From NCBI GenBank assembly GCA_013368515.1, contig JABWCI010000001.1, forward strand, positions 62,001 through 126,000: a stretch of DNA of 64,000 bases, given 5' to 3'. This document shows positions 1 through 64,000 of this stretch, piece after piece. This stretch comes from Candidatus Altimarinota bacterium (GTDB taxonomy: Bacteria; Patescibacteriota; Gracilibacteria; BD1-5; UBA6164). How positions within the stretch are numbered: position 1 is the first letter of the stretch; each line of letters begins with the position of its first letter. The position numbers and the translations under genes are program-made. The notes under the pieces were generated by a model. That model made no database searches, had not been told where the DNA came from, and saw nothing but the letters and a program-made list of their open reading frames with translations.

Positions 1-1916
1 ATATTTACATTGAATATCATTTTGATAATCAAGTGCTTCAAATGGATCAGAAGTAAATCAAACTGGTAATTGTGTTGAATTTGTATAGTAAGGAGCTTCA
101 TTTGTTCAAGCCTGTATTATATTTGGTATTTGTTTTTTATCTTCTTTTGCAAATCTATATGTTGTTCATTCTGCTGGAGTTGCTTCTAGATTATACAAAT
201 TTCCTGTTTCTTCTTGATATTCTTTTAATTTATCTCTCATAAACTCAATCATTTCCATAGCAAATTCTTTTCAAAAATCACTTGAAACATCTTCTTTTCA
301 TGAAGTAAAATTTAATATAGCTTCATTCATTCAATTCAGTCAGATAGTAGAAAAATGATTTCTAAAACTTCTTAAATATCTATAAGTATATGGATATAAA
401 CCTGATTCTAACCAATGAGTTATTGTTTTTCTTTTTAATTCAAGAGATATTTTTGCTTGTTCCATAAGATAATTAACTCTTTTTTTAAATTCATCTTTAT
501 TTCATTTGCAATTATATCAAATTCTTGCCATATTTATAGTAACTACTCCGATACTTCATGTCATTTCTGCACTTCAAAATAATCAGTTTCATCTTTTTTC
601 AAGTTGAGTTAAATCAAGTTGTAATCTACAACACATAGATCTAACAGCACCTGGAGTATAAGCATCTGGATTTTTTACTGTTTCATAATTACCTTCATTA
701 TTTTTAACTCTTTTAAATTGACTTCAAACAAAATTTTGAAAATATGGTAATCAATATTTTGCGGTCATTTCAAATAAATCATCTACCAAAGGTTCATCCC
801 AAGGAAAATCAGGAGTTATATTGTAAGTTGGAATAGGAAATGTAAAAACTCTTCATTTATGATCTCAAGCAACATAAACATCAATTAATGCTTTATTTAT
901 TATCTTCATTTCAGCTTCTAATTCACCATATTTTTTCTTATAATAACCTCTATCAATTCATCATAAAAATAATGCTTTTTCTTTTAAATCATCTGGACAA
1001 GTCCAATCAAGAGTTATATTTGTAAAAGGAGTTTGAGTTCACCATCTACTAGGTACATTTAAACCAAAAACAAAATTTTGCATTTGTTGATATACATATT
1101 TATATGTTTTATCATATATATATTTTTCTTTTTTATCTTGTGATTCAAAATTAACTCAAAGCTCTAATAATTCTTTTTCAAGTTCTTCTTTATATTTATG
1201 TACAAATGGAGCTAGATAAGTATCAAAACTAGAAAATGCTTGTGCTCAAGCCCATTCATTTTGCAGTGTTCATAAAAAATTTATCATTTGATTTACTGCT
1301 GCTTGCAAATTTCTTGCTGGTGCTGAATCTATTCTATTATCACTTCAATTAAATCATTCTTCAAGTAATTGTCTCAGACTCCAACCAGCACAATAACCTG
1401 AAAACATATCTAGATCATGTATATGAAAATCAGCATTTCTATGTAAATTTCAAATCTCATTTGGATAAATATGACTAAGCCAATAATTTGCTGTAACTTT
1501 TCAAGAAATATTTAAAATCATACCTCATAAAGAATATCATGAATTTGCATTTGCATTTACTCTCCAATCTGATTTTTGTAAATATTCCTCCATAGAAGTT
1601 CAAACTTCAATAACAACTTTTTTATCAATTCTTTCTACTTTTCTTTTTTCTCTGTATAAAATAAATGATTTTGCAATACTATCATGTCATTCTTTAATAA
1701 GTATTTCTTCTATAGTATCTTGTATATTTTCAACACTAGGTATATTATTTCATACTTTTTTTTCTACTAAATCAATAACCAAATTTGTCATAGCACTTAC
1801 ATGAGAAAAATCATTTCAATCACAAGATTTTATAGCAGAAATTATTGCTTTTTCTATTTTTTCTCTATCAAAGCTAACTATAGCTCAATTTCTCTTAACA
1901 ATTTTATATATAGCCA
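1..1916 (-). CDS. nrdD: Anaerobic ribonucleoside-triphosphate reductase (class III), 3' end outside window
   Basis: Reduces ribonucleoside triphosphates to deoxyribonucleotides in the absence of oxygen using a glycyl radical. About 638 codons are present; the C-terminal glycyl-radical motif lies beyond the left edge. The N-terminus (about residues 1-95, beginning MAIYKIVKRNGAIVSFDR) is an ATP-cone allosteric domain. Further on, the stretch VRSMCCRLQLDLT contains the cysteine pair typical of NrdD. About ten percent of early codons are in-frame TGA at glycine positions. The start ATG is the first after an upstream stop and lies behind a perfect hairpin and a pair of NrdR boxes, so NrdR control is likely. 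The activase nrdG is not visible and may lie to the left. Confidence 0.93.
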
Positions 1917-1940
1917 TATTTTATACCATTTAAAACAATT

Positions 1941-1993
1941 AAAAACTACATATTGTATATAGTTAAAATCACTATATACAATATGTAGTTTTT
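1941..1993. terminator. Perfect 23-bp inverted repeat in the nrdD leader
   Basis: Arms 1941-1963 and 1971-1993 are exactly complementary around a 7-nt loop and flanked by A/T runs. On the minus strand it follows the small gene ending at 2097 and precedes nrdD by 25 bp, so it can terminate that gene or act as an attenuator inside the nrdD leader. The arms also resemble a degenerate NrdR-like AT palindrome, so a protein-binding role is possible. Confidence 0.6.
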
Positions 1994-2051
1994 TCAAAGA
2001 AATAATATAAATTTTAAATTGACTATTTTTTAATTTATTTTGATTACTTTA

Positions 2052-2094
2052 CAATATATAGTATATATAAATAAAATTATACCACTATATATAG
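2052..2094. promoter_or_regulatory. Tandem NrdR-box operator upstream of nrdD
   Basis: CAATATATAG (2052-2061) and CTATATATAG (2085-2094) both match the core of the NrdR box (CWATATATWG within ACACWATATATWGTGT) exactly. Their starts are 33 bp apart, about three helical turns, as in known tandem NrdR sites. They lie about 140 bp upstream of the nrdD start. NrdR represses ribonucleotide reductase genes when dATP/ATP is high. No nrdR gene is in the window, and no comparable pair is seen upstream of nrdA. Confidence 0.72.
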
Positions 2095-2096
2095 CA

Positions 2097-2405
2097 TTAT
2101 CCAATATTAAAAGCTCTTTTAAGAGAATCAATATTTGGATTTGTTCAAGTTCAGCTAGGTTTATTTTTTTCTAATCTATCTATAATATTTAAAGTTGATA
2201 AATTTAAAACAATTTCTACCATTTTTTTATATTCTATTTCTAAAGCATCAACTTCTTCTTGAGTAGTTCAAGAAGATAACATATAATCTTTACTTCATAA
2301 AACAAACCCCGTATTTCAAAAATAATCTTCTAATCTATCTCACGATTCTTGATTAATTTTTGAAACCTCATTTATTTTTTGCTTCAATTCTGGAGATTTT
2401 TGCAT
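2097..2405 (-). CDS. Small uncharacterised protein (102 aa)
   Basis: Starts MQKSPELKQKINEVSKINQE and ends in TAA after seven in-frame TGA (Gly) codons. It is mostly charged and predicted helical, with no signal peptide, membrane segment or cysteine motif. It sits between nrdA and nrdD on the same strand; the NrdR boxes begin immediately after its stop. It may be co-regulated with the reductases, but I do not recognise the family. A small regulatory or accessory role is only a guess from position. Confidence 0.7.
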
Positions 2406-2480
2406 AATTAATTTAATATAAATTTAATATCAAATTAATTATAACATATATAATGTATCTTGTAAAATTTTATTAATTTA

Positions 2481-2510
2481 ATAAATAAGCACTTAAAAGT
2501 GCTTATTTAT
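2481..2510 (-). terminator. Hairpin at the end of nrdA
   Basis: A perfect 14-bp stem (2481-2494 with 2497-2510) with a 2-nt loop, touching the nrdA stop codon and followed on the minus strand by a T/A-rich tail. Likely intrinsic terminator of nrdA; the U tract is weak. Confidence 0.6.
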
Positions 2511-5122
2511 TACCCACTACAACTACTACATTCTTTTACTTCAAGGCTCATAGATCTAACATAATAAACTGTTTTTATACCTTCTCTATGTGCTTTAAAA
2601 TAATATTCATAAAGTTCTTTTGGAGAAACATTTGCAGGATTAATCATCCATTCAAAACTTATAGATTGGTCAATCCATTTATATATAACTGAAACCATAT
2701 CTATAACATCATTCATATTCATATTTACATACTCTTTATAGTACCAAAAATTATCTTCATTTAGATTTGGAGCTACATTTACACTTGGAGCTATAGCATT
2801 TGTTTCAACAAAATACTTTTTATAAATAGGTAAAATAGATGCTGTCGTACCAACAACTAAAGCTGTAGAAGTATTTGGTGCTGGAGCTAGGTGATAAGCA
2901 AATCTTACTCAAGTTTTTTTGATATTTTCTATTAATTCTAACCATTCAGCACTCATTTGAGAATTATTTCTAAACCAATTTGCATCTTTTCAAAGTAAAA
3001 TTCATTTTGACCATTCACTACCTTGATATACTTCATATGTTCATCTAGCAGTAGCTAACTCATTTGATGCTTTAAGTGTTTCATAAGCATATTTTTCAAA
3101 TAATTTATCTACTATATCTCTTGCTTCTTTACTATCATAAGCCAATTTATTTACAGCTAGATATTCTGCTAGTCATAGAAATCAAAGTCATACTGATCTA
3201 TATTTTTTTGCAGTTTTTTCAGCTTCCCTTATAGGATAAAAATTTAAATCTATAACATTATCTAAAATTCTCATAGCTATAGGTAAAACTTTTTCTATTT
3301 GTTCTTTTGTATTTACTTTTGCTACATTTATAGAAGCAAGATTACAAACCACACTATCTCCTGGTTCATATTTAATAACAATTTGTCAGTCCTCTATTGT
3401 TTCTTCTATAAATTTTGAAGGACTAGTATTTTGACAAATTTCTACACAAAGTTGAGTAGAATATATATTTCAAGCATGTTTATTTGGATTTGCTCTATTT
3501 ACAGTATCTCTAAAGAATGCATAAGGCATACCAGTTTCAACTGTTGTTTTTAAATATTTTTTAAATAAATCACGAGCAGAAACTACTTCTTTTAATTCTA
3601 AGTCATCATTTTTTTCACATTTTCTATAAAATTCTTCAAATTCAACTCAAAAATGATCTTGTAATCTTTTACCTGTTTTATCAGTTATTTCTTTTGGATC
3701 AAAAAGTGTCCAATTTTCATCATTTGCAACTCTTTCCATAAATAAATCTGGAAATGTTACAGCTGGAAATACATCAAAAGCTTTACTTCTAATATCTCAA
3801 GTTTCAGTTTGTAAATCTAAGAAACTATAAATATCTCTATGAAAAACATCCAATGTAACCGAAATTGCTCATGCTCTAGCTCATAATTGATTTACAGCAA
3901 CAGCAGTATCATTAATAACTTTAATCCAAGGGTTTACTCATCAAGCAGCACCTTTTACTCATCTAATATAACCTCATCTACTTCTTATATTTCAAAGATA
4001 AACTCAAATTCATCAACCAAATTTAGAAACTTGAGCCATATTTTCTATAGAGTGATAAATAGCTCTTAAATCATCTTCAATATTAAATTTAAAACAACTA
4101 GATAATTGATGAAAATTTGTTCTAGCATTTAAAAGAGTTGGAGTTGGAAGTGAAATTTTTCCAGAAGCACAATAATCATAGATCTTTTTTGCTGTTTTTA
4201 ATCTAGTTTCTTTTGATTCTGGCATAGCTAAAAATAATGCTATACTCATATACATTTCTTGAGGTAATTCTTTTACTTTTTTATTTGGATTTAAAAGATA
4301 TCTCTTTTTATACATCAAAATAGTTGTATAATTGTACTCAAAATCATAATCTTTTTTTAGATATTTACCAGCTTCTAATATATCTTCTTTAGTATAATAA
4401 TCATAGAAATTCTTTGAATATAATCATGATTTTACATACTCATCAAATAATTCAGCATAATGTTTTGCTTCATAGATTTTTTTGATATCCATTTTTCTAT
4501 TGTTTGAAGCTTCTTTATATAGATCAATCAAAGCCAATCTTCAAGCAATAAATTGCCAAGAAGTATTTTCAATAGAAATCAAGTCTATAGCTGATTTGAT
4601 AAGCATTTTAGTTATATCGCTTGTTTTCATACCTTCAACGATATATTTTTTCAAACTATCACTTATCTCTTCAAATCTACATTTACGAGCAAGTCAATAA
4701 CTTACAATTTTGTAAGTTTTTTCTACTTTGCTCATATCAAAATTTTCTTTTTTTCAATTTGTTTTAGTAATTTTAAAAGTGTTTTCTAATAGCTTCTTTT
4801 CTACTTTTTCTTTTGCTAATTCTCTTGCTTCTGCTCTTTTATTTCTATAAATAATAAAATGCTTCATTACTTCAAAATATCCAGATTCCATAAGCTCTCT
4901 TTCTACTTGATCTTGAATCATTTCAATAGTTATAAATTGAGATTTATCAAATTTTTCTAATTTTAGATTCAGAGATTCTATTACTCTATCAGTAACAATA
5001 TCTACAAAACTTAAATCTTTTTCACCCACACTTTCAGCAGCTTTTTCAATAACTCTTTCTATTCTAGATCTGTCAAAATTTACTAGGTCTCAATCTCTAG
5101 TTTTAATAACTTTAATAACCAT
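2510..5122 (-). CDS. nrdA: Ribonucleoside-diphosphate reductase, class I alpha subunit
   Basis: Large catalytic subunit, 870 aa, of the oxygen-dependent class I reductase. Two ATP-cone modules lie in tandem (about residues 1-95 and 115-200). The three active-site cysteines are visible: LSSCFKFN (C225 equivalent in E. coli), TQLCVEI (C439, thiyl radical) and VVCNLASIN (C462). The C-terminus ends ECSSCSG, the CxxC pair that exchanges electrons with thioredoxin or glutaredoxin. The substrate and loop motifs GGGIGV and YRSVGLGFLG are intact. The radical-generating beta subunit (nrdB) is not adjacent and must be elsewhere. Duplicated ATP-cones are found in several NrdA subgroups. Having both class I and class III enzymes suggests life across oxic and anoxic conditions. 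Confidence 0.95.
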
Positions 5123-5342
5123 AAAAACCAATATAAAAAAATAAAGTGACTTAGAGCAATTTAATGATTTTTAAAATTTTTGCTAACAATTTTAGAACAA
5201 CCTTGTTAAATATTTTTTTTACAATGTTAAAAAAGGTTTTTAAAGTGTCTAAAAATAAATATCTCCGGCTTTTTAACATTTAACAAAACAATATTTTCAA
5301 AAAATAGCAATACATAAAAATATAATCACATAATATTTTTAT

Positions 5343-5384
5343 AAAATAAAAAGCTTTTAATCTAAGATAAAAGCTTTTTATTTT
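5343..5384 (-). terminator. Intrinsic terminator overlapping the rmuC stop
   Basis: Perfect 17-bp stem (5343-5359 with 5368-5384) flanked by A and T runs. The rmuC stop codon (5383-5385) lies in the stem, so translation and termination are tightly packed. The 260 bp between here and nrdA hold no gene; they are AT-rich and should include the nrdA promoter. Confidence 0.75.
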
Positions 5385-6429
5385 ATTCTGGTTTATTTAG
5401 TTGTATTATGTTACTATCTTTTTCTTCACCTGTTATTTTAACAACATCTTTTTCTATAAGATTAAATTTTTTATAAGCATTGTTATAATGATTTACACTC
5501 GTAGATAAACTATTTCAAAGCTTTTCAAGATATTCTTCATAAGCATCAAGATGACGAGAAAGTTTTTCTACATGTCTTTTTATATCTTGGGCTTTTTCTT
5601 CTATTTGAAGAGCTCTAAGACCTTGCATAACAGTTTGCAAATATGCATAAAAACTAGTTGGACTTACTATAATTACTTTTTTTTCTTTAAAAGCATACTC
5701 TATTAGATCAATAGTATTTGATTTCAAAGTTCATATCTTATTTACAAGTAAATCGTAATAAATTCATTCACTTGGAATAAACATAAAAGCAAAATCCATA
5801 GTTCCCTCACTAGGTCTTATGTATTTACTTGTTTCATCTATTCTTTTCTTTAAATCACTTTTAAAATCTTTTATATAGATTTCTTTTTGAACTAAATTAT
5901 CCTCTCCGAGTATTTTATTATAATTTTCAAGAGAAAATTTAGAATCTATAGGTATAATCTTGTCTTTTACAAATATAACTCAGTCAACTATTTCTCAGTT
6001 TGTAAAACTATATTGTAATTCAAAATTATCTGGAGGAAGTATATTTTTAAGTACATTTTCTAAAAAATATTCTCACAAAATACCTCTTTGTTTAGGATTT
6101 TTAAGTATAGATTCAAGTCATTCTAATTGACTTCAAATATCTTTTATTTGCTTATTTGTTTCTTCTAAACTTGATAATTTTTTTGTGATTTCTTCTATTT
6201 TTTGACTTGCTTCTTTTGAAATACTAGTATTTATTTCTCATTGTCTCATAGTATTTCTATTTGATTCTGACAATTTAAAATCAAGACTTTTGTTAAGTGC
6301 TAATATCTGATCTTGAAGTAATCTAAAACTATCATTTGAATTAGTTTTATTTCACAATTTTGAAAAAAGATAAAAAATAACTGCAAGCAATACAAAAACA
6401 ACGAGTATTAAAACTACTTCTAAATTCAT
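5383..6429 (-). CDS. rmuC: RmuC family DNA recombination protein
   Basis: 348 aa. The N-terminal 20 residues form a membrane anchor (NLEVVLILVVFVLLAVIFYL), followed by a coiled-coil stretch (about 30-110) and the RmuC nuclease-fold domain. Family motifs visible include KQRGILGEYFLENVL, VDGVIFVKDKIIPIDSKF and EGTMDFAFMFIPSEG. The IDSKF lysine region is the PD-(D/E)XK-like core. RmuC limits rearrangements at inverted repeats; its biochemical activity is poorly defined. It is followed upstream in the same direction by ruvA, consistent with a recombination pair. Slightly shorter than E. coli RmuC, mostly in the coiled coil and tail. Confidence 0.93.
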
Positions 6430-6450
6430 AATTTTCTTTTAAAAAATATT

Positions 6451-7041
6451 TTAACTCAAACTTTTAATAACATATGGAATTATATCTTTTGTTTCATTTA
6501 TTCCTTCTGGTAAATTAAATAAAACATTGTCTATATCTTTTGGATTATATCACATAGCAGTAAGAGTTGATTTGATAGAAGAGTGAAGTGATGAATCTAT
6601 ATTATTTGCTTTTAATACATTTTCAGTTTTTCTAAAATCTATGGCAAATTCTTTATCTTTTAATTCTAAAATGATTTTTTCAGCCATTTTTTTACCTACT
6701 CATTTTATACTTTCTATAGTTTTATTATCTTCTCATTTTATAGCCATAATAAGTCTTTCAATTCAAAGAGACAATATTTGCATAGCTACTTTTCAACCTA
6801 TTCAAGAGATTTTTATAAGTTCTCCAAAAACTTTTTTTTCTTCTTTTTCTATAAATCAAAAAAGATTTTCACTATTTTCTGTTTTGTAGTGATAAATAAA
6901 TAATTCTACTTCTTCCAAAGTAGCAAGTTTTGAATATGTAAGCTCATTTATAAGCACTTCATATCCTACTCAACTATTTGTTAAAATAGTCATATTAGTG
7001 AAATCTAAATCAATTATTTTTCAAGTTATATATGAAATCAT
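6451..7041 (-). CDS. ruvA: Holliday junction branch migration protein RuvA
   Basis: 196 aa, the usual RuvA length. Domain I is an OB fold (MISYITGKIIDLDF), domain II carries two helix-hairpin-helix motifs (ISGIGGKVAMQIL and IKGVGKKMAEKIILELK), where half of the glycines are TGA codons, and the C-terminal domain III (about 140-196) would contact RuvB. RuvA binds four-way junctions as a tetramer and loads the RuvB motor. ruvB and ruvC are not in the window. The gap to rmuC is 21 bp, so they are probably one transcript. Confidence 0.95.
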
Positions 7042-7056
7042 AGTGGGTTTGTTAGT

Positions 7057-7593
7057 TTAAATAATAGAGTTTTTAATTAATAAATTTTGTTCCTTTTTAA
7101 TTAAATAATTTTCTATACTTTCTTTTAAATCAACCAAATATTGAAAATACTGACTTTCAAACTTTCCAATAATTTCAAATAGCTCTTCATTTGATTCTTG
7201 ATTAGATCAATATAATTTTCTAGATAAATCTATTATAGACTCATAATTCTTATATGTAATAGTATATTTATCTGTATGAATTTTTAATTCTGGTATATAA
7301 ATGCTTATTAAATTATTTATATAATCTTTATCATTCCAATATTTATTAATTTTATCTAAATCATTTTCAATATTTTTAGTATTTTCAATTTTCATACTAA
7401 TGAGATTATTTTTAACCTCATCAATTTTTTCTAATAAGATAAAGCATTTTTCTTTTTGTAGAAAATGTTTTTCTCTACTAAATGAAAGCTTAAAAAACAT
7501 TTTTTCTTTATCTTTATCTAAAAAATGTTTTATTAGTACTCATATAAATGATCAAAATCAAATCGCTGTTAAGTATTGAAAAAAAATATCCAT
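7057..7593 (-). CDS. Uncharacterised membrane-anchored protein (178 aa)
   Basis: Starts MDIFFQYLTAIGFGSFIGVL: one N-terminal membrane helix, then a long charged helical region, probably coiled coil, with no cysteine or catalytic motif. The 15-bp spacing to ruvA suggests one transcription unit. A downstream ATG at codon 32 exists, but the longer form adds a convincing membrane helix containing TGA-Gly codons, so I prefer it. Family not recognised. Confidence 0.7.
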
Positions 7594-7615
7594 ATTTTAT
7601 TTTTACATTTTAAAA

Positions 7616-8065
7616 TTACTCTCATTTAAGCTTTTTTAATCTTTCATCAAATAAATCACAATTATTACTATCTTTAGATGAGTCAGAAAAGTTACTAAGC
7701 CATAAACATCTATCAATGTTTCATTCCCTCCAAAGTGTTCAACTTGGAATTAGAAAATACATTGTTTTTGATATGTTGTTATAATAATAATCTTCTTTTA
7801 ATACCCAAAGACAATCATTTTTTTCCATTGAATAAAAGCTTTCAATAAATGAATATTCGAAATCATTCAATATTGCATTTTTTTCATCAATAAGTTTTTT
7901 ATATGTATCAGATTTTTTTGCACATTCTTGTTTTTTCTCAAAAGTATCGTCTTGAATTTGCTTTTCTAGTTTCGCAATTTTTTTATCTTTTTCATCATTC
8001 CAATCTATTGAACAACTTGATAAAACAAATGTTAACATTATTAATAAAACAATTATTTTTCTCAT
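7616..8065 (-). CDS. Small lipoprotein (149 aa)
   Basis: The N-terminus MRKIIVLLIMLTFVLSSC is a type II signal peptide with a lipobox (LSSC), so the protein should be lipidated at Cys18 and anchored outside the cytoplasmic membrane; the lipoprotein signal peptidase lspA is present at 17.2 kb. The mature part is Lys/Glu-rich (coiled coil about 27-65), then carries a Trp/Cys-containing C-terminal part. Not recognised. It shares orientation and 22-bp spacing with the membrane-anchored gene downstream. Confidence 0.72.
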
Positions 8066-8193
8066 ATTTACATTATATTAAAAATAAGTATATAACTAGT
8101 ATATAAATACTTTTCAAAAAAGCAAAAACTATTTTTGATTTATGGCTTTTTTTTATTATAATCTCAAGGCTTAATTATAAAAACAAAACAAAA

Positions 8194-10791
8194 ATGATAG
8201 AAAGCATTATTAAAGCCATATTTGGTGACCCTAGTGAAAAGAAAGTAAAAGAGATTTCTAGACTTGTAGAAAAAATAAAAGAATTTGAAAAAGCTCAAGA
8301 AAACTTCTCTTTAGAAGATATAAAAAATAAAACAACTGAATTTAAATCTAAATTTGAATGATTAGATTTCAAAGAAGCAGAAGATACAAAAAAAATTAAA
8401 GCAATTTTAAACGAAATAAAATGTGAAGCTTTTGCTCTAGTAAAAACTGCTGCAAAACTTATAAACGGTAAAACTTTTGAATTAAAAGATGGTAGAAGCA
8501 TAACTTGGAATATGATTCCTTATGATGTACAACTTATTTGAGGTTTAGCAATTCACGAATGAAATATAAGTGAAATGAAAACTTGAGAGTGAAAAACATT
8601 GGTTGCAACTCTTCCAGCATATCTAAATGCACTTACTTGAAATAGTGTTCATATAGTTACTGTAAATGATTATCTAGCTACTAGAGATAGTGGAGAAATG
8701 GGTATTTTGTATAGTGCTTTATGATTAACAACTTGAGTAGTTGTTAATTCTCAATGAAAACAAGCAAAAAAAGAAAATTATAAATGCGATATAGTTTATG
8801 CAACAAATAATGAATTAGGATTTGATTATCTTAGAGATAATATGGTTATTTCAAAAGATGATAAAGCTCAATCTAGATTATTTTTTGCTATTATAGATGA
8901 AGTTGATTCTATACTTATTGATGAAGCTAGAACTCCTCTTATTATTTCTATGCCTGACAATGAACCTACTAGTAAATATATGCAATTTGCTGCTCTTATA
9001 AAACATATGCAAAATGGTATACATTACAAAATTGATGAAAAACAAAAAACTGCAACTCTAACAGAAGATTGAATAAAAAAAATAGAAGAATTATTAAGAA
9101 TTGAAAATATATATGTTTCAGCTCATTATAATGATATTCATCATGTAGAAAATGCATTAAAAGCAATGGCTGTTTATCATAAAGATAAAGACTATTTAGT
9201 TATAAACTGAGAAGTTCAAATAGTTGACGAACATACAGGTAGAGTTTTGGCTGGTAGAAGATACTCTGAATGACTTCATCAAGCAATAGAAGCAAAAGAA
9301 AATGTAGAAATAAAACAAGAAAGTAAAACACTAGCATCTATTACATTTCAAAATTATTTTAGAATGTATTGGAAACTAGCTGGTATGACTGGTACTGCTC
9401 TTACTGAGGCTGAAGAGTTTTATAAAGTTTATTGACTTGATACTCTTGTAATTCCTACAAATAAGCCAATAGCTAGAGAAGATAGACCTGATTTACTTTT
9501 CAAAAATGAAAAAGGTAAATTTGATTATGTAATTAGACTTATAAAAGAATTAAATCAAACTTGACAACCAATTCTTGTTGGTACAGTTTCAGTAGAAAAA
9601 AGTGAATATTTAAGTGAAAGGTTAAAAAAAGAAAATATTCCTCATAGTGTATTGAATGCAAAATATCATGAAAGTGAAGCTGAAATAGTTGCTAAAGCTG
9701 GTCAAAAATGAGCAATAACAATTGCTACAAATATGGCTTGAAGAGGTACAGATATCAAACTTTGAGAATGAGTAAAAGAATTAGGTTGATTAATTATTCT
9801 TGGTACAGAAAAACATGAAACTAGAAGAATTGATAACCAACTTAGATGAAGAGCAGGTAGACAATGAGATCCTTGAGTTACTCAATTTCTTATATCGCCA
9901 AATGATGATATAATGAGAATATTTGGTTGAGATAAACTTTTTGGAGTATTTAATTCTCCTATGTTTGCTTCCCTTCCAGATGATGAACCATTAGCTCAAA
10001 GCGGTATGCTTACTAGAAAAGTGACTTGAGTACAAAAACAAGTAGAATGACATAATTTTGATGTAAGAAAACATATTTTAGAATATGATGATGTTATAAA
10101 CAAACATAGAAATATTATTTACTCTAGAAGAAATAAGATTCTTGACAGTGAAAATATTCATGATGATATAAAAAATATGATTATTTCTCAAATAAAATCT
10201 TTAGTTATATCTGAGTATACTAAAAATGAAAAAGCAAACAAAGAAATAATCCAAAAAGTAAATGAATTTTTATCTATAAAAGCTATAGATGATAAAATAG
10301 AAATTGATGATGTTAATGGGATAAAAGACTCTGATGAGTTAGCGTCTTATATAAGCGATATAGCAATAGAAGAATTTGAAAATCTTAAAAAAGAAGCTAT
10401 TAGTGAAGATGATTATTTTTCTCTAGAAAGAAGAATAGTTTTAAGCTCAATAGATGAATTATGGATGAGACATATAGATTCTATGAGTAGATTAAGAGAA
10501 GAAGTTGCTTTTGAATGATATGCTCAAAAAAATCCTCTAGTTGTTTACAAAGAAAAAGCTTATTACAAATTTAGAGATCTTATAAATGAAATAGAATTTA
10601 AAGTTGTAAAAGCTATATTTTCTATCAAAAAAATAGAACAAGTTGAACAAATAGATCTTTCAAAACAAGATTTAGAATTTAATGAGGTAGATTTAGAAGA
10701 ATTATTAAAAATAAAAGAAGAAAAAACAGAAAACAAAAATCCTCTATTTAAAGAGAAAAACAATGAATCGAAAGTTAGAATAAGAGTTTAA
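8194..10791 (+). CDS. secA: Preprotein translocase ATPase SecA
   Basis: 865 aa motor that drives unfolded preproteins through SecYEG at the cytoplasmic membrane. Walker A is TGEGKT at residues 130-135, both glycines written TGA, a clear demonstration of code 25. Also present: Walker B with [18 protein letters not shown], the cross-linking region, the motif TNMAGRGTDIKLG, and helicase motif VI (QLRGRAGRQGDPG). The helical scaffold and helical wing follow ([14 protein letters not shown]). The C-terminal zinc-binding tail of many SecA proteins is absent; it ends in a charged tail. Divergent from the lipoprotein gene; the 128-bp intergenic region should hold both promoters. Confidence 0.97.
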
Positions 10792-10828
10792 AAAAATGAA
10801 AAGTATAATTTTACTTTTCATTTTTTTG
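10791..10828 (+). terminator. secA intrinsic terminator
   Basis: Stem 10791-10805 with 10812-10826 and a run of seven T; begins at the last base of the secA stop codon. Confidence 0.8.
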
Positions 10829-10886
10829 TGTTTTAATAAAAAGTATGTTAGAATTTACTTACATTAATAATTAATCATATAAAAAT

Positions 10887-11036
10887 ATGAAAACAAAAAT
10901 AAAAAATATTGCAAATGCAATAAAAGCTTGGGATGAAAAACATACTAATTTCCATTCTGGTACTTATATGTTAATTTTCTTAACTGCTGCAGCAGAAGTT
11001 GCTTTTACATTAAATCAAGCATCAGCAGCATTATAA
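10887..11036 (+). CDS. 49-aa membrane peptide
   Basis: MKTKIKNIANAIKAWDEKHT followed by a segment with one hydrophobic helix (YMLIFLTAAAEVAFTL) and the tail NQASAAL. It is bounded by the secA terminator on one side and its own strong terminator on the other, so it is a single-gene transcript. There is no TGA codon; its one glycine is GGT. A signal-like C-terminal AxA motif is present. The clean start/stop, spacing and terminator argue for a real gene, but no family is recognised; conservation in related genomes would settle it. Confidence 0.6.
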   Translation: MKTKIKNIANAIKAWDEKHTNFHSGTYMLIFLTAAAEVAFTLNQASAAL

Positions 11037-11065
11037 AAAGTCATTAAAAAATGACTTTTTTTTTT
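11036..11065 (+). terminator. Terminator of the 49-aa peptide gene
   Basis: Stem AAAAGTCATT / AATGACTTTT followed by ten T, starting at the stop codon. Confidence 0.8.
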
Positions 11066-11137
11066 GTCAATAGTATTTTATAGTATATATAAATAAAATG
11101 TGATAATATAATATAAATATTTTTATAACATATTAAA

Positions 11138-13798
11138 ATGAGTGATCAAAATAAAAACATTAATGAAAAAGATTTATTAAACAATCTAGATATTAATGAT
11201 GGATCAGAAAAAATAAATAATGAAGATTTGATTTCAATGATTGACTTACCTGAAAGTAAAGAAATAGAAGAAATAAAAGAAAATTCTGATAGTAATATTT
11301 ATGATATAAATATTACTTCTTTAAAAGATATATTATTTCTAATTGTAGATAAAAAGTTTGATTTTGTTACTTTCGAACCTAGCGAAAATGAAGTAAGGTT
11401 AGATTTTAGAAAAAACAATGTAATAATTGAAACAAAATACATAAAATATCCTATTTATTCTTCTATATTACTAAAAGCAAAATGAATAACTAAATTAAAT
11501 TTAGAAGAAACAAATAAAGTTCAAGAATGAAACTGATGAATAAACATAGAAGAAAAAAATTTTGATATAATCACAAAAACTGTTCCGAGTAATTTCTGAG
11601 AAAAGTTATTCTTAAAAACTAGATTAATAGATAAATTAGTAGAAAAGAAAGAAACTAAAAAATTATCAAAATGACAAATATTATGATTTATAAGTATTAT
11701 ATTACTAATATGACTTATAGTAGGATGAAGCTTCTTATGATTCATAGTTTTAAATGCAAAAACAGTTGATGATGTTAGGTTCTTTGCTTGATTGTGAATA
11801 AATCTTAATGAAATAAATGCTTTCATTGCTCAATTAGTTACAATAATATTCTCAATTTTAGTCTTAATTGAGACAATTTTTCTTATAATATTTTTATTTA
11901 GATTTTTTCATACAAAAAAAGATCAAAAAAAGAAAAAGATAAAATTATGAATAATATCATTTATATTATTAATAATTACATTTATAACTGCTTCATTATG
12001 GATGATTATAGATCAAAAAATAAAGAATCTACCTAACTGGCAAGAAATGTCTTTTTGAGAAATACAAATTTATGATAACTCTAAATTAATAAATGAAAAC
12101 TTTTCTAAAGTAGGCTCACTTATAACTGATACTACAAATATAATCTGACCAATAGATATAAAATTTGATCTAACTTATTTAGCTCAATCTGAAGAAAAAA
12201 AATGAATTACAATAAAAAATTTTAATTGGGATTTCTGAAACTGAGACATAGAAGAAACAATAGTTCCAAATCTAATTAAAAAATTTGATAAAATTTGAAC
12301 TAACAATATAAAACTAACTATAAATTGAATTGATTCTCAATGAAAATCGATAGAAAAAATTATCGAAAATATACCTTACATAAATATATCTTATATAGTA
12401 GATATAGAAGAAAGAGTACTAAATAGTTGATGAAAATTAGTTGAATTTGATGCAAGTAGCATAAGTGAGTTATGAAATATAGAGTGGTATTTTATGGATA
12501 ATCTTACTGAGCCTGTATGGAAATGAAGCAAATACATAGTATGAAAACCTATATTTGAAGATACAATAATTTGAATGTACATAAAAAGAAATAATATAAA
12601 AGAAAATAGTAATTTTGATAAAATATTTGTTATAAAATGAGAAAATAAAGTAAATATTGATTGAGAAATTATATTTAAAAGATGAATAGTTGATGATTTA
12701 GAAGTTACATTTAATGTAGATAATCTTAAAAATGATATTTGAGCATGATTTATAGAAAAGTATATTTGGACTATATGAGAACAAAAATATACTAAATCAT
12801 GAGATATAGAAGATAGCTTAAAATCAAGTGAAGTTAAACATAAATTTATCTCATATTGAGATTATATAGTAAAAGTTGAGTTAATTAACTCTGCTTGAGA
12901 AAGTAAAATAATAACAAAAAATATATCTATACCAAAAATGTTAAAATTAAGTAAAGAGATAGATATATACTATGACTGAGAGTTAATAAAAAATCTAAAT
13001 TATAATAAAAATTTAAATGAATATTTTCTTGATTATATTGGTATTCCAAGTGATATAAAATTGGATTGAAGATATGTAAAAGCAGACTCAACTCTTTATA
13101 CTCTTAGTAAAATAGAATGGGACTATGATTCAGATTGAAATACTGATTTCACATGACTTACTTGAAATTATGCTTTAAATAAAGAATGAAACCATACAAT
13201 AACTGCAAAAATTCTTTTTACTAATAGAAAAATTGCAGATGATAAAGTTGAAATAAATGAAAAAATATTTATAGAAGCTGTAAAAAAAGATGCAATAGTT
13301 GATTTTGAAATACAATCATCAAGTGAATATGCGCCTGTTATTGTGTGATTTGATGCTTCAAGATCTCAAGTTAAAGATAGTAATATTACAAAATTTATAT
13401 GGGATTTTGGTGATTGAGTTACTGAAGAAAGAGATGCTGTAGTACCTTGAAGAAAATATAGCGAACCATGAGATTATAATATAAAACTAACAGTAGTAAC
13501 TACTGATTGAAAAAGCTACTCAAAATCTAAAAAACTGATTTTAAAACCTGTACCTCAAAGTATAGAAATAAAATCTAGCATGAAAAAGGCTCCTACAATG
13601 CAATGAATAGACTTTAGCTCAAGTAATTCAAATTGACAAATTAGTTCATATTTATGGGATTTTGGTGATTGAAATACTTCAAATGAAGCAAATCCAACGC
13701 ATCAATATAAAACATCATGAATATATAAAGTAAAACTAAGATTAGACTTTACAAATAAAAATATACTTGAAGATTATATTGAAATTGAAATATATTAA
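11138..13798 (+). CDS. Membrane protein with PilB-N2-like domain, three TM helices and PKD repeats
   Basis: 886 aa. The cytoplasmic N-terminus is acidic (1-55), then residues about 60-180 follow the pattern of the N2 domain of type II/IV secretion ATPases (T2SSE/PilB): FDFVTFEP, VRLDFRKNNVI, ITKLNLEET and FGEKLFLKTR line up with SDIHFEP, VRVRFRIDGVL, LDIAERRxPQ and GEKIVLRLL. There is no ATPase domain. Three membrane helices follow (about 200-300). The large external part has PKD beta-sandwich modules with the WDFG(D/N)G signature (near 365, 750 and 835) and further related modules between. The architecture suggests a cell-surface adhesin or sensor physically coupled to the type IV pilus machinery; that function is inference. 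Flanked by terminators, so monocistronic. Confidence 0.8.
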
Positions 13799-13830
13799 AA
13801 AGACTTAATAAGAAATTATTAAGTCTTTTT
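13797..13830. terminator. Bidirectional terminator between convergent genes
   Basis: Perfect 15-bp stem (13797-13811 with 13816-13830) capped by a GAAA tetraloop, with A run on one side and T run on the other. The stops of both flanking genes lie inside or beside the stem. Confidence 0.85.
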
Positions 13831-14503
13831 CTACACCTTTAAATCAAATTGCATTTAAATTATATTTAAATACTTTTGCAAAAGTTAAAGGTAATATATG
13901 TTCATTTTTAATAGAATCACTCAAAAATTTTATATTAAAATCATTATAATTTTTTATATAAATTCATGCTATACTTCCCCTATTTAATCCCTTAAACATA
14001 GCTTTATTTTGACCTGATTCTCTAACTGGTGGAATAAAAAATATATTTTCACGATTAGCTTTATAGTCACTACCTCTCCAAATAAGATTTTCTATATTTA
14101 CAGATACAGTAACAAATGTGTTTTTAAAATCTGGAATAAAACAATTAACATCCTCTCTTAAAAAACCTGATTTTATATAATATTCTTCTAAAATATCTAA
14201 TTCTTCTTTCAAAGTAACTCAAATAATGTGAATTTTTTTATTATTATCTATTGCATAATTAAAAAGTTGAACAAAAATTTCAAGTTCATCTTTTGGAGAA
14301 TAGACTTCTGAGTACATTGCATACTTTCAGTTTAAATTATTTAAAAGTTCTGTATTTTCCTTATTTTTTAATAATTCAGACATATAAAAAACTTCTATAT
14401 TTTCTCAAATATAATCACTTTCCAAATATGAAAATAAAAATTTATTATCAAAAATTGGAGTATTTTCTATATTTATTATTTTATCATTTAATACTTTTTT
14501 CAT
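13805..14503 (-). CDS. Uncharacterised protein (232 aa)
   Basis: Begins MKKVLNDKIINIENTPIFDN, 11 bp after the stop of the RNase HII-QueH fusion, so translationally linked. Soluble, alternating alpha/beta pattern; recognisable features are limited to a stretch around KKIHIIGVTLKEELDIL that looks like a beta-strand/loop/helix and a C-terminal FKGVEKDLIISY. No membrane segments. I do not recognise the family; the pairing with a queuosine/RNase fusion gives no firm clue. Confidence 0.68.
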
Positions 14504-14513
14504 TTTATTAAAT

Positions 14514-15764
14514 CTATCAACTAAATCATGATTTTTTATTATTATTTTTTCAAGGGAATGTATCACTATATATACATCAGCAATAAGTTTGTCTATATAT
14601 ATTATGTTTCTTAGTATACTCTACACTTCTTTTAAATCAAGCATTTTTCCTAAAAGCTGTTTTTAAAAAATCTAATTTTTCTTTTAAATTTTTATTTGAA
14701 ATACTATCAAAAGTTTCATTTATACTCCATTTATCTCAAAGAGAAAACATTTTTTCTAAATCTTTATGTGGTGAAGTATTTAAAGTTGAAGTCCAATATT
14801 TTATACCCAATCTTCTAGCTTCCAAAGCTGTTCTCTCAAGTCTCATATCATAACAATGAGTACATTTTTCTCATTTTTCAGGTGTGTCTTCAAATCACTT
14901 TATCCTATCAAAAAAATTTTTGTAATCATATTCTCATACTATATATTCTACTTTTTCTATCTCACAAACTTTTATCAATTCTCAAAGTCTTTTATCATGT
15001 TCTTTTTTTGGTTGAATATTTGGATCATACCAAAAACATATTACCTCATAATCATTTTTTAAATCCATTATAGGAACTGTTGCATCAGGTCAACAACAGA
15101 TATGTAACAAAAGTTTAGGTTTTTGTTCCAATATCTTTTTAACAGGTTTATAACTAAGTCTATGAATTCAAGTAATCTTACTCTTATCAGTTAAATAATC
15201 ACTATGGTTTTTAGTACCATATCATTTATGATTCTCTAAATTTAGATCTGGATAAAGTAAAGCATATTGATTCATCAATTTATCTCTAAAAACCTTTGCT
15301 ATAATTGAAGCTGCTCATATTTCAGTAACTTTAGAATCTCATTCAACTATAAAAATAGGTGGCTTTTCTAATATATCAAATTTATAATTATCATTTCAAT
15401 CTATAAAAACTCAATTTAAATTTTTAAAATCTATTTTTCTTTCAAGTTCAACTAATGCCCTTCTCATAGCTTCTTTATTTGCTTGTTTTATATTTATTTC
15501 ATCGATAATATAATTATCAACAACTCAAACTCAAAAATATAAACTAGGATTTGTTCATCTAGAAATATCAATTAATTTTTCAAATAACTCTTCCCTTTTT
15601 TTTTCACTTAATTTTTTACTATCATTTATCTGAGATAATAAAATACTTTCAGGCATATTTTCTGGATTAAAAGCAAGAGCACAAGCAACTACACTTCAAA
15701 GCCAAGGTCATCTACCTGCTTCATCTATTCAGATTTTATATTTTATAATATTTTGCTTTTGCAT
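14514..15764 (-). CDS. Fusion of ribonuclease HII and epoxyqueuosine reductase QueH
   Basis: 416 aa with two complete enzymes. Residues about 1-205 are RNase HII (RnhB): YKIGIDEAGRGPWLGSVVA holds the first two catalytic acidic residues, VFIDGN and the EGDSK..AASIIAKV stretch the rest; it removes RNA from RNA/DNA hybrids and misincorporated ribonucleotides. Residues about 210-416 are QueH (DUF208): LLLHICCGPDATV, EKCTHCYDMRLERTALEA and the C-terminal YCGCIYSD supply the cysteines that hold the 4Fe-4S cluster and the second metal site for the last step of queuosine synthesis. The reading frame is continuous with no stop between domains. I have not seen this fusion described. Confidence 0.88.
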
Positions 15765-15853
15765 TTGTATAAAAAATAGTTTAAAAGTTTTTAAAATAAG
15801 TATTTTGCAATATAATAAACACAAATTTAAAATAAACAATAAAATTTAGAATA

Positions 15854-17146
15854 ATGCAATACAAGATTTTTTGATGTAAAGTAAATAAATATTATACTGA
15901 TGAGTGGTTAAATTCAGCATACCTTAGAGATAAAGAAGGTATTTTTGTGGCGAGCTGTGTGGTTACTGACCAAGCAAAAAGAAAATGGATTAAATTTGTA
16001 AAAGATATATCAAAGGAATTAGAATATAATGAAAAAATTTTTATAAGTTGATGTTGAGCATTTAAAAGATGAGATGCTCAAGACGATTTTTTTGAAATAT
16101 ATCCTGATTTAGAATACTTAAAATGAAAAATAGAAATTCTTGGAGAAAAACCAGAAGAACTAAAAGTTCAAATAGTAGATAGTAAAGAAGAAAAAAAAGC
16201 AACTGCCTATAAAAAAAATATCTTAAATGAAAAACTTAAAAATCTACCTCAAATATATACAAAAAAATTTCTTTTAATTCAATGAGGATGTGATAGTTTT
16301 TGTACTTTTTGTCTTACTGTAAAAAAAAGAGGATGACATTATTATAGAGATAAAGATGATATAGTAGAAGAAATCCTTGAGTTTGAAGTTTCTGGATGAA
16401 AAGAAGTTGTTTTAACTGGTATAAATTTATCTGCATGGTGATTATCAGATACTAATCAAGTTTGAAAATCTCGTTTTGCGGAACTTCTTGAATATATTCT
16501 TGAAAAAACAACTATTCCTAGGATAAGAATCAGCTCTATGTGACCTGAATTTATAGATGATAAGTGTTTAGAATTATTTAAAAACACTAGAATATATCCT
16601 CATTTTCACTATTCTGTTCAATCTGGATCTAGTGAAATATTAAAATCAATGCATAGACACTACGATGGTAAATATATGAGAGATTTACTTATAAAAACTA
16701 AAAATTTAAAAAGAGAAGATGGTGTTGAAGTAAGTATTTGAGCTGATTTAATTGTCGGTTTTCCTTGAGAAAATGAGGAAAACTTCATGGATACATACAA
16801 TCTAGTAGCTGACTGACTTATTACAAAGATACATGCATTCCCTTTTTCAGCACATAACTTGTGAGAAAGTGTGCCTGCTTGAATATTTCCAAATCAAATA
16901 AATGATAAAGTAAAAAAAGAAAGAATGTGGGAATTAGAAGCTATTTGAGATAAAATAAGAGATGAATTTATAGATAGAAATATATGAAAAACTTTTGAAG
17001 TGTTAATAGAAAGTGTTAAAGAAGAAAACTGAAAAACAAAGTGGAAATGATGGACTCAAAATTATATAGAGGCAGATGAAAGTACTTTTGAAATAACAGA
17101 TTGAAATATTAAAAGAAATGAAATAGTAAAAGGGATATTAAAATAA
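15854..17146 (+). CDS. mtaB: MtaB-like tRNA methylthiotransferase (radical SAM)
   Basis: 430 aa. The N-terminal UPF0004 domain shows FGCKVNKYYT, ASCVVT and ISGCGAFKRG, giving the three cysteines of the auxiliary 4Fe-4S cluster. The radical SAM motif GCDSFCTFC holds C146, C150 and C153. Next come the SAM fold (VVLTGINLSAWG, SIGADLIVGFPGE) and a C-terminal TRAM-like domain (about 365-430). The GCKVN signature points to MtaB (2-methylthio on t6A37) rather than MiaB or RimO, but the assignment among the three is by motif only. Divergent from the RnhB-QueH gene; two tRNA-modifying enzymes thus face each other. lspA follows after 16 bp. Confidence 0.88.
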
Positions 17147-17162
17147 AACTAATAAATAAAAA

Positions 17163-17588
17163 ATGATTTTTTACATAAGTTTAATAATAAGTCTTATAAT
17201 TGATTTATTCACAAAATATATTGCATTTAATTATTTAAATTGAAAAATAGAAATAGTATGAAATTATTTTTATTTTGAATATTTTGAGAATACTTGAATA
17301 GCATTTTCAATGCAACTTCCATATATTAAAATAATAACTATTATTTTGATATTATGAATTTTTTATTATTATTTTAAAGAAGAAAGAAAAAACAATATAA
17401 AGATAGTTGATTTAAGCTTTTGACTAATACTATGATGAGCAATATGAAATTGAATTGAAAGAATAATAAACTCAAAAGTTATAGATTTTATATGAGTCAA
17501 AAATTTTTCAATTTTTAATATGGCTGATGTTTTTATTAGTATATGAGCAATAATTTACACTATATATATTTTAAAAAATAATAAATAA
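17163..17588 (+). CDS. lspA: Lipoprotein signal peptidase
   Basis: 141 aa, four membrane helices. The aspartyl protease signature is clear: ENTGIAFSM, GGAIGNGIERI, KVIDFI and FNMADVFISIG, with the two catalytic aspartates in the last two. It cleaves prolipoproteins before the lipidated cysteine; a substrate candidate is encoded at 7.6 kb. Many glycines in the conserved motifs are TGA. Part of the plus-strand run from 15.9 to 18.9 kb. Confidence 0.93.
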
Positions 17589-17592
17589 AACA

Positions 17593-18342
17593 ATGTATCT
17601 AACACCTAGAAAACAAAATTTTTCTGAAATTTTTATAAATGCTTTTTGATGATTTGTTGCGTGATTAATATGAAGTATATTTATTTTAATTATTACATTT
17701 ATACTATCTAATTATTTTAATATAGTATCAACATTTGAATTAAATAAAATGTGAACAAAAGCAAATTCAATGTTTCCTTTACTTATATCGTTACTTACTT
17801 TATTTTGAACTAGTATAACATCATATTTATCATACTATATTTTAAATATGACTGACCCAGAAAAATATAAAAGTAACTCTTCTATACTATCACAATTATC
17901 AGTATTTCAAATATTGACATATATATTTATAACACCTATATATATATATGTATGAATAAGTAATTACAATAATTTAATGATTATTTTTATATTTCATACT
18001 ATAATTATAATATTTTGAACAAATCTATTATTAGAGATATTTAATAATTATAGATACTTATTAATATGATTTTATGGTAGTTTTATATGATTATTTTTTA
18101 GTGTTCTATTTTCCGTATATATTTTTAATACTTTTTGAACTTGAACTGCTAAATTGATAATGCTTGTATTACTTCTACCTATAATAAATTTCATAACTAT
18201 ATTATTAAAACAGGTATTTGAGTTAGTATACTACTCATATTATACATATACTTCTTATGATAGCTTATGAAATATATTCTATAAAATAGAAGAAGACTAT
18301 AAAGAAAAAGAAAAAACAGAAGAGGAAAAAAATTCTATTTAA
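17593..18342 (+). CDS. Polytopic membrane protein (249 aa)
   Basis: Six or so predicted membrane helices (for example IGSIFILIITFILSNYF, SLLTLFGTSITSYLSYYIL, LIMLVLLLPIINFITILL) and a charged cytoplasmic tail rich in Lys/Glu. No catalytic motif. Starts 4 bp after lspA stop, so translationally coupled. Family not recognised; transport or assembly function cannot be assigned. Confidence 0.75.
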
Positions 18343-18358
18343 CAAATAATTTTTAAAA

Positions 18359-18892
18359 ATGATTGAAATAGTTAAACAAATTATAAATTTTTATATAAAA
18401 AATTTAAGAACACCTAAACTTTTTGAGTTAAATATTGAGAATTCTCCATTATTAAATGAAAGAATTTCATGTTTTGTTACTTTTTACTATAAATGAGATA
18501 TAAGATGAGCATCATGAAATATAAAAGAAATTAAAGAAAACTGAGTAAGTGAACTAATCGAAAATACAATAAATGCATTAACAAAAGATCCTAGATTCAA
18601 GCCAATAAATATAACAGAAGCAAGTGAGTTAAAAATAAGAATAGACAAAATAATATCTAGAGAAATACTGAAAGAAAAAAGTATGAAACAAATAGATCCA
18701 ACAACATCTTGAATAATAGTAATACAAAAAGACTATGATAAAATGGCTTGTATTTTACCAAATATAGATGCAAAATTATTAACTTGAGAAGATTATATAC
18801 CTATACTTAAAGAAAAATTAAATGAAAAAGAATTCAAAGAAGAAAATTATATAATATATGAAATAAAAACTCAAATAGAAACTAGCTACTAA
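18359..18892 (+). CDS. AMMECR1 domain protein
   Basis: 177 aa. Pattern CFVTFYYKGDIRGASGN, then VSELIENTINALTKDPRFKPI and a C-terminal LKEKLNEKEFKEENYIIYEIKTQ follow the AMMECR1 fold, in which the first motif normally reads LRGCIG. Here the usual cysteine is replaced by Ala/Ser, which may alter function. The family has been linked to radical-SAM and MEMO1 partners, but its biochemical role is not settled. Last gene of the mtaB-lspA run; its stop lies in the terminator stem. Confidence 0.75.
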
Positions 18893-18924
18893 AAAAACTC
18901 CCTTCGGGAGTTTTTTTAGTAGCT
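18884..18924. terminator. Bidirectional terminator, 19-bp perfect stem
   Basis: Arms 18884-18902 and 18906-18924 are fully complementary with a TTC loop closed by C-G pairs, containing seven A and seven T. It separates the convergent AMMECR1 and pilin genes. Confidence 0.88.
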
Positions 18925-18934
18925 TTATGTTAGA

Positions 18935-19537
18935 TTAACCACAAACTGGGTTAGCTCAAGGATTTCAATTTATTATTATTAAATCAGTTGCAGCAGCTGC
19001 AAGGTTTCAAGCAGTAGTACAAGCTCAAACTTGTTCAGTTATAGCATCTTGAGCAACAGCAGTATCTCTTCCGCTAGTATTAATTCAAATTTCTAATCTT
19101 AAGTTATCAGTTCAAGAATCAGTAGCAGCTCTAGCTGTTACATTTCAAGTATTTTCAAAAGCAGTAGATAATTCATATGTTCAATATAGTATACCATTAG
19201 CATCATTTCAAGTAACATATGCAAATCCACAATCTACTGTACCTCAACCAAAAGAATTACATGGTTGTCAATGTTTTGGATCTTTTGGAAAATTTTCCAT
19301 ATATACTGAAACTTGAGTAATAAATGAAGTAGCAAGAGGATATGTAGAAGCATCTTGATATACTTGTTCAACTGAAGCCTTTAATGCATTTATAGAAGTA
19401 ATTCTAGTAGAGTCTCTAGCTTTTTGTATTTGAGATGTATATATAGAAACAGCTCCCGTAGCTAGAATACCAATAATTGTAATTACAACTAGTAATTCAA
19501 TAAGCGTAAAACCACTTTTTATTCTTTGTAATTTCAT
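18935..19537 (-). CDS. Type IV pilin-like protein
   Basis: 200 aa. A short basic leader (MKLQRIKSG) precedes a class III cleavage site and the pilin signature FTLIELLVVITIIGILA, with Glu5 of the mature protein present. Prepilin peptidase would cut after the glycine. The C-terminal globular half contains two cysteine pairs (PCNSFGGGTVDCG and GACTTAG...NPVCG) that could form disulfides, typical of the pilin D-region. Could equally be a type II pseudopilin. No other pilus assembly gene is adjacent. Separate from the VirB2-like pilins elsewhere in the window. Confidence 0.9.
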
Positions 19538-19627
19538 AGTAAAAATTATTATTAAATAAATAACATACTAAATTGTATATATTTTACCCATAAATAGCAA
19601 CTAAAAAATATAAAAATAACTTTACTA

Positions 19628-19828
19628 TTAATCTTTATAATGTATAGCATTAACTGGACATGCACTAATTGCATCGTCAATTCAAGTAGCATTACTACTA
19701 TCCATACCTTCTTTTGCAAAAGCTTTTCATTCATCATCTAAATCAAAAACTTCATTACATATAGCTACACAAGCTCAACAACCTATACATGTTTCATTTA
19801 CATAAGGTACTTTAACTTCATCTGACAT
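19628..19828 (-). CDS. 4Fe-4S ferredoxin (66 aa)
   Basis: One cluster-binding set: ETCIGCGACVAIC and the distal SACPVNAIHY, with GCG glycine written TGA. Acidic single-cluster ferredoxin, a small electron carrier. It lies just downstream of the structured RNA on the same strand; a promoter-like TATTATAA precedes it, so it may be independent of, or attenuated by, that RNA. Possible clients in the window are radical-SAM MtaB and QueH, or anaerobic ribonucleotide reductase activation; this is inference. Confidence 0.9.
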
Positions 19829-19875
19829 ATTTTTAAAATTAGTTATAATATTTTGTCTTTGTAATATAATCTAGA

Positions 19876-20104
19876 AACAAAAAAAAACAAGCTAAAAATT
19901 ATAATTTTATTATAAACTTTAGCTTATTTTTTTATCCATATTTATGGTCAGTCAAAATTTTTGTATTCCTTATTAGGAATAATTATTGATTGTCCGCTTT
20001 TCTATCAGAAAAAATAAATTCTCTTTGGAAAAACTACCAAGACATATCAAAGGCTTTTGTATGTGTAAGGAAAATTAGTTTGACCTGCCACCTATAAAAT
20101 AGAC
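19876..20104 (-). ncRNA. Structured non-coding RNA with own promoter and terminator
   Basis: No coding frame in either direction. On the minus strand a promoter (TTGCAC at 20133-20138, 16-bp spacer, TATAAT at 20111-20116) leads into an RNA of about 230 nt. Its ends form a long bulged stem (TTTATAGGTGGCAGGTCAAA with TTTGACTGACCATAAA, about 20085 and 19945), enclosing several hairpins such as ACATA/TATGT, TTTTTCTGATAGAAAA and TTATTCCTAATAAGGAATA. It ends in an 8-bp terminator stem (19889-19925) followed by a T-rich run. No tmRNA, RNase P, SRP or common riboswitch signature is found. It could be 6S-like, a new small RNA, or an attenuating leader of the ferredoxin gene. Confidence 0.65.
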
Positions 20105-20110
20105 AATTAC

Positions 20111-20138
20111 ATTATAATAATATTGAAAAAAAGTGCAA
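20111..20138 (-). promoter_or_regulatory. Promoter of the structured RNA
   Basis: TTGCAC, 16-bp spacer and a perfect TATAAT on the minus strand, placing the transcription start near 20104. Confidence 0.6.
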
Positions 20139-20186
20139 AATAAATATAATTTTATATATAATTAAATTAATAAAAAAACAATAAAT

Positions 20187-20627
20187 ATGTTTAAGTATAA
20201 TCTGGTAGATAAGCCAAGCTTCTATATAAATGAAAAAGTGATTGACAATATATTCTATATAATATGAAATATAGTAAATATAATTCAAAAATGAACTCTG
20301 AATATAGTATTTTTAGACGATGATAGTATAAAAAAATTGAACAAAAATTATAGAAATATAGATAAAACAACAGATGTATTAAGTTTCCACTATTTTGACG
20401 ATTTTAGTAATTTACTAGATGATGATATAGCATGAGAAATAATATTATCTGAAACAAGAATAAAAGATCAAGCAATAGAATATTGATTAGGAAATGAAAA
20501 TGAATTTTATAAACTTATAATTCATTCTACTCTTCACATAATTTGATATGATCATGAATTAGACAATGAATATGAAATAATGCAAGCTTTAGAAGATAAA
20601 ATATGGTTAGAAGTATTTTGAAATTAA
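20187..20627 (+). CDS. ybeY: Endoribonuclease YbeY
   Basis: 146 aa. The zinc motif HxxxHxxGxDH is present as HSTLHIIGYDH, and the substrate-fold motifs [17 protein letters not shown] and AGEIILS are intact, glycines partly TGA. YbeY processes the 3' end of 16S rRNA and takes part in ribosome quality control; it is noteworthy here because the 16S 3' end is altered. Leads the plus-strand run that continues into the secretion genes, 46 bp before prgI. Confidence 0.95.
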
Positions 20628-20672
20628 GAAAAAATAGATAAAATAAATAAAATTATTAATAAATAATTAAAC

Positions 20673-21086
20673 ATGCAATATAAAATCCCTGTCCAAATAG
20701 AAAATGAGGATCCTATACTCTTATGATTAAGTTTAAGGCAACTTGTTATTGTAATGATATGATTTTGAATATGATATTCAGTATTTAAATCATTAGCACC
20801 TATATGAACTGAGATAGCTGCAATACCTGCAATTACAATTGCAACAATATGAGTTATAATAGCTATTTTTAAATATAGTGAAATGACTTTTATACAATTT
20901 ATTTTGTCACTAATTAGAAAAATAATTAACTGAGAAAATAGAAAATGGGTAAAGTGAGTAGATAGTTACTCATTATTAGATATATGATTTATAACTGATC
21001 AAGAAAACAAAATTGACAACAAAATAGACTTCAATGACAAATTAAATAAAATAAAAGATATAGATGATAAATTAAACAAAATTTAA
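20673..21086 (+). CDS. PrgI family type IV secretion membrane protein
   Basis: 137 aa. MQYKIPVQIENEDPILLGLS followed by two membrane helices (LVIVMIGFGIGYSVF and AITIATIGVIIAIF) and a short charged tail match the PrgI layout of Gram-positive and CPR type IV secretion systems, where it stands in for VirB3-like channel components next to VirB4. Directly precedes a VirB4 N-terminal-like gene (18-bp gap) and a VirB2-like gene, supporting the call. Confidence 0.8.
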
Positions 21087-21104
21087 TATTTAAAAAATTA
21101 AAAA

Positions 21105-21815
21105 GTGGCCATAAAAACAAATAAAAAAGAACATCCTGATAGTTCAACTCAAAGATACCTACCATTTTCTAGTATAAAAGAAAATATAATTATAATGAAA
21201 GATGGTAGCTCTAGGTTAGTAGTAAAATGTTCAACAATAAACTTTTTACTAAAAAACACTGACGAGCAAGATGCTATAATAATAAGTTTTCAAAGATTTT
21301 TAAACTCTTTGGACTTCCCTATACAAATAATTGTAAGGTCAAAAAAATTAGATATAGAGTCATACTTATCAAACTTAAATGAAAAAGCTTTAAAACAGAC
21401 AAATAGTCTATTACAAAATCAAACTTATGAATATATAGAATATCTTAGAAAATTAATCGAGGTTGCTCAAATAATGAAAAAAGAATTTTATATAATTATA
21501 CCTTTTGATAATGATTGAAATAAAAGTGTGAAAGATGACTCATTCTTATGAATATTTTCTACATTTTGGAAATCCATAAATCAAGCAACTGATTTAGTTA
21601 CTATTAAGAGTCAATTAAAAACATTTAATAAACTAAAAAAATGAGTTCTAGCTAGGTTTAATTGAGTAAAAACTTGATTAGAAAACATAGGTATAAAGTC
21701 TGAAATGTTAGAGAAACATGAATTAGTAAGTTTTTTAACAGATTATTATAACCCAAGACTAGATAGTTTAGCTGCTTCATCTAATAATTTAGTAGATTAC
21801 AATTTAACAAAATAA
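21105..21815 (+). CDS. Stand-alone VirB4/TraC N-terminal domain protein
   Basis: 236 aa, starting at GTG. Residues about 15-120 follow the N-terminal domain of VirB4/TraC in CPR genomes: RYLPFSSIKENIIIMKDGSS, DEQDAIIISFQRFLNSLDFP and IQIIVRSKKLDIESYL. It ends at a real TAA after DYYNPRLDSLAAS, where the full protein would go on to the ATPase domain; no Walker motif is encoded here or in the next genes. The domain normally contacts the membrane channel. Either the ATPase is a separate gene elsewhere or another ATPase (for example the VirD4-like one) serves. Not a pseudogene by appearance: no frameshift or decay. Confidence 0.78.
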
Positions 21816-21817
21816 AA

Positions 21818-22174
21818 ATGAGATATATTTTTTTTACAATAATATGAATAATATCTAGTATAAAATTCTCTTTTGCTAATGAAAATGATATATGAATACT
21901 ATGATCATGAGTAAGTTCTTGAGATTTGAGAAATTGAGATATTCATATAGACGATATACCAAATATAATTAGATGAATGATAGATTTTGCAATGTGAATT
22001 GCATGAACAATAGCTATAATTTTTATAATATTTTGAGCGTATCAAATATTATTTTGATCTATTGAACAAGATAAATCTAAATGAAAAAATACAATAATAA
22101 TGGCCATTATATGATTTGCTATAGCAAGTTTGTCTTGGTTTATAATAAAAGTAATAATTGATAATCTAAGTTAA
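21818..22174 (+). CDS. VirB2/TrbC-like pilin (single unit)
   Basis: 118 aa: signal peptide (MRYIFFTIIGIISSIKFSFA), then two membrane helices, GMIDFAMGIAGTIAIIFIIFGAYQILFG and NTIIMAIIGFAIASLSWFIIKVI, joined by the polar turn SIEQDKSKGK. This is the VirB2/TrbC pilin layout. Starts 2 bp after the VirB4-N gene. The same two-helix unit recurs in the genes at 55.5, 56.5, 57.4 and 61.95 kb. Confidence 0.78.
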
Positions 22175-22175
22175 A

Positions 22176-22637
22176 ATGTCTAATGAATTATATAGTTGGT
22201 ATTTTAGTGATACTAAAAATAGATGAAGTAAATGGTATATAATAACTGCTTCTATTGTTTTATGATTAACTATTTGGTGAATATTCACATGACAATATTG
22301 ACTAAGTCTTATAATACTATTATTAACATGAATTACTTTATTTATTGAAAATAATTCATCTGATAGAATAAATGTAATAGTAAACGAATTTTGAATAAAA
22401 ATATGAGAGTATTTTTACGATTTTTCAGTTATTGAAAAATATAGTTTCATATATTCTTGAGAAAATCCTATTTTTCTTAGATTATATTTAAAAAAATCTG
22501 GAATAAAAACTATTGATTTAAAAGTAGATTCTAAAATATGCTTAGAAGTAAAAGAAATACTAAGAAATTATATAGAAGAATCTAAATCTAGCGAATTAAC
22601 TTCCATAGAAAAAATTATTAAATTATTAAATTTATAA
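22176..22637 (+). CDS. Two-helix membrane protein with C-terminal cytoplasmic domain (153 aa)
   Basis: Two adjacent N-terminal membrane helices (WYIITASIVLGLTIWGIF and LSLIILLLTGITLFI) followed by a beta-rich soluble part (INVIVNEFGIKIGEYFYDFSVIE...) resembling small PH-like domains, ending in a helix. It starts in the base after the preceding stop. Encoded in the same array as the secretion genes in this genome, so possibly part of the apparatus; no family call. Confidence 0.7.
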
Positions 22638-22639
22638 TC

Positions 22640-23035
22640 ATGAAAATTTTTTTCTCAATATTAATAAATGCTTTAATATTATTTCTCTTAGTTTTTCTAC
22701 TAAAAGAAAATCCTGAAAAATGAATAGAGGCTGGTATAATAGTAGAATGAGGTATTAAAACTTATATAATTTGATGAGTTATTTTATGAATCATAAATAT
22801 AACAATTAAACCTATACTTAAAATACTATCATTACCTTTATTTTTAGTTTTTCTTTGACTTGTAGTATTTATTATAAATTGAATTATATTATGGTTACTT
22901 GATTACATATTCAATGAAATACTAGTTATTCCTTGAGTAACATATAGTATAAACTGATTCGTGAATTTTATAATTGCAGTTGCAATTTTTACAATTTTGA
23001 ATATGGTTTATTCATTATTATTATCTAAAAAATAA
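22640..23035 (+). CDS. Phage holin-4 superfamily / YvlD-like membrane protein
   Basis: 131 aa with four membrane helices. The stretch GGVILGIINITIKPILKILSLPL followed by FLGLVVFIINGIILWLLDYI is the signature of the YvlD/holin family 4 superfamily. Despite the name these are chromosomal membrane proteins, often envelope-stress related. Starts 2 bp downstream of the previous stop, 3 bp before secG start region. Confidence 0.8.
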
Positions 23036-23038
23036 AAA

Positions 23039-23257
23039 ATGCTTGATATTTTAAAATTTAGTGAAATTGTTATAGCTATATTATTAATAGCTGTTGTTTT
23101 AGTACAAAATAAAAATGTATCTCTAAACCTTAGTGATATGAGCAATGGTATGTGAGAAATAACTAAAAGATGACCTGAAAAAATACTTCAAAATATGACT
23201 ATAGTATTATGAGTATTATTTATTTTAAATTCAGTTGCACTATTTCTAATTAAATAA
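23039..23257 (+). CDS. secG: Preprotein translocase subunit SecG
   Basis: 72 aa: two membrane helices (SEIVIAILLIAVVLVQNKNV and MTIVLGVLFILNSVALFLI) with the VLVQ motif and a glycine-containing loop between. SecG assists SecYE during SecA-driven export; secA is at 8.2 kb. Small size and motifs agree with the family. Confidence 0.85.
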
Positions 23258-23271
23258 TTAATAATTATTTT

Positions 23272-25482
23272 ATGAACACTCAAAAATTTCTTAAACTAAA
23301 AAAATACTTATTTATGATAAGTATTATATTTTTATTTGTCTCTTTTTTTCATTTAGTCTTTATATACTTATATGAAGACTCTAAAACTGTACCTGTAAGT
23401 TGATGAACAATAACTGAATGACTTGTATGAAATTTTCCAAGTTTAAATCCAGTTAAAAATTTATCTTGAAACAACCAATATATTATTTCTCTTTTATATA
23501 AAAGTTTATTAAAATATGATTTAAAAGAAAATAAAATAATTTGAGACTTAGCTAAATGTGATATAAGCAGTTTAGTTAATATTGAGTGTTATATAAATGA
23601 AGATGCTAAATGGTCTAATTGAGAAAAAGTAACTGCAGAAGATGTATATCTAACATATCAATTAATTATAAATACAAATTCTAATATAATACTGAATTCA
23701 CTATTAGAAGGTACAAAAATAGAATATAAAGAAAATATAATTACCTTTAAAAATAATAAAAATGATGTAAATTTTCTAAATGTGTTTTTTCAACCAATAC
23801 TATCAAAAGAAGTAATTAACTCATTAAGTAAAGAAAATATATTTTGAAATTTCCCAACTACATGATGAATTTATTCATGAGATTTTGTTATATCAAGTGT
23901 AAATTCTGATTTAACAATATGAGTTTCAAAAATAATTTTAGATAAAAATGAGTTTGTAAATAAATGAAATATATCTAAGGTTATTTTAAATATATTCCCT
24001 GATGTAAATACATTTTTAAAAAATAAACAGTCAGTTAATATTTTTAATGATGAAAATAATATAGTTTGATGATCAATACCAAGATTATGAAGTTTTAAAT
24101 ATACATTACCTCAATATGTTTGACTATTTATAAATCAAAATAAAATTACTGACATTAATTTTAGAAATTATATACTAAATAAAATTAACTCTAATAATTT
24201 AGTTGATTTATTATGAAAAGAAAATTTTCAAATTGTAAATAATCCTTATCTAACAGAAAAAACTTTAGAAAAAGAAACTCAAATTAAAAACTTTGAGTCT
24301 ATAATGAAAAGCTTATGATACAATAAAAAGTCTAAGTTTATTGCTGATTTGGTTCCAAAAACAGAACAAGTAATAACAGAAGAGATTTTAACAGAAGAAA
24401 ATACTGAAACTGAGTTAACGATAGATAAATTTCAATCTGATTCAAATATAATAAAATCTCCAACTTATGTAGATAAATACAATTTTGTAACAAAATGAGA
24501 TATTCTTCTAGAATGAATTGCCAATAATAATATTGATGAAATATTTATAAATGAATATAAATTAACTTGATACAAAAAATGAGAATCAAATTTCTTTTAT
24601 AGAATAAGTGAAAACTTATGAAATTTAAAAGAATGAGAAAACAATTATAAAATATATTTTTCAACGAATTGAAATAAAGAACTAAAAGAAGAAATAAATT
24701 TTTTATACTATAAAGATAAAGAAAAGCTTAAAGAGAAAGAAGCAGAATTTATTAAAAAACTTCATACAGATAGTAAAAAAACAGAAATTGAGAATAACTT
24801 AGAAAAAGAAAAAAAATCAGAGGAAAAACCAATAATAAACCAAGATGAATTTGAAAAAATAAATAAATTAGATGAAAATATATATTATGATAAAGATTTA
24901 AATCCTTATACTCTTAGATTATACTACTTAAATACTGAAAAGGAGCTTGAACAAACTGCATATTTTATAAAAAATTCTTTAAAAGAATTATGAATAGAGA
25001 CAGAAATAATTCCTTTTGATTTAAATAGTGTATCTAAAATATTATCAAATAAAGATGATTATGATATGATTTTAACTTGAGTAAATTTATGATATTTTAA
25101 ATTTAATATTTTTCCTTATTTTCATTCAAGTCAATCAAAAAGTTGATATAACTTTTCAAATATTAAAAAAACAAGTTTAGACTTACTACTAGAAGAATTA
25201 AAATCAAATATGGTTAGTGAAGAAAAATCTAATGAAATACAAGAAAAAATTATAGATATTTTAAGAGATGAGCAAGTTATAAAAACTCTTTATACTCCTA
25301 AGATTAATCTACTTGTAGATAAAAATATTAAAAATAATACAAATTATAATACTTTACCGAACAAGAATTTGAGATCGTATATTTTAAATTCAGCATACAT
25401 TAAAGAAGAAAAAATTATAAACTTTGAGAATAAAAATATAATAAATTTTATTAAATTTATAGTAAAAAAACTATATGAATAA
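23272..25482 (+). CDS. Membrane-anchored family 5 extracellular solute-binding protein
   Basis: 736 aa. A single N-terminal helix (YLFMISIIFLFVSFFHLVFIYLY) without lipobox anchors the protein outside. The SBP_bac_5 (OppA/DppA) pattern is visible: GGTITEGLVGNFPSLNPVKN, SLLYKSLLKYDL and the KWSNGEKVTAEDVYLTYQLI motif. The C-terminal lobe (about 560-736) contains the second substrate domain. Between the lobes there is an unusual, highly charged Glu/Lys insert (about 440-550), which makes the protein some 200 residues longer than typical. The family binds peptides or nickel for ABC transporters, but no ABC permease or ATPase is adjacent. Confidence 0.85.
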
Positions 25483-26371
25483 TGATTTAAAAGAAAAAAT
25501 TATACTACCAGCACGGAAAATAATAAGAGATGATACTAAAATAAAAAAGTTCTATTTATTACCATGATTGTTATCAATAATATTTTTAACATTCTTACTA
25601 GTATATCAAGCAATATATACATATGTAGTAATATTTTGAAATAAAGATGAAACATTAAAAAAGCTGCTAAAATTTTTAGAATCTGATTACTTTTTTGAAG
25701 CGGTAATAGTATGAATTATTTTCCTTCTGGCATATTTTTTACTTAGTCCAATATTTGAGTGAGGATTAATTAAATATATTGATTTTAAAAATAAGTGAAC
25801 TCCTATTAGTAGCAGTGAAGCATTTTGACAATGAATATATAAATTTTTACCTCTATTTGAATATAATAATATATTTTCTGAATTTAAAATAATAAGTATA
25901 CTAAACTTTTACTTATTTTCTATAAGATTTATATGAATTGAATTTATAATGATTATAAATTATATATTCATTATAGTATTTATAATATGACTAGTATTAA
26001 ACATACTATTTATATATTCAAAATACTCTATAGTATTAAATAATAAAAACGTATTTGAATCAATTTGAGAATCGTCAAAAATATCAATACTAAATATTAA
26101 AAAAACAACAAAATTATATTTCTTAATTTTTTTCCTAAATTTAAGGGTAATAATAAATTTTATTATATTCTTATTCTTCCCTATAATGATAATTGTAGCA
26201 ATATGATTAATTACTAGTAAATTTTTACTAATAATTGCAATAACTATATTATCGACAATATTTATATGACTAATATTTGCATTATGATATTTAACTGCTG
26301 TTTTAGATGTATTTAAAACATCTTTATGGTATTATGCTTATCAAGAATGAAAAAAATATTTAGAAGAATAA
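25475..26371 (+). CDS. Polytopic membrane protein (298 aa)
   Basis: Start ATG overlaps the end of the solute-binding protein by 8 bp, so translation is coupled. About six membrane helices (for example LLSIIFLTFLLVYQAIYTYVV, FIIVFIIGLVLNILFIYSKY, LSTIFIGLIFALGYLTAVL). Layout resembles DUF/YIP or DUF975-type integral membrane proteins but no motif fixes the family. Might partner the solute-binding protein. Confidence 0.75.
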
Positions 26372-26397
26372 AAAAAGAGACTTAAAGTCTCTTTTTT
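26371..26397. terminator. Bidirectional terminator
   Basis: Perfect 12-bp stem (26371-26382 with 26386-26397) of AAAAAAGAGACT type between convergent genes; the stops of both genes touch it. Confidence 0.82.
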
Positions 26398-27155
26398 TAT
26401 TTATAATTTAAATAATATTTTTTATAATATTCTATTATATTAGATAAATTTTGTAATAAAAGTTCTTCATTTCAAACTCAAAGGTCATCAGGATTAACTT
26501 TTAAAGAAATAAATCAATTATAAGCTGTTGTTTTAAGTTTCATTAAAAAACTTTCTAAAGGAAAATTTGAAATTCATCATCATGCATATCAAGGTAATGC
26601 TCAGTCTTTATCACTAAGATAAATATTTTTTAATGAAGTTCAAAGTAACTTATGAGAATGTATAATATCTAATCATGCTCAATTATCAACAATTGATAAA
26701 TCTAAAGATGTATCTCAGGTAATCTTTTTAATATCAAGCAATGATGAGTTTTTATACTTAGGAATAACTAATAATAAAAATTCTGGTTCTACATTTTTAA
26801 TCGATATTGATATTTTTGTTTCTGACTTAACCTTTATTAAATGCTTAGCGAACCATGAAGCATTAATATCTTTAAAGTATGGTGGAGAAAAATTTATAAT
26901 TTGAGCACCTAATTTTTTAGACAAGGAAACAATATCATCGATAATTTCTTCATTTAATCATTTACTAGGTGCAGTAATAGATAATACTTTGATTCATGTT
27001 AGCTCACATAAAGACTTTATATAATCTCAATCCCACAGATCATAATCAAAGTAATTTAAACATAGATCAATTCAATCAAATCATGCCTTTTTAGATAATA
27101 ATAATATTCTATGAATTCAATATCAACTAAGTGAAGATGTAGATAATAAAATCAC
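26397..27155 (-). CDS. Sugar phosphate isomerase/epimerase-like TIM-barrel protein
   Basis: 252 aa with a likely GTG start giving MILLSTSSLSGYGIHRIL. The pattern KKAGFDGIDLCLNY, IKVLSITAPSK, KKLGAQIINFSPPYF and DIIHSHKLLG matches the xylose isomerase-like (AP_endonuc_2) barrel, with Glu/Asp/His residues at strand ends as metal ligands. Substrate cannot be told. Monocistronic between terminators. An ATT codon further upstream is a less likely start. Confidence 0.78.
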
Positions 27156-27310
27156 GATAAATAAATTAATTTATAATATAATAATATATTAACACAAAAT
27201 ATTAAAAAATTCAAATATATAATAAAAATATAATTACTTTTAAAGATAAAAATGTTAGGTTATATAGGTTTTACCCAAAAGGGGCATAAATTTCTCATCA
27301 AAAACAAAAT

Positions 27311-27347
27311 AAAACTCTGATTTAAGTATTGCTTAAATCAGAGTTTT
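27311..27347 (-). terminator. rRNA operon terminator
   Basis: Perfect 16-bp stem (27311-27326 with 27332-27347) followed on the minus strand by a T-rich tail; lies 13 bp after tRNA-Val and ends the ribosomal operon. The 150 bp beyond it contain the promoter of the TIM-barrel gene and a short GGGGC-containing patch with no clear meaning. Confidence 0.85.
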
Positions 27348-27359
27348 TAAATTTAAAAA

Positions 27360-27436
27360 TGGTGGGTGATATAGGATTCGAACCTATGACCCCCTGCTTG
27401 TAAGGCAGATGCTCTCGCCAACTGAGCTAATCACCC
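27360..27436 (-). tRNA. tRNA-Val (UAC)
   Basis: 77 nt including encoded CCA. Acceptor GGGTGAT/ATCACCC, D arm TAGCTCAGTTGG, anticodon loop CTTACAA, T arm with GGTTCGAATCC. Last gene of the rRNA operon. Confidence 0.95.
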
Positions 27437-27449
27437 GGGTTTTATAAAA

Positions 27450-27524
27450 TGGTGCTCGAGGCAGGGGTCGAACCTACGACCTTTGGCTTAGAAGGCCACT
27501 GCTCTTCCACTGAGCTACTCGAGC
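27450..27524 (-). tRNA. tRNA-Arg (UCU)
   Basis: 75 nt with encoded CCA. Acceptor GCTCGAG/CTCGAGC, anticodon loop CTTCTAA (UCU, reading AGA/AGG, the dominant arginine codons here). Lies between 5S rRNA and tRNA-Val in the ribosomal operon. Confidence 0.94.
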
Positions 27525-27569
27525 ATATAATATATTATATACAAGTCATAAAAAAATTGATATCAAGAT

Positions 27570-27684
27570 CTTGGCAGCTACCTACTCTCACACATCTACG
27601 AGATGCACTACCATTAGCACGAGTTGGCTTAACTTCTGTGTTCGGGATGGGAACAGGTGTACCTCAACCGTTATAACTACCAAG
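27570..27684 (-). rRNA. rrf: 5S ribosomal RNA
   Basis: About 115 nt; the conserved core CCATCCCGAACACAGAAGTTAAG is present and the ends pair (CTTGGTAG / CTGCCAAG). Ends are inferred from that pairing. Confidence 0.93.
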
Positions 27685-27784
27685 AGCCTAATATCAATAA
27701 TTAAATTGTTTAATTCGCTCAATAATCTGAATACTTAAAGTTAGTTAATCAATACAATCAATAAATAATTGAGAATATAGTAAT

Positions 27785-30707
<2,923 letters not shown>

Positions 30708-30827
30708 CACTATAATATACTATTAAGTATTAATAGATATTAACTAACTTTAACTATTCAGATTATTTTAATGAACAAAATAAACACAATATTAAAAGAA
30801 AATTCCAAAACAACTTAAGGAAAAATA

Positions 30828-32304
<1,477 letters not shown>

Positions 32305-32743
32305 TTAAATGCCTATATAAATATAGGACTTTTTTGATTATTTTAGTTTTCCTAGTTAGAATTGGTTTTTTCTTTTAATATTCTGTTTATTTTAAAGAAC
32401 TGTATTTCTTTTTTCAAGTAACAAGAGTTTATTAATTTATTTTAATTTGTCAAAACTTTTTTAATATTTTAATTAATGATTGACTTATTAATTAGTTAAT
32501 GTCTTGTTAATTTTTTAAATGCTTCAAGATATTATTAATTTAATTTATTTTGTCAAAACTTTTTTAGTTTATTTTAAATAATTAAATTGTTATCATAAAA
32601 CAATTAAATATGTAATTTTTACTTTTTTATAAAGCTCCGGAATTGTATAAATTTTATTTATTAAGTCAAAACTTTTTTTAGTTTTTCTTTAAACTTATTT
32701 TTTTAAATAAAATATAGACCTAAATCCAGATTGTTTTAAAAGA
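32305..32743 (-). promoter_or_regulatory. rRNA operon upstream region with three tandem promoters
   Basis: No gene in this 440-bp AT-rich stretch. On the minus strand three near-identical promoter modules occur, each with AAAAAAGTTTTGAC: TTGACT (32664-32669)/TACAAT (32642-32647), TTGACA (32551-32556)/TAATAT (32529-32534) and TTGACA (32448-32453)/TAAACT (32426-32431), all with 16-bp spacers. The A tracts act as UP-like elements. The nearest module lies about 120 bp upstream of mature 16S. Confidence 0.75.
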
Positions 32744-32819
32744 TGGTGGGCCTGGTTGGAATTGAACCAACGACCAATTGGTTATGAGCCAACTGCTCTA
32801 ACCCCTGAGCTACAGGCCC
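32744..32819 (-). tRNA. tRNA with CAU anticodon, probably tRNA-Ile2
   Basis: 76 nt with encoded CCA, anticodon loop CTCATAA. The body (GGGTTAGAGCAGTTGGCTCATAACC-like pattern, TTGGTCGTTGGTTC) resembles E. coli tRNA-Ile2 more than initiator or elongator Met, so the wobble C would become lysidine (TilS) to read AUA, an abundant codon here. Identity as elongator Met is not excluded. Confidence 0.85.
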
Positions 32820-32828
32820 GTTTTTTGG

Positions 32829-32925
32829 AATGGCGGAAAGGGAGGAATTTGTCGCCTTTCAGGTCGGACATCCGTTTTTATTGTTCCTATTCGTCACAAT
32901 AAAATTTTTACTTTCGTAAAAAACC
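32829..32925 (-). ncRNA. Structured spacer ending in a copy of the tRNA-Ser 3' end
   Basis: The 3' end on the minus strand repeats, with one mismatch in 21, the 3' end of the neighbouring tRNA-Ser(GCU), including CCA. There is no T loop, so it is not a tRNA. GAAAGGAGG near 32917 can pair with CCTCCCTTTC near the 3' end (one bulge), closing a domain with hairpins TTTTTTACGAAAGTAAAAA, a TTTTATTG/CAATAAAA stem, CGGATGTCCG and CCTGAAAGG. It might be a decayed tRNA-Ser copy, an attachment-site scar, or a small RNA processed with the tRNA cluster. Confidence 0.45.
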
Positions 32926-32977
32926 TCCTTTCAAATCCACTACTATATAGTAAATTTTTGCCATCTAAAATTAAAAA

Positions 32978-33067
32978 TGGCGGAAAGGGAGGGATTTGAA
33001 CCCTCGGAACCCGTAAAGGTTCACACCCTTAGCAGGGGTGCGCGATAAGCCACTCTGCCACCTCTCC
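32978..33067 (-). tRNA. tRNA-Ser (GCU)
   Basis: 90 nt with long variable arm (GAACCTTTACGGGTTC) and encoded CCA; anticodon loop CTGCTAA. Acceptor GGAGAGG pairs with CCTTTCC with one G-U. Confidence 0.94.
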
Positions 33068-33091
33068 AACTTATTTTAAAACAAAAAAAAA

Positions 33092-33179
33092 TGGCGGAGA
33101 AACAGGGATTCGAACCCTGGGTGTCTTGCGACACGACGGTTTTCAAGACCGTTGCTTTCAACCACTCAGCCATCTCTCC
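33092..33179 (-). tRNA. tRNA-Ser (UGA)
   Basis: 88 nt, long variable arm (GTGTCGCAAGACAC), encoded CCA, anticodon loop CTTGAAA. The anticodon UGA reads UCN serine codons and is not the suppressor for UGA codons. Confidence 0.94.
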
Positions 33180-33208
33180 ACACTATATTTAAAGAACATA
33201 TATTTAAT

Positions 33209-33283
33209 TGGCTCCCCAAGTTGGATTCGAACCAACGACCAAATGGTTAACAGCCATCTACTCTACCGCTGAGCTATTGAGGA
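33209..33283 (-). tRNA. tRNA-Asn (GUU)
   Basis: 75 nt with encoded CCA; anticodon loop CTGTTAA, acceptor TCCTCAA/TTGGGGA. First tRNA of the four-gene cluster. Confidence 0.94.
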
Positions 33284-33312
33284 ATATATTTGCTATCTAT
33301 CAAGCGAGTGAG

Positions 33313-33433
33313 ATTTTATATTTTTTTTTATTAAAGTCAAAATTTTTTTTTACTTTTTATCAAAATAATTTTTATTGGCTTAAATTAAAGCAAAATAAAA
33401 TGAGATTTTATACTAAAGCATAAATAAAGTCAA
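33313..33433 (-). promoter_or_regulatory. Tandem promoters of the tRNA cluster
   Basis: Two minus-strand promoters: TTGACT at 33335-33340 with TAAAAT at 33313-33318 (16-bp spacer) after an A/T tract, and TTGACT at 33428-33433 with TATAAA at 33407-33412 (15-bp spacer). They match the design upstream of the rRNA operon. Confidence 0.65.
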
Positions 33434-33463
33434 CAAATCAGTTTTTCAAATAAAACTGATTTG
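33434..33463 (-). terminator. Hairpin downstream of gyrB
   Basis: 12-bp perfect stem (33434-33445 with 33452-33463) 60 bp after the gyrB stop; partly extended by AAATAAAG/CTTTATTT. Likely terminator although the T run is weak; it overlaps the distal tRNA promoter. Confidence 0.55.
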
Positions 33464-33524
33464 CGTCTTTATTTAACAAAAATCTCATTTTTTAACAATG
33501 CAATGTTCTATATATTTAAACAAA

Positions 33525-35420
33525 TTATACATCAAGATTTCTTACATCCTTTGCTCTTGATTGAATAAATCTTCTTCTAGGAGCAACTTCATCTCACATA
33601 AGTATCTTAAATATCTCATCTGCTTGTTCAGCATCATCTATACTTACCTTGTACATTTTTCTTGTTGTAGGATCCATAGTTGTTTCCCAAAGTTGTTCTG
33701 GATTCATTTCTCATAGACCTTTATATCTTTGAATATTTTCTCAAGTTATTTGCTCAGAATCAATTATCGCTTGTTTTTCTTCTTCAGTATAAACATACCA
33801 AGATTTTTTTCATTTTGTAAGTTTATATAAAGGTGGTTGAGCTATATATAAATAGCCTGATTTAATTAAATCTTTTAAATATCTAAAAAAGAAAGTTAAT
33901 AAAAGAGTTCTAATATGAGCACCATCAACATCGGCATCGGTCATTATAACTATTCTATGATATCTAAGTTTACTTATATCAAAAGTTTCACCTATAGAAG
34001 TACCAAGTGCAATAATCATGTTTTTTATTTCTTGATTTGCAAAAATCTTATCAATTCTTGCTTGTTCTGTATTAAGAATCTTACCTTTTAATGGCAATAT
34101 AGCTTGATGTTCTCTATCTCTACCTTGTTTTGCAGAACCTCAGGCAGAATCTCCCTCTACTATATATAGTTCTGATTTTTGTGGATCTTTACTAGAACAA
34201 TCAGATAGTTTACCTGGAAGAGTCATACCTTCTAATGCACCTTTTCTAATAACAGTATCTCTTGCAGCCCTAGCAGCTAGTCTAGCTTTTGCAGCTAAAA
34301 ATACTTTTTCTATTATTTTTTTTGCACTATTTGGATCCTCTTCTAAAAATTCTAAAAATTTTTCTGCAAATACAGCATCTACTGCTCATCTTGCTTCCGG
34401 AGTACCAAGTTTACCTTTTGTTTGTCATTCAAATTGTGGATCTACAACTTTAACTGAAATAACACATGTAAGTCATTCGATTACATCATCATTTGTTAAA
34501 TTTTGATCTTTTTCTTTTAATATACCTTTATCTCTTGCATATTTATTTATAGTTCTTGTAAGAGCCATTCTAAATCATGTAAGATGACTTCAACCTTCTG
34601 GAGTATGAATATTGTTTACAAAAGTTATTATATTATCTGAATATTCTTTATTATATTGCATAGAAAGTTCAACAAGTATGTCGTTTTTTTCTTTTTCAAC
34701 ATAAAATATTTCTCAAATAGTATCTTCTTTCTTATTTAAAAAATTTACATATGATTTAATACCTCATTCAAAATAATATTTATATCTTTCTCCTGTTCTT
34801 TCGTCATTTAAATAAAGAGTAATTCATTTTGTAAGATATGCTTGTTGTCTTAATCTATTTTTAATAGTCTTATAATCAAACTCTGTAGTTATTTTAAAAA
34901 TACTAGCATCAGGATAAAATTTGATAATAGTACCTGTATGTTTTGTTTTTCAAACAACTTTGATATCTCAATCAGATATTCAAAGAGAAAATGATTGATA
35001 ATGTATTTCTCCATTTCTATGCACCCAAGCTTCTAATTTTGTAGAAAGAGCATTTACTACAGAAGAACCTACTCAGTGCAATCAACCAGATACCTTATAA
35101 CCACCTCAACCAAATTTTCAACCAGCATGTAATACTGTTAAAATTGTTTCAAGAGTTGATTTACCTGTTTGAGGATGTTTTTCAACCGGTATTCATCTAC
35201 CATTATCTTCAACCATACAAGATCAATCTGCTCAAAGTGTTACTTTAATAGTATCACAATGACCTGCCATAGCTTCATCTATAGAGTTATCTACTATTTC
35301 CCAAACAAGATGATGTAATCATCTTTCATCAGTTGAACCAATATACATTCATGGTCTTTTTCTAACAGGCTCTAATCATTCTAGTACCTGTATATTCTCA
35401 GCTCAGTAATTTTCTGACAT
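33525..35420 (-). CDS. gyrB: DNA gyrase subunit B
   Basis: 631 aa ATPase subunit that drives negative supercoiling with GyrA. GHKL ATPase motifs [31 protein letters not shown] and [15 protein letters not shown] are intact, as are the TOPRIM motifs [18 protein letters not shown] and [19 protein letters not shown]-terminus [17 protein letters not shown] is gyrase-like. ParE cannot be wholly excluded by eye, but the EGDSA-W-G and C-terminal sequence favour GyrB. gyrA is not adjacent. Confidence 0.95.
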
Positions 35421-35544
35421 ATTATACCTACTTAATATATATAAATTATAAAAACAATATATTTAAAAATATTTTTAAATCAAGAGCTTGGCATTTTAAA
35501 GACAAGAGATTTTTTAAAATATTTTAAAACTCAAATTTTTACAT

Positions 35545-35579
35545 AAAAAACACCAAATTTAAAAAATTTGGTGTTTTTT
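35545..35579 (-). terminator. Terminator after the HNH gene
   Basis: 16-bp stem (35545-35560 with 35564-35579) with A and T runs in both orientations, between the HNH stop at 35661 and the gyrB start. The rest of this 240-bp gap is AT-rich with no gene. Confidence 0.7.
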
Positions 35580-35660
35580 ATGATTTTTTATCTAGACTAT
35601 TTTTATAGTAAAATCTCTTAAAATGAAAATTTTGGGGTTTAAAAATGGTTTTTTATTTTT

Positions 35661-36290
35661 TTAATTAAAAATGATACAATATATTTCTATGTCTTCATAA
35701 AAAATTAATTTATAAACAATAACTCCATCTATATTAGAATAATAGTATTCAAAATATCAATCGTATTTTTCTCATAAAATTAAACTACTCCAATCAAATT
35801 TATCAATAAATAACTCTTTAGATATTAATTGACGCTTATCTAAATCTAAATTATTTTTTCTTTGAAGAATAAATTCAAAATCAAAAAAAGTTAAATCTTT
35901 ATTAAAATTATAAAAATATAATCATTTTACAATTTTAGATATACAATTTTTAAATATTTTATCGTCAATAGATGTAAGCAATCTTAAATCTCATTCATTA
36001 TTTTCATCATATGAAAAAGTCTCTTTTAATTCTTTGTTTTTTCTAGTTAACTTTGGATTCAAAAATCTCCTTTGTATTTTTTCTAAAATTTCTTTTTTTT
36101 CAATTCATTTAACAAAATGCAATTGATGTACAAAACTTTCTTCATCTTTTGAAAAAAGAGAATTACAATCATAACAACTTGGCAAAGTAATTAATCATTT
36201 TTTTCATTTATATCAACTAAAAATAGATTTAGGAACAATATGTTCTTTAGTTATATTTTTTCAGCTTCAACAATAAATACATTTATTCAT
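35661..36290 (-). CDS. HNH endonuclease family protein
   Basis: 209 aa. MNKCIYCGSGKNITKEHIVPKS gives the first CxxC pair and the EHIVP histidine motif; LPSCYDCNSLFS supplies the second CxxC and asparagine, so the zinc-ribbon HNH core is complete in residues 1-65. The rest is helical and aromatic-rich with no recognised domain. HNH proteins nick or cut DNA; here it is not next to a methylase or integrase, so its role (defence, repair, mobile) is open. Starts 4 bp after the NMNAT-like gene's stop. Confidence 0.82.
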
Positions 36291-36294
36291 ATTT

Positions 36295-36843
36295 TTATAG
36301 CTTAAAAATAATTTTTATTTTTTCTATCATCTTTTCATCACATAACTTATGAACCAAATCATAATCTTTGTTTCTTAATGCTTGTCTTAAATTTGTAGCA
36401 CTAATTGCAATTTTTTGTCAGTTATAATTTACAAAAGAGTTTTCCCTAGATTGTTCTATATAATTGAAAGAAAAATTATTGAAATGATTTTCATATTTTT
36501 TTATTATATTGTATGCACTATCATTTTTAAAATCTCAAGCATATAAATTTATATCTCTTAATCATTTTCATTTTTCAAAAAGTATCTTATATATATTGTA
36601 GATCCAAATCAAATCGCTTCTATCATCTCTAAGTTCTAAGATTTCTAGATTTTTGTTACCCTTGTATTTCAAAAGAAGTATTTCTTTTATTTCATTAAAT
36701 TTTAGAGGATTTTGTTCATCAATTATATTTTTACTTCAAATTAGAACAATAACTCTATCATTTTCAGATAATGCTTTATCAATTATAGAGATATGTCATA
36801 TGTGAGGTGGATTTAATCTACCTATAAATAATCAAAGAGTCAT
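36295..36843 (-). CDS. Nicotinamide-nucleotide adenylyltransferase-like nucleotidyltransferase
   Basis: 182 aa. The N-terminal GRLNPPHIGHISII contains the HxGH nucleotide-binding motif, and ISATNLRQAL is the ISxTxxR motif that grips the triphosphate. This combination is typical of NadM/NMNAT-type enzymes that join NMN and ATP to make NAD. Length agrees with archaeal-type NadM. Cytidylyltransferase relatives with other substrates cannot be excluded. Confidence 0.82.
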
Positions 36844-36856
36844 ATTAATATATTTT

Positions 36857-37687
36857 TTAACATATAAAATTATCTTTAACAAAATCAATAATTTTCTTAC
36901 TTTTATATCATCAAAAAATTATATCATTAATTTCATCTCTATAATATACATATCATTCATCTATATTAAATATTCAATAAACTTTATTATATCATTTTAT
37001 TTTTCAAAATTCTTCTAATCTAATAATTTCAATCTCTTTACTTTTAAAAAGAATTTCTTTTTCTAATATTTTTAAACATATTAACTGAGAATTTTTACTT
37101 AATAATAAAACCTTTTTAATTTCATTTGAATAATAAATAATATATTTATTTTCATTTTTAAAATAAGATATAATTTTATCAATATGAGATAATTTTTTAT
37201 GTTTTACATATATTAATAATATTAATATAATATAAAAAATTATTAAATATATATTAAAATTATTAATATACAAAAAATATAGTCCTAAAAATATAGATAA
37301 AACAAAAATTAAATATAAAACCGCTATTTCTCAATCTAATTTAACTCTCAATGAAATAAATTCATTTTCTCCAGAATTTAAACTATTTCTATATGTTTTT
37401 AAAATATTAAAATATAAAGTAAAAATAGCTAATAATAATGAAATGAACATTAGAATTAAACCATAATCTGAAAATTTTTCAACTACTCCTCAATGATGTG
37501 AACATGCTCAACTTAATCAAATACTTTGAGAATTCCAACCATCTTGGCATTCTAAAAATGTTGAATTAAATCATAAAGCAACTGAAAGAATTATTGAAAA
37601 TAATATAATTATTCTTTTCTTTCAAAAAAAAGTTATAAAAAAGTAATATATCGATATAAAAACTAAAAAAATTAAAAGTATATTCAT
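36857..37687 (-). CDS. Membrane protein with DUF3761-like loop (276 aa)
   Basis: Four to five membrane helices. Between helices 1-2 and 3 sits an external loop with LECQDGWNS..GLSGACSHHGGV, which matches the C-x-DG ... G-x-CSHHGGV pattern of DUF3761-type secreted domains; the Cys pair may be disulfide bonded and the HHGG may bind metal. The C-terminal 90 residues are cytoplasmic and charged. No function assigned. In the same minus-strand run as the NMNAT-like gene (14-bp gap). Confidence 0.72.
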
Positions 37688-37696
37688 ATAGTATTA

Positions 37697-38545
37697 TTAA
37701 TAATATTTTTTAATTAAAAAATTTTCTATAACTTCACTAAGTAGTTTTATATATTTTTGTACTTTTACATCATCTAAAACTATTTTAGAATTATTTGTAA
37801 AATCCTTTGTTTCATCAGTTGCTATATTTGATTTCAAAACTTCTATAAATGAAGAAGGTACTTTTTGTATCAAATTGGTAACTTGATATTTATCTTCTAA
37901 AGAATAAGACTTGTTTTCATAAAAAGGAATTTTAGCATTATCAAAAACTCATCTCAATTCTCTATCAAGCATCTTGCAAGAATAATAATCTCAGGCTTTA
38001 TTTGAAGTTAAAAAATTTTCTCTTCTTTCTTCTCAAGAATAAGATTTTTCCAAAAACTCTATCAAATCCTTATTTTTTATATTTTCATGGAAATTCCAAG
38101 GAAAATTATTTTCTCTTCAACACATTGTATGAATATGTATTCAACAAGCAGAATTTTCTACTATTTTTTCTATTTGAGAAATAGAATCTTTATACATATC
38201 CAAAAAATAATCTGTTTTTAATATTTTTGGACAAGCATTTTCAATAGAACGATTAAAATCACAAAAAGCTCTTGGAACTTGTCATATTATAAGACAAAGC
38301 TTTAATTCTGGAAATCTAGTTTTGATATATTCAAAAATACCTTTGGAAATAATTCAAGAACCCAAATCTGATTCATGAATGATATAATCCATAATAGTTT
38401 CATCTTCAAAATCATTTTCTCTTAGATTTTGTTTTATTATATCAAGCCAAGATTGATCTACTCAATCGTGTGGAGCATAAATAAAAAAGTCATATATTTC
38501 TGACTTTTTTAATTTATATGTTTCGTAAACAATAAATGGTTTCAT
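37697..38545 (-). CDS. N-formylglutamate amidohydrolase-like protein
   Basis: 282 aa. IYAPHDGVD, HESDLGSGIISKGI, VPRAFCDFNRSIENACP and GIHIHTMCGR correspond in order to the SxPHxG, EADxG, VPRxxxDLNR and HxHxM motifs of the FGase family, which carry the zinc ligands and substrate arginine. The family hydrolyses N-formylglutamate or acts as a zinc amidase/peptidoglycan peptidase-like enzyme. Since no histidine degradation genes are nearby, another amide substrate is plausible. Lies 13 bp before prfA end. Confidence 0.75.
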
Positions 38546-38558
38546 AAAATTTTAAAAA

Positions 38559-39638
38559 TTATACACTTCCTTTTCAAGCAGCTTCTAACTTAGCTTGTTG
38601 GTCTGCAACAGCACATGCATCTATAATAGGAGCAAGTCTTCACATCATAATTTGTGGTAATCCTGAAAAGTTTTGACCAATTCTATGGTCTGTCAATCTA
38701 TCTTGTGGAAAATTATAAGTTCTTATTTTTTCACTTCTATCTCAAGTTCAAACTTGTGATGATCTAGCTTCTCATAATTCTTTTTGTCTTTTTTCTTCTT
38801 CAAAAGCATAAAGTTTACTTCTCAAAATAGCCCGAGCTTTTTCTCTGTTTTTATGTTGAGATCTACCATCCTGACAAAAAACCATTACTCAAGTTGGGAT
38901 ATGTTTCAATTGAACTGCTGAATCTGTTTTGTTAACATGTTGTCAACCCGCTCAACTTGATCTAGTAAATTGCATTTCTACATCATCTGGATTTAATTCA
39001 AAATCAAGTTCATCTACTTCAGGCATTATAGCAACTGTAATAGTTGAAGTATGAACTCTACCTTTACTTTCAGTTGCTGGAATTCTTTGCACTCTATGAA
39101 CTCATGATTCATATTTAAATCTAGAATATGCTCACTCTCATTTTACTTCAAAAATCAATTCTTTAACTCAACCAGTTTCATTATCTGATTGTTCAGAAAT
39201 CTCTACACTATATCATTCGTTTTCAGCAAAAAGCATATAAGATTTTGAAAGTTCAGCTGCAAAAAGAGATGCTTCATCTCAACCAGCTCAAGCCCTAACT
39301 TCAACGATTATATTTTTATCATCATTTGGATCTTTTGGCAACAATGAAATTTTAAGACTTTCTTCTAAATTTGGTATCTTTTCTTCAGCTTCAGATATTT
39401 CCATTTTTATAAGATCTCTCATCTCCTCATCTTTTTCACTATAAAGCATCTCTTTATTTTCTTCATATGCTTCATATACAGATTTATATTGTTTGTATAA
39501 ATTTACAGCCTCTTCTATTTGTTTTTTTCTTCATGTAACTTCTTTTATCTTTTTTTGATCTTTAAATATATCTGGATCTGACATTTTTTGTTCCAAAGAT
39601 TCATATTCAGCTACTAAATTATCTAAATTGAATTTCAT
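38559..39638 (-). CDS. prfA: Peptide chain release factor 1
   Basis: 359 aa. The codon-recognition motif is PAT (in [17 protein letters not shown]), the PxT form specific for RF1 (UAA and UAG), not the SPF of RF2. The catalytic GGQ is in [14 protein letters not shown]. Only RF1 is needed in a code-25 organism, where UGA must not trigger termination; no RF2 gene is seen in the window. prmC, which methylates the GGQ glutamine, is not adjacent. Confidence 0.97.
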
Positions 39639-39784
39639 AAATTAAAATTGTTATATTTTTTAAATTTTTGCGAATTATAAGAAAAAATGATTAAATAGCA
39701 AGAAAAAGAAAGTTTGTTTTGTTTTATTGACAAATAATTAATATATATTATAGCAATATATATTATTAAAAATAAAGTATAATA

Positions 39785-40444
39785 ATGACTTTAGAAATAA
39801 AACAAGCTACTAGAGAAAATAATAATGAAGTAAAAGTTCCTGAAATTGAAGATGCTTCAGATTTAACATCATGAAAAGTTAGAACAATAATTATGAGAGA
39901 TTTAATAAAAACTAAATCTTATATATCTATATGTTCTTGATGAGTTTATATTACTTCTTGAAAATATTATAATGATTTTCATCTTTTAAAATATAAAAAT
40001 TTAAAAAATACAAATGATCTTTGTTTCTTAATTTCTGATGAAGAAATGAACTGTAGAGAATTAAAAATACCTGATGAAATAAGAAAAAAAATAGTTGAAT
40101 ACCTAAGAAATCAAGATAAATTAATAATAGATGAAAGATATAGATTGCCTTGATGATTAAAATCTACTCCATTTAATTGCCAAAGTTTTATTTATTTTAT
40201 AAAATGATGGTTTGAAAAAAAACCAGATTTAGAATTCAAATATTTAAAAGAAGAAAATATATGAGATGTAAAACCATGAGATACATTATATCTTATTGAG
40301 TGAGATGAATGAACATGAGAATATTGGCACTATATGCTATACTTATGAGAATGATTTTGTTTAAGCAAAAATTGACATGCTTGAGTTGTAATAACAAGAC
40401 ATAATCTAAAATGATTATATCATGTAAAAGAAAAACTTTCCTAA
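39785..40444 (+). CDS. NlpC/P60- or CHAP-like cysteine amidase candidate
   Basis: 219 aa. C132 in STPFNCQSFIYFI and H182 in GTGEYWHYMLYLGEG, 50 residues apart, followed by a polar strand (NGHAGVVITR) reproduce the Cys-His arrangement of papain-like peptidoglycan amidases; VKPGDTLYLIEG is the usual strand before the histidine. No signal peptide is evident, so it may act in the cytoplasm or be exported otherwise. Rich in TGA codons, so resident. Family placement is by pattern only. Confidence 0.65.
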
Positions 40445-40460
40445 TATTAGGAAAGTTTTT
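40431..40460. terminator. Bidirectional terminator
   Basis: Perfect 15-bp palindrome AAAAACTTTCCTAAT / ATTAGGAAAGTTTTT between convergent genes, overlapping both stop codons. Confidence 0.8.
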
Positions 40461-41827
40461 TATAAATTATATCTCAATTTATCAAGAGGTATTTCTCTAC
40501 CTGCAATAATAATCTTAGGTGATATTTGTTCTGTATCATTTCATTCAAAGAAACTACTATTATCAACTCAAGTTTCATTTATTATAGAGTTTAGTTCACT
40601 TTGTAAACTTTTCATAAGTCCGATTTTTTCCATAACATCATAAACTCTTGCAATTGCTTCTAGATTTGAAAAATCAGTCATTCTAACTATTTGTTCTAAT
40701 CTAGGACCTGTAGCTTTAAATGTATAACCTTCTAAATATTCTAAATTATATTTTCTTGGCACATCTCATGAATCATCTTTCAAATCATACATTTTGATTT
40801 CAATTTCTCTATATTCATCTGTTTTTACTAATTGTTTTTCTTTAGAATAATTATCTATCAAGAAATCTTTAAGTTCAGAAACTCATTCTCCAGTTGCAGC
40901 TGAAATAACAAAAACTTTTTTATCTCAAAATTGTTTTTTAAACTCGCTAACTATAAATTCTTTCATTTCACTATCAAGTAAATCAGCCTTTGAAAAAACA
41001 ACAATTTCTTCTTTTGTAGCTAGATCTGGTGAAAAATATTCTAATTCTTTTCTTATATTTGTATAATCTGTAAATACTTGATCCATTCTATACATATCAA
41101 GAAGATGCAATAAAACACCCGTTCTTTCAATATGTTTTAAAAACTCTATTCAAAGACCTTTTCATTGACTTGCTCATGGGATTAAACCTGGAACATCTTC
41201 TATAACAAGAGATTTACCTTTATGATCTAAAACTCAAAGATTTGGAGTTAAAGTTGTAAATGGATAATCTCAAATTTTTGCTTTTACATTTGTAATATTT
41301 GATATAAGAGTTGATTTTCAAGCACTAGGAATACCAATAATTCAAATATCAGCAACAAGTTTCAGCTCTAAGTGTAAATCAACTTCTTCAGATATATCTC
41401 ACAATTCGGCAAATGCAGGAGCTTGTCTAGTACTAGAACAAAAGTGAGCATTTCAATAACCTCATCTACCTCATTTAGCAACAAGTAATTTTAAATTATT
41501 TTCATCTAAATCAGCTATAACTTCTCAAGTATTTGCATCTTTTACAATAGTTCAAACAGGCACTTTTAAAATAAGGTCTGAAGCATTTGCTCAAGCCATT
41601 GTATTTTGTCATCATGATTCTCAAGAACTCGCTTTTAAAACTTTTTTATGTCTATAATCAGAAAGTGTATTTAAATTGATATCTGTTAAAAGAAAAACAT
41701 CTCATCATTTTCATCCATCTCATCACCATGGACCTCATTTTGGTATATATTTTTCTCTTCTCCAAGAAACAATTCAATCTCAACCTTTTCATGATATAAC
41801 TTTGATTTTTACTTCATCAATAAACAT
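40460..41827 (-). CDS. obg: GTPase Obg/CgtA
   Basis: 455 aa. Glycine-rich Obg domain (1-157; for example GKGGDGIVSWRREKYIPKGG), then the G domain with P-loop GIPSAGKST, switch DVPGLIPGA and FSKADLLDS (G4), and a C-terminal OCT domain with LEYLEGYTFKATGPRLEQIV. Glycines are heavily TGA-coded. Obg binds the 50S subunit and couples ribosome maturation to stress signalling; cytoplasmic. Confidence 0.96.
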
Positions 41828-41935
41828 TTTCTTTAAATTAGATAATATTTTTAAAACAAATTTTAAAATTTTTAATTTTACATTATAAAAACTCTAAAAT
41901 CTATTTTAAAAGAAATTTCAAATTTTACAATTTAA

Positions 41936-41972
41936 AAAGGTTCCGAAAAAATTTTTGATTTAATCGGAACCA
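41936..41972 (-). terminator. Terminator of tRNA-Met
   Basis: Stem GGTTCCGA (41939-41946) with TCGGAACC (41964-41971) followed on the minus strand by TTTTTAAA; 18 bp downstream of the tRNA. Confidence 0.75.
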
Positions 41973-41989
41973 GTTTTTATGGCCTAAAA

Positions 41990-42066
41990 TGGTGTCAATG
42001 AGTGGAATTGAACCACCGACCTCGGGGTTATGAATCCCGCGCTCTAACCAACTGAGCTACACTGAC
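41990..42066 (-). tRNA. tRNA-Met (CAU), probably elongator
   Basis: 77 nt with encoded CCA, anticodon loop TTCATAA, acceptor GTCAGTG/CATTGAC. It has a paired first base, so it is not the initiator; the stem has an unusual A-C apposition at 31-39. Confidence 0.88.
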
Positions 42067-42085
42067 TAATCAAATTTGCTCCAAA

Positions 42086-42148
42086 TTTATATTTATAATG
42101 ATTAAAAAGTCAAATTTTTTTTGACTTATTGGTATTAATAAATAAAAT
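42086..42148. promoter_or_regulatory. Back-to-back promoters for tRNA-Met and rpsF
   Basis: AGTCAAATTTTTTTTGACT (42108-42126) joins two -35 boxes head to head. Minus strand: TTGACT 42108-42113, 16-bp spacer, TATAAA 42086-42091 toward tRNA-Met. Plus strand: TTGACT 42121-42126, 16-bp spacer, TAAAAT 42143-42148 toward rpsF. Confidence 0.68.
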
Positions 42149-42226
42149 AAGGCCACTTTTTATGAAAAAAGTATTTTTTATATCCTTCCAGTTAATAAAT
42201 AATTGGATAATAACCCATAGGAAAAC

Positions 42227-42514
42227 ATGGCAAAATACGAATTAATGCTTATTGTTGATACTAGCATTACTGAAGAACAAAGAAGTACTTCAATAGCTGA
42301 TTTAAAAGCTTTACTTGAAAAAAATGAAGCTAAAATCACAAAAGAAGATGTTTGGTGAGACAAAAAAATGGCTTACAAAATTGGTAAATCAGATAGAGGT
42401 TTCTATATATTATTTGATTTAGAAATGAATGGTAAATCAATAAAAGAAATGTCTAAAGTAATTAACTTAGATAAAAACATTGTTAGATATATGTTTACTA
42501 GAGTAGACGCATAA
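42227..42514 (+). CDS. rpsF: Ribosomal protein bS6
   Basis: 95 aa. MAKYELMLIVDTSITEEQRS and DKKMAYKIGKSDRGFYILFDLE are typical S6; it partners bS18 on the 30S platform, and rpsR follows two genes downstream, as in the conserved rpsF-ssb-rpsR operon. The leader of about 75 nt could host S6:S18 feedback binding, though I see no clear CCG loop. Confidence 0.95.
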
Positions 42515-42551
42515 TTATACTTCAATTTTTATACTTTTAAGACAAAAATAA

Positions 42552-42944
42552 ATGAGAACAGTTAACAAAGTTATACTTATTGGTAATATAACTAGAGATC
42601 CAGCAGTAAAAACTACTGAAACAAATAAGAAAGTTGCATTATTTACAATAGCTACAAATAGATATTTTAAAACTGCTACTTGAGAAAATAAATCTGAAAG
42701 TGAATTCCACAACTGTGTAGTTTGGTGAAGTTTAGCTGAAAGATGTGAAAAATTTCTTACTAAAGGAAAACTTGTTTATGCTGAATGAAGATTAAAAACT
42801 AGAGTTATCGAAAAAGAAGATGGTTCTAAATCGTATAAAACAGAAGTTGTTATTTCAAATATAATCTTCTTAAATAAAAAATCTGACTTCGAAGAAGCTG
42901 GAATTATTGATGAAATAGATATTGAAGAAGAAGATAAATTTTAA
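42552..42944 (+). CDS. ssb: Single-stranded DNA-binding protein
   Basis: 130 aa. OB fold with VNKVILIGNITRDPAVK, SEFHNCVVWGSLAERCEKFL and GKLVYAEGRLKTR. The flexible linker is short and the tail IDEIDIEEEDKF is acidic, ending in Phe, as required for binding partner proteins. Coats ssDNA during replication and repair. Sits between rpsF and rpsR, the standard context. Confidence 0.95.
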
Positions 42945-43023
42945 TCTAAAAAATTAAAAAATAAATTATCAAACCCTAAGGGTTTGGTTATATACCCAAA
43001 ATTTATTATTAAACAAAAAAACT

Positions 43024-43242
43024 ATGACTAAAACTACTTGCCCATTAGAAGGACAAAACATTGATTATAAAAATGTTGAATTATTAAAAAAATATATTAC
43101 TAAATTTGGTAAAATAACTCCTAGATACTATACAGGTGTATCATTAAAAAATCAAAAAAAGTTATCAAATGCTATTAAAAAAGCTAGAATTATGGCTTTA
43201 TTACCATTTGTTAAATCTTTTGATCCAAATTACGAAGGATAA
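43024..43242 (+). CDS. rpsR: Ribosomal protein bS18
   Basis: 72 aa. [45 protein letters not shown] are clear S18 motifs. Separated from ssb by 79 bp containing a small CCCTAAGGG hairpin. Confidence 0.96.
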
Positions 43243-43261
43243 TTAATAATTTTAAATATAT

Positions 43262-43298
43262 AAAAGAAGAATTCTATAACTAGAATTCTTCTTTTATT
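43262..43298 (+). terminator. rpsF-ssb-rpsR operon terminator
   Basis: 15-bp perfect stem (AAAAGAAGAATTCTA / TAGAATTCTTCTTTT) and T run 20 bp after rpsR. Confidence 0.85.
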
Positions 43299-43425
43299 AT
43301 TGTCAATGTTTTTATTTAAAAAACTTTACTTTTTATATTTTCTTTATATACTCTCTTGCGTAAAATTAAGTTCAGTTATTAAAGCTGAACTTAATTTATT
43401 ATTTTAATATTAAAACATATTTTTT

Positions 43426-45228
43426 ATGTCTTTTAGAAATATAGCCATTATCGCTCACGTTGATCATGGTAAAACTACATTGGTTGATGAATTATTAAAA
43501 TCTGACGACAATTTCGATGAAAGAGTTGGTATTGAAACATGTGTAATGGATTCAAACGCTCAAGAAAAAGAAAGAGGGATTACTATTTATTCAAAAAATA
43601 CAGGTATTAATTACAAAGGTAATAAAATTAACATAGTTGATACTCCAGGGCATGCTGACTTTGGTTCAGAGGTAGAAAGAGTACTTAGAACTGTTGATAG
43701 TGTTTGTCTAGTAGTTGATGCTTATGAAGGGCCTATGCCTCAAACAAAATTTGTACTAAAAAAATCTCTTGAATTAGGTCTTCATCCTATTGTTGTTATC
43801 AATAAAATGGATAAACCTTCAGCTAGAGCTGATTGGGTTGTAGATCAATTATTTGATTTATTTGTACAACTTGGTGCAACTGATGAACAATTAGAGCACT
43901 TAAATGAGCCAGTTTATGCTATAGCTAGAGAAGGTTTAGCTTGGACAGATGAAAATCCTGAAAGAAAAGATATGTCTCCTCTTTTAGATTTCATAATGAA
44001 AAAAATACCCGAAGCTCCTAACAATGTTGATGCTCCATTTAAAATGCAAATTGCAAATCTAGGTTATGATAGTTTTCTTTGAAGACTTGGTATCGGTAGA
44101 ATTTATGAATGAAAAGTTAAAGTTGGTCAAGAAGTATTTATTACTTCAAATGAATGAGTTGAAAGAAAAGGTAAAATTACTGAAATTCTGACAAATCACT
44201 GATTAAATAAAGTAAAAACTAAAGAAGCAATTGCTTGAGATATAGTTACCATAGCTTGAATTGCTGATATATTCGTAGGTGAAACTGTTTCATGAATAAC
44301 ATGAGCAGAAGCTATGCCACCTATTACTATTGATGAACCTACTTTAAAAATGGAATTTTTAGTAAATAATTCTCCATTTGCTGGTAGAGAAGGTAAATTT
44401 GTTACTTCAAGACAAATTAGAGATAGACTTGAAAAAGAACTTGAAACTAATGTATGATTAAAAATAGATTTTTCTAGTGGTGATAACTATGAAGTTGCTG
44501 GTAGATGAGAATTACATTTATCTGTTCTTATTGAAACAATGAGAAGAGAATGATTTGAACTACAAGTTTGAGCTCCAGTTGTAATTATGCATGAAGAAAA
44601 TGGTGTAAAAATGGAACCAATTGAAAACGTATCTGTTTCAGTTCCAGCAGGTTTTGAATGATCTGTTATTGCTGAACTTGGTAAAAGAAAAGGTTTAATG
44701 TCAAATATGGTTGAAAACAATGGAATCGTTAGTTTAGAATTTAGAGTTCCAACTAGAGGTCTTCTTGGTTTTAAATCAGAATTTACTACACTTACAAAAG
44801 GTGAATGATTATTATCAAGCTCATTTGATAAATTTGAAGCTTACAAAGGTCCAATTGAAAAAAGAGCCGTATGATCAATGATTTCTATGGAAAATGGTAA
44901 AACAATGGCTTACTCACTATTTAATTTACAAGATAGAGGTAAAATATTTGTTGAACCAGCTACTGAAATATATGAATGAATGATTATTTGAGAATCATCT
45001 AAAGGTCAAGACTTGGCAGTAAATGCAACTAAAAATAAAAAACTTACAAACGTAAGAGCATCTGGTACAGATGAAGCATTAAAATTAGTTCCACCAAAAA
45101 TAATGACTCTTGAAGAAGCTATTGACTATATATCAGATGATGAGTATGTAGAAGTAACTCCATTATCAATTAGATTAAGAAAAAAATATTTAACTGAAAC
45201 TGAAAGAAAAAGATTTGGTAAAAATTAA
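43426..45228 (+). CDS. typA: Ribosome-associated GTPase TypA/BipA
   Basis: 600 aa. G domain: [26 protein letters not shown] and NKMDKPSA; then elongation-factor-like domains II and III and the BipA-specific C-terminal domain ([35 protein letters not shown]). It helps ribosome assembly and stress adaptation. Glycine coding is uneven: the first 12 glycines (residues 1-218) are all GGN, including several GGG, whereas about 60 percent of those right after are TGA. Confidence 0.96.
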
Positions 45229-45229
45229 T

Positions 45230-45261
45230 AAAAAAATAGAGATTTAAATCTCTATTTTTTT
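45230..45261. terminator. Bidirectional terminator
   Basis: Perfect 15-bp palindrome AAAAAATAGAGATTT / AAATCTCTATTTTTT just after typA; serves the convergent gene as well. Confidence 0.85.
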
Positions 45262-45262
45262 A

Positions 45263-46123
45263 TTAATTTTTTTCTATATAAAATAAATTTCATTTATCAT
45301 TTGTATATGAATTATAACTAACTTCTATTTCATTTTTTCATTTATTTAAAACAAAGTTTAATTTATAATAAGGAATAATTAAGTAAATGTGATTTTCATT
45401 ATCTGTATAATATTTAACCATCTTATATTTTTTTTCAGATTTTGGATAAATAGTTTTTTCATAACTTTTACTAGTTACTTTAAGATCATGATAATCTAAA
45501 GAAGAATCATATATTGATAACTTAACTTTTTCTTCAATTAAAAATTTAAAATTTTTAATAAATACTTCATTTTTATAATCAATTGGATATATAAATAAAT
45601 CTACATTTTCTGAACCTTTTGAATCTATTTTGTAAACTTCCGTACTTCTAGTATTTAAATATACATCTTTATAATCTTCAAACATACATTTATCATAAAA
45701 TATTTCATTAAATATGAAATTTGAATTATCACATCAATTACTTCATCATAAAATACTTATTAAATTATTATTTAATGCTCTTATAATATTTTTTTGTCAT
45801 AATTTACTAGTAAAAAAATTTATAACTTCATTACTATTTTCTATTAATTTAGTTTCAATTATAGCTTTATTATAAGTTTTTTCAAAAATATCATCAATTT
45901 TTTTAAGACTATCTTTTTCAATAATTGAAAATGCCCTAATCTTAGAAAGTTTGTTTTTAGAATTAGCTTCTATAACTCAATTTGGTAAACTTAATAGAGG
46001 ATAATTAAAATAAGAATAGTTTTCATTAATTTTTACTTCATCATATTCAAATTTTAGAGCATAAACACTATTTAAACTATTAAACATTATAATGATTAGA
46101 AGTATCAATATTTTTTTTGACAT
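45263..46123 (-). CDS. Secreted protein of unknown function (286 aa)
   Basis: Signal peptide MSKKILILLIIIMFNSLNSVYA; the mature part is hydrophilic, mixed alpha/beta, with two cysteines near residues 140-150 (GSNGCDNSN and YDKCMFED). C-terminal half is rich in Tyr/Lys beta strands. No lipobox or anchor, so probably exported free. Family unknown. It is divergent from the acquired amidase-like gene at 46.2 kb. Confidence 0.7.
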
Positions 46124-46207
46124 ATATATATATGTTATTTATATAAATTTAACAGAAGTTAAAAGATATTATTGACAAAAAAAAAAAAAAATCAATATTA
46201 ATTTAGC

Positions 46208-46236
46208 GTTCTTAATTTTGAGAACATAAAAAGGAG
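46208..46236 (+). promoter_or_regulatory. Leader with inverted repeat and strong Shine-Dalgarno
   Basis: GTTCT (46208-46212) pairs with AGAAC (46221-46225); AAGGAG at 46231-46236 lies 6 nt before the ATG. Almost no other gene in the window has such a ribosome-binding site, which sets the following gene apart. Confidence 0.7.
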
Positions 46237-46242
46237 TAAAAA

Positions 46243-46833
46243 ATGAAAAACTTTTTCATTGTTTTGTTTAACATGATTTTTATTAACTTTGCTTTTGCTT
46301 TAACACCAATTGAAGTTAAAAATGACTTCAAAAATGAAATTGGAACTCTTAAAGTTTATCCAATGATAAATGATGGATATTCAACAAAAGTTAACTATCT
46401 TGCAGGTAATACTTTTAACCAAAACATATTAACTAAATATGATGGTGGAAATACACCTGAAATAAATTCAAATCAACGTATTTCTATAACACCCCCAAAT
46501 GAATACTACAATCAGTGTGTAGCATTTATAAAAGGTGTCACAAATGCAAAATCAACTTCATCTTGGAGGAGAGGGAGTGCAATATCAGTTCTAACTCAAA
46601 AATATGCTGTAATTGCTACTTTTAGTAGTGATGGTTTCTATGAAAACAATCATAAAAGTCATGTTGCTATTTATATAGCTCAGACAAATGAGGGAATTTA
46701 TGTTTTAGACCAAAATTTTAGAGGTAGTTTTAGTAATCCCGTAGGAGAAATCGCTGTAAGATTAATTCCATGGACATCTAATTCAACATCGCCACAAGCA
46801 AAAGCGAGTAATTATTATATAGTTGAACAATAA
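46243..46833 (+). CDS. BPSL0067/CHAP-like peptidoglycan amidase, likely acquired
   Basis: 196 aa with signal peptide (MKNFFIVLFNMIFINFAFA). C92 in YYNQCVAFIKGVT, the SSWRRGS motif, H140 in HKSHVAIYI and VLDQNF follow the BPSL0067 family, cysteine amidases including type VI secretion effectors that cut bacterial cell wall. All 11 glycines are GGN and none TGA, in contrast with neighbours; it has a strong Shine-Dalgarno, its own terminator and a leader repeat. It therefore reads identically under the standard code. Horizontal acquisition, perhaps from a host or prey bacterium, is the simplest explanation. No immunity gene is evident. Confidence 0.82.
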   Translation: MKNFFIVLFNMIFINFAFALTPIEVKNDFKNEIGTLKVYPMINDGYSTKVNYLAGNTFNQNILTKYDGGNTPEINSNQRISITPPNEYYNQCVAFIKGVTNAKSTSSWRRGSAISVLTQKYAVIATFSSDGFYENNHKSHVAIYIAQTNEGIYVLDQNFRGSFSNPVGEIAVRLIPWTSNSTSPQAKASNYYIVEQ

Positions 46834-46839
46834 AAAAAG

Positions 46840-46874
46840 AAAGTTCAAGAACAGTATTGTTCTTGAACTTTTTA
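46840..46874 (+). terminator. Terminator of the amidase-like gene
   Basis: 13-bp perfect stem AAAGTTCAAGAAC / GTTCTTGAACTTT with T run. The CAAGAAC/GTTCTTG core is GC-richer than most terminators here. Confidence 0.85.
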
Positions 46875-46885
46875 ATAAATATAAA

Positions 46886-47722
46886 TTATAAAATTTCATT
46901 TATAAACTCAAAATCACCATCTCAAACTATAACTACATCATAATTCTTTTTATACTCTTCTAAAAGTTCATCGATATTATCATTTAAAAATCAGATTTTA
47001 AGTAAATTATCATAATCAAATCATGCTATCATACCGGGGTCTCATAGACTATCTCAAAGAAGTATTACGTTTTTTCTTGATTTAATCTCATCATATATTT
47101 GAGGAAAATCTTTCAAAACTGTTTCGTCTTTATTAAAAACATGGATTACAGGTTTATTATATCAAATAGCAATTCAATTATCATCCCAAATAAAACTATT
47201 TGAAATTATTTTTATATTATCAAAATTTACTCAATTTTGTTCTAAAAATAAATAATTAGAATCAGCCCCTAATCAATTTGCAGATATTATAACAACTGGA
47301 ACTTTCTTTTTATTCATAAGGTCTAAAAACGAAATAACTCATTCTCTAAATCTTATGATTCCAGAATTAATTGCCTTGTCTATATCTTGTCTTTTTAGTC
47401 AAGATTGGGCAAGTAAATCTAGATGTTTTTCCCACCAAATAGTCATTTGTTTCTTTTTTTCAACCATGTCTATAATGGGACTTATTTCTATAGGATTATA
47501 ATAATCAAATAACTCATATGCTTTTTTACTATACTCTTCTCATAAGATATTTTGTCTTCTAAGAATTGAAATAAGACTAGGTCTTTTCTCTCAATCTATA
47601 AATTCCTTTGTTAAAGTTTTATCAAAATCAGATAATATATGAAGATTTTTATATCAATCATTTTTTATATTTGAAAGAATTTTTTCAAATTTTTGCTTAT
47701 CTACTATAATTATATTTTCCAT
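46886..47722 (-). CDS. UMPH-1 family pyrimidine 5'-nucleotidase
   Basis: 278 aa HAD phosphatase. Motif I is LSDFDKTLTK, motif II VVIISANG, and motif IV LLGDSLGDPGM; the cap includes REGVISFLDLM. This order matches cytosolic 5'-nucleotidase III (UMPH-1), common in eukaryotes and scattered in bacteria. It removes phosphate from UMP/CMP-type nucleotides. Starts 14 bp after the dnaE stop and is probably co-transcribed, linking nucleotide salvage with replication. Confidence 0.85.
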
Positions 47723-47736
47723 AGTTTTTAAAATTA

Positions 47737-50700
47737 TTATCACCATTTATTTTTAATCCATATTCTCAGGTTAACCAAATCAAATAAACTGATTTTTGTA
47801 TCTATTTCTTGTCATTTTAAATCTATAAATACTTTTATAAATCAAGTATTTTCTTTAAGTAAAAATTCTTTTAAATCATGTAAATCTTCTTTTTTTGCAT
47901 GAGATGGAATAGTTATAACAAATTTATCATTCATAATTTGAGCTCATACAACTCATATATTCTCATTTATTTTTTCCTCTAAAATTTCATCAAAATTTTC
48001 TTTTAAAACAATACAATTTTCATTATCACCTGTATCACAAACAATATCTTCTTTTTCTGTTTCAGTAATTTCATTTAAATTCATATTTATAAATCTTTTT
48101 GATTTATCAAACAATCATAAATCTGTAGCTTGTTCTCTTACTTGAGTAATTGTAGCTATTTTAATTTCACGAGCTCTGATACTTTTTCTTTTATACTCAA
48201 AATTTATATCAAGAGAACCTGTAACTATAACTATTCTATCAAGTAAAATCTTATCTTTATAATTTTCTACATCTTTTGGAAAAATAACAACTTCAAAATC
48301 ATAATCAAAACCTTCACATTTTAAAAACATCATTTGCTTTCAAGTTTTTGTAATAAGTTTTCTTGCATCAATAACAACTCAAACTGCTTGTACTATTTCC
48401 TCTTTTGGAAGTTCTTTTTTTTGTTTATCTTTTTCTGAGTTTATTCACATTTCTATGTCTTTTGGAGGCTCATATTTTTCTGGATTTTTTAGCTTATCAA
48501 TTTCTAACAATTCTTCAAAACTCATCTTAAGTTTTTTTGTATTTTGTCATCTTCTAGCACAATATCTTTTTAATCAATCAAGTGCATGTCATGAAACTGC
48601 AAAACCTATCATTTCTTTTTCTCAAGCAAGTTTCTCTTCAAAAGTAAACTCATCACTCTTTACAAGCTCTAATTTATCTTCAAAATCACTACTATTATCA
48701 AAAAGTCATATTTGACTAGTTTCTTTTTGTTTTTCATCACGACGACAATATTTTATTATATCATCAATTGATATCTTCATTTGTTTTCTAACTCAAAATT
48801 CATCCATAGCGCCAGACATAATAAGTGATTCAAGTGATTTTCTATTTACTACTTCTTTTCCACAAAGTTCTACAAAATTTTCTAAGTCAGTAAATTTATC
48901 TTCTCACCTTGATTCTATAATCTTATCAATTGGTCAATCTCAAATTCACTTAATGGCTTTTAATCAAAATCTTATATTTTTATCATCAATATAAGTAAAA
49001 TGCTTTAAAGATTCATTAACACTTGGCGGTAAAACTGAAATTCACTTAGCTTCACACTCACTTACTTCTAAAACAATTCTTTCCATATTTTCCTCATCAC
49101 TCACCATAAGTGCAGTTAAAAATTCTGTTGGATAATACGCTTTTAAATAAGCAGTTTGATAAGCAATATAAGCGTAACAAGCAGCATGAGACTTATTAAA
49201 TGAATAATTTGCAGCAGGCATTATCATTTCAGTATATATATAATTTGTAGTTTCTGGTTTATATTGTCTATAATTAATACCTTTTTCTATAAATTCTTTT
49301 TTTAATGCTTCAATTACATCTAGTTTTTTCTTTCAAACTCATCTACGAAGTAAATCAGCTTCTCAAAGAGAAAATCAAGCCATATATTGAACTATAAACA
49401 TCAATTGTTCTTGATAAACAGCTATTCAATATGATACGTCCAAAATAGGAGCTAGATCTTCATCAAGTTTTCTTTTTTCTTCTAGTATTTCATCTTCACT
49501 ATATCAAGCATCCTCAAGAATTTTTCTCAAATCATCTGTTAGATATTTAAGTTCTTTTCTTTTGTATTTAACATCAATATATGTCGGGATATAAGCAAGT
49601 GGTCAAGGTCTATAAAGTGATACCATCGCAATCAAATCTTCAAAAGAGTCTGGTGCTAAATCTTTTAAGTACTTTCTCATACCATCAGATTCAAATTGAA
49701 AAACTCAAGTTGTATCTCAAAGAGCAAAAACTTCAAAAACTTTCGGATCATTTAAATCAATTCAAAGAATATCTATATCTACATTTTTATGATTTTTTAT
49801 AATTTTTGTAGCTCTTTTTATAATTGTAAGATTTCTAAGTCACAAAAAATCCATCTTTAAAAGACCTAAATCTTCTAAAGGATAAGCACTATATTGAGTA
49901 ACTATACTTTCTGAGTCTTTTGGTGGATGTTGAAGAGCAGTAAAATTAGTCATTGGCTCTGGTGCTATAATAACAGCACAAGCATGTACTCATAATTGTC
50001 TAACATTACCTTCAATTTTCAGTGCATTATCTATAATCTCTTTATATTTTGGATTATTTTCATATGCTTCTCTAAACTCTATACTATCTTCTAAAGCTCA
50101 TTTCAATTTTGTACCTGGTTTTTCAGGAATAAGTTTTGCTAACTCATTCATTTCAGCAAAAGGAATTCAATAAACCCTTCATACATCTTTTACTGCAGCT
50201 CTTGCTGCGAATGTACCAAAAGTACAAATTTGAGCAACTCTGTCTGCTCAATATTTATTTCTACAATATTCTACTACTTTATCTCTTCATGTATCAGCAA
50301 AGTCAGTATCTATATCAGGCATTGAAACTCTGGCTGGATTTAAAAATCTCTCAAAAAGTAATTTATATGGAAGTGGATCTATATCAGTGATTCATGATAA
50401 ATAAGCCATCAAACTACCAGCAGCTGATCATCTACCAGGTCAAACTGGTATATCATTATTTCTGGCCCAATTTATATAATCTGCAACTATCAAAAAATAT
50501 GCATTGAATCACATCTCGTTAACTACCACAAGCTCATATTCTAATCTCTCAATCTTATCTTGTATATCTTGTGTAAATGATTTTAAAATCTCTTTTTTTT
50601 CATCAGTATAATAAACAAGCGATAATGCTTTTAATTCCTCTGGAGAAGTTTCAATTAATTTTTTACTTAAACTTGGTTTATCCAGTTTTTGAACAAGTTT

Positions 50701-51750
50701 AAAAAGTATATCTCTTGATATATTTGCTTTATATCTCCAATTTAATCAAGCAAAAGAAAGATATCTAAGATACCACTCATCACTTGTAAGTTTTTTTACA
50801 TAATTTTCTTTATCTCATCATTTTGATTCATCAAAATAATCTTCTTTTTCTAATCATAAAGCTTCATTATATATTTGTTTATCGCTTTCTGGTAATTCAT
50901 AAGTTGGGATTAATATACCTCAAGTTTCTATATGAATATCAACCATTTCAGCAATCTTTTCAGTGTTACTTAATGCTTCAGGAATAAATCAAAACATCAT
51001 TTGCATTTCTTCAATACTCAAAAAAGAATAATCTCAATTTATAAGAGTTGGTCTATCTGGATTTTCTAATTCATGACCTGTTGATAATGCCATAATTACA
51101 TCTTGAGTTTTAGCATCAGATTTATCAATATAATAACAATTATTTGTTGCAACAACTGGAATAGAATACTTAGAATTTATTTCTATAAGTTTATCTGTAA
51201 CAAATCTTTGCTTTGGAATATCATCATGATATATAAGCTCTAAATAATAATTTTCGACTCAAAAAACTTCTTGATATAACTTAATTCTATCAAGAATTTG
51301 ATTATCTTCTTTTCAAGACAAAATATAATAAGGAATTTCTCAAGAAATAGGTCATGACAAACATACTATTTCCAAATCTCAGACCTCCTCTTTTAATATA
51401 ACTATATCATCAAATTTTATTTTTGAAGTACTAGAAGGATTATCTAAGCTTGCCTTTGAAACAAGAGATATAATATTTCTATATCAATTTAAACTTTTTG
51501 CTAATAATACTAATTTATGATTTATTTTTGAATCAAGAGAAGACTCTACATAAATTTCTGTTCATAAAATAGCCTTAATTCAAGCATATTTTGCTTCTTT
51601 ATAAAGTTCATGACACCCGTGTATATTTGAAGTATCTGTTATTGCAATTGCCTTCATACCAAATGAAACAGCCTTTGATACATAATCCTTTGGCTTAGGA
51701 AGACCTTCTAAAATACTATAATGACTATGATTATGCAAGTGTACAAACAT
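47737..51750 (-). CDS. dnaE: DNA polymerase III alpha subunit
   Basis: 1337 aa, longer than E. coli (1160). PHP domain starts [17 protein letters not shown]. The polymerase core includes IPVGPGRGSAAGSL and [14 protein letters not shown], which bears catalytic aspartates, and [12 protein letters not shown]. Tandem helix-hairpin-helix (KAIKGIGDGPIDKI) and an OB-fold (about 1130-1200) follow, then an acidic C-terminal extension with a second small domain that accounts for the extra length. Replicative enzyme; the whole gene uses many TGA-Gly codons. No intein motif was seen. Confidence 0.96.
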
Positions 51751-51889
51751 AAATTAAACCTATTATTATATCTAAAATATTAAATTTATTGTATCTATTT
51801 TTAATTATTTATCTACTTTTTTTCAATTTTTTTGCATATTTTAAATTTTAATGTTAAAATAAGTTTAAATAATAAATAATTTTCAAATT

Positions 51890-52435
51890 ATGAGTGAAGT
51901 TTTAAAAATTGACAATGAATCACTAGATTTAAAAAAACAAATAGAAAAAGATCTTGTTTCAGCTGAAGAAAAAGCAAAAGTAAATGAAGCACTTGGTATG
52001 TTAAAAATATTTGATTCTAAAATTCCAGATTTTGATATAGATATGACTTATGACAAAAAAAATGATAAATTCTTTTTTATTTCTTGAAATGAAATATTAA
52101 ATATATCTATGGATATATGAAAAATACAAGAAGTTTGAGATGCGCTTATAAAGTTGTTAAACAATAAAAATAAACTTTGAATAACTTGAAAGCAAGATTT
52201 TAGAAGAATATATGAAGATAACTTCTTTTGAAATGCAAGAGATAACCAAGTTTATTATAAATGAACTCCTTTAAACTGAAACAATTTAGACTTAGACTTA
52301 GCAATAAATAACAATAATTTTGTAGAAGAACTTTACAAATTTACTCAAAAAGTAAAATGAATTCCTGAAAAAAATTGGATAATACAAGGAGGAATATGAG
52401 ATAGTAAAAATATATGAATTTACAAAAAGGCCTAG
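51890..52435 (+). CDS. Uncharacterised soluble protein (181 aa)
   Basis: MSEVLKIDNESLDLKKQIEK starts a charged helical N-terminus; the C-terminal part has Gly/Asn-rich turns (PLNGNNLDLDLAINNN) and ends IYKKA. No signal peptide or cysteine. Independent transcript: divergent from dnaE and followed by a terminator. Not recognised. Confidence 0.68.
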
Positions 52436-52455
52436 ATTATATCTAAGCCTTTTTA
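52423..52455 (+). terminator. Terminator
   Basis: 14-bp stem with one mismatch (AAAAAGGCCTAGAT / ATCTAAGCCTTTTT), containing the stop codon of the upstream gene. Confidence 0.75.
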
Positions 52456-52552
52456 TAATTAATATAGCAATATATAAAATGTCAATTCAATATAGTTTAT
52501 TAATAGTATTAAATATGATAAAATATAATAAATAATAATTTAATATAAATAA

Positions 52553-55417
52553 ATGAAAAAAATAGTTTTTATAATTGTATGATTATTTATTGACTTAAGC
52601 CAAACTTTTGCTTGAGTTTTATCAACAAGCTGAAATTCAATTAAAAATCCTCTAAAAAACTGAGAAGAAATCAGTAATTGAACTAACTGAAGTTGGTTTG
52701 ATATTAGTGAAGGTTGATTATTAAGTGATATAGCAAGTTGGGCAATAATAATTATATCGATTTACTTGTTATTTATATTAACAAAAAAAGCAATTCAACT
52801 TGCATTTGAAATATATTATGCAAAGAATTTAAGATACCTAAAAATAACATTGCCTAGAGCTGATTCAAAATTAGATAAAGAGAAAGAAACAAAAAAAGAC
52901 TTTAAAGAAAAAATAGGTACAATGAGTATGTTTTACAAAGCTATTCATAAATTAAGTGAAGCTTGACTAAGAGATACATTAATTAATAGTATTTTTTGAC
53001 ACTCTAAAATATCACTAGAACTTGTATATCAATGAGGAGAAGTAACTTTTTATATTGTTACTTATAAAACTTATGTTAATCTAATAAGTCAACATTTAAC
53101 ATCTACTTATAATGATGCAGAAATTATAGTAATTGATCCTAAGGAATGATTTTATGTAAATCTTGATGAAAGCTGATATCATAAAAGATGAGCTTCTTTA
53201 TGAAAAGAAAATGATGATGTATTTCCTATAAAAATATTTAAATATCTAGAAGATGACCCACTAAACAATTTTACAAATGTTTTTGGTTGACTTTCAAAAG
53301 ATGATAAAGCAGTTTTTCAACTTGTAATAAAACCAGAAAGTTCAAGATACAATAAAAAAGCCATAAGAGCCGCTTGATTAGTAGCAAAATGAAAATATAA
53401 AAAAGAAAAGAAGCATCTATTTTGATTTTTAAGTTTTTTATGGAATCCAATTGTTGCAATTGTACAATGACCTGATAGTATGGTTGCTTGAAATAATGCT
53501 CCTGGTGCAAGTGAATGAGATGCATATAAGATATTTAACCAAGCAGAAACTGAAAGTCAAAAGGTTATGTGAGAAACAGCAGCACAGCCTATGTTTAAAT
53601 CATCTATTAGAATACTTGTTTCTAGCAAAAATAAAAAAAATGCTGAAGAATGAGTACATGCAATAGTTGCTGCAGCATCAATGTATACAGATGAATACAA
53701 TAACGCTCTAGATAACCCTCAAATACTTGAAGATGCATTCCCTTGGTTTTTCACTCCTGCAAGACATTTTTGATTTAAATATAAATTGGTTTGATTTTTT
53801 CAAAATGTATCTTGGTTTTCAGCTGATGAAGTATCAACACTTTATCATATGCCTGATATAGTATACAACAAGTCTCCTATAATTAATTGGTTAGAATATA
53901 AAAAATTACCTCTTCCGCATAATATAAAGTTCCCTAAAGAAGCAACAATTTTAAAAGAAAAAGTTGAAAATTGAAAAGATGAAAATTGAAAAGCAAAATA
54001 TAAAGAAATATGAAAAGATGAAAATTGAAAAATAATATATGAAGAAATTGAAGTACATAGACAATTATGATGATTTCCAGTATTTAAAGATTGAGTTTTA
54101 CTTTGATGGAATGAGTATAGAAATAAAAAAATACCTGTATATTTTTCTAGAAAAGACAGAGGAAGACATCATTATATTATATGAAAGTCTTGAGGTTGAA
54201 AATCTGTTTTTATATGATATTTAGCTAGACAAGATGTCCGGAATGGAGACTGAGTTTGTGTCATAGATCCTCATTGAGACCTAGTTGAAGATGTATTAGC
54301 ATTTACTCCTAGAGAAAGGTTTAATGATGTAATAGTTTTCGACCCAAGTGATGATGAAAGACCAATGTGACTAAATATGCTTGAAGTTATTTCAACAGAT
54401 CCAGAAATAAGAAAAAGAGAAATGGACAGAGCTGCAATGGACGCAACTGAAATATTTATAAAAATTTTTGGTGATGAAATATTTTGACCAAGAATACAAC
54501 ATTATTTCAGAAATTGATGTTTGACACTTATGGAAGATGTCGAAGATGGGGGTACTCTAATAGATGTTCCTAGACTATTTGTCGATGATGCATTTATGAA
54601 ATATAAAGTATCAAAAGTAAAAAACCCTGTAGTTAAATCTTTTTGGGACCATGAATATGCAAATACTTGAGAAAGAGAAAAACAAGAAATGATTCCTTAT
54701 TTTTCAAGTAAATTTTGACCATTTATAACAAATACTACTATAAGAAATATTATTTGACAACCAAAATCTGCTTTTAATATAAGAGAGATTATGGACAATA
54801 GAAAAGTTCTATTAGTAAATTTGTCAAAAGGTAAAATATGAGCATTAAATGCTCAATTACTATGACTGATATTTGTATCTAAAGTAAATATGGCAGCTAT
54901 GAGTAGAGCTGACATTCCTGAAAATGAAAGAAAAGATTTTTATATGTATGTAGATGAGTTCCAAAACTTTGCAACTGAGACATTTTGAGAAATACTATCT
55001 GAGGCTAGAAAATATCACTTAGCACTTATAATGGCTCATCAATTTATTGCACAAATATGAGGTAATAGTTGACAAAAATGAGATAAACCTAGTATTAAAG
55101 ATGCAGTTTTTGGTAATGCTTGAACAATTATGAGCTTTAAAGTTGGTGCAGAAGATGCTGAGTATATGGAAAAAGAATATGCTCCTTTACTATCTCAACA
55201 AGATATTATATGAATTGCTAACTTCACCGCATATTGTAAACTTAATATAGACAATGCAACTACTAGACCTTTTGATTTAAAAACAATATGGGATAACAAA
55301 TATAAAAATCTTGAAATTGCAAAAAAATTAAAAGAGTTATCTAGAACAAAATATGGTAGAAAAAAGAAATATGTTGATATGGAAATTGAGGCTAGACTAT
55401 GAATTATGCCTGAATAA
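52553..55417 (+). CDS. VirD4/TraG-like type IV secretion ATPase
   Basis: 954 aa. Signal-like N-terminus then a membrane helix (SWAIIIISIYLLFILTKKAIQL). Residues 130-520 form a TraC/TraG-type accessory region with a Lys/Glu repeat (KENGKDENGK, near 500). The P-loop IIGKSGGGKS is residues 542-551; G544, G547 and G549 are TGA. Walker B region VCVIDPHGDLVEDVL, then VLLVNLSKGKIG, YMYVDEFQNFATETF and ARKYHLALIMAHQ (motifs of the AAA+/HerA coupling proteins). It couples substrates to a type IV secretion channel or, in CPR, may power a pilus. Followed by three pilin genes; no relaxase is present, so DNA conjugation is not implied. Confidence 0.87.
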
Positions 55418-55445
55418 AAAACAGAAATAAAAGCTCTGTTTTTTT
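55416..55445 (+). terminator. Terminator between VirD4-like and pilin genes
   Basis: AAAACAGA / TCTGTTTT stem and T7 run right after the VirD4-like stop; the 85-bp gap before the pilin gene presumably contains a new promoter. Confidence 0.7.
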
Positions 55446-55501
55446 GTTTTTTTTAATATATGTGATATTATAATATAGATTATATTTTTAAAATAAATTT
55501 C

Positions 55502-56470
55502 ATGAGAAAAATCTTTATTATAACTATTATTTTTATATTAAATATAATATTTTTTACAAATGTTACACATTCAAATCAAACAATTCCTAGTGCAAATAAT
55601 GTACAAATATGAAATAATGCTTGATGAAACTCTCTGACAAACAAATATTTAAACGATTTATGATGAAATTGAGATATAAATGCTTGATCAGATTGAGAAA
55701 AATCAATATATAACTTATTATTTACAATTGCAAAAGATTTAAAAACTATATTTTATATAATAGCATGACTATATTTTCTTATTTTAGTAATAAGATTATT
55801 ATTTTCCGAAAATACAGAAGAGGCTGCTACAAATTTCAAAAAATGAGTTTTGTGGATAACTCTATGAATACTATTAATGCAAATATCATTTTATGTTATA
55901 AATACACTATATGCGAAAGATGTATGATGAACATTGGCAAATAATTTAACAAAAAATTTAATAAACCCGGTAATAAGAATACTAGAAACTGCAGCATCGT
56001 TTTTCTTTATATTGATAGCAATATTTGCATTTTATACAATAATTACTGCTAATTGAGATGAAGAAAAAGTAAAAAAATGAAAAATGACAATTGTTTACTG
56101 ACTACTATGATTTATAATAATAAAACTAGCAAAAGAAATAGTATATGCAAGTTATTGAAGAATTGATTGTAGTGAGCGTACAATATTATGAATTTTTCAA
56201 ATAAATTGAAATAATTGTGCAACTGTAAACCAAATATCTTGAATTTCTGATATAATAATTAAAGTAATAAATTGGTTAAATTGATTTGTATGAATTGCTG
56301 TAATTTTAATGATAATTTACGCATGAGTTCAGGTTCTATTTTCAGCATGAGATGAAGAAAAATTAGCAAAAGCTAAAAAAGCAATAATATACATAATAAT
56401 ATGAATTGCTATATTAATTTTAAACTATTTCATATTAAGTTTCTTAATTAAGCCTGAAATTGTTATTTAA
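55502..56470 (+). CDS. Three-unit VirB2/TrbC-like pilin protein
   Basis: 322 aa. After a signal peptide (MRKIFIITIIFILNIIFF...) and a Gly/Asn-rich segment, three copies of a two-helix pilin unit follow: about 77-137 (GLYFLILVIRLLFSENTEEA, KKGVLWITLGILLM), 158-216 (FAFYTIITANGDEEKVKKGK) and 253-318 (IIYAGVQVLFSAGDEEKLAK). Each has hydrophobic helix, polar (S/T)xxGDEE(K) turn, K-rich start of the second helix. The C223/C239 pair lies in the linker between units 2 and 3. Ordinary VirB2 proteins have one unit. Probably a precursor processed into pilins or a covalent pilin chain; the choice cannot be made from sequence. Confidence 0.8.
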
Positions 56471-56484
56471 ATAAAAATAAATAT

Positions 56485-57387
56485 ATGAATATAATAAAAA
56501 AGATAACTATATTAATAATATTATCATTAGCTATAATTGGGTCAAATAAAGTTATTGCCTCAAATATAGAATGATTAGAAAATATAACTAATAAAAATTC
56601 AATAGAATTATCATGAACTAGTAATGACATATCAGATTCAGTAGCAAATATTTCTTTTAATATATTAAACAAAATAAAATATATATTCTCTTGAATTTTA
56701 TTAATATTTATTGTTTATGCATGAGCACAAATGGTAATGTCAATGTGAACTGATGATGAAGCTCTATCTAAATCAAAAAGATCTTTATGGTATGCGTGAA
56801 TATGATTATTTTTTATAAACATGCCTTGAACAATTTACAATGCTGTTAAATGAGATAAAACAAATATAAGTTGATGAATATGAAGCTCTTGGTCAAATGA
56901 AATAAATAGTACAACAACAAATTTATTTATTAATACTGATATATTTAGTCTAACTTTAAATAACACAGTTATAAAATTTCTTGAAATAATTATTGTATGA
57001 ATAGCTATAATAATAATAATAGTTTCTTGATTAAAAATGATAATGTCTAGATGAAGAGAAGAAAATGTTAGTGAAGCTAAAAATAAAATCATATGGGCAA
57101 TAATATGATTAATATTTGTGGGATTTATTGAAGCATGGCAAAAATTTGCTTATTCATGAAAAATAAATGATTGAAAAAATATATTTGAAACTATTGCAAA
57201 TTTAGCTTTATTCTTAGCTTGACCTATAGCAATATTCTTTCTAACACTTGCTTGATACTACTATATAACATCTGCTTGAGATGAAGAAAGAGCTAAAAAA
57301 TGAAAAACTATTATAATAAATACTGTATTAGCAACAGCAATTTTACTAGTTTCCTATGTGTTTTTATATGATTTAATGTCTTTATAA
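56485..57387 (+). CDS. Second three-unit VirB2/TrbC-like pilin protein
   Basis: 300 aa, signal peptide MNIIKKITILIILSLAIIGS. Three pilin units: about 60-118 (IVYAGAQMVMSMGTDDEALS), 162-222 (VSGLKMIMSRGREENVSEAK) and 238-298 (LAGYYYITSAGDEERAKKGK). Linkers are Ser/Thr/Asn-rich and predicted flexible. Similar in build to the preceding gene but divergent in sequence, so an old duplication. Starts 14 bp after it. Confidence 0.8.
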
Positions 57388-57388
57388 A

Positions 57389-57829
57389 ATGAAAAAAAAA
57401 TTATTAATTATAATAACAGCTTTATGTTTAATATTACAAATATGAATTACTAATGCTGAAGATGCTGTTACAATTAGAACAACAGAAAAAATACCATGAG
57501 TAGAATGTAATCTTATACCTGTACCAGCTGATAAAATAGATGCTGTATGAGCCCCATATTATCCAAATTTATATGATTGTAAGGTGGAAAAATGAGTATG
57601 ACAAATAGTTAGTATGTTATGAAATATTATAAAATATTTTACATATATAGCTTTATTATCATGAGTATTATTTATAGTATACAATGGTATATTGTATAGT
57701 ATGTGATGAGCAGATCAATCATTAAAAGATGATTCTAAAAAAAGAATAATCTGAACTTTAATATGATTAATATTATTATTATTAAGCTGACCAATTTTAC
57801 AACTAATCGCCCCATGGATATATAAATAA
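57389..57829 (+). CDS. Single-unit VirB2/TrbC-like protein
   Basis: 146 aa. Signal peptide (MKKKLLIIITALCLILQIGITNA), a Pro/Cys-containing segment with C40 (VECNLIPVP) and C64 (LYDCKVEKG), then one pilin unit (VLFIVYNGILYSMGGADQSL, KKRIIGTLIGLILLLLSGPI). The ATG overlaps the region just after the previous stop by one base gap. The extra cysteines could cap or link the fibre; inference only. Confidence 0.78.
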
Positions 57830-57863
57830 AAAAGAAAGTGATTTTATTTTCACTTTCTTTTTT
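57828..57863. terminator. Terminator of the pilin operon
   Basis: 14-bp stem AAAAAAGAAAGTGA / TCACTTTCTTTTTT; also serves the two tRNA genes arriving from the other strand. Confidence 0.82.
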
Positions 57864-57874
57864 AGTATTTAATT

Positions 57875-57949
57875 TGGTTGCGGAGATAGGAATTGAACCT
57901 ATGGTCTTCGGGTTATGAGCCCGACGAGATACCACTTCTCCACTCCGCG
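57875..57949 (-). tRNA. Initiator tRNA-fMet (CAU)
   Basis: 75 nt with encoded CCA. Initiator hallmarks are present: unpaired C1-A72 and three G-C pairs (GGG/CCC) next to the CTCATAA anticodon loop. Confidence 0.96.
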
Positions 57950-57973
57950 ATAAAAAAAATAACAATAAGTTTT

Positions 57974-58048
57974 TGGTACGGCTACGGAGAATCGAACTCC
58001 GGTTACCGGGATGAAAACCCGATGTCCTAACCACTAGACGATAGCCGC
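57974..58048 (-). tRNA. tRNA-Glu (UUC)
   Basis: 75 nt with encoded CCA; anticodon loop TTTTCAT, acceptor GCGGCTA/TAGCCGT with a G-U first pair. Confidence 0.95.
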
Positions 58049-58069
58049 ATATGTCTTATTGCAGATGCA

Positions 58070-58121
58070 ATTATATACAAAAAAAAAATTAGTCAAATGT
58101 TTTTTTGACTAATTTTTTTAT
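58070..58121. promoter_or_regulatory. tRNA promoter nested in the cyclase terminator
   Basis: A 15-bp perfect stem (58083-58097 with 58104-58118) ends the cyclase gene on the minus strand. The same DNA supplies TTGACT (58091-58096) and, 15 bp on, TATAAT (58070-58075) for the tRNA-Glu/fMet pair. Terminator and promoter are thus physically overlapped. Confidence 0.72.
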
Positions 58122-60241
58122 TATTTACTTTTCATCTCAGAAACACCATCCCAATCAGAATTTGGTGGATTATTTATATAATAATCAGACATTTCTAAAT
58201 AAAATTTACTTGGATTATCTCATAAAGTAATTAATTTTGAAAAAATATCTTTTGCTTCATCAAATTTTCTAAGATTATATAAACTAACAGCCTCTTCAAA
58301 CTTAATTTTTATTTCATATAAACTATCAGATATTTGTCATTTAAAGCCTAATAATTCATAAATTTTTATAGGTTTATTTTTTCATTTTACTCTTATTTTA
58401 TCCAAATATCTAAATTCAAAATCATTTCTTACTTCTTCATAAATATTTTCACTAACACATATATATGTACCATAAAATTTATTTACTCACTCTAAACGAG
58501 AAGCAAGATTTACACTATCTCATAAAGCTGTATATTCCATTTTTCTTCAACTAGAACCTATATTTCAAACTATAGCTTCTCAAGAGTGTAATCAAATTCT
58601 AACTTTAATAGTTGAAAATCATCTTTTTCACCATATTTTATTTAATTCTAATAATTTCTCTTGTTGTTTTAAAGCTGAAAGACAAGAATAATACGATGAA
58701 TTTTCATATGGTGTAAATGCTCACCAAAGAGCCATTATAGCATCTCATTCATATTTATTTATAAATCAATTAGAATCCATAATAATATCTGACATAACTG
58801 ATAAATACTCTCTTAGAAAAGAAACTAAATCTTCAGGTTCAAACTTCTCTGAAATAGTGGTAAATCATTCAATATCTGAAAAATATATTGATAATTTCTT
58901 TCTCTCACCATCAAGATTAATTTTTCAAGAGTTAGATAAAACTTCTTCTGCAATAGCCTTAGAAACATATTCTGATAAAGCTTTATTTAACTTTAATTTA
59001 TTCTTATTTTCAACTAAATATTTAATGGTATTTGAAATTGTTAAAGACAATATCAAAGAAAAGAAAAGCTCAAAAAGATAATTTAAAAGATACGATGTAA
59101 ATATAAGAATAAATATAGGAAAAATCACTAAAAATATTGCTGTAATTGACAAGTTACTAAAAACTAATACATACCCTGAACGAGATAAATTAGAGTAAAC
59201 TGAAAGTAAAATCAAAGTAAATATCAATAATAATTCTAAATTATTATCTAAATATAATAAATAATTTTTTGTCATTATTGTATTTATTATATTTGCTAAA
59301 ACATAAACTCAATACTCTGAACCATTTGGGGTATTAAAAATATCTTTTAATCATTTAGCTGTTGCTCATATTAAAACAATTTTTCATTTAAATGCTGATG
59401 GATCAAAATTTCATTCATAGATATCTATAAATGAATATGATGGAAATTTTGAGTACTTATTTTCACTAAAAGAAGGAAGTGGAACAAAATTTATTAATAT
59501 ATCCTTATGTCATGACAATAAAAAAGGAATCTTATAATCAGGTCTTAAATAATAGAAATCATTGTCTTTATTTTCATAGCTAATAAAATCTTTATTATAT
59601 ATTTTAGAGTAGTAAGATTTTAATACAGATATACTAAAGTGATTATACGTAAATAAATCTTTATTTATATCATATAGTTCCGCTGAAGGTCTAAAACTTG
59701 TTACTATATTTGATTTCAAATCTACATTTGGTTGATAATATCAAAATGATAATGCTCAAGATAGAAATTTATCTAGTGGTTTCTCAATTATTTGCAAAGT
59801 TTCTCAACTTTCAAATTTTTTAGAAATTAAAGCTCATCATAAAACCACATTTCATGCATTTTTTATAGATTCTGAAAGAATATTGTCTCACTCTATATCA
59901 AGGTTATTATTATTTGCAAATATTATATCAAATGCAATTATACTTGCTCATGCAGAATTTAGATTTTCAATGATTGGTTTATATTCTCTCCTAGATATAG
60001 GAAATCAAAGTTTATCTAAAGATTTTTCATCAAATGTTAAAACAACTATATCATCATTTATTAAATTATTTACTTTTGCACTATCAGATAAATATATATG
60101 ATTTTTTTTATTTATAATATAAGACTTTAATTTTTCATTTATTATATAAAATGGTCATCTAAACAATAAAATCAAAAAGAATATAAATGATGATATAAAT
60201 ATAGTTAAAAAAATTCTATTTTGGAAGATTTTTGAATTCAA
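58121..60241 (-). CDS. CHASE2-domain class III adenylate/guanylate cyclase
   Basis: 706 aa, TTG start chosen because no ATG lies before the first helix and it follows the FecR stop by 10 bp. One N-terminal helix, an external CHASE2 sensor (about 40-330: DDIVVLTFDEKSLDKLG, FDIIFANNN, GKIVLIGATAKGL), two or three membrane helices (about 345-430), then a cyclase domain (about 460-640). Catalytic features: LSIYFSDIEGFTTISEKF (metal Asp), GDAIMALWGA, VRIGLHSGEAIVGNIGSS and TALGDSVNLASRLE. The C-terminus has a short helical tail. It should make cAMP or cGMP in response to an external signal; no cyclic nucleotide effector is in the window. Confidence 0.9.
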
Positions 60242-60251
60242 AATTATATAG

Positions 60252-61448
60252 TTATTTAATAAAATTATTAATTTCTGTTTCTAAAGTATCTCTAATGGCA
60301 CTATCAACTTCGTTAAATTTATTAAGTATATTATCCTTATCTAGATTAAAATTCGAATTTATAGTTGATTTAAATGTATTTATATTACTTATAAAAGAGT
60401 CTTTTATATTGTCTCAAAGATTTATTTTATTTATATACAAAAATAAATCTTCTTTTACATCTAATAAAGTAGAATTAGAATTAATAAATATTAATATATT
60501 ATTAAGAGAATCATAGCTTTTTGTATTAATTGAATCTTTAAGATCAAAAACGAAACTTTCCATTAATAATTTTTGATTTCATAATGTAGAAACAGAAAAC
60601 AATTTTTCTTTTAATTTTAATTTTAAATCAAATAATTCTTTATCATCACTAGACTTTATAAAATTTATATCTTGATAATAAGAGATAATTTCAGAATAAT
60701 ACAATTCCTTTTCTTTTAAAGATAATTTATCTATTTCAGATGAGCTAATAGAAATTAAATTATTTATTTTTGATTCTAGTTCTTTTTTAAGTTTATCTAT
60801 ATACTCTCTATCAAATCTCCTATTTAGTTCATCAAAAGCTGAATCTCTAATATTTCTGATAAATTCATCTAATTGAATAAAAGAAAACGTACTAATTTTT
60901 AAAGGCTTTTTTTCTTCAATAGTTATAACTTCTCAAGATGAATCTTTATAATCCACTTTATGGTCAACTACATATAAATAATCGTTATCTATATCCACAT
61001 TAAAAGTTGTTCATCTAACAGCAGCTTCTCTATCCATAAAAGACTGTTTAAAATATGAATCCTCTCATATATAGCTTATTACATTTGACCATGATTTTCA
61101 TTTAAATAACTCAAATGATATATTTAACTTGTCTTTATTATTAGAAACATAAAGCTCATTAACTTTTAAAGATGAATTTCATCATAGTCTTGTAACACTT
61201 CAGTCTCACCACTCAATAATAGCCATTGAATTATCTCAGACTGTTTTAACTAAATCATTTATATTAAGTTTATTCTTATCATTTTTAACTAAAAAAATAT
61301 CATTTATGTATCATTCTCAATTAATTAATTCTACATAACTATTTCTATCAACACTTTTTTTGAATAAAGATATATAAACTGAAAATCAAATTATAAAAAC
61401 AATTAAAATCAATATAAAATATAAAAATTTATTTTCTATTTTTTTCAT
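60252..61448 (-). CDS. FecR-domain membrane-anchored protein
   Basis: 398 aa. One N-terminal helix (FLYFILILIVFIIGFSVYI), external FecR domain (AIIEWGDGSVTRLGGNSSLK ... AAVRGTTFNVDI), then a long coiled-coil region (about 190-398). The FecR fold senses or scaffolds signals at the cell surface. FecR and CHASE2 cyclase genes often travel together in other bacteria; here they are 10 bp apart, so they likely form one sensory complex. The coiled coil may reach across the periplasm or along the surface. Confidence 0.82.
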
Positions 61449-61513
61449 TATAAGTATTATAAGAGAGTAAACATAAATATATATTACAGAAAAATTTTTA
61501 AAACTCAAAAAAT

Positions 61514-61927
61514 ATGAAAAAACAATACATTTTTCTTATTATGATAATAATAACTATATACATTATTTTCCTAATTTGAAAGTTTAAATATAATGAATAT
61601 CAAATTAATTCACATATTGAATATATAGTATCTCTAAATAACGAGATAGAAAAAAAAATAAAATCAACGAATGAATTAATAGAGTATAAAACTTCAACTG
61701 CTTACAAAAACAAAGTATTGAAGGAGCAACAATGATTTAAAAATAAAGCTGAGAATGTAATATACTTAACAACTGAAGAAAAATATAATAAATTTACAAA
61801 AGAAATAAGCGAATTTAAAGAGGATGTTGAAAAAAATGAGAAAAGTAGTGATGAAGATAATGTGGAAGAAATGACTATATATGAGAAATGGATTTATTTT
61901 TTATTTAAAAAAACATCAGATTTATAA
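61514..61927 (+). CDS. FtsB/DivIC-like septum protein candidate
   Basis: 137 aa. One N-terminal membrane helix (YIFLIMIIITIYIIFLIGKF) followed by a coiled coil (about 35-75) and an acidic C-terminal part, as in DivIC/FtsB (septum formation initiator). The motif YKTSTAYKNKVLKEQQGFKN resembles the membrane-distal region (xExxAR-G) of that family. Small size and layout fit; sequence identity is low, so confidence is moderate. Confidence 0.65.
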
Positions 61928-61956
61928 AAAGAGAGCAAATGCTCTCTTTTTATAAA
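61921..61956. terminator. Bidirectional terminator
   Basis: Perfect 17-bp stem TTTATAAAAAGAGAGCA / TGCTCTCTTTTTATAAA; the TAA stops of both convergent genes are inside its arms. Confidence 0.88.
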
Positions 61957-62375
61957 TCTGAAAAATCAGAAGGAAGTTCATCAATAGTATTTATATTAAT
62001 AGTTGATGAAGTTGATGTTCAAAATAATTTATTTCATATTTCTTCAATTTTTTCGAAAATTCTTTTAGGTTCAGCGTATTTTTCTACATCAAGTCATAGT
62101 AATCTACCTAGAACTGGAAATATAAAAATAGTAAATACAGTAACTATTATACCTATAACAGCATATCTAATAGTATTAATTGCTGGCTTAATCTTTTCAT
62201 CTTTTCCTCCAGACAATATTAAAAGTAGACCTCACCATAAAATAAATAAAATTGAAAATATTCAAGCAAATAAAACAAAAATTGATATAGTTAATAATAC
62301 AAAATCTCAAAATTCCATATTATCTCAAAATAGTCATACTCATGTTTCAATAGCATATGCAGTCTCAATTACCAT
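61950..62375 (-). CDS. VirB2/TrbC-like pilin (single unit)
   Basis: 141 aa. One pilin-like unit: VLLTISIFVLFAGIFSILFILWGGLLLILS, turn GGKDEKIK, second helix IRYAVIGIIVTVFTIFIFPVLG, then a charged tail (FEKIEEIGNKLFG) ending in a Ser/Thr-rich linker. No classical signal peptide, though an AYA site at the N-terminus is possible. Upstream of khpA on the opposite side of the ribosomal genes; a dispersed member of the same family as the 52-58 kb genes. Confidence 0.72.
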
Positions 62376-62391
62376 AAAATTATGTTAAAAA

Positions 62392-62628
62392 TTAATCTAA
62401 AACTTTTAAATTTATTCTTTTATTTGTTTTAACTCAATACAATCTAAGCAATGATCTAATTGAATTAATGTTATTTCAAGCTTTTCAAATAATACTTCAC
62501 ATATCTTCTTTGTCAACAGATAATGTTAAAAGAGTACCTAGTTCATCTTCAACTTTATCAATTTTTATAGCTGTTTTATTAGAAACTATATTTTCAACTA
62601 TAAAATGTAAAAAATTTACTTCATTCAT
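62392..62628 (-). CDS. khpA: KhpA RNA-binding KH domain protein
   Basis: 78 aa. One KH domain with the GxxG loop in GSIIGKAGNNINSIR. Length and location after rpsP are typical of KhpA (YlqC), which with KhpB binds many transcripts and influences cell shape. Both GxxG glycine positions use TGA/GGN mix. Confidence 0.9.
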
Positions 62629-62685
62629 AAATTATTAATCTAAAAAAATAATATCCTTCAATTAAATTATATTGAAGGATTTTAA

Positions 62686-62925
62686 TTATAAAGAAACATT
62701 ATTAGTTTTCATTAATTTTTCAACTCTTGGTGAGAATTGAACTCCATGAGAAACATAAGTTTTTACTTTATCTAAATCTTTGATTTTAAATTCTTTAGAT
62801 ATTGGATTATAAAATCCTAAAATTTCTTTGTAACCATGCTTAGCAGCAGCAGTATGTTCAGTTAATACAACTCTAAAGAAAGGCATATTTCTTTTTCAAG
62901 CTCTAGATAATCTTATTTTTAACAT
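62686..62925 (-). CDS. rpsP: Ribosomal protein bS16
   Basis: 79 aa. MLKIRLSRAGKRNMPFFRVV is diagnostic; the correct start gives this N-terminus and includes a TGA-Gly codon at residue 10. Assembly protein of the 30S subunit. rpsP-khpA order is conserved across bacteria. Confidence 0.95.
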
Positions 62926-63060
62926 AAATCAATGTATAAATTATAAATTAGTATAACTTCCAGTAACCAATCGTACTCACTCTTGGACTGTCACTTAAAT
63001 TGAGAGTTTAAAACCAAAAAGTATTTTTTAGCTCAATAACTATCAACTTAAAATAAGTTA
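62926..63060 (-). promoter_or_regulatory. Structured leader upstream of rpsP
   Basis: This 150-bp gap has no gene. On the minus strand CAGTCCAA pairs with TTGGTTACTG (two unpaired T) across a 12-nt loop (about 62963-62993), and TTAACTTATTTTAAGTTGA forms a second hairpin. Might be an autoregulatory S16 leader or the promoter region only. Confidence 0.35.
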
Positions 63061-63076
63061 AATTTTGTTTTAAGTA

Positions 63077-63161
63077 TGGTGCCCAGGGCGGGAATCGAAC
63101 CCGCACTACCGAGGTAACAGGATTTTAAGTCCTGCGTGTCTACCTATTCCACCACCTGGGC
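63077..63161 (-). tRNA. tRNA-Leu (UAA)
   Basis: 85 nt with a class II variable arm (TGTTACCTCGGTAGT region) and encoded CCA; anticodon loop CTTAAAA, acceptor GCCCAGG/CCTGGGC. Confidence 0.94.
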
Positions 63162-63164
63162 AAA

Positions 63165-63181
63165 ATCTTCGCAAAGCGAAG
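63165..63181 (-). terminator. Hairpin between rpmB and tRNA-Leu
   Basis: CTTCGC / GCGAAG stem, 7 bp after the rpmB stop and 4 bp before tRNA-Leu on the minus strand; may end rpmB or mark a processing site. Confidence 0.5.
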
Positions 63182-63187
63182 AGTAAA

Positions 63188-63385
63188 CTATATTAATCAG
63201 TTTTTTCTTAAAGTTTTAAGCCCTTTAGCTGAAACTCTAATTTTGTATACTAATCCTGTTTCAGGATCTTTAATGTTTTTATAAAAAAGATTTGGGTAAA
63301 ATTTTCTTTTTGTAGCTCTCATAGAATGAGATCTATTATTACCAGTTGCAGTTCTTTTTCATGTAACTTCACAAATTCTTGACAT
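63188..63385 (-). CDS. rpmB: Ribosomal protein bL28
   Basis: 65 aa. MSRICEVTGKRTATGNNRSH and MRATKRKFYPNL match L28. The TGA in CEVTGK is the conserved glycine. Between rpsJ and tRNA-Leu. Confidence 0.95.
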
Positions 63386-63409
63386 GGTATTATTCTTATT
63401 AAGTAATTA

Positions 63410-63727
63410 TTATGCTTTTATTTCAATTCAAACTCCATTTGGAATATTTAAACTTTGTAACATTTCCATTGTTTGAGAAGAAGGTTCTAAAATATCAATT
63501 AATCTTTTATGTCTTCTTATTTCAAATTGTTCTCTAGCATCTTTGTTAACAAATGTTGATCTGTTTACAGTAATTTTTTCAATTTTTGTAGGTAGAGGAA
63601 TTGGTCCTACTACTTTAGCACCAGAATCATTAGCAATACTAACTATTTTTTTAACAGCTTCATCTAATAATTTATGTTCAAATGCTTTAACACTAATTCT
63701 AATTTTATTTGTAGCTTTTTTTGCCAT
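63410..63727 (-). CDS. rpsJ: Ribosomal protein uS10
   Basis: 105 aa. ISVKAFEHKLLDEAVKKI, VVGPIPLPTKIEKITVNRS and FEIRRHKRLIDI are S10 motifs; a final TGA-Gly (NGVGIEIKA) extends to TAA. Component of the 30S head and Nus complex. Follows tuf as in the str-S10 arrangement. Confidence 0.96.
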
Positions 63728-63777
63728 ATTTTTTAATAATAATTAATAAACTTTTTTTAATGTATTTCTAATTTCCC

Positions 63778-63803
63778 AACACTATTGCTAAGCAATAATG
63801 TTG
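63778..63803 (-). terminator. Hairpin after tuf
   Basis: 13-bp stem with one mismatch (CAACACTATTGCT / AGCAATAATGTTG), 21 bp after the tuf stop; weak T run, so it may be an attenuator before rpsJ. Confidence 0.5.
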
Positions 63804-63823
63804 GATTTATCAGATTACATTAA

Positions 63824-64000
63824 TTATGCTAAAATTTTAGCAACAACTCATGAACCAACAGTTCTACCACCTTCTCTTATAGCGAATCTTAATCATTCAG
63901 TCATCGCAATTGGAGATTGTAATTTAACAGTCATTTTAACATTATCACCAGGCATAACCATTTCTACACCTGCTGGTAATTCAATATCTCAAGTTACATC
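63824..64000 (-). CDS. tuf: Elongation factor Tu, C-terminal part
   Basis: About 58 C-terminal residues ([20 protein letters not shown] ... [22 protein letters not shown]), domain 3 of EF-Tu; the rest lies beyond the right edge. Delivers aminoacyl-tRNA to the ribosome. TGA encodes glycines such as the one in VGSGVV. Confidence 0.95.

Follow-up and report, generated by a model that had tools for sequence, protein, structure and literature searches.

Paired proteins with three concatenated T4SS-pilin units each, encoded behind a VirD4-like ATPase in Gracilibacteria

Pilins of the VirB2, TraA and TrhA type are encoded as single units, each forming a two-helix hairpin with a basic turn, and covalent modification of a conjugation pilin has been described for TrhA, which is cyclised (PMC11722321). 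A single unit is also the rule in the families PF18895 (T4SS_pilin) and NF045849, the Mbov_0395 pilin-like conjugal transfer proteins. For the Patescibacteria, PMC12102498 describes VirB2-like arrays of 2-11 separate genes, for which PF18895 was used. CedA and VirB6, polytopic membrane proteins of the type IV secretion system (T4SS) with a pilin-like hairpin (6-7 transmembrane helices in CedA), have been reported to be homologous to pilins (PMC9905601). PMC12102498 and PMC12857230 report that host-dependent growth requires a T4SS in the only Patescibacteria species in which this has been tested. Little is understood of the pilins and VirB6 of Patescibacteria T4SS, and least in Gracilibacteria.

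The DNA stretch analysed here, called the window, is 64,000 nucleotides long; a CPR origin had been presumed for it and was borne out, the DNA being from Gracilibacteria, and the named relatives retrieved via its VirD4 gene were Candidatus Gracilibacteria. Read with genetic code table 11, all genes of the operon studied are interrupted by TGA, and with table 25 (TGA=Gly) they are intact. In this code, a tight operon virD4-A-B-C occupies positions 52553-57829, with intergenic gaps of 84, 14 and 1 bases in that order (Table 1). The span that had first drawn attention, 55502-57829, equals A, B and C exactly and lies directly behind the VirD4-like gene. An in-frame ATG at 55460 would lengthen A by 14 residues; because the orthologues have a TAA between this ATG and 55502, the latter, already the start in the original prediction, is the correct one. 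Right behind C, on the opposite strand, lie genes for tRNA-Met and tRNA-Glu (57875-58048, -), and beyond them a gene for a CHASE2-adenylate/guanylate cyclase adjoins one for a FecR-domain protein (58121-61508, -).

Table 1. Coordinates of the features in the window and the matches that characterise them. Own HMM, profile built from the units; Pfam alone, PF18895 match of the unit scanned singly.
Feature	Position	Strand	Evidence
VirD4-like T4SS coupling ATPase, first operon gene	52553..55417	+	T4SS-DNA_transf PF02534 8.3e-12; TrwB_AAD_bind 6.4e-7
Gene A, 322 aa: hydrophobic signal-like N-terminus and three pilin hairpins	55502..56470	+	PF18895 1.2e-15, 3 stretches; AlphaFold2 three hairpins
Unit A1	55709..55909	+	own HMM 5e-20; Pfam alone 1.5e-3
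Unit A2	55952..56152	+	own HMM 7e-24; Pfam alone 1.2e-6
A2-A3 linker with Cys pair (C223, C239 of A)	56168..56218	+	both columns at least 90% conserved
Unit A3	56246..56446	+	own HMM 5e-23; Pfam alone 1.3e-10
Gene B, 300 aa: hydrophobic signal-like N-terminus and three pilin hairpins	56485..57387	+	PF18895 2e-20, 3 stretches; AlphaFold2 three hairpins
Unit B1	56644..56847	+	own HMM 6e-22; Pfam alone 6.7e-7
Unit B2	56950..57150	+	own HMM 2e-21; Pfam alone 1.2e-10
Unit B3	57175..57375	+	own HMM 1e-23; Pfam alone 8.6e-8
Gene C, 146 aa: one pilin unit and Cys-containing N-terminal segment	57389..57829	+	PF18895 2.2e-6; behind B in almost every complete locus of the order
PrgI/VirB3-like gene near D	20673-21086		PrgI PF12666 5.3e-12
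Gene D, pilin with one unit, two genes behind the PrgI/VirB3-like gene	21818..22174	+	PF18895 2.7e-12
Gene E, single-unit pilin	61950..62375	-	PF18895 4.1e-6

A Pfam scan found three PF18895 stretches in A, three in B and one each in C, D and E, which agrees with the predicted three units in each of two proteins and one in a third. With 57.7, 73.1 and 28.1 bits, respectively, A, B and C all exceed the curated cut-off of 26.6. When the six A/B units were scanned singly, PF18895 was the top Pfam match for each (1.5e-3 to 1.2e-10) and five exceeded the cut-off alone; A1 lies below it (19 bits, 1.5e-3), and its orthologue at locus L072, also scanned alone, reaches 26.0 bits (1e-5). An HMM built from the units matched only A-E among the 139 window ORFs of at least 60 aa. 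The original prediction had assigned the units to the VirB2/TrbC pilin type. Membership in a pilin family holds, through PF18895, but the TrbC/VirB2 family PF04956 itself stays under its cut-off of 27.9 bits (B 19.4, C 16.4, A not among the matches listed); PF04956 is the wrong search family for this genome, and PF18895 fits. The profile check also indicates that the helix pairs do not come from unrelated transporters. Weak matches to MatE and other membrane families could suggest that A and B are ordinary six-helix transporters, pilin-like through chance hydrophobicity, an explanation that we consider practically negligible given the rank of PF18895 for every unit, its matches to all orthologues tested (A 32/32, B 26/26, 58/58 together) and the lack of any unit-HMM match among the reversed window ORF sequences used as a control. 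The A/B units match most of the length of the PF18895/NF045849 families and have the hairpin, the turn signature and the linkage to T4SS genes in common with them, but A and B hold a fixed number of three position-specific units in each polypeptide; the two-helix hairpin with basic turn is likewise common to VirB2/TraA/TrhA and the A/B units, in contrast to the three hairpins per encoded chain.

To follow the proteins through the order, related loci were collected via an alignment of VirD4. A matches were found in 60/60 relatives, with one strong copy each and E at or below 1e-40 in 55, the remaining five giving partial matches only. The arrangement A(3)-B(3)-C(1), with units per protein in brackets, is kept in nearly every complete locus of the window's own family; two further families of the order have A beside virD4 but B, usually followed by C, at another place. 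B is present in 16/16 genomes of these two families, as one strong copy in 15 and in two pieces in the 16th. Exactly three units occur in A and in B throughout the order, and practically all homologues share the motif. Similarity between units is 40-67 within one position versus 4-27 between positions, and in 204/204 cases the closest relative of an A/B unit in another genome occupies the same position. A and B are colinear across all three units (hhalign 99.8%). As judged from their sequences, A and B are paralogous, concatenated proteins of the T4SS pilin family, and their units are not interchangeable.

Hydropathy profiles of A and B show an N-terminal hydrophobic stretch and then three transmembrane-like helix pairs, the second helix of unit 1 in B falling under the threshold used. 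AlphaFold2 models contain three helical hairpins in each protein at the predicted places, with pTM values of 0.42 (A) and 0.41 (B), at which the packing of the hairpins against each other is not reliable. A Foldseek search with these models found no solved relative, and a sequence search for solved structures returned nothing meaningful. Since the basic residues of the units are concentrated in the hairpin turns, the positive-inside rule would place the turns in the cytosol; hydropathy and charge alone suggest a topology with the acidic/basic turns cytosolic and the linkers and N-terminal segment outside.

A Cys pair had been noticed in one linker; it is located between A2 and A3, where at least two Cys are found in 36/38 orthologues. 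For the chains as a whole, both covalent triplets and polyprotein precursors had been considered, and of these only the former stood. The units are full-length hairpins, and in the topology suggested above the second helices would end outside, where signal peptidase could in principle cut; nevertheless, it is very improbable that A and B are precursors cut into single pilins after export, because the linkers are short and conserved in length (14-26 residues for A1-A2, 9-18 for B2-B3), no conserved small-x-small (signal-peptidase) motif was seen behind the helices when the alignments were judged by eye, and the units are position-specific. The linker lengths and the lack of a conserved cleavage motif point to covalent concatemers that are probably not cut into single pilins. 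We found no description of fused or tandem pilin proteins in the searchable open-access literature, nor does the accessible part of PMC12102498, in which the units of the arrays are separate genes, mention fused ones. A/B and these arrays have the pilin family, the phylum and the presence of multiple diverged pilins per locus in common, and the concatemers seem undescribed in the searchable open-access literature, absence from which is not proof.

We then considered the wider class. The A profile matched 136/145 class genomes at or below 1e-12, some via one unit only. Among loci from 20 class genomes, 14 contain adjacent protein pairs with exactly three units each (28/28 proteins), and the four loci of the recoded sister family f13 contain one A-like protein each, three units being recognised in two of these proteins and two units passing the threshold in the others. 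Pairs from other orders lean B-then-A by HMM score in 10 of 14 cases; their orthology with A and B is not claimed, since the tree gives no resolution. Behind the pair, five of the 14 loci (L153, L157, L162, L167 and L169) encode a long protein that carries a single pilin unit; at L167 one gene lies in between, and L169 is cut by the contig end. Where read at length, these proteins comprise 1082-1595 aa with PKD-like repeats (Pfam-tested for L167).

Outside the class, a sample of 193 genomes gave no full three-unit match. Two-unit proteins were found there in single-pilin arrays (L171, L172, L173 and L175), and a four-unit protein of 414 aa (5.3e-28) lies in a pilin array at L176, 1295-2536 (-). 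That known VirB2 pilins are single units, as the original prediction had it, agrees with the literature, but the two- and four-unit forms show that this does not extend to the whole phylum: concatenation is a repeated theme of Patescibacteria pilins, and the three-plus-three pair is its Gracilibacteria version. At L178 (1368-6001) and L179 (3212-8001), two long neighbouring proteins both carry one pilin unit at the N-terminus; the open frame of the second extends over 14,266 aa (genome G261) or 3,471 aa (G337). A plasmid search gave no match, and in a viral contig search patterns matched and no relative was confirmed.

The proposed link to a T4SS ATPase was found at two kinds of loci. A adjoins virD4 in most genomes of the order, as in the window, where virD4 is directly upstream, and in f13 the gene order is VirB4 - membrane protein - A, with all three f13 VirB4s tested over the NF045971 cut-off. 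A is assigned to the T4SS because of these two positions, beside virD4 and two genes after virB4. The f13 protein between VirB4 and A is a conserved membrane protein of about 314-345 aa without a known family (L154, L159, L163, L164). The three-unit pairs of other orders in the class lie beside neither virD4 nor virB4, and a single VirB4-like match was obtained from the window's own genome, on another contig; the loci are in agreement with the dispersed T4SS genes reported for Gracilibacteria (PMC12102498).

The reading that we favour, with a probability somewhat below one half (about 0.45), is that the A/B pair, as uncut paralogous concatemers, together with C or a PKD-stalk protein forms a fixed-stoichiometry membrane platform or pilus base. 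Each protein would probably be exported through Sec via one N-terminal signal sequence and would insert three hairpins into the membrane. Paired with each other, the two would act together with C, which has one unit, or with the one-unit PKD-stalk protein of other orders, and would most likely serve the VirD4/VirB4 ATPases as part of the Patescibacteria T4SS, while variable single-unit pilins from separate arrays would supply any fibre. That A and B are single-copy and the single pilins are encoded separately suggests this division, and a base or platform role appears at least as likely as a fibre role.

The bodies of known conjugation pili consist of one small pilin, repeated, whereas A and B are one gene each per genome, their units are strictly position-specific and separate single-pilin arrays exist in the genome. 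On these grounds we think it unlikely that A and B are the main filament blocks, polymerising as covalent triplets into an unusual pilus, even though their units keep the helix-turn-helix with its basic turn, two-helix pilins of this kind make up the conjugation pili of bacteria and archaea (PMC9905601), and in some orders a PKD surface protein that includes one pilin unit comes after the pair.

A and B could also be a channel or platform standing in for VirB6/CedA, made by tripling the pilin hairpin. They have six transmembrane helices, as in VirB6/CedA, the N-terminus of CedA is homologous to the CedA1 pilin (PMC9905601), VirB6 is reported absent in Gracilibacteria (PMC12102498), and PF04610 matches neither the window's own genome (none at E up to 10) nor 19 genomes sampled from the order. 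Nevertheless, this explanation is doubtful. In family f12, a VirB6-like protein that exceeds the cut-off occurs in the same genomes as the triple-pilin pair, and the pair is therefore not a simple VirB6 replacement; each of the three hairpins of A and B can be recognised as a pilin unit, and there is no match to PF04610 (none at E up to 1) or to the VirB6-like proteins of the class, the A profile scoring 0.1% against the f12 VirB6-like profile by hhalign with a template of only 3 sequences. The f12 profile gave no match in 24 relatives, which says little, and the VirB6 of the order may be too divergent for detection.

A and B bear on the question, raised in PMC9905601 and unresolved, of how VirB2 pilins and VirB6/CedA channels are related. 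It is conceivable, if rather improbable, that pilin hairpins fused three-plus-three form a permanent T4SS platform and represent a living VirB2-to-VirB6/CedA intermediate, in which the six A/B hairpins might correspond to the six subunits of the hexameric ATPases and C or the PKD stalk would add a seventh unit; if true, this would give a direction to that relationship, namely which evolved from which. A class-wide fused pair of three-unit proteins fixes subunit stoichiometry genetically and offers a handle on pilin assembly, and the fixed three-plus-three number suggests a dedicated part of the machine by which these tiny bacteria may contact hosts.

The further single copies that had been placed at 21.8 and 61.95 kb are D and E, both PF18895 proteins, and at least 7 more single units are encoded in the genome outside the window, including a run of four and a run of two on contig 18. 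E lies directly behind genes for a KH-domain protein and an apparent ribosomal protein S16 on one strand (window 61950-62925, -). On contig 22 of the same genome (L180, 2181-2594, -), a single-unit T4SS pilin is found beside PilC- and PilN/PilO-like type IV pilus genes. Finally, an 886-aa protein encoded at window positions 11138-13798 (+) has a cytosolic N-domain with a weak T2SSE/GspE-like match (1.5e-4), a transmembrane segment, a degenerate pilin-like hairpin (PF18895 7e-4) and PKD domains (2.9e-37), an unusual combination of parts that resemble a type IV pilus ATPase, a T4SS pilin and a surface stalk.
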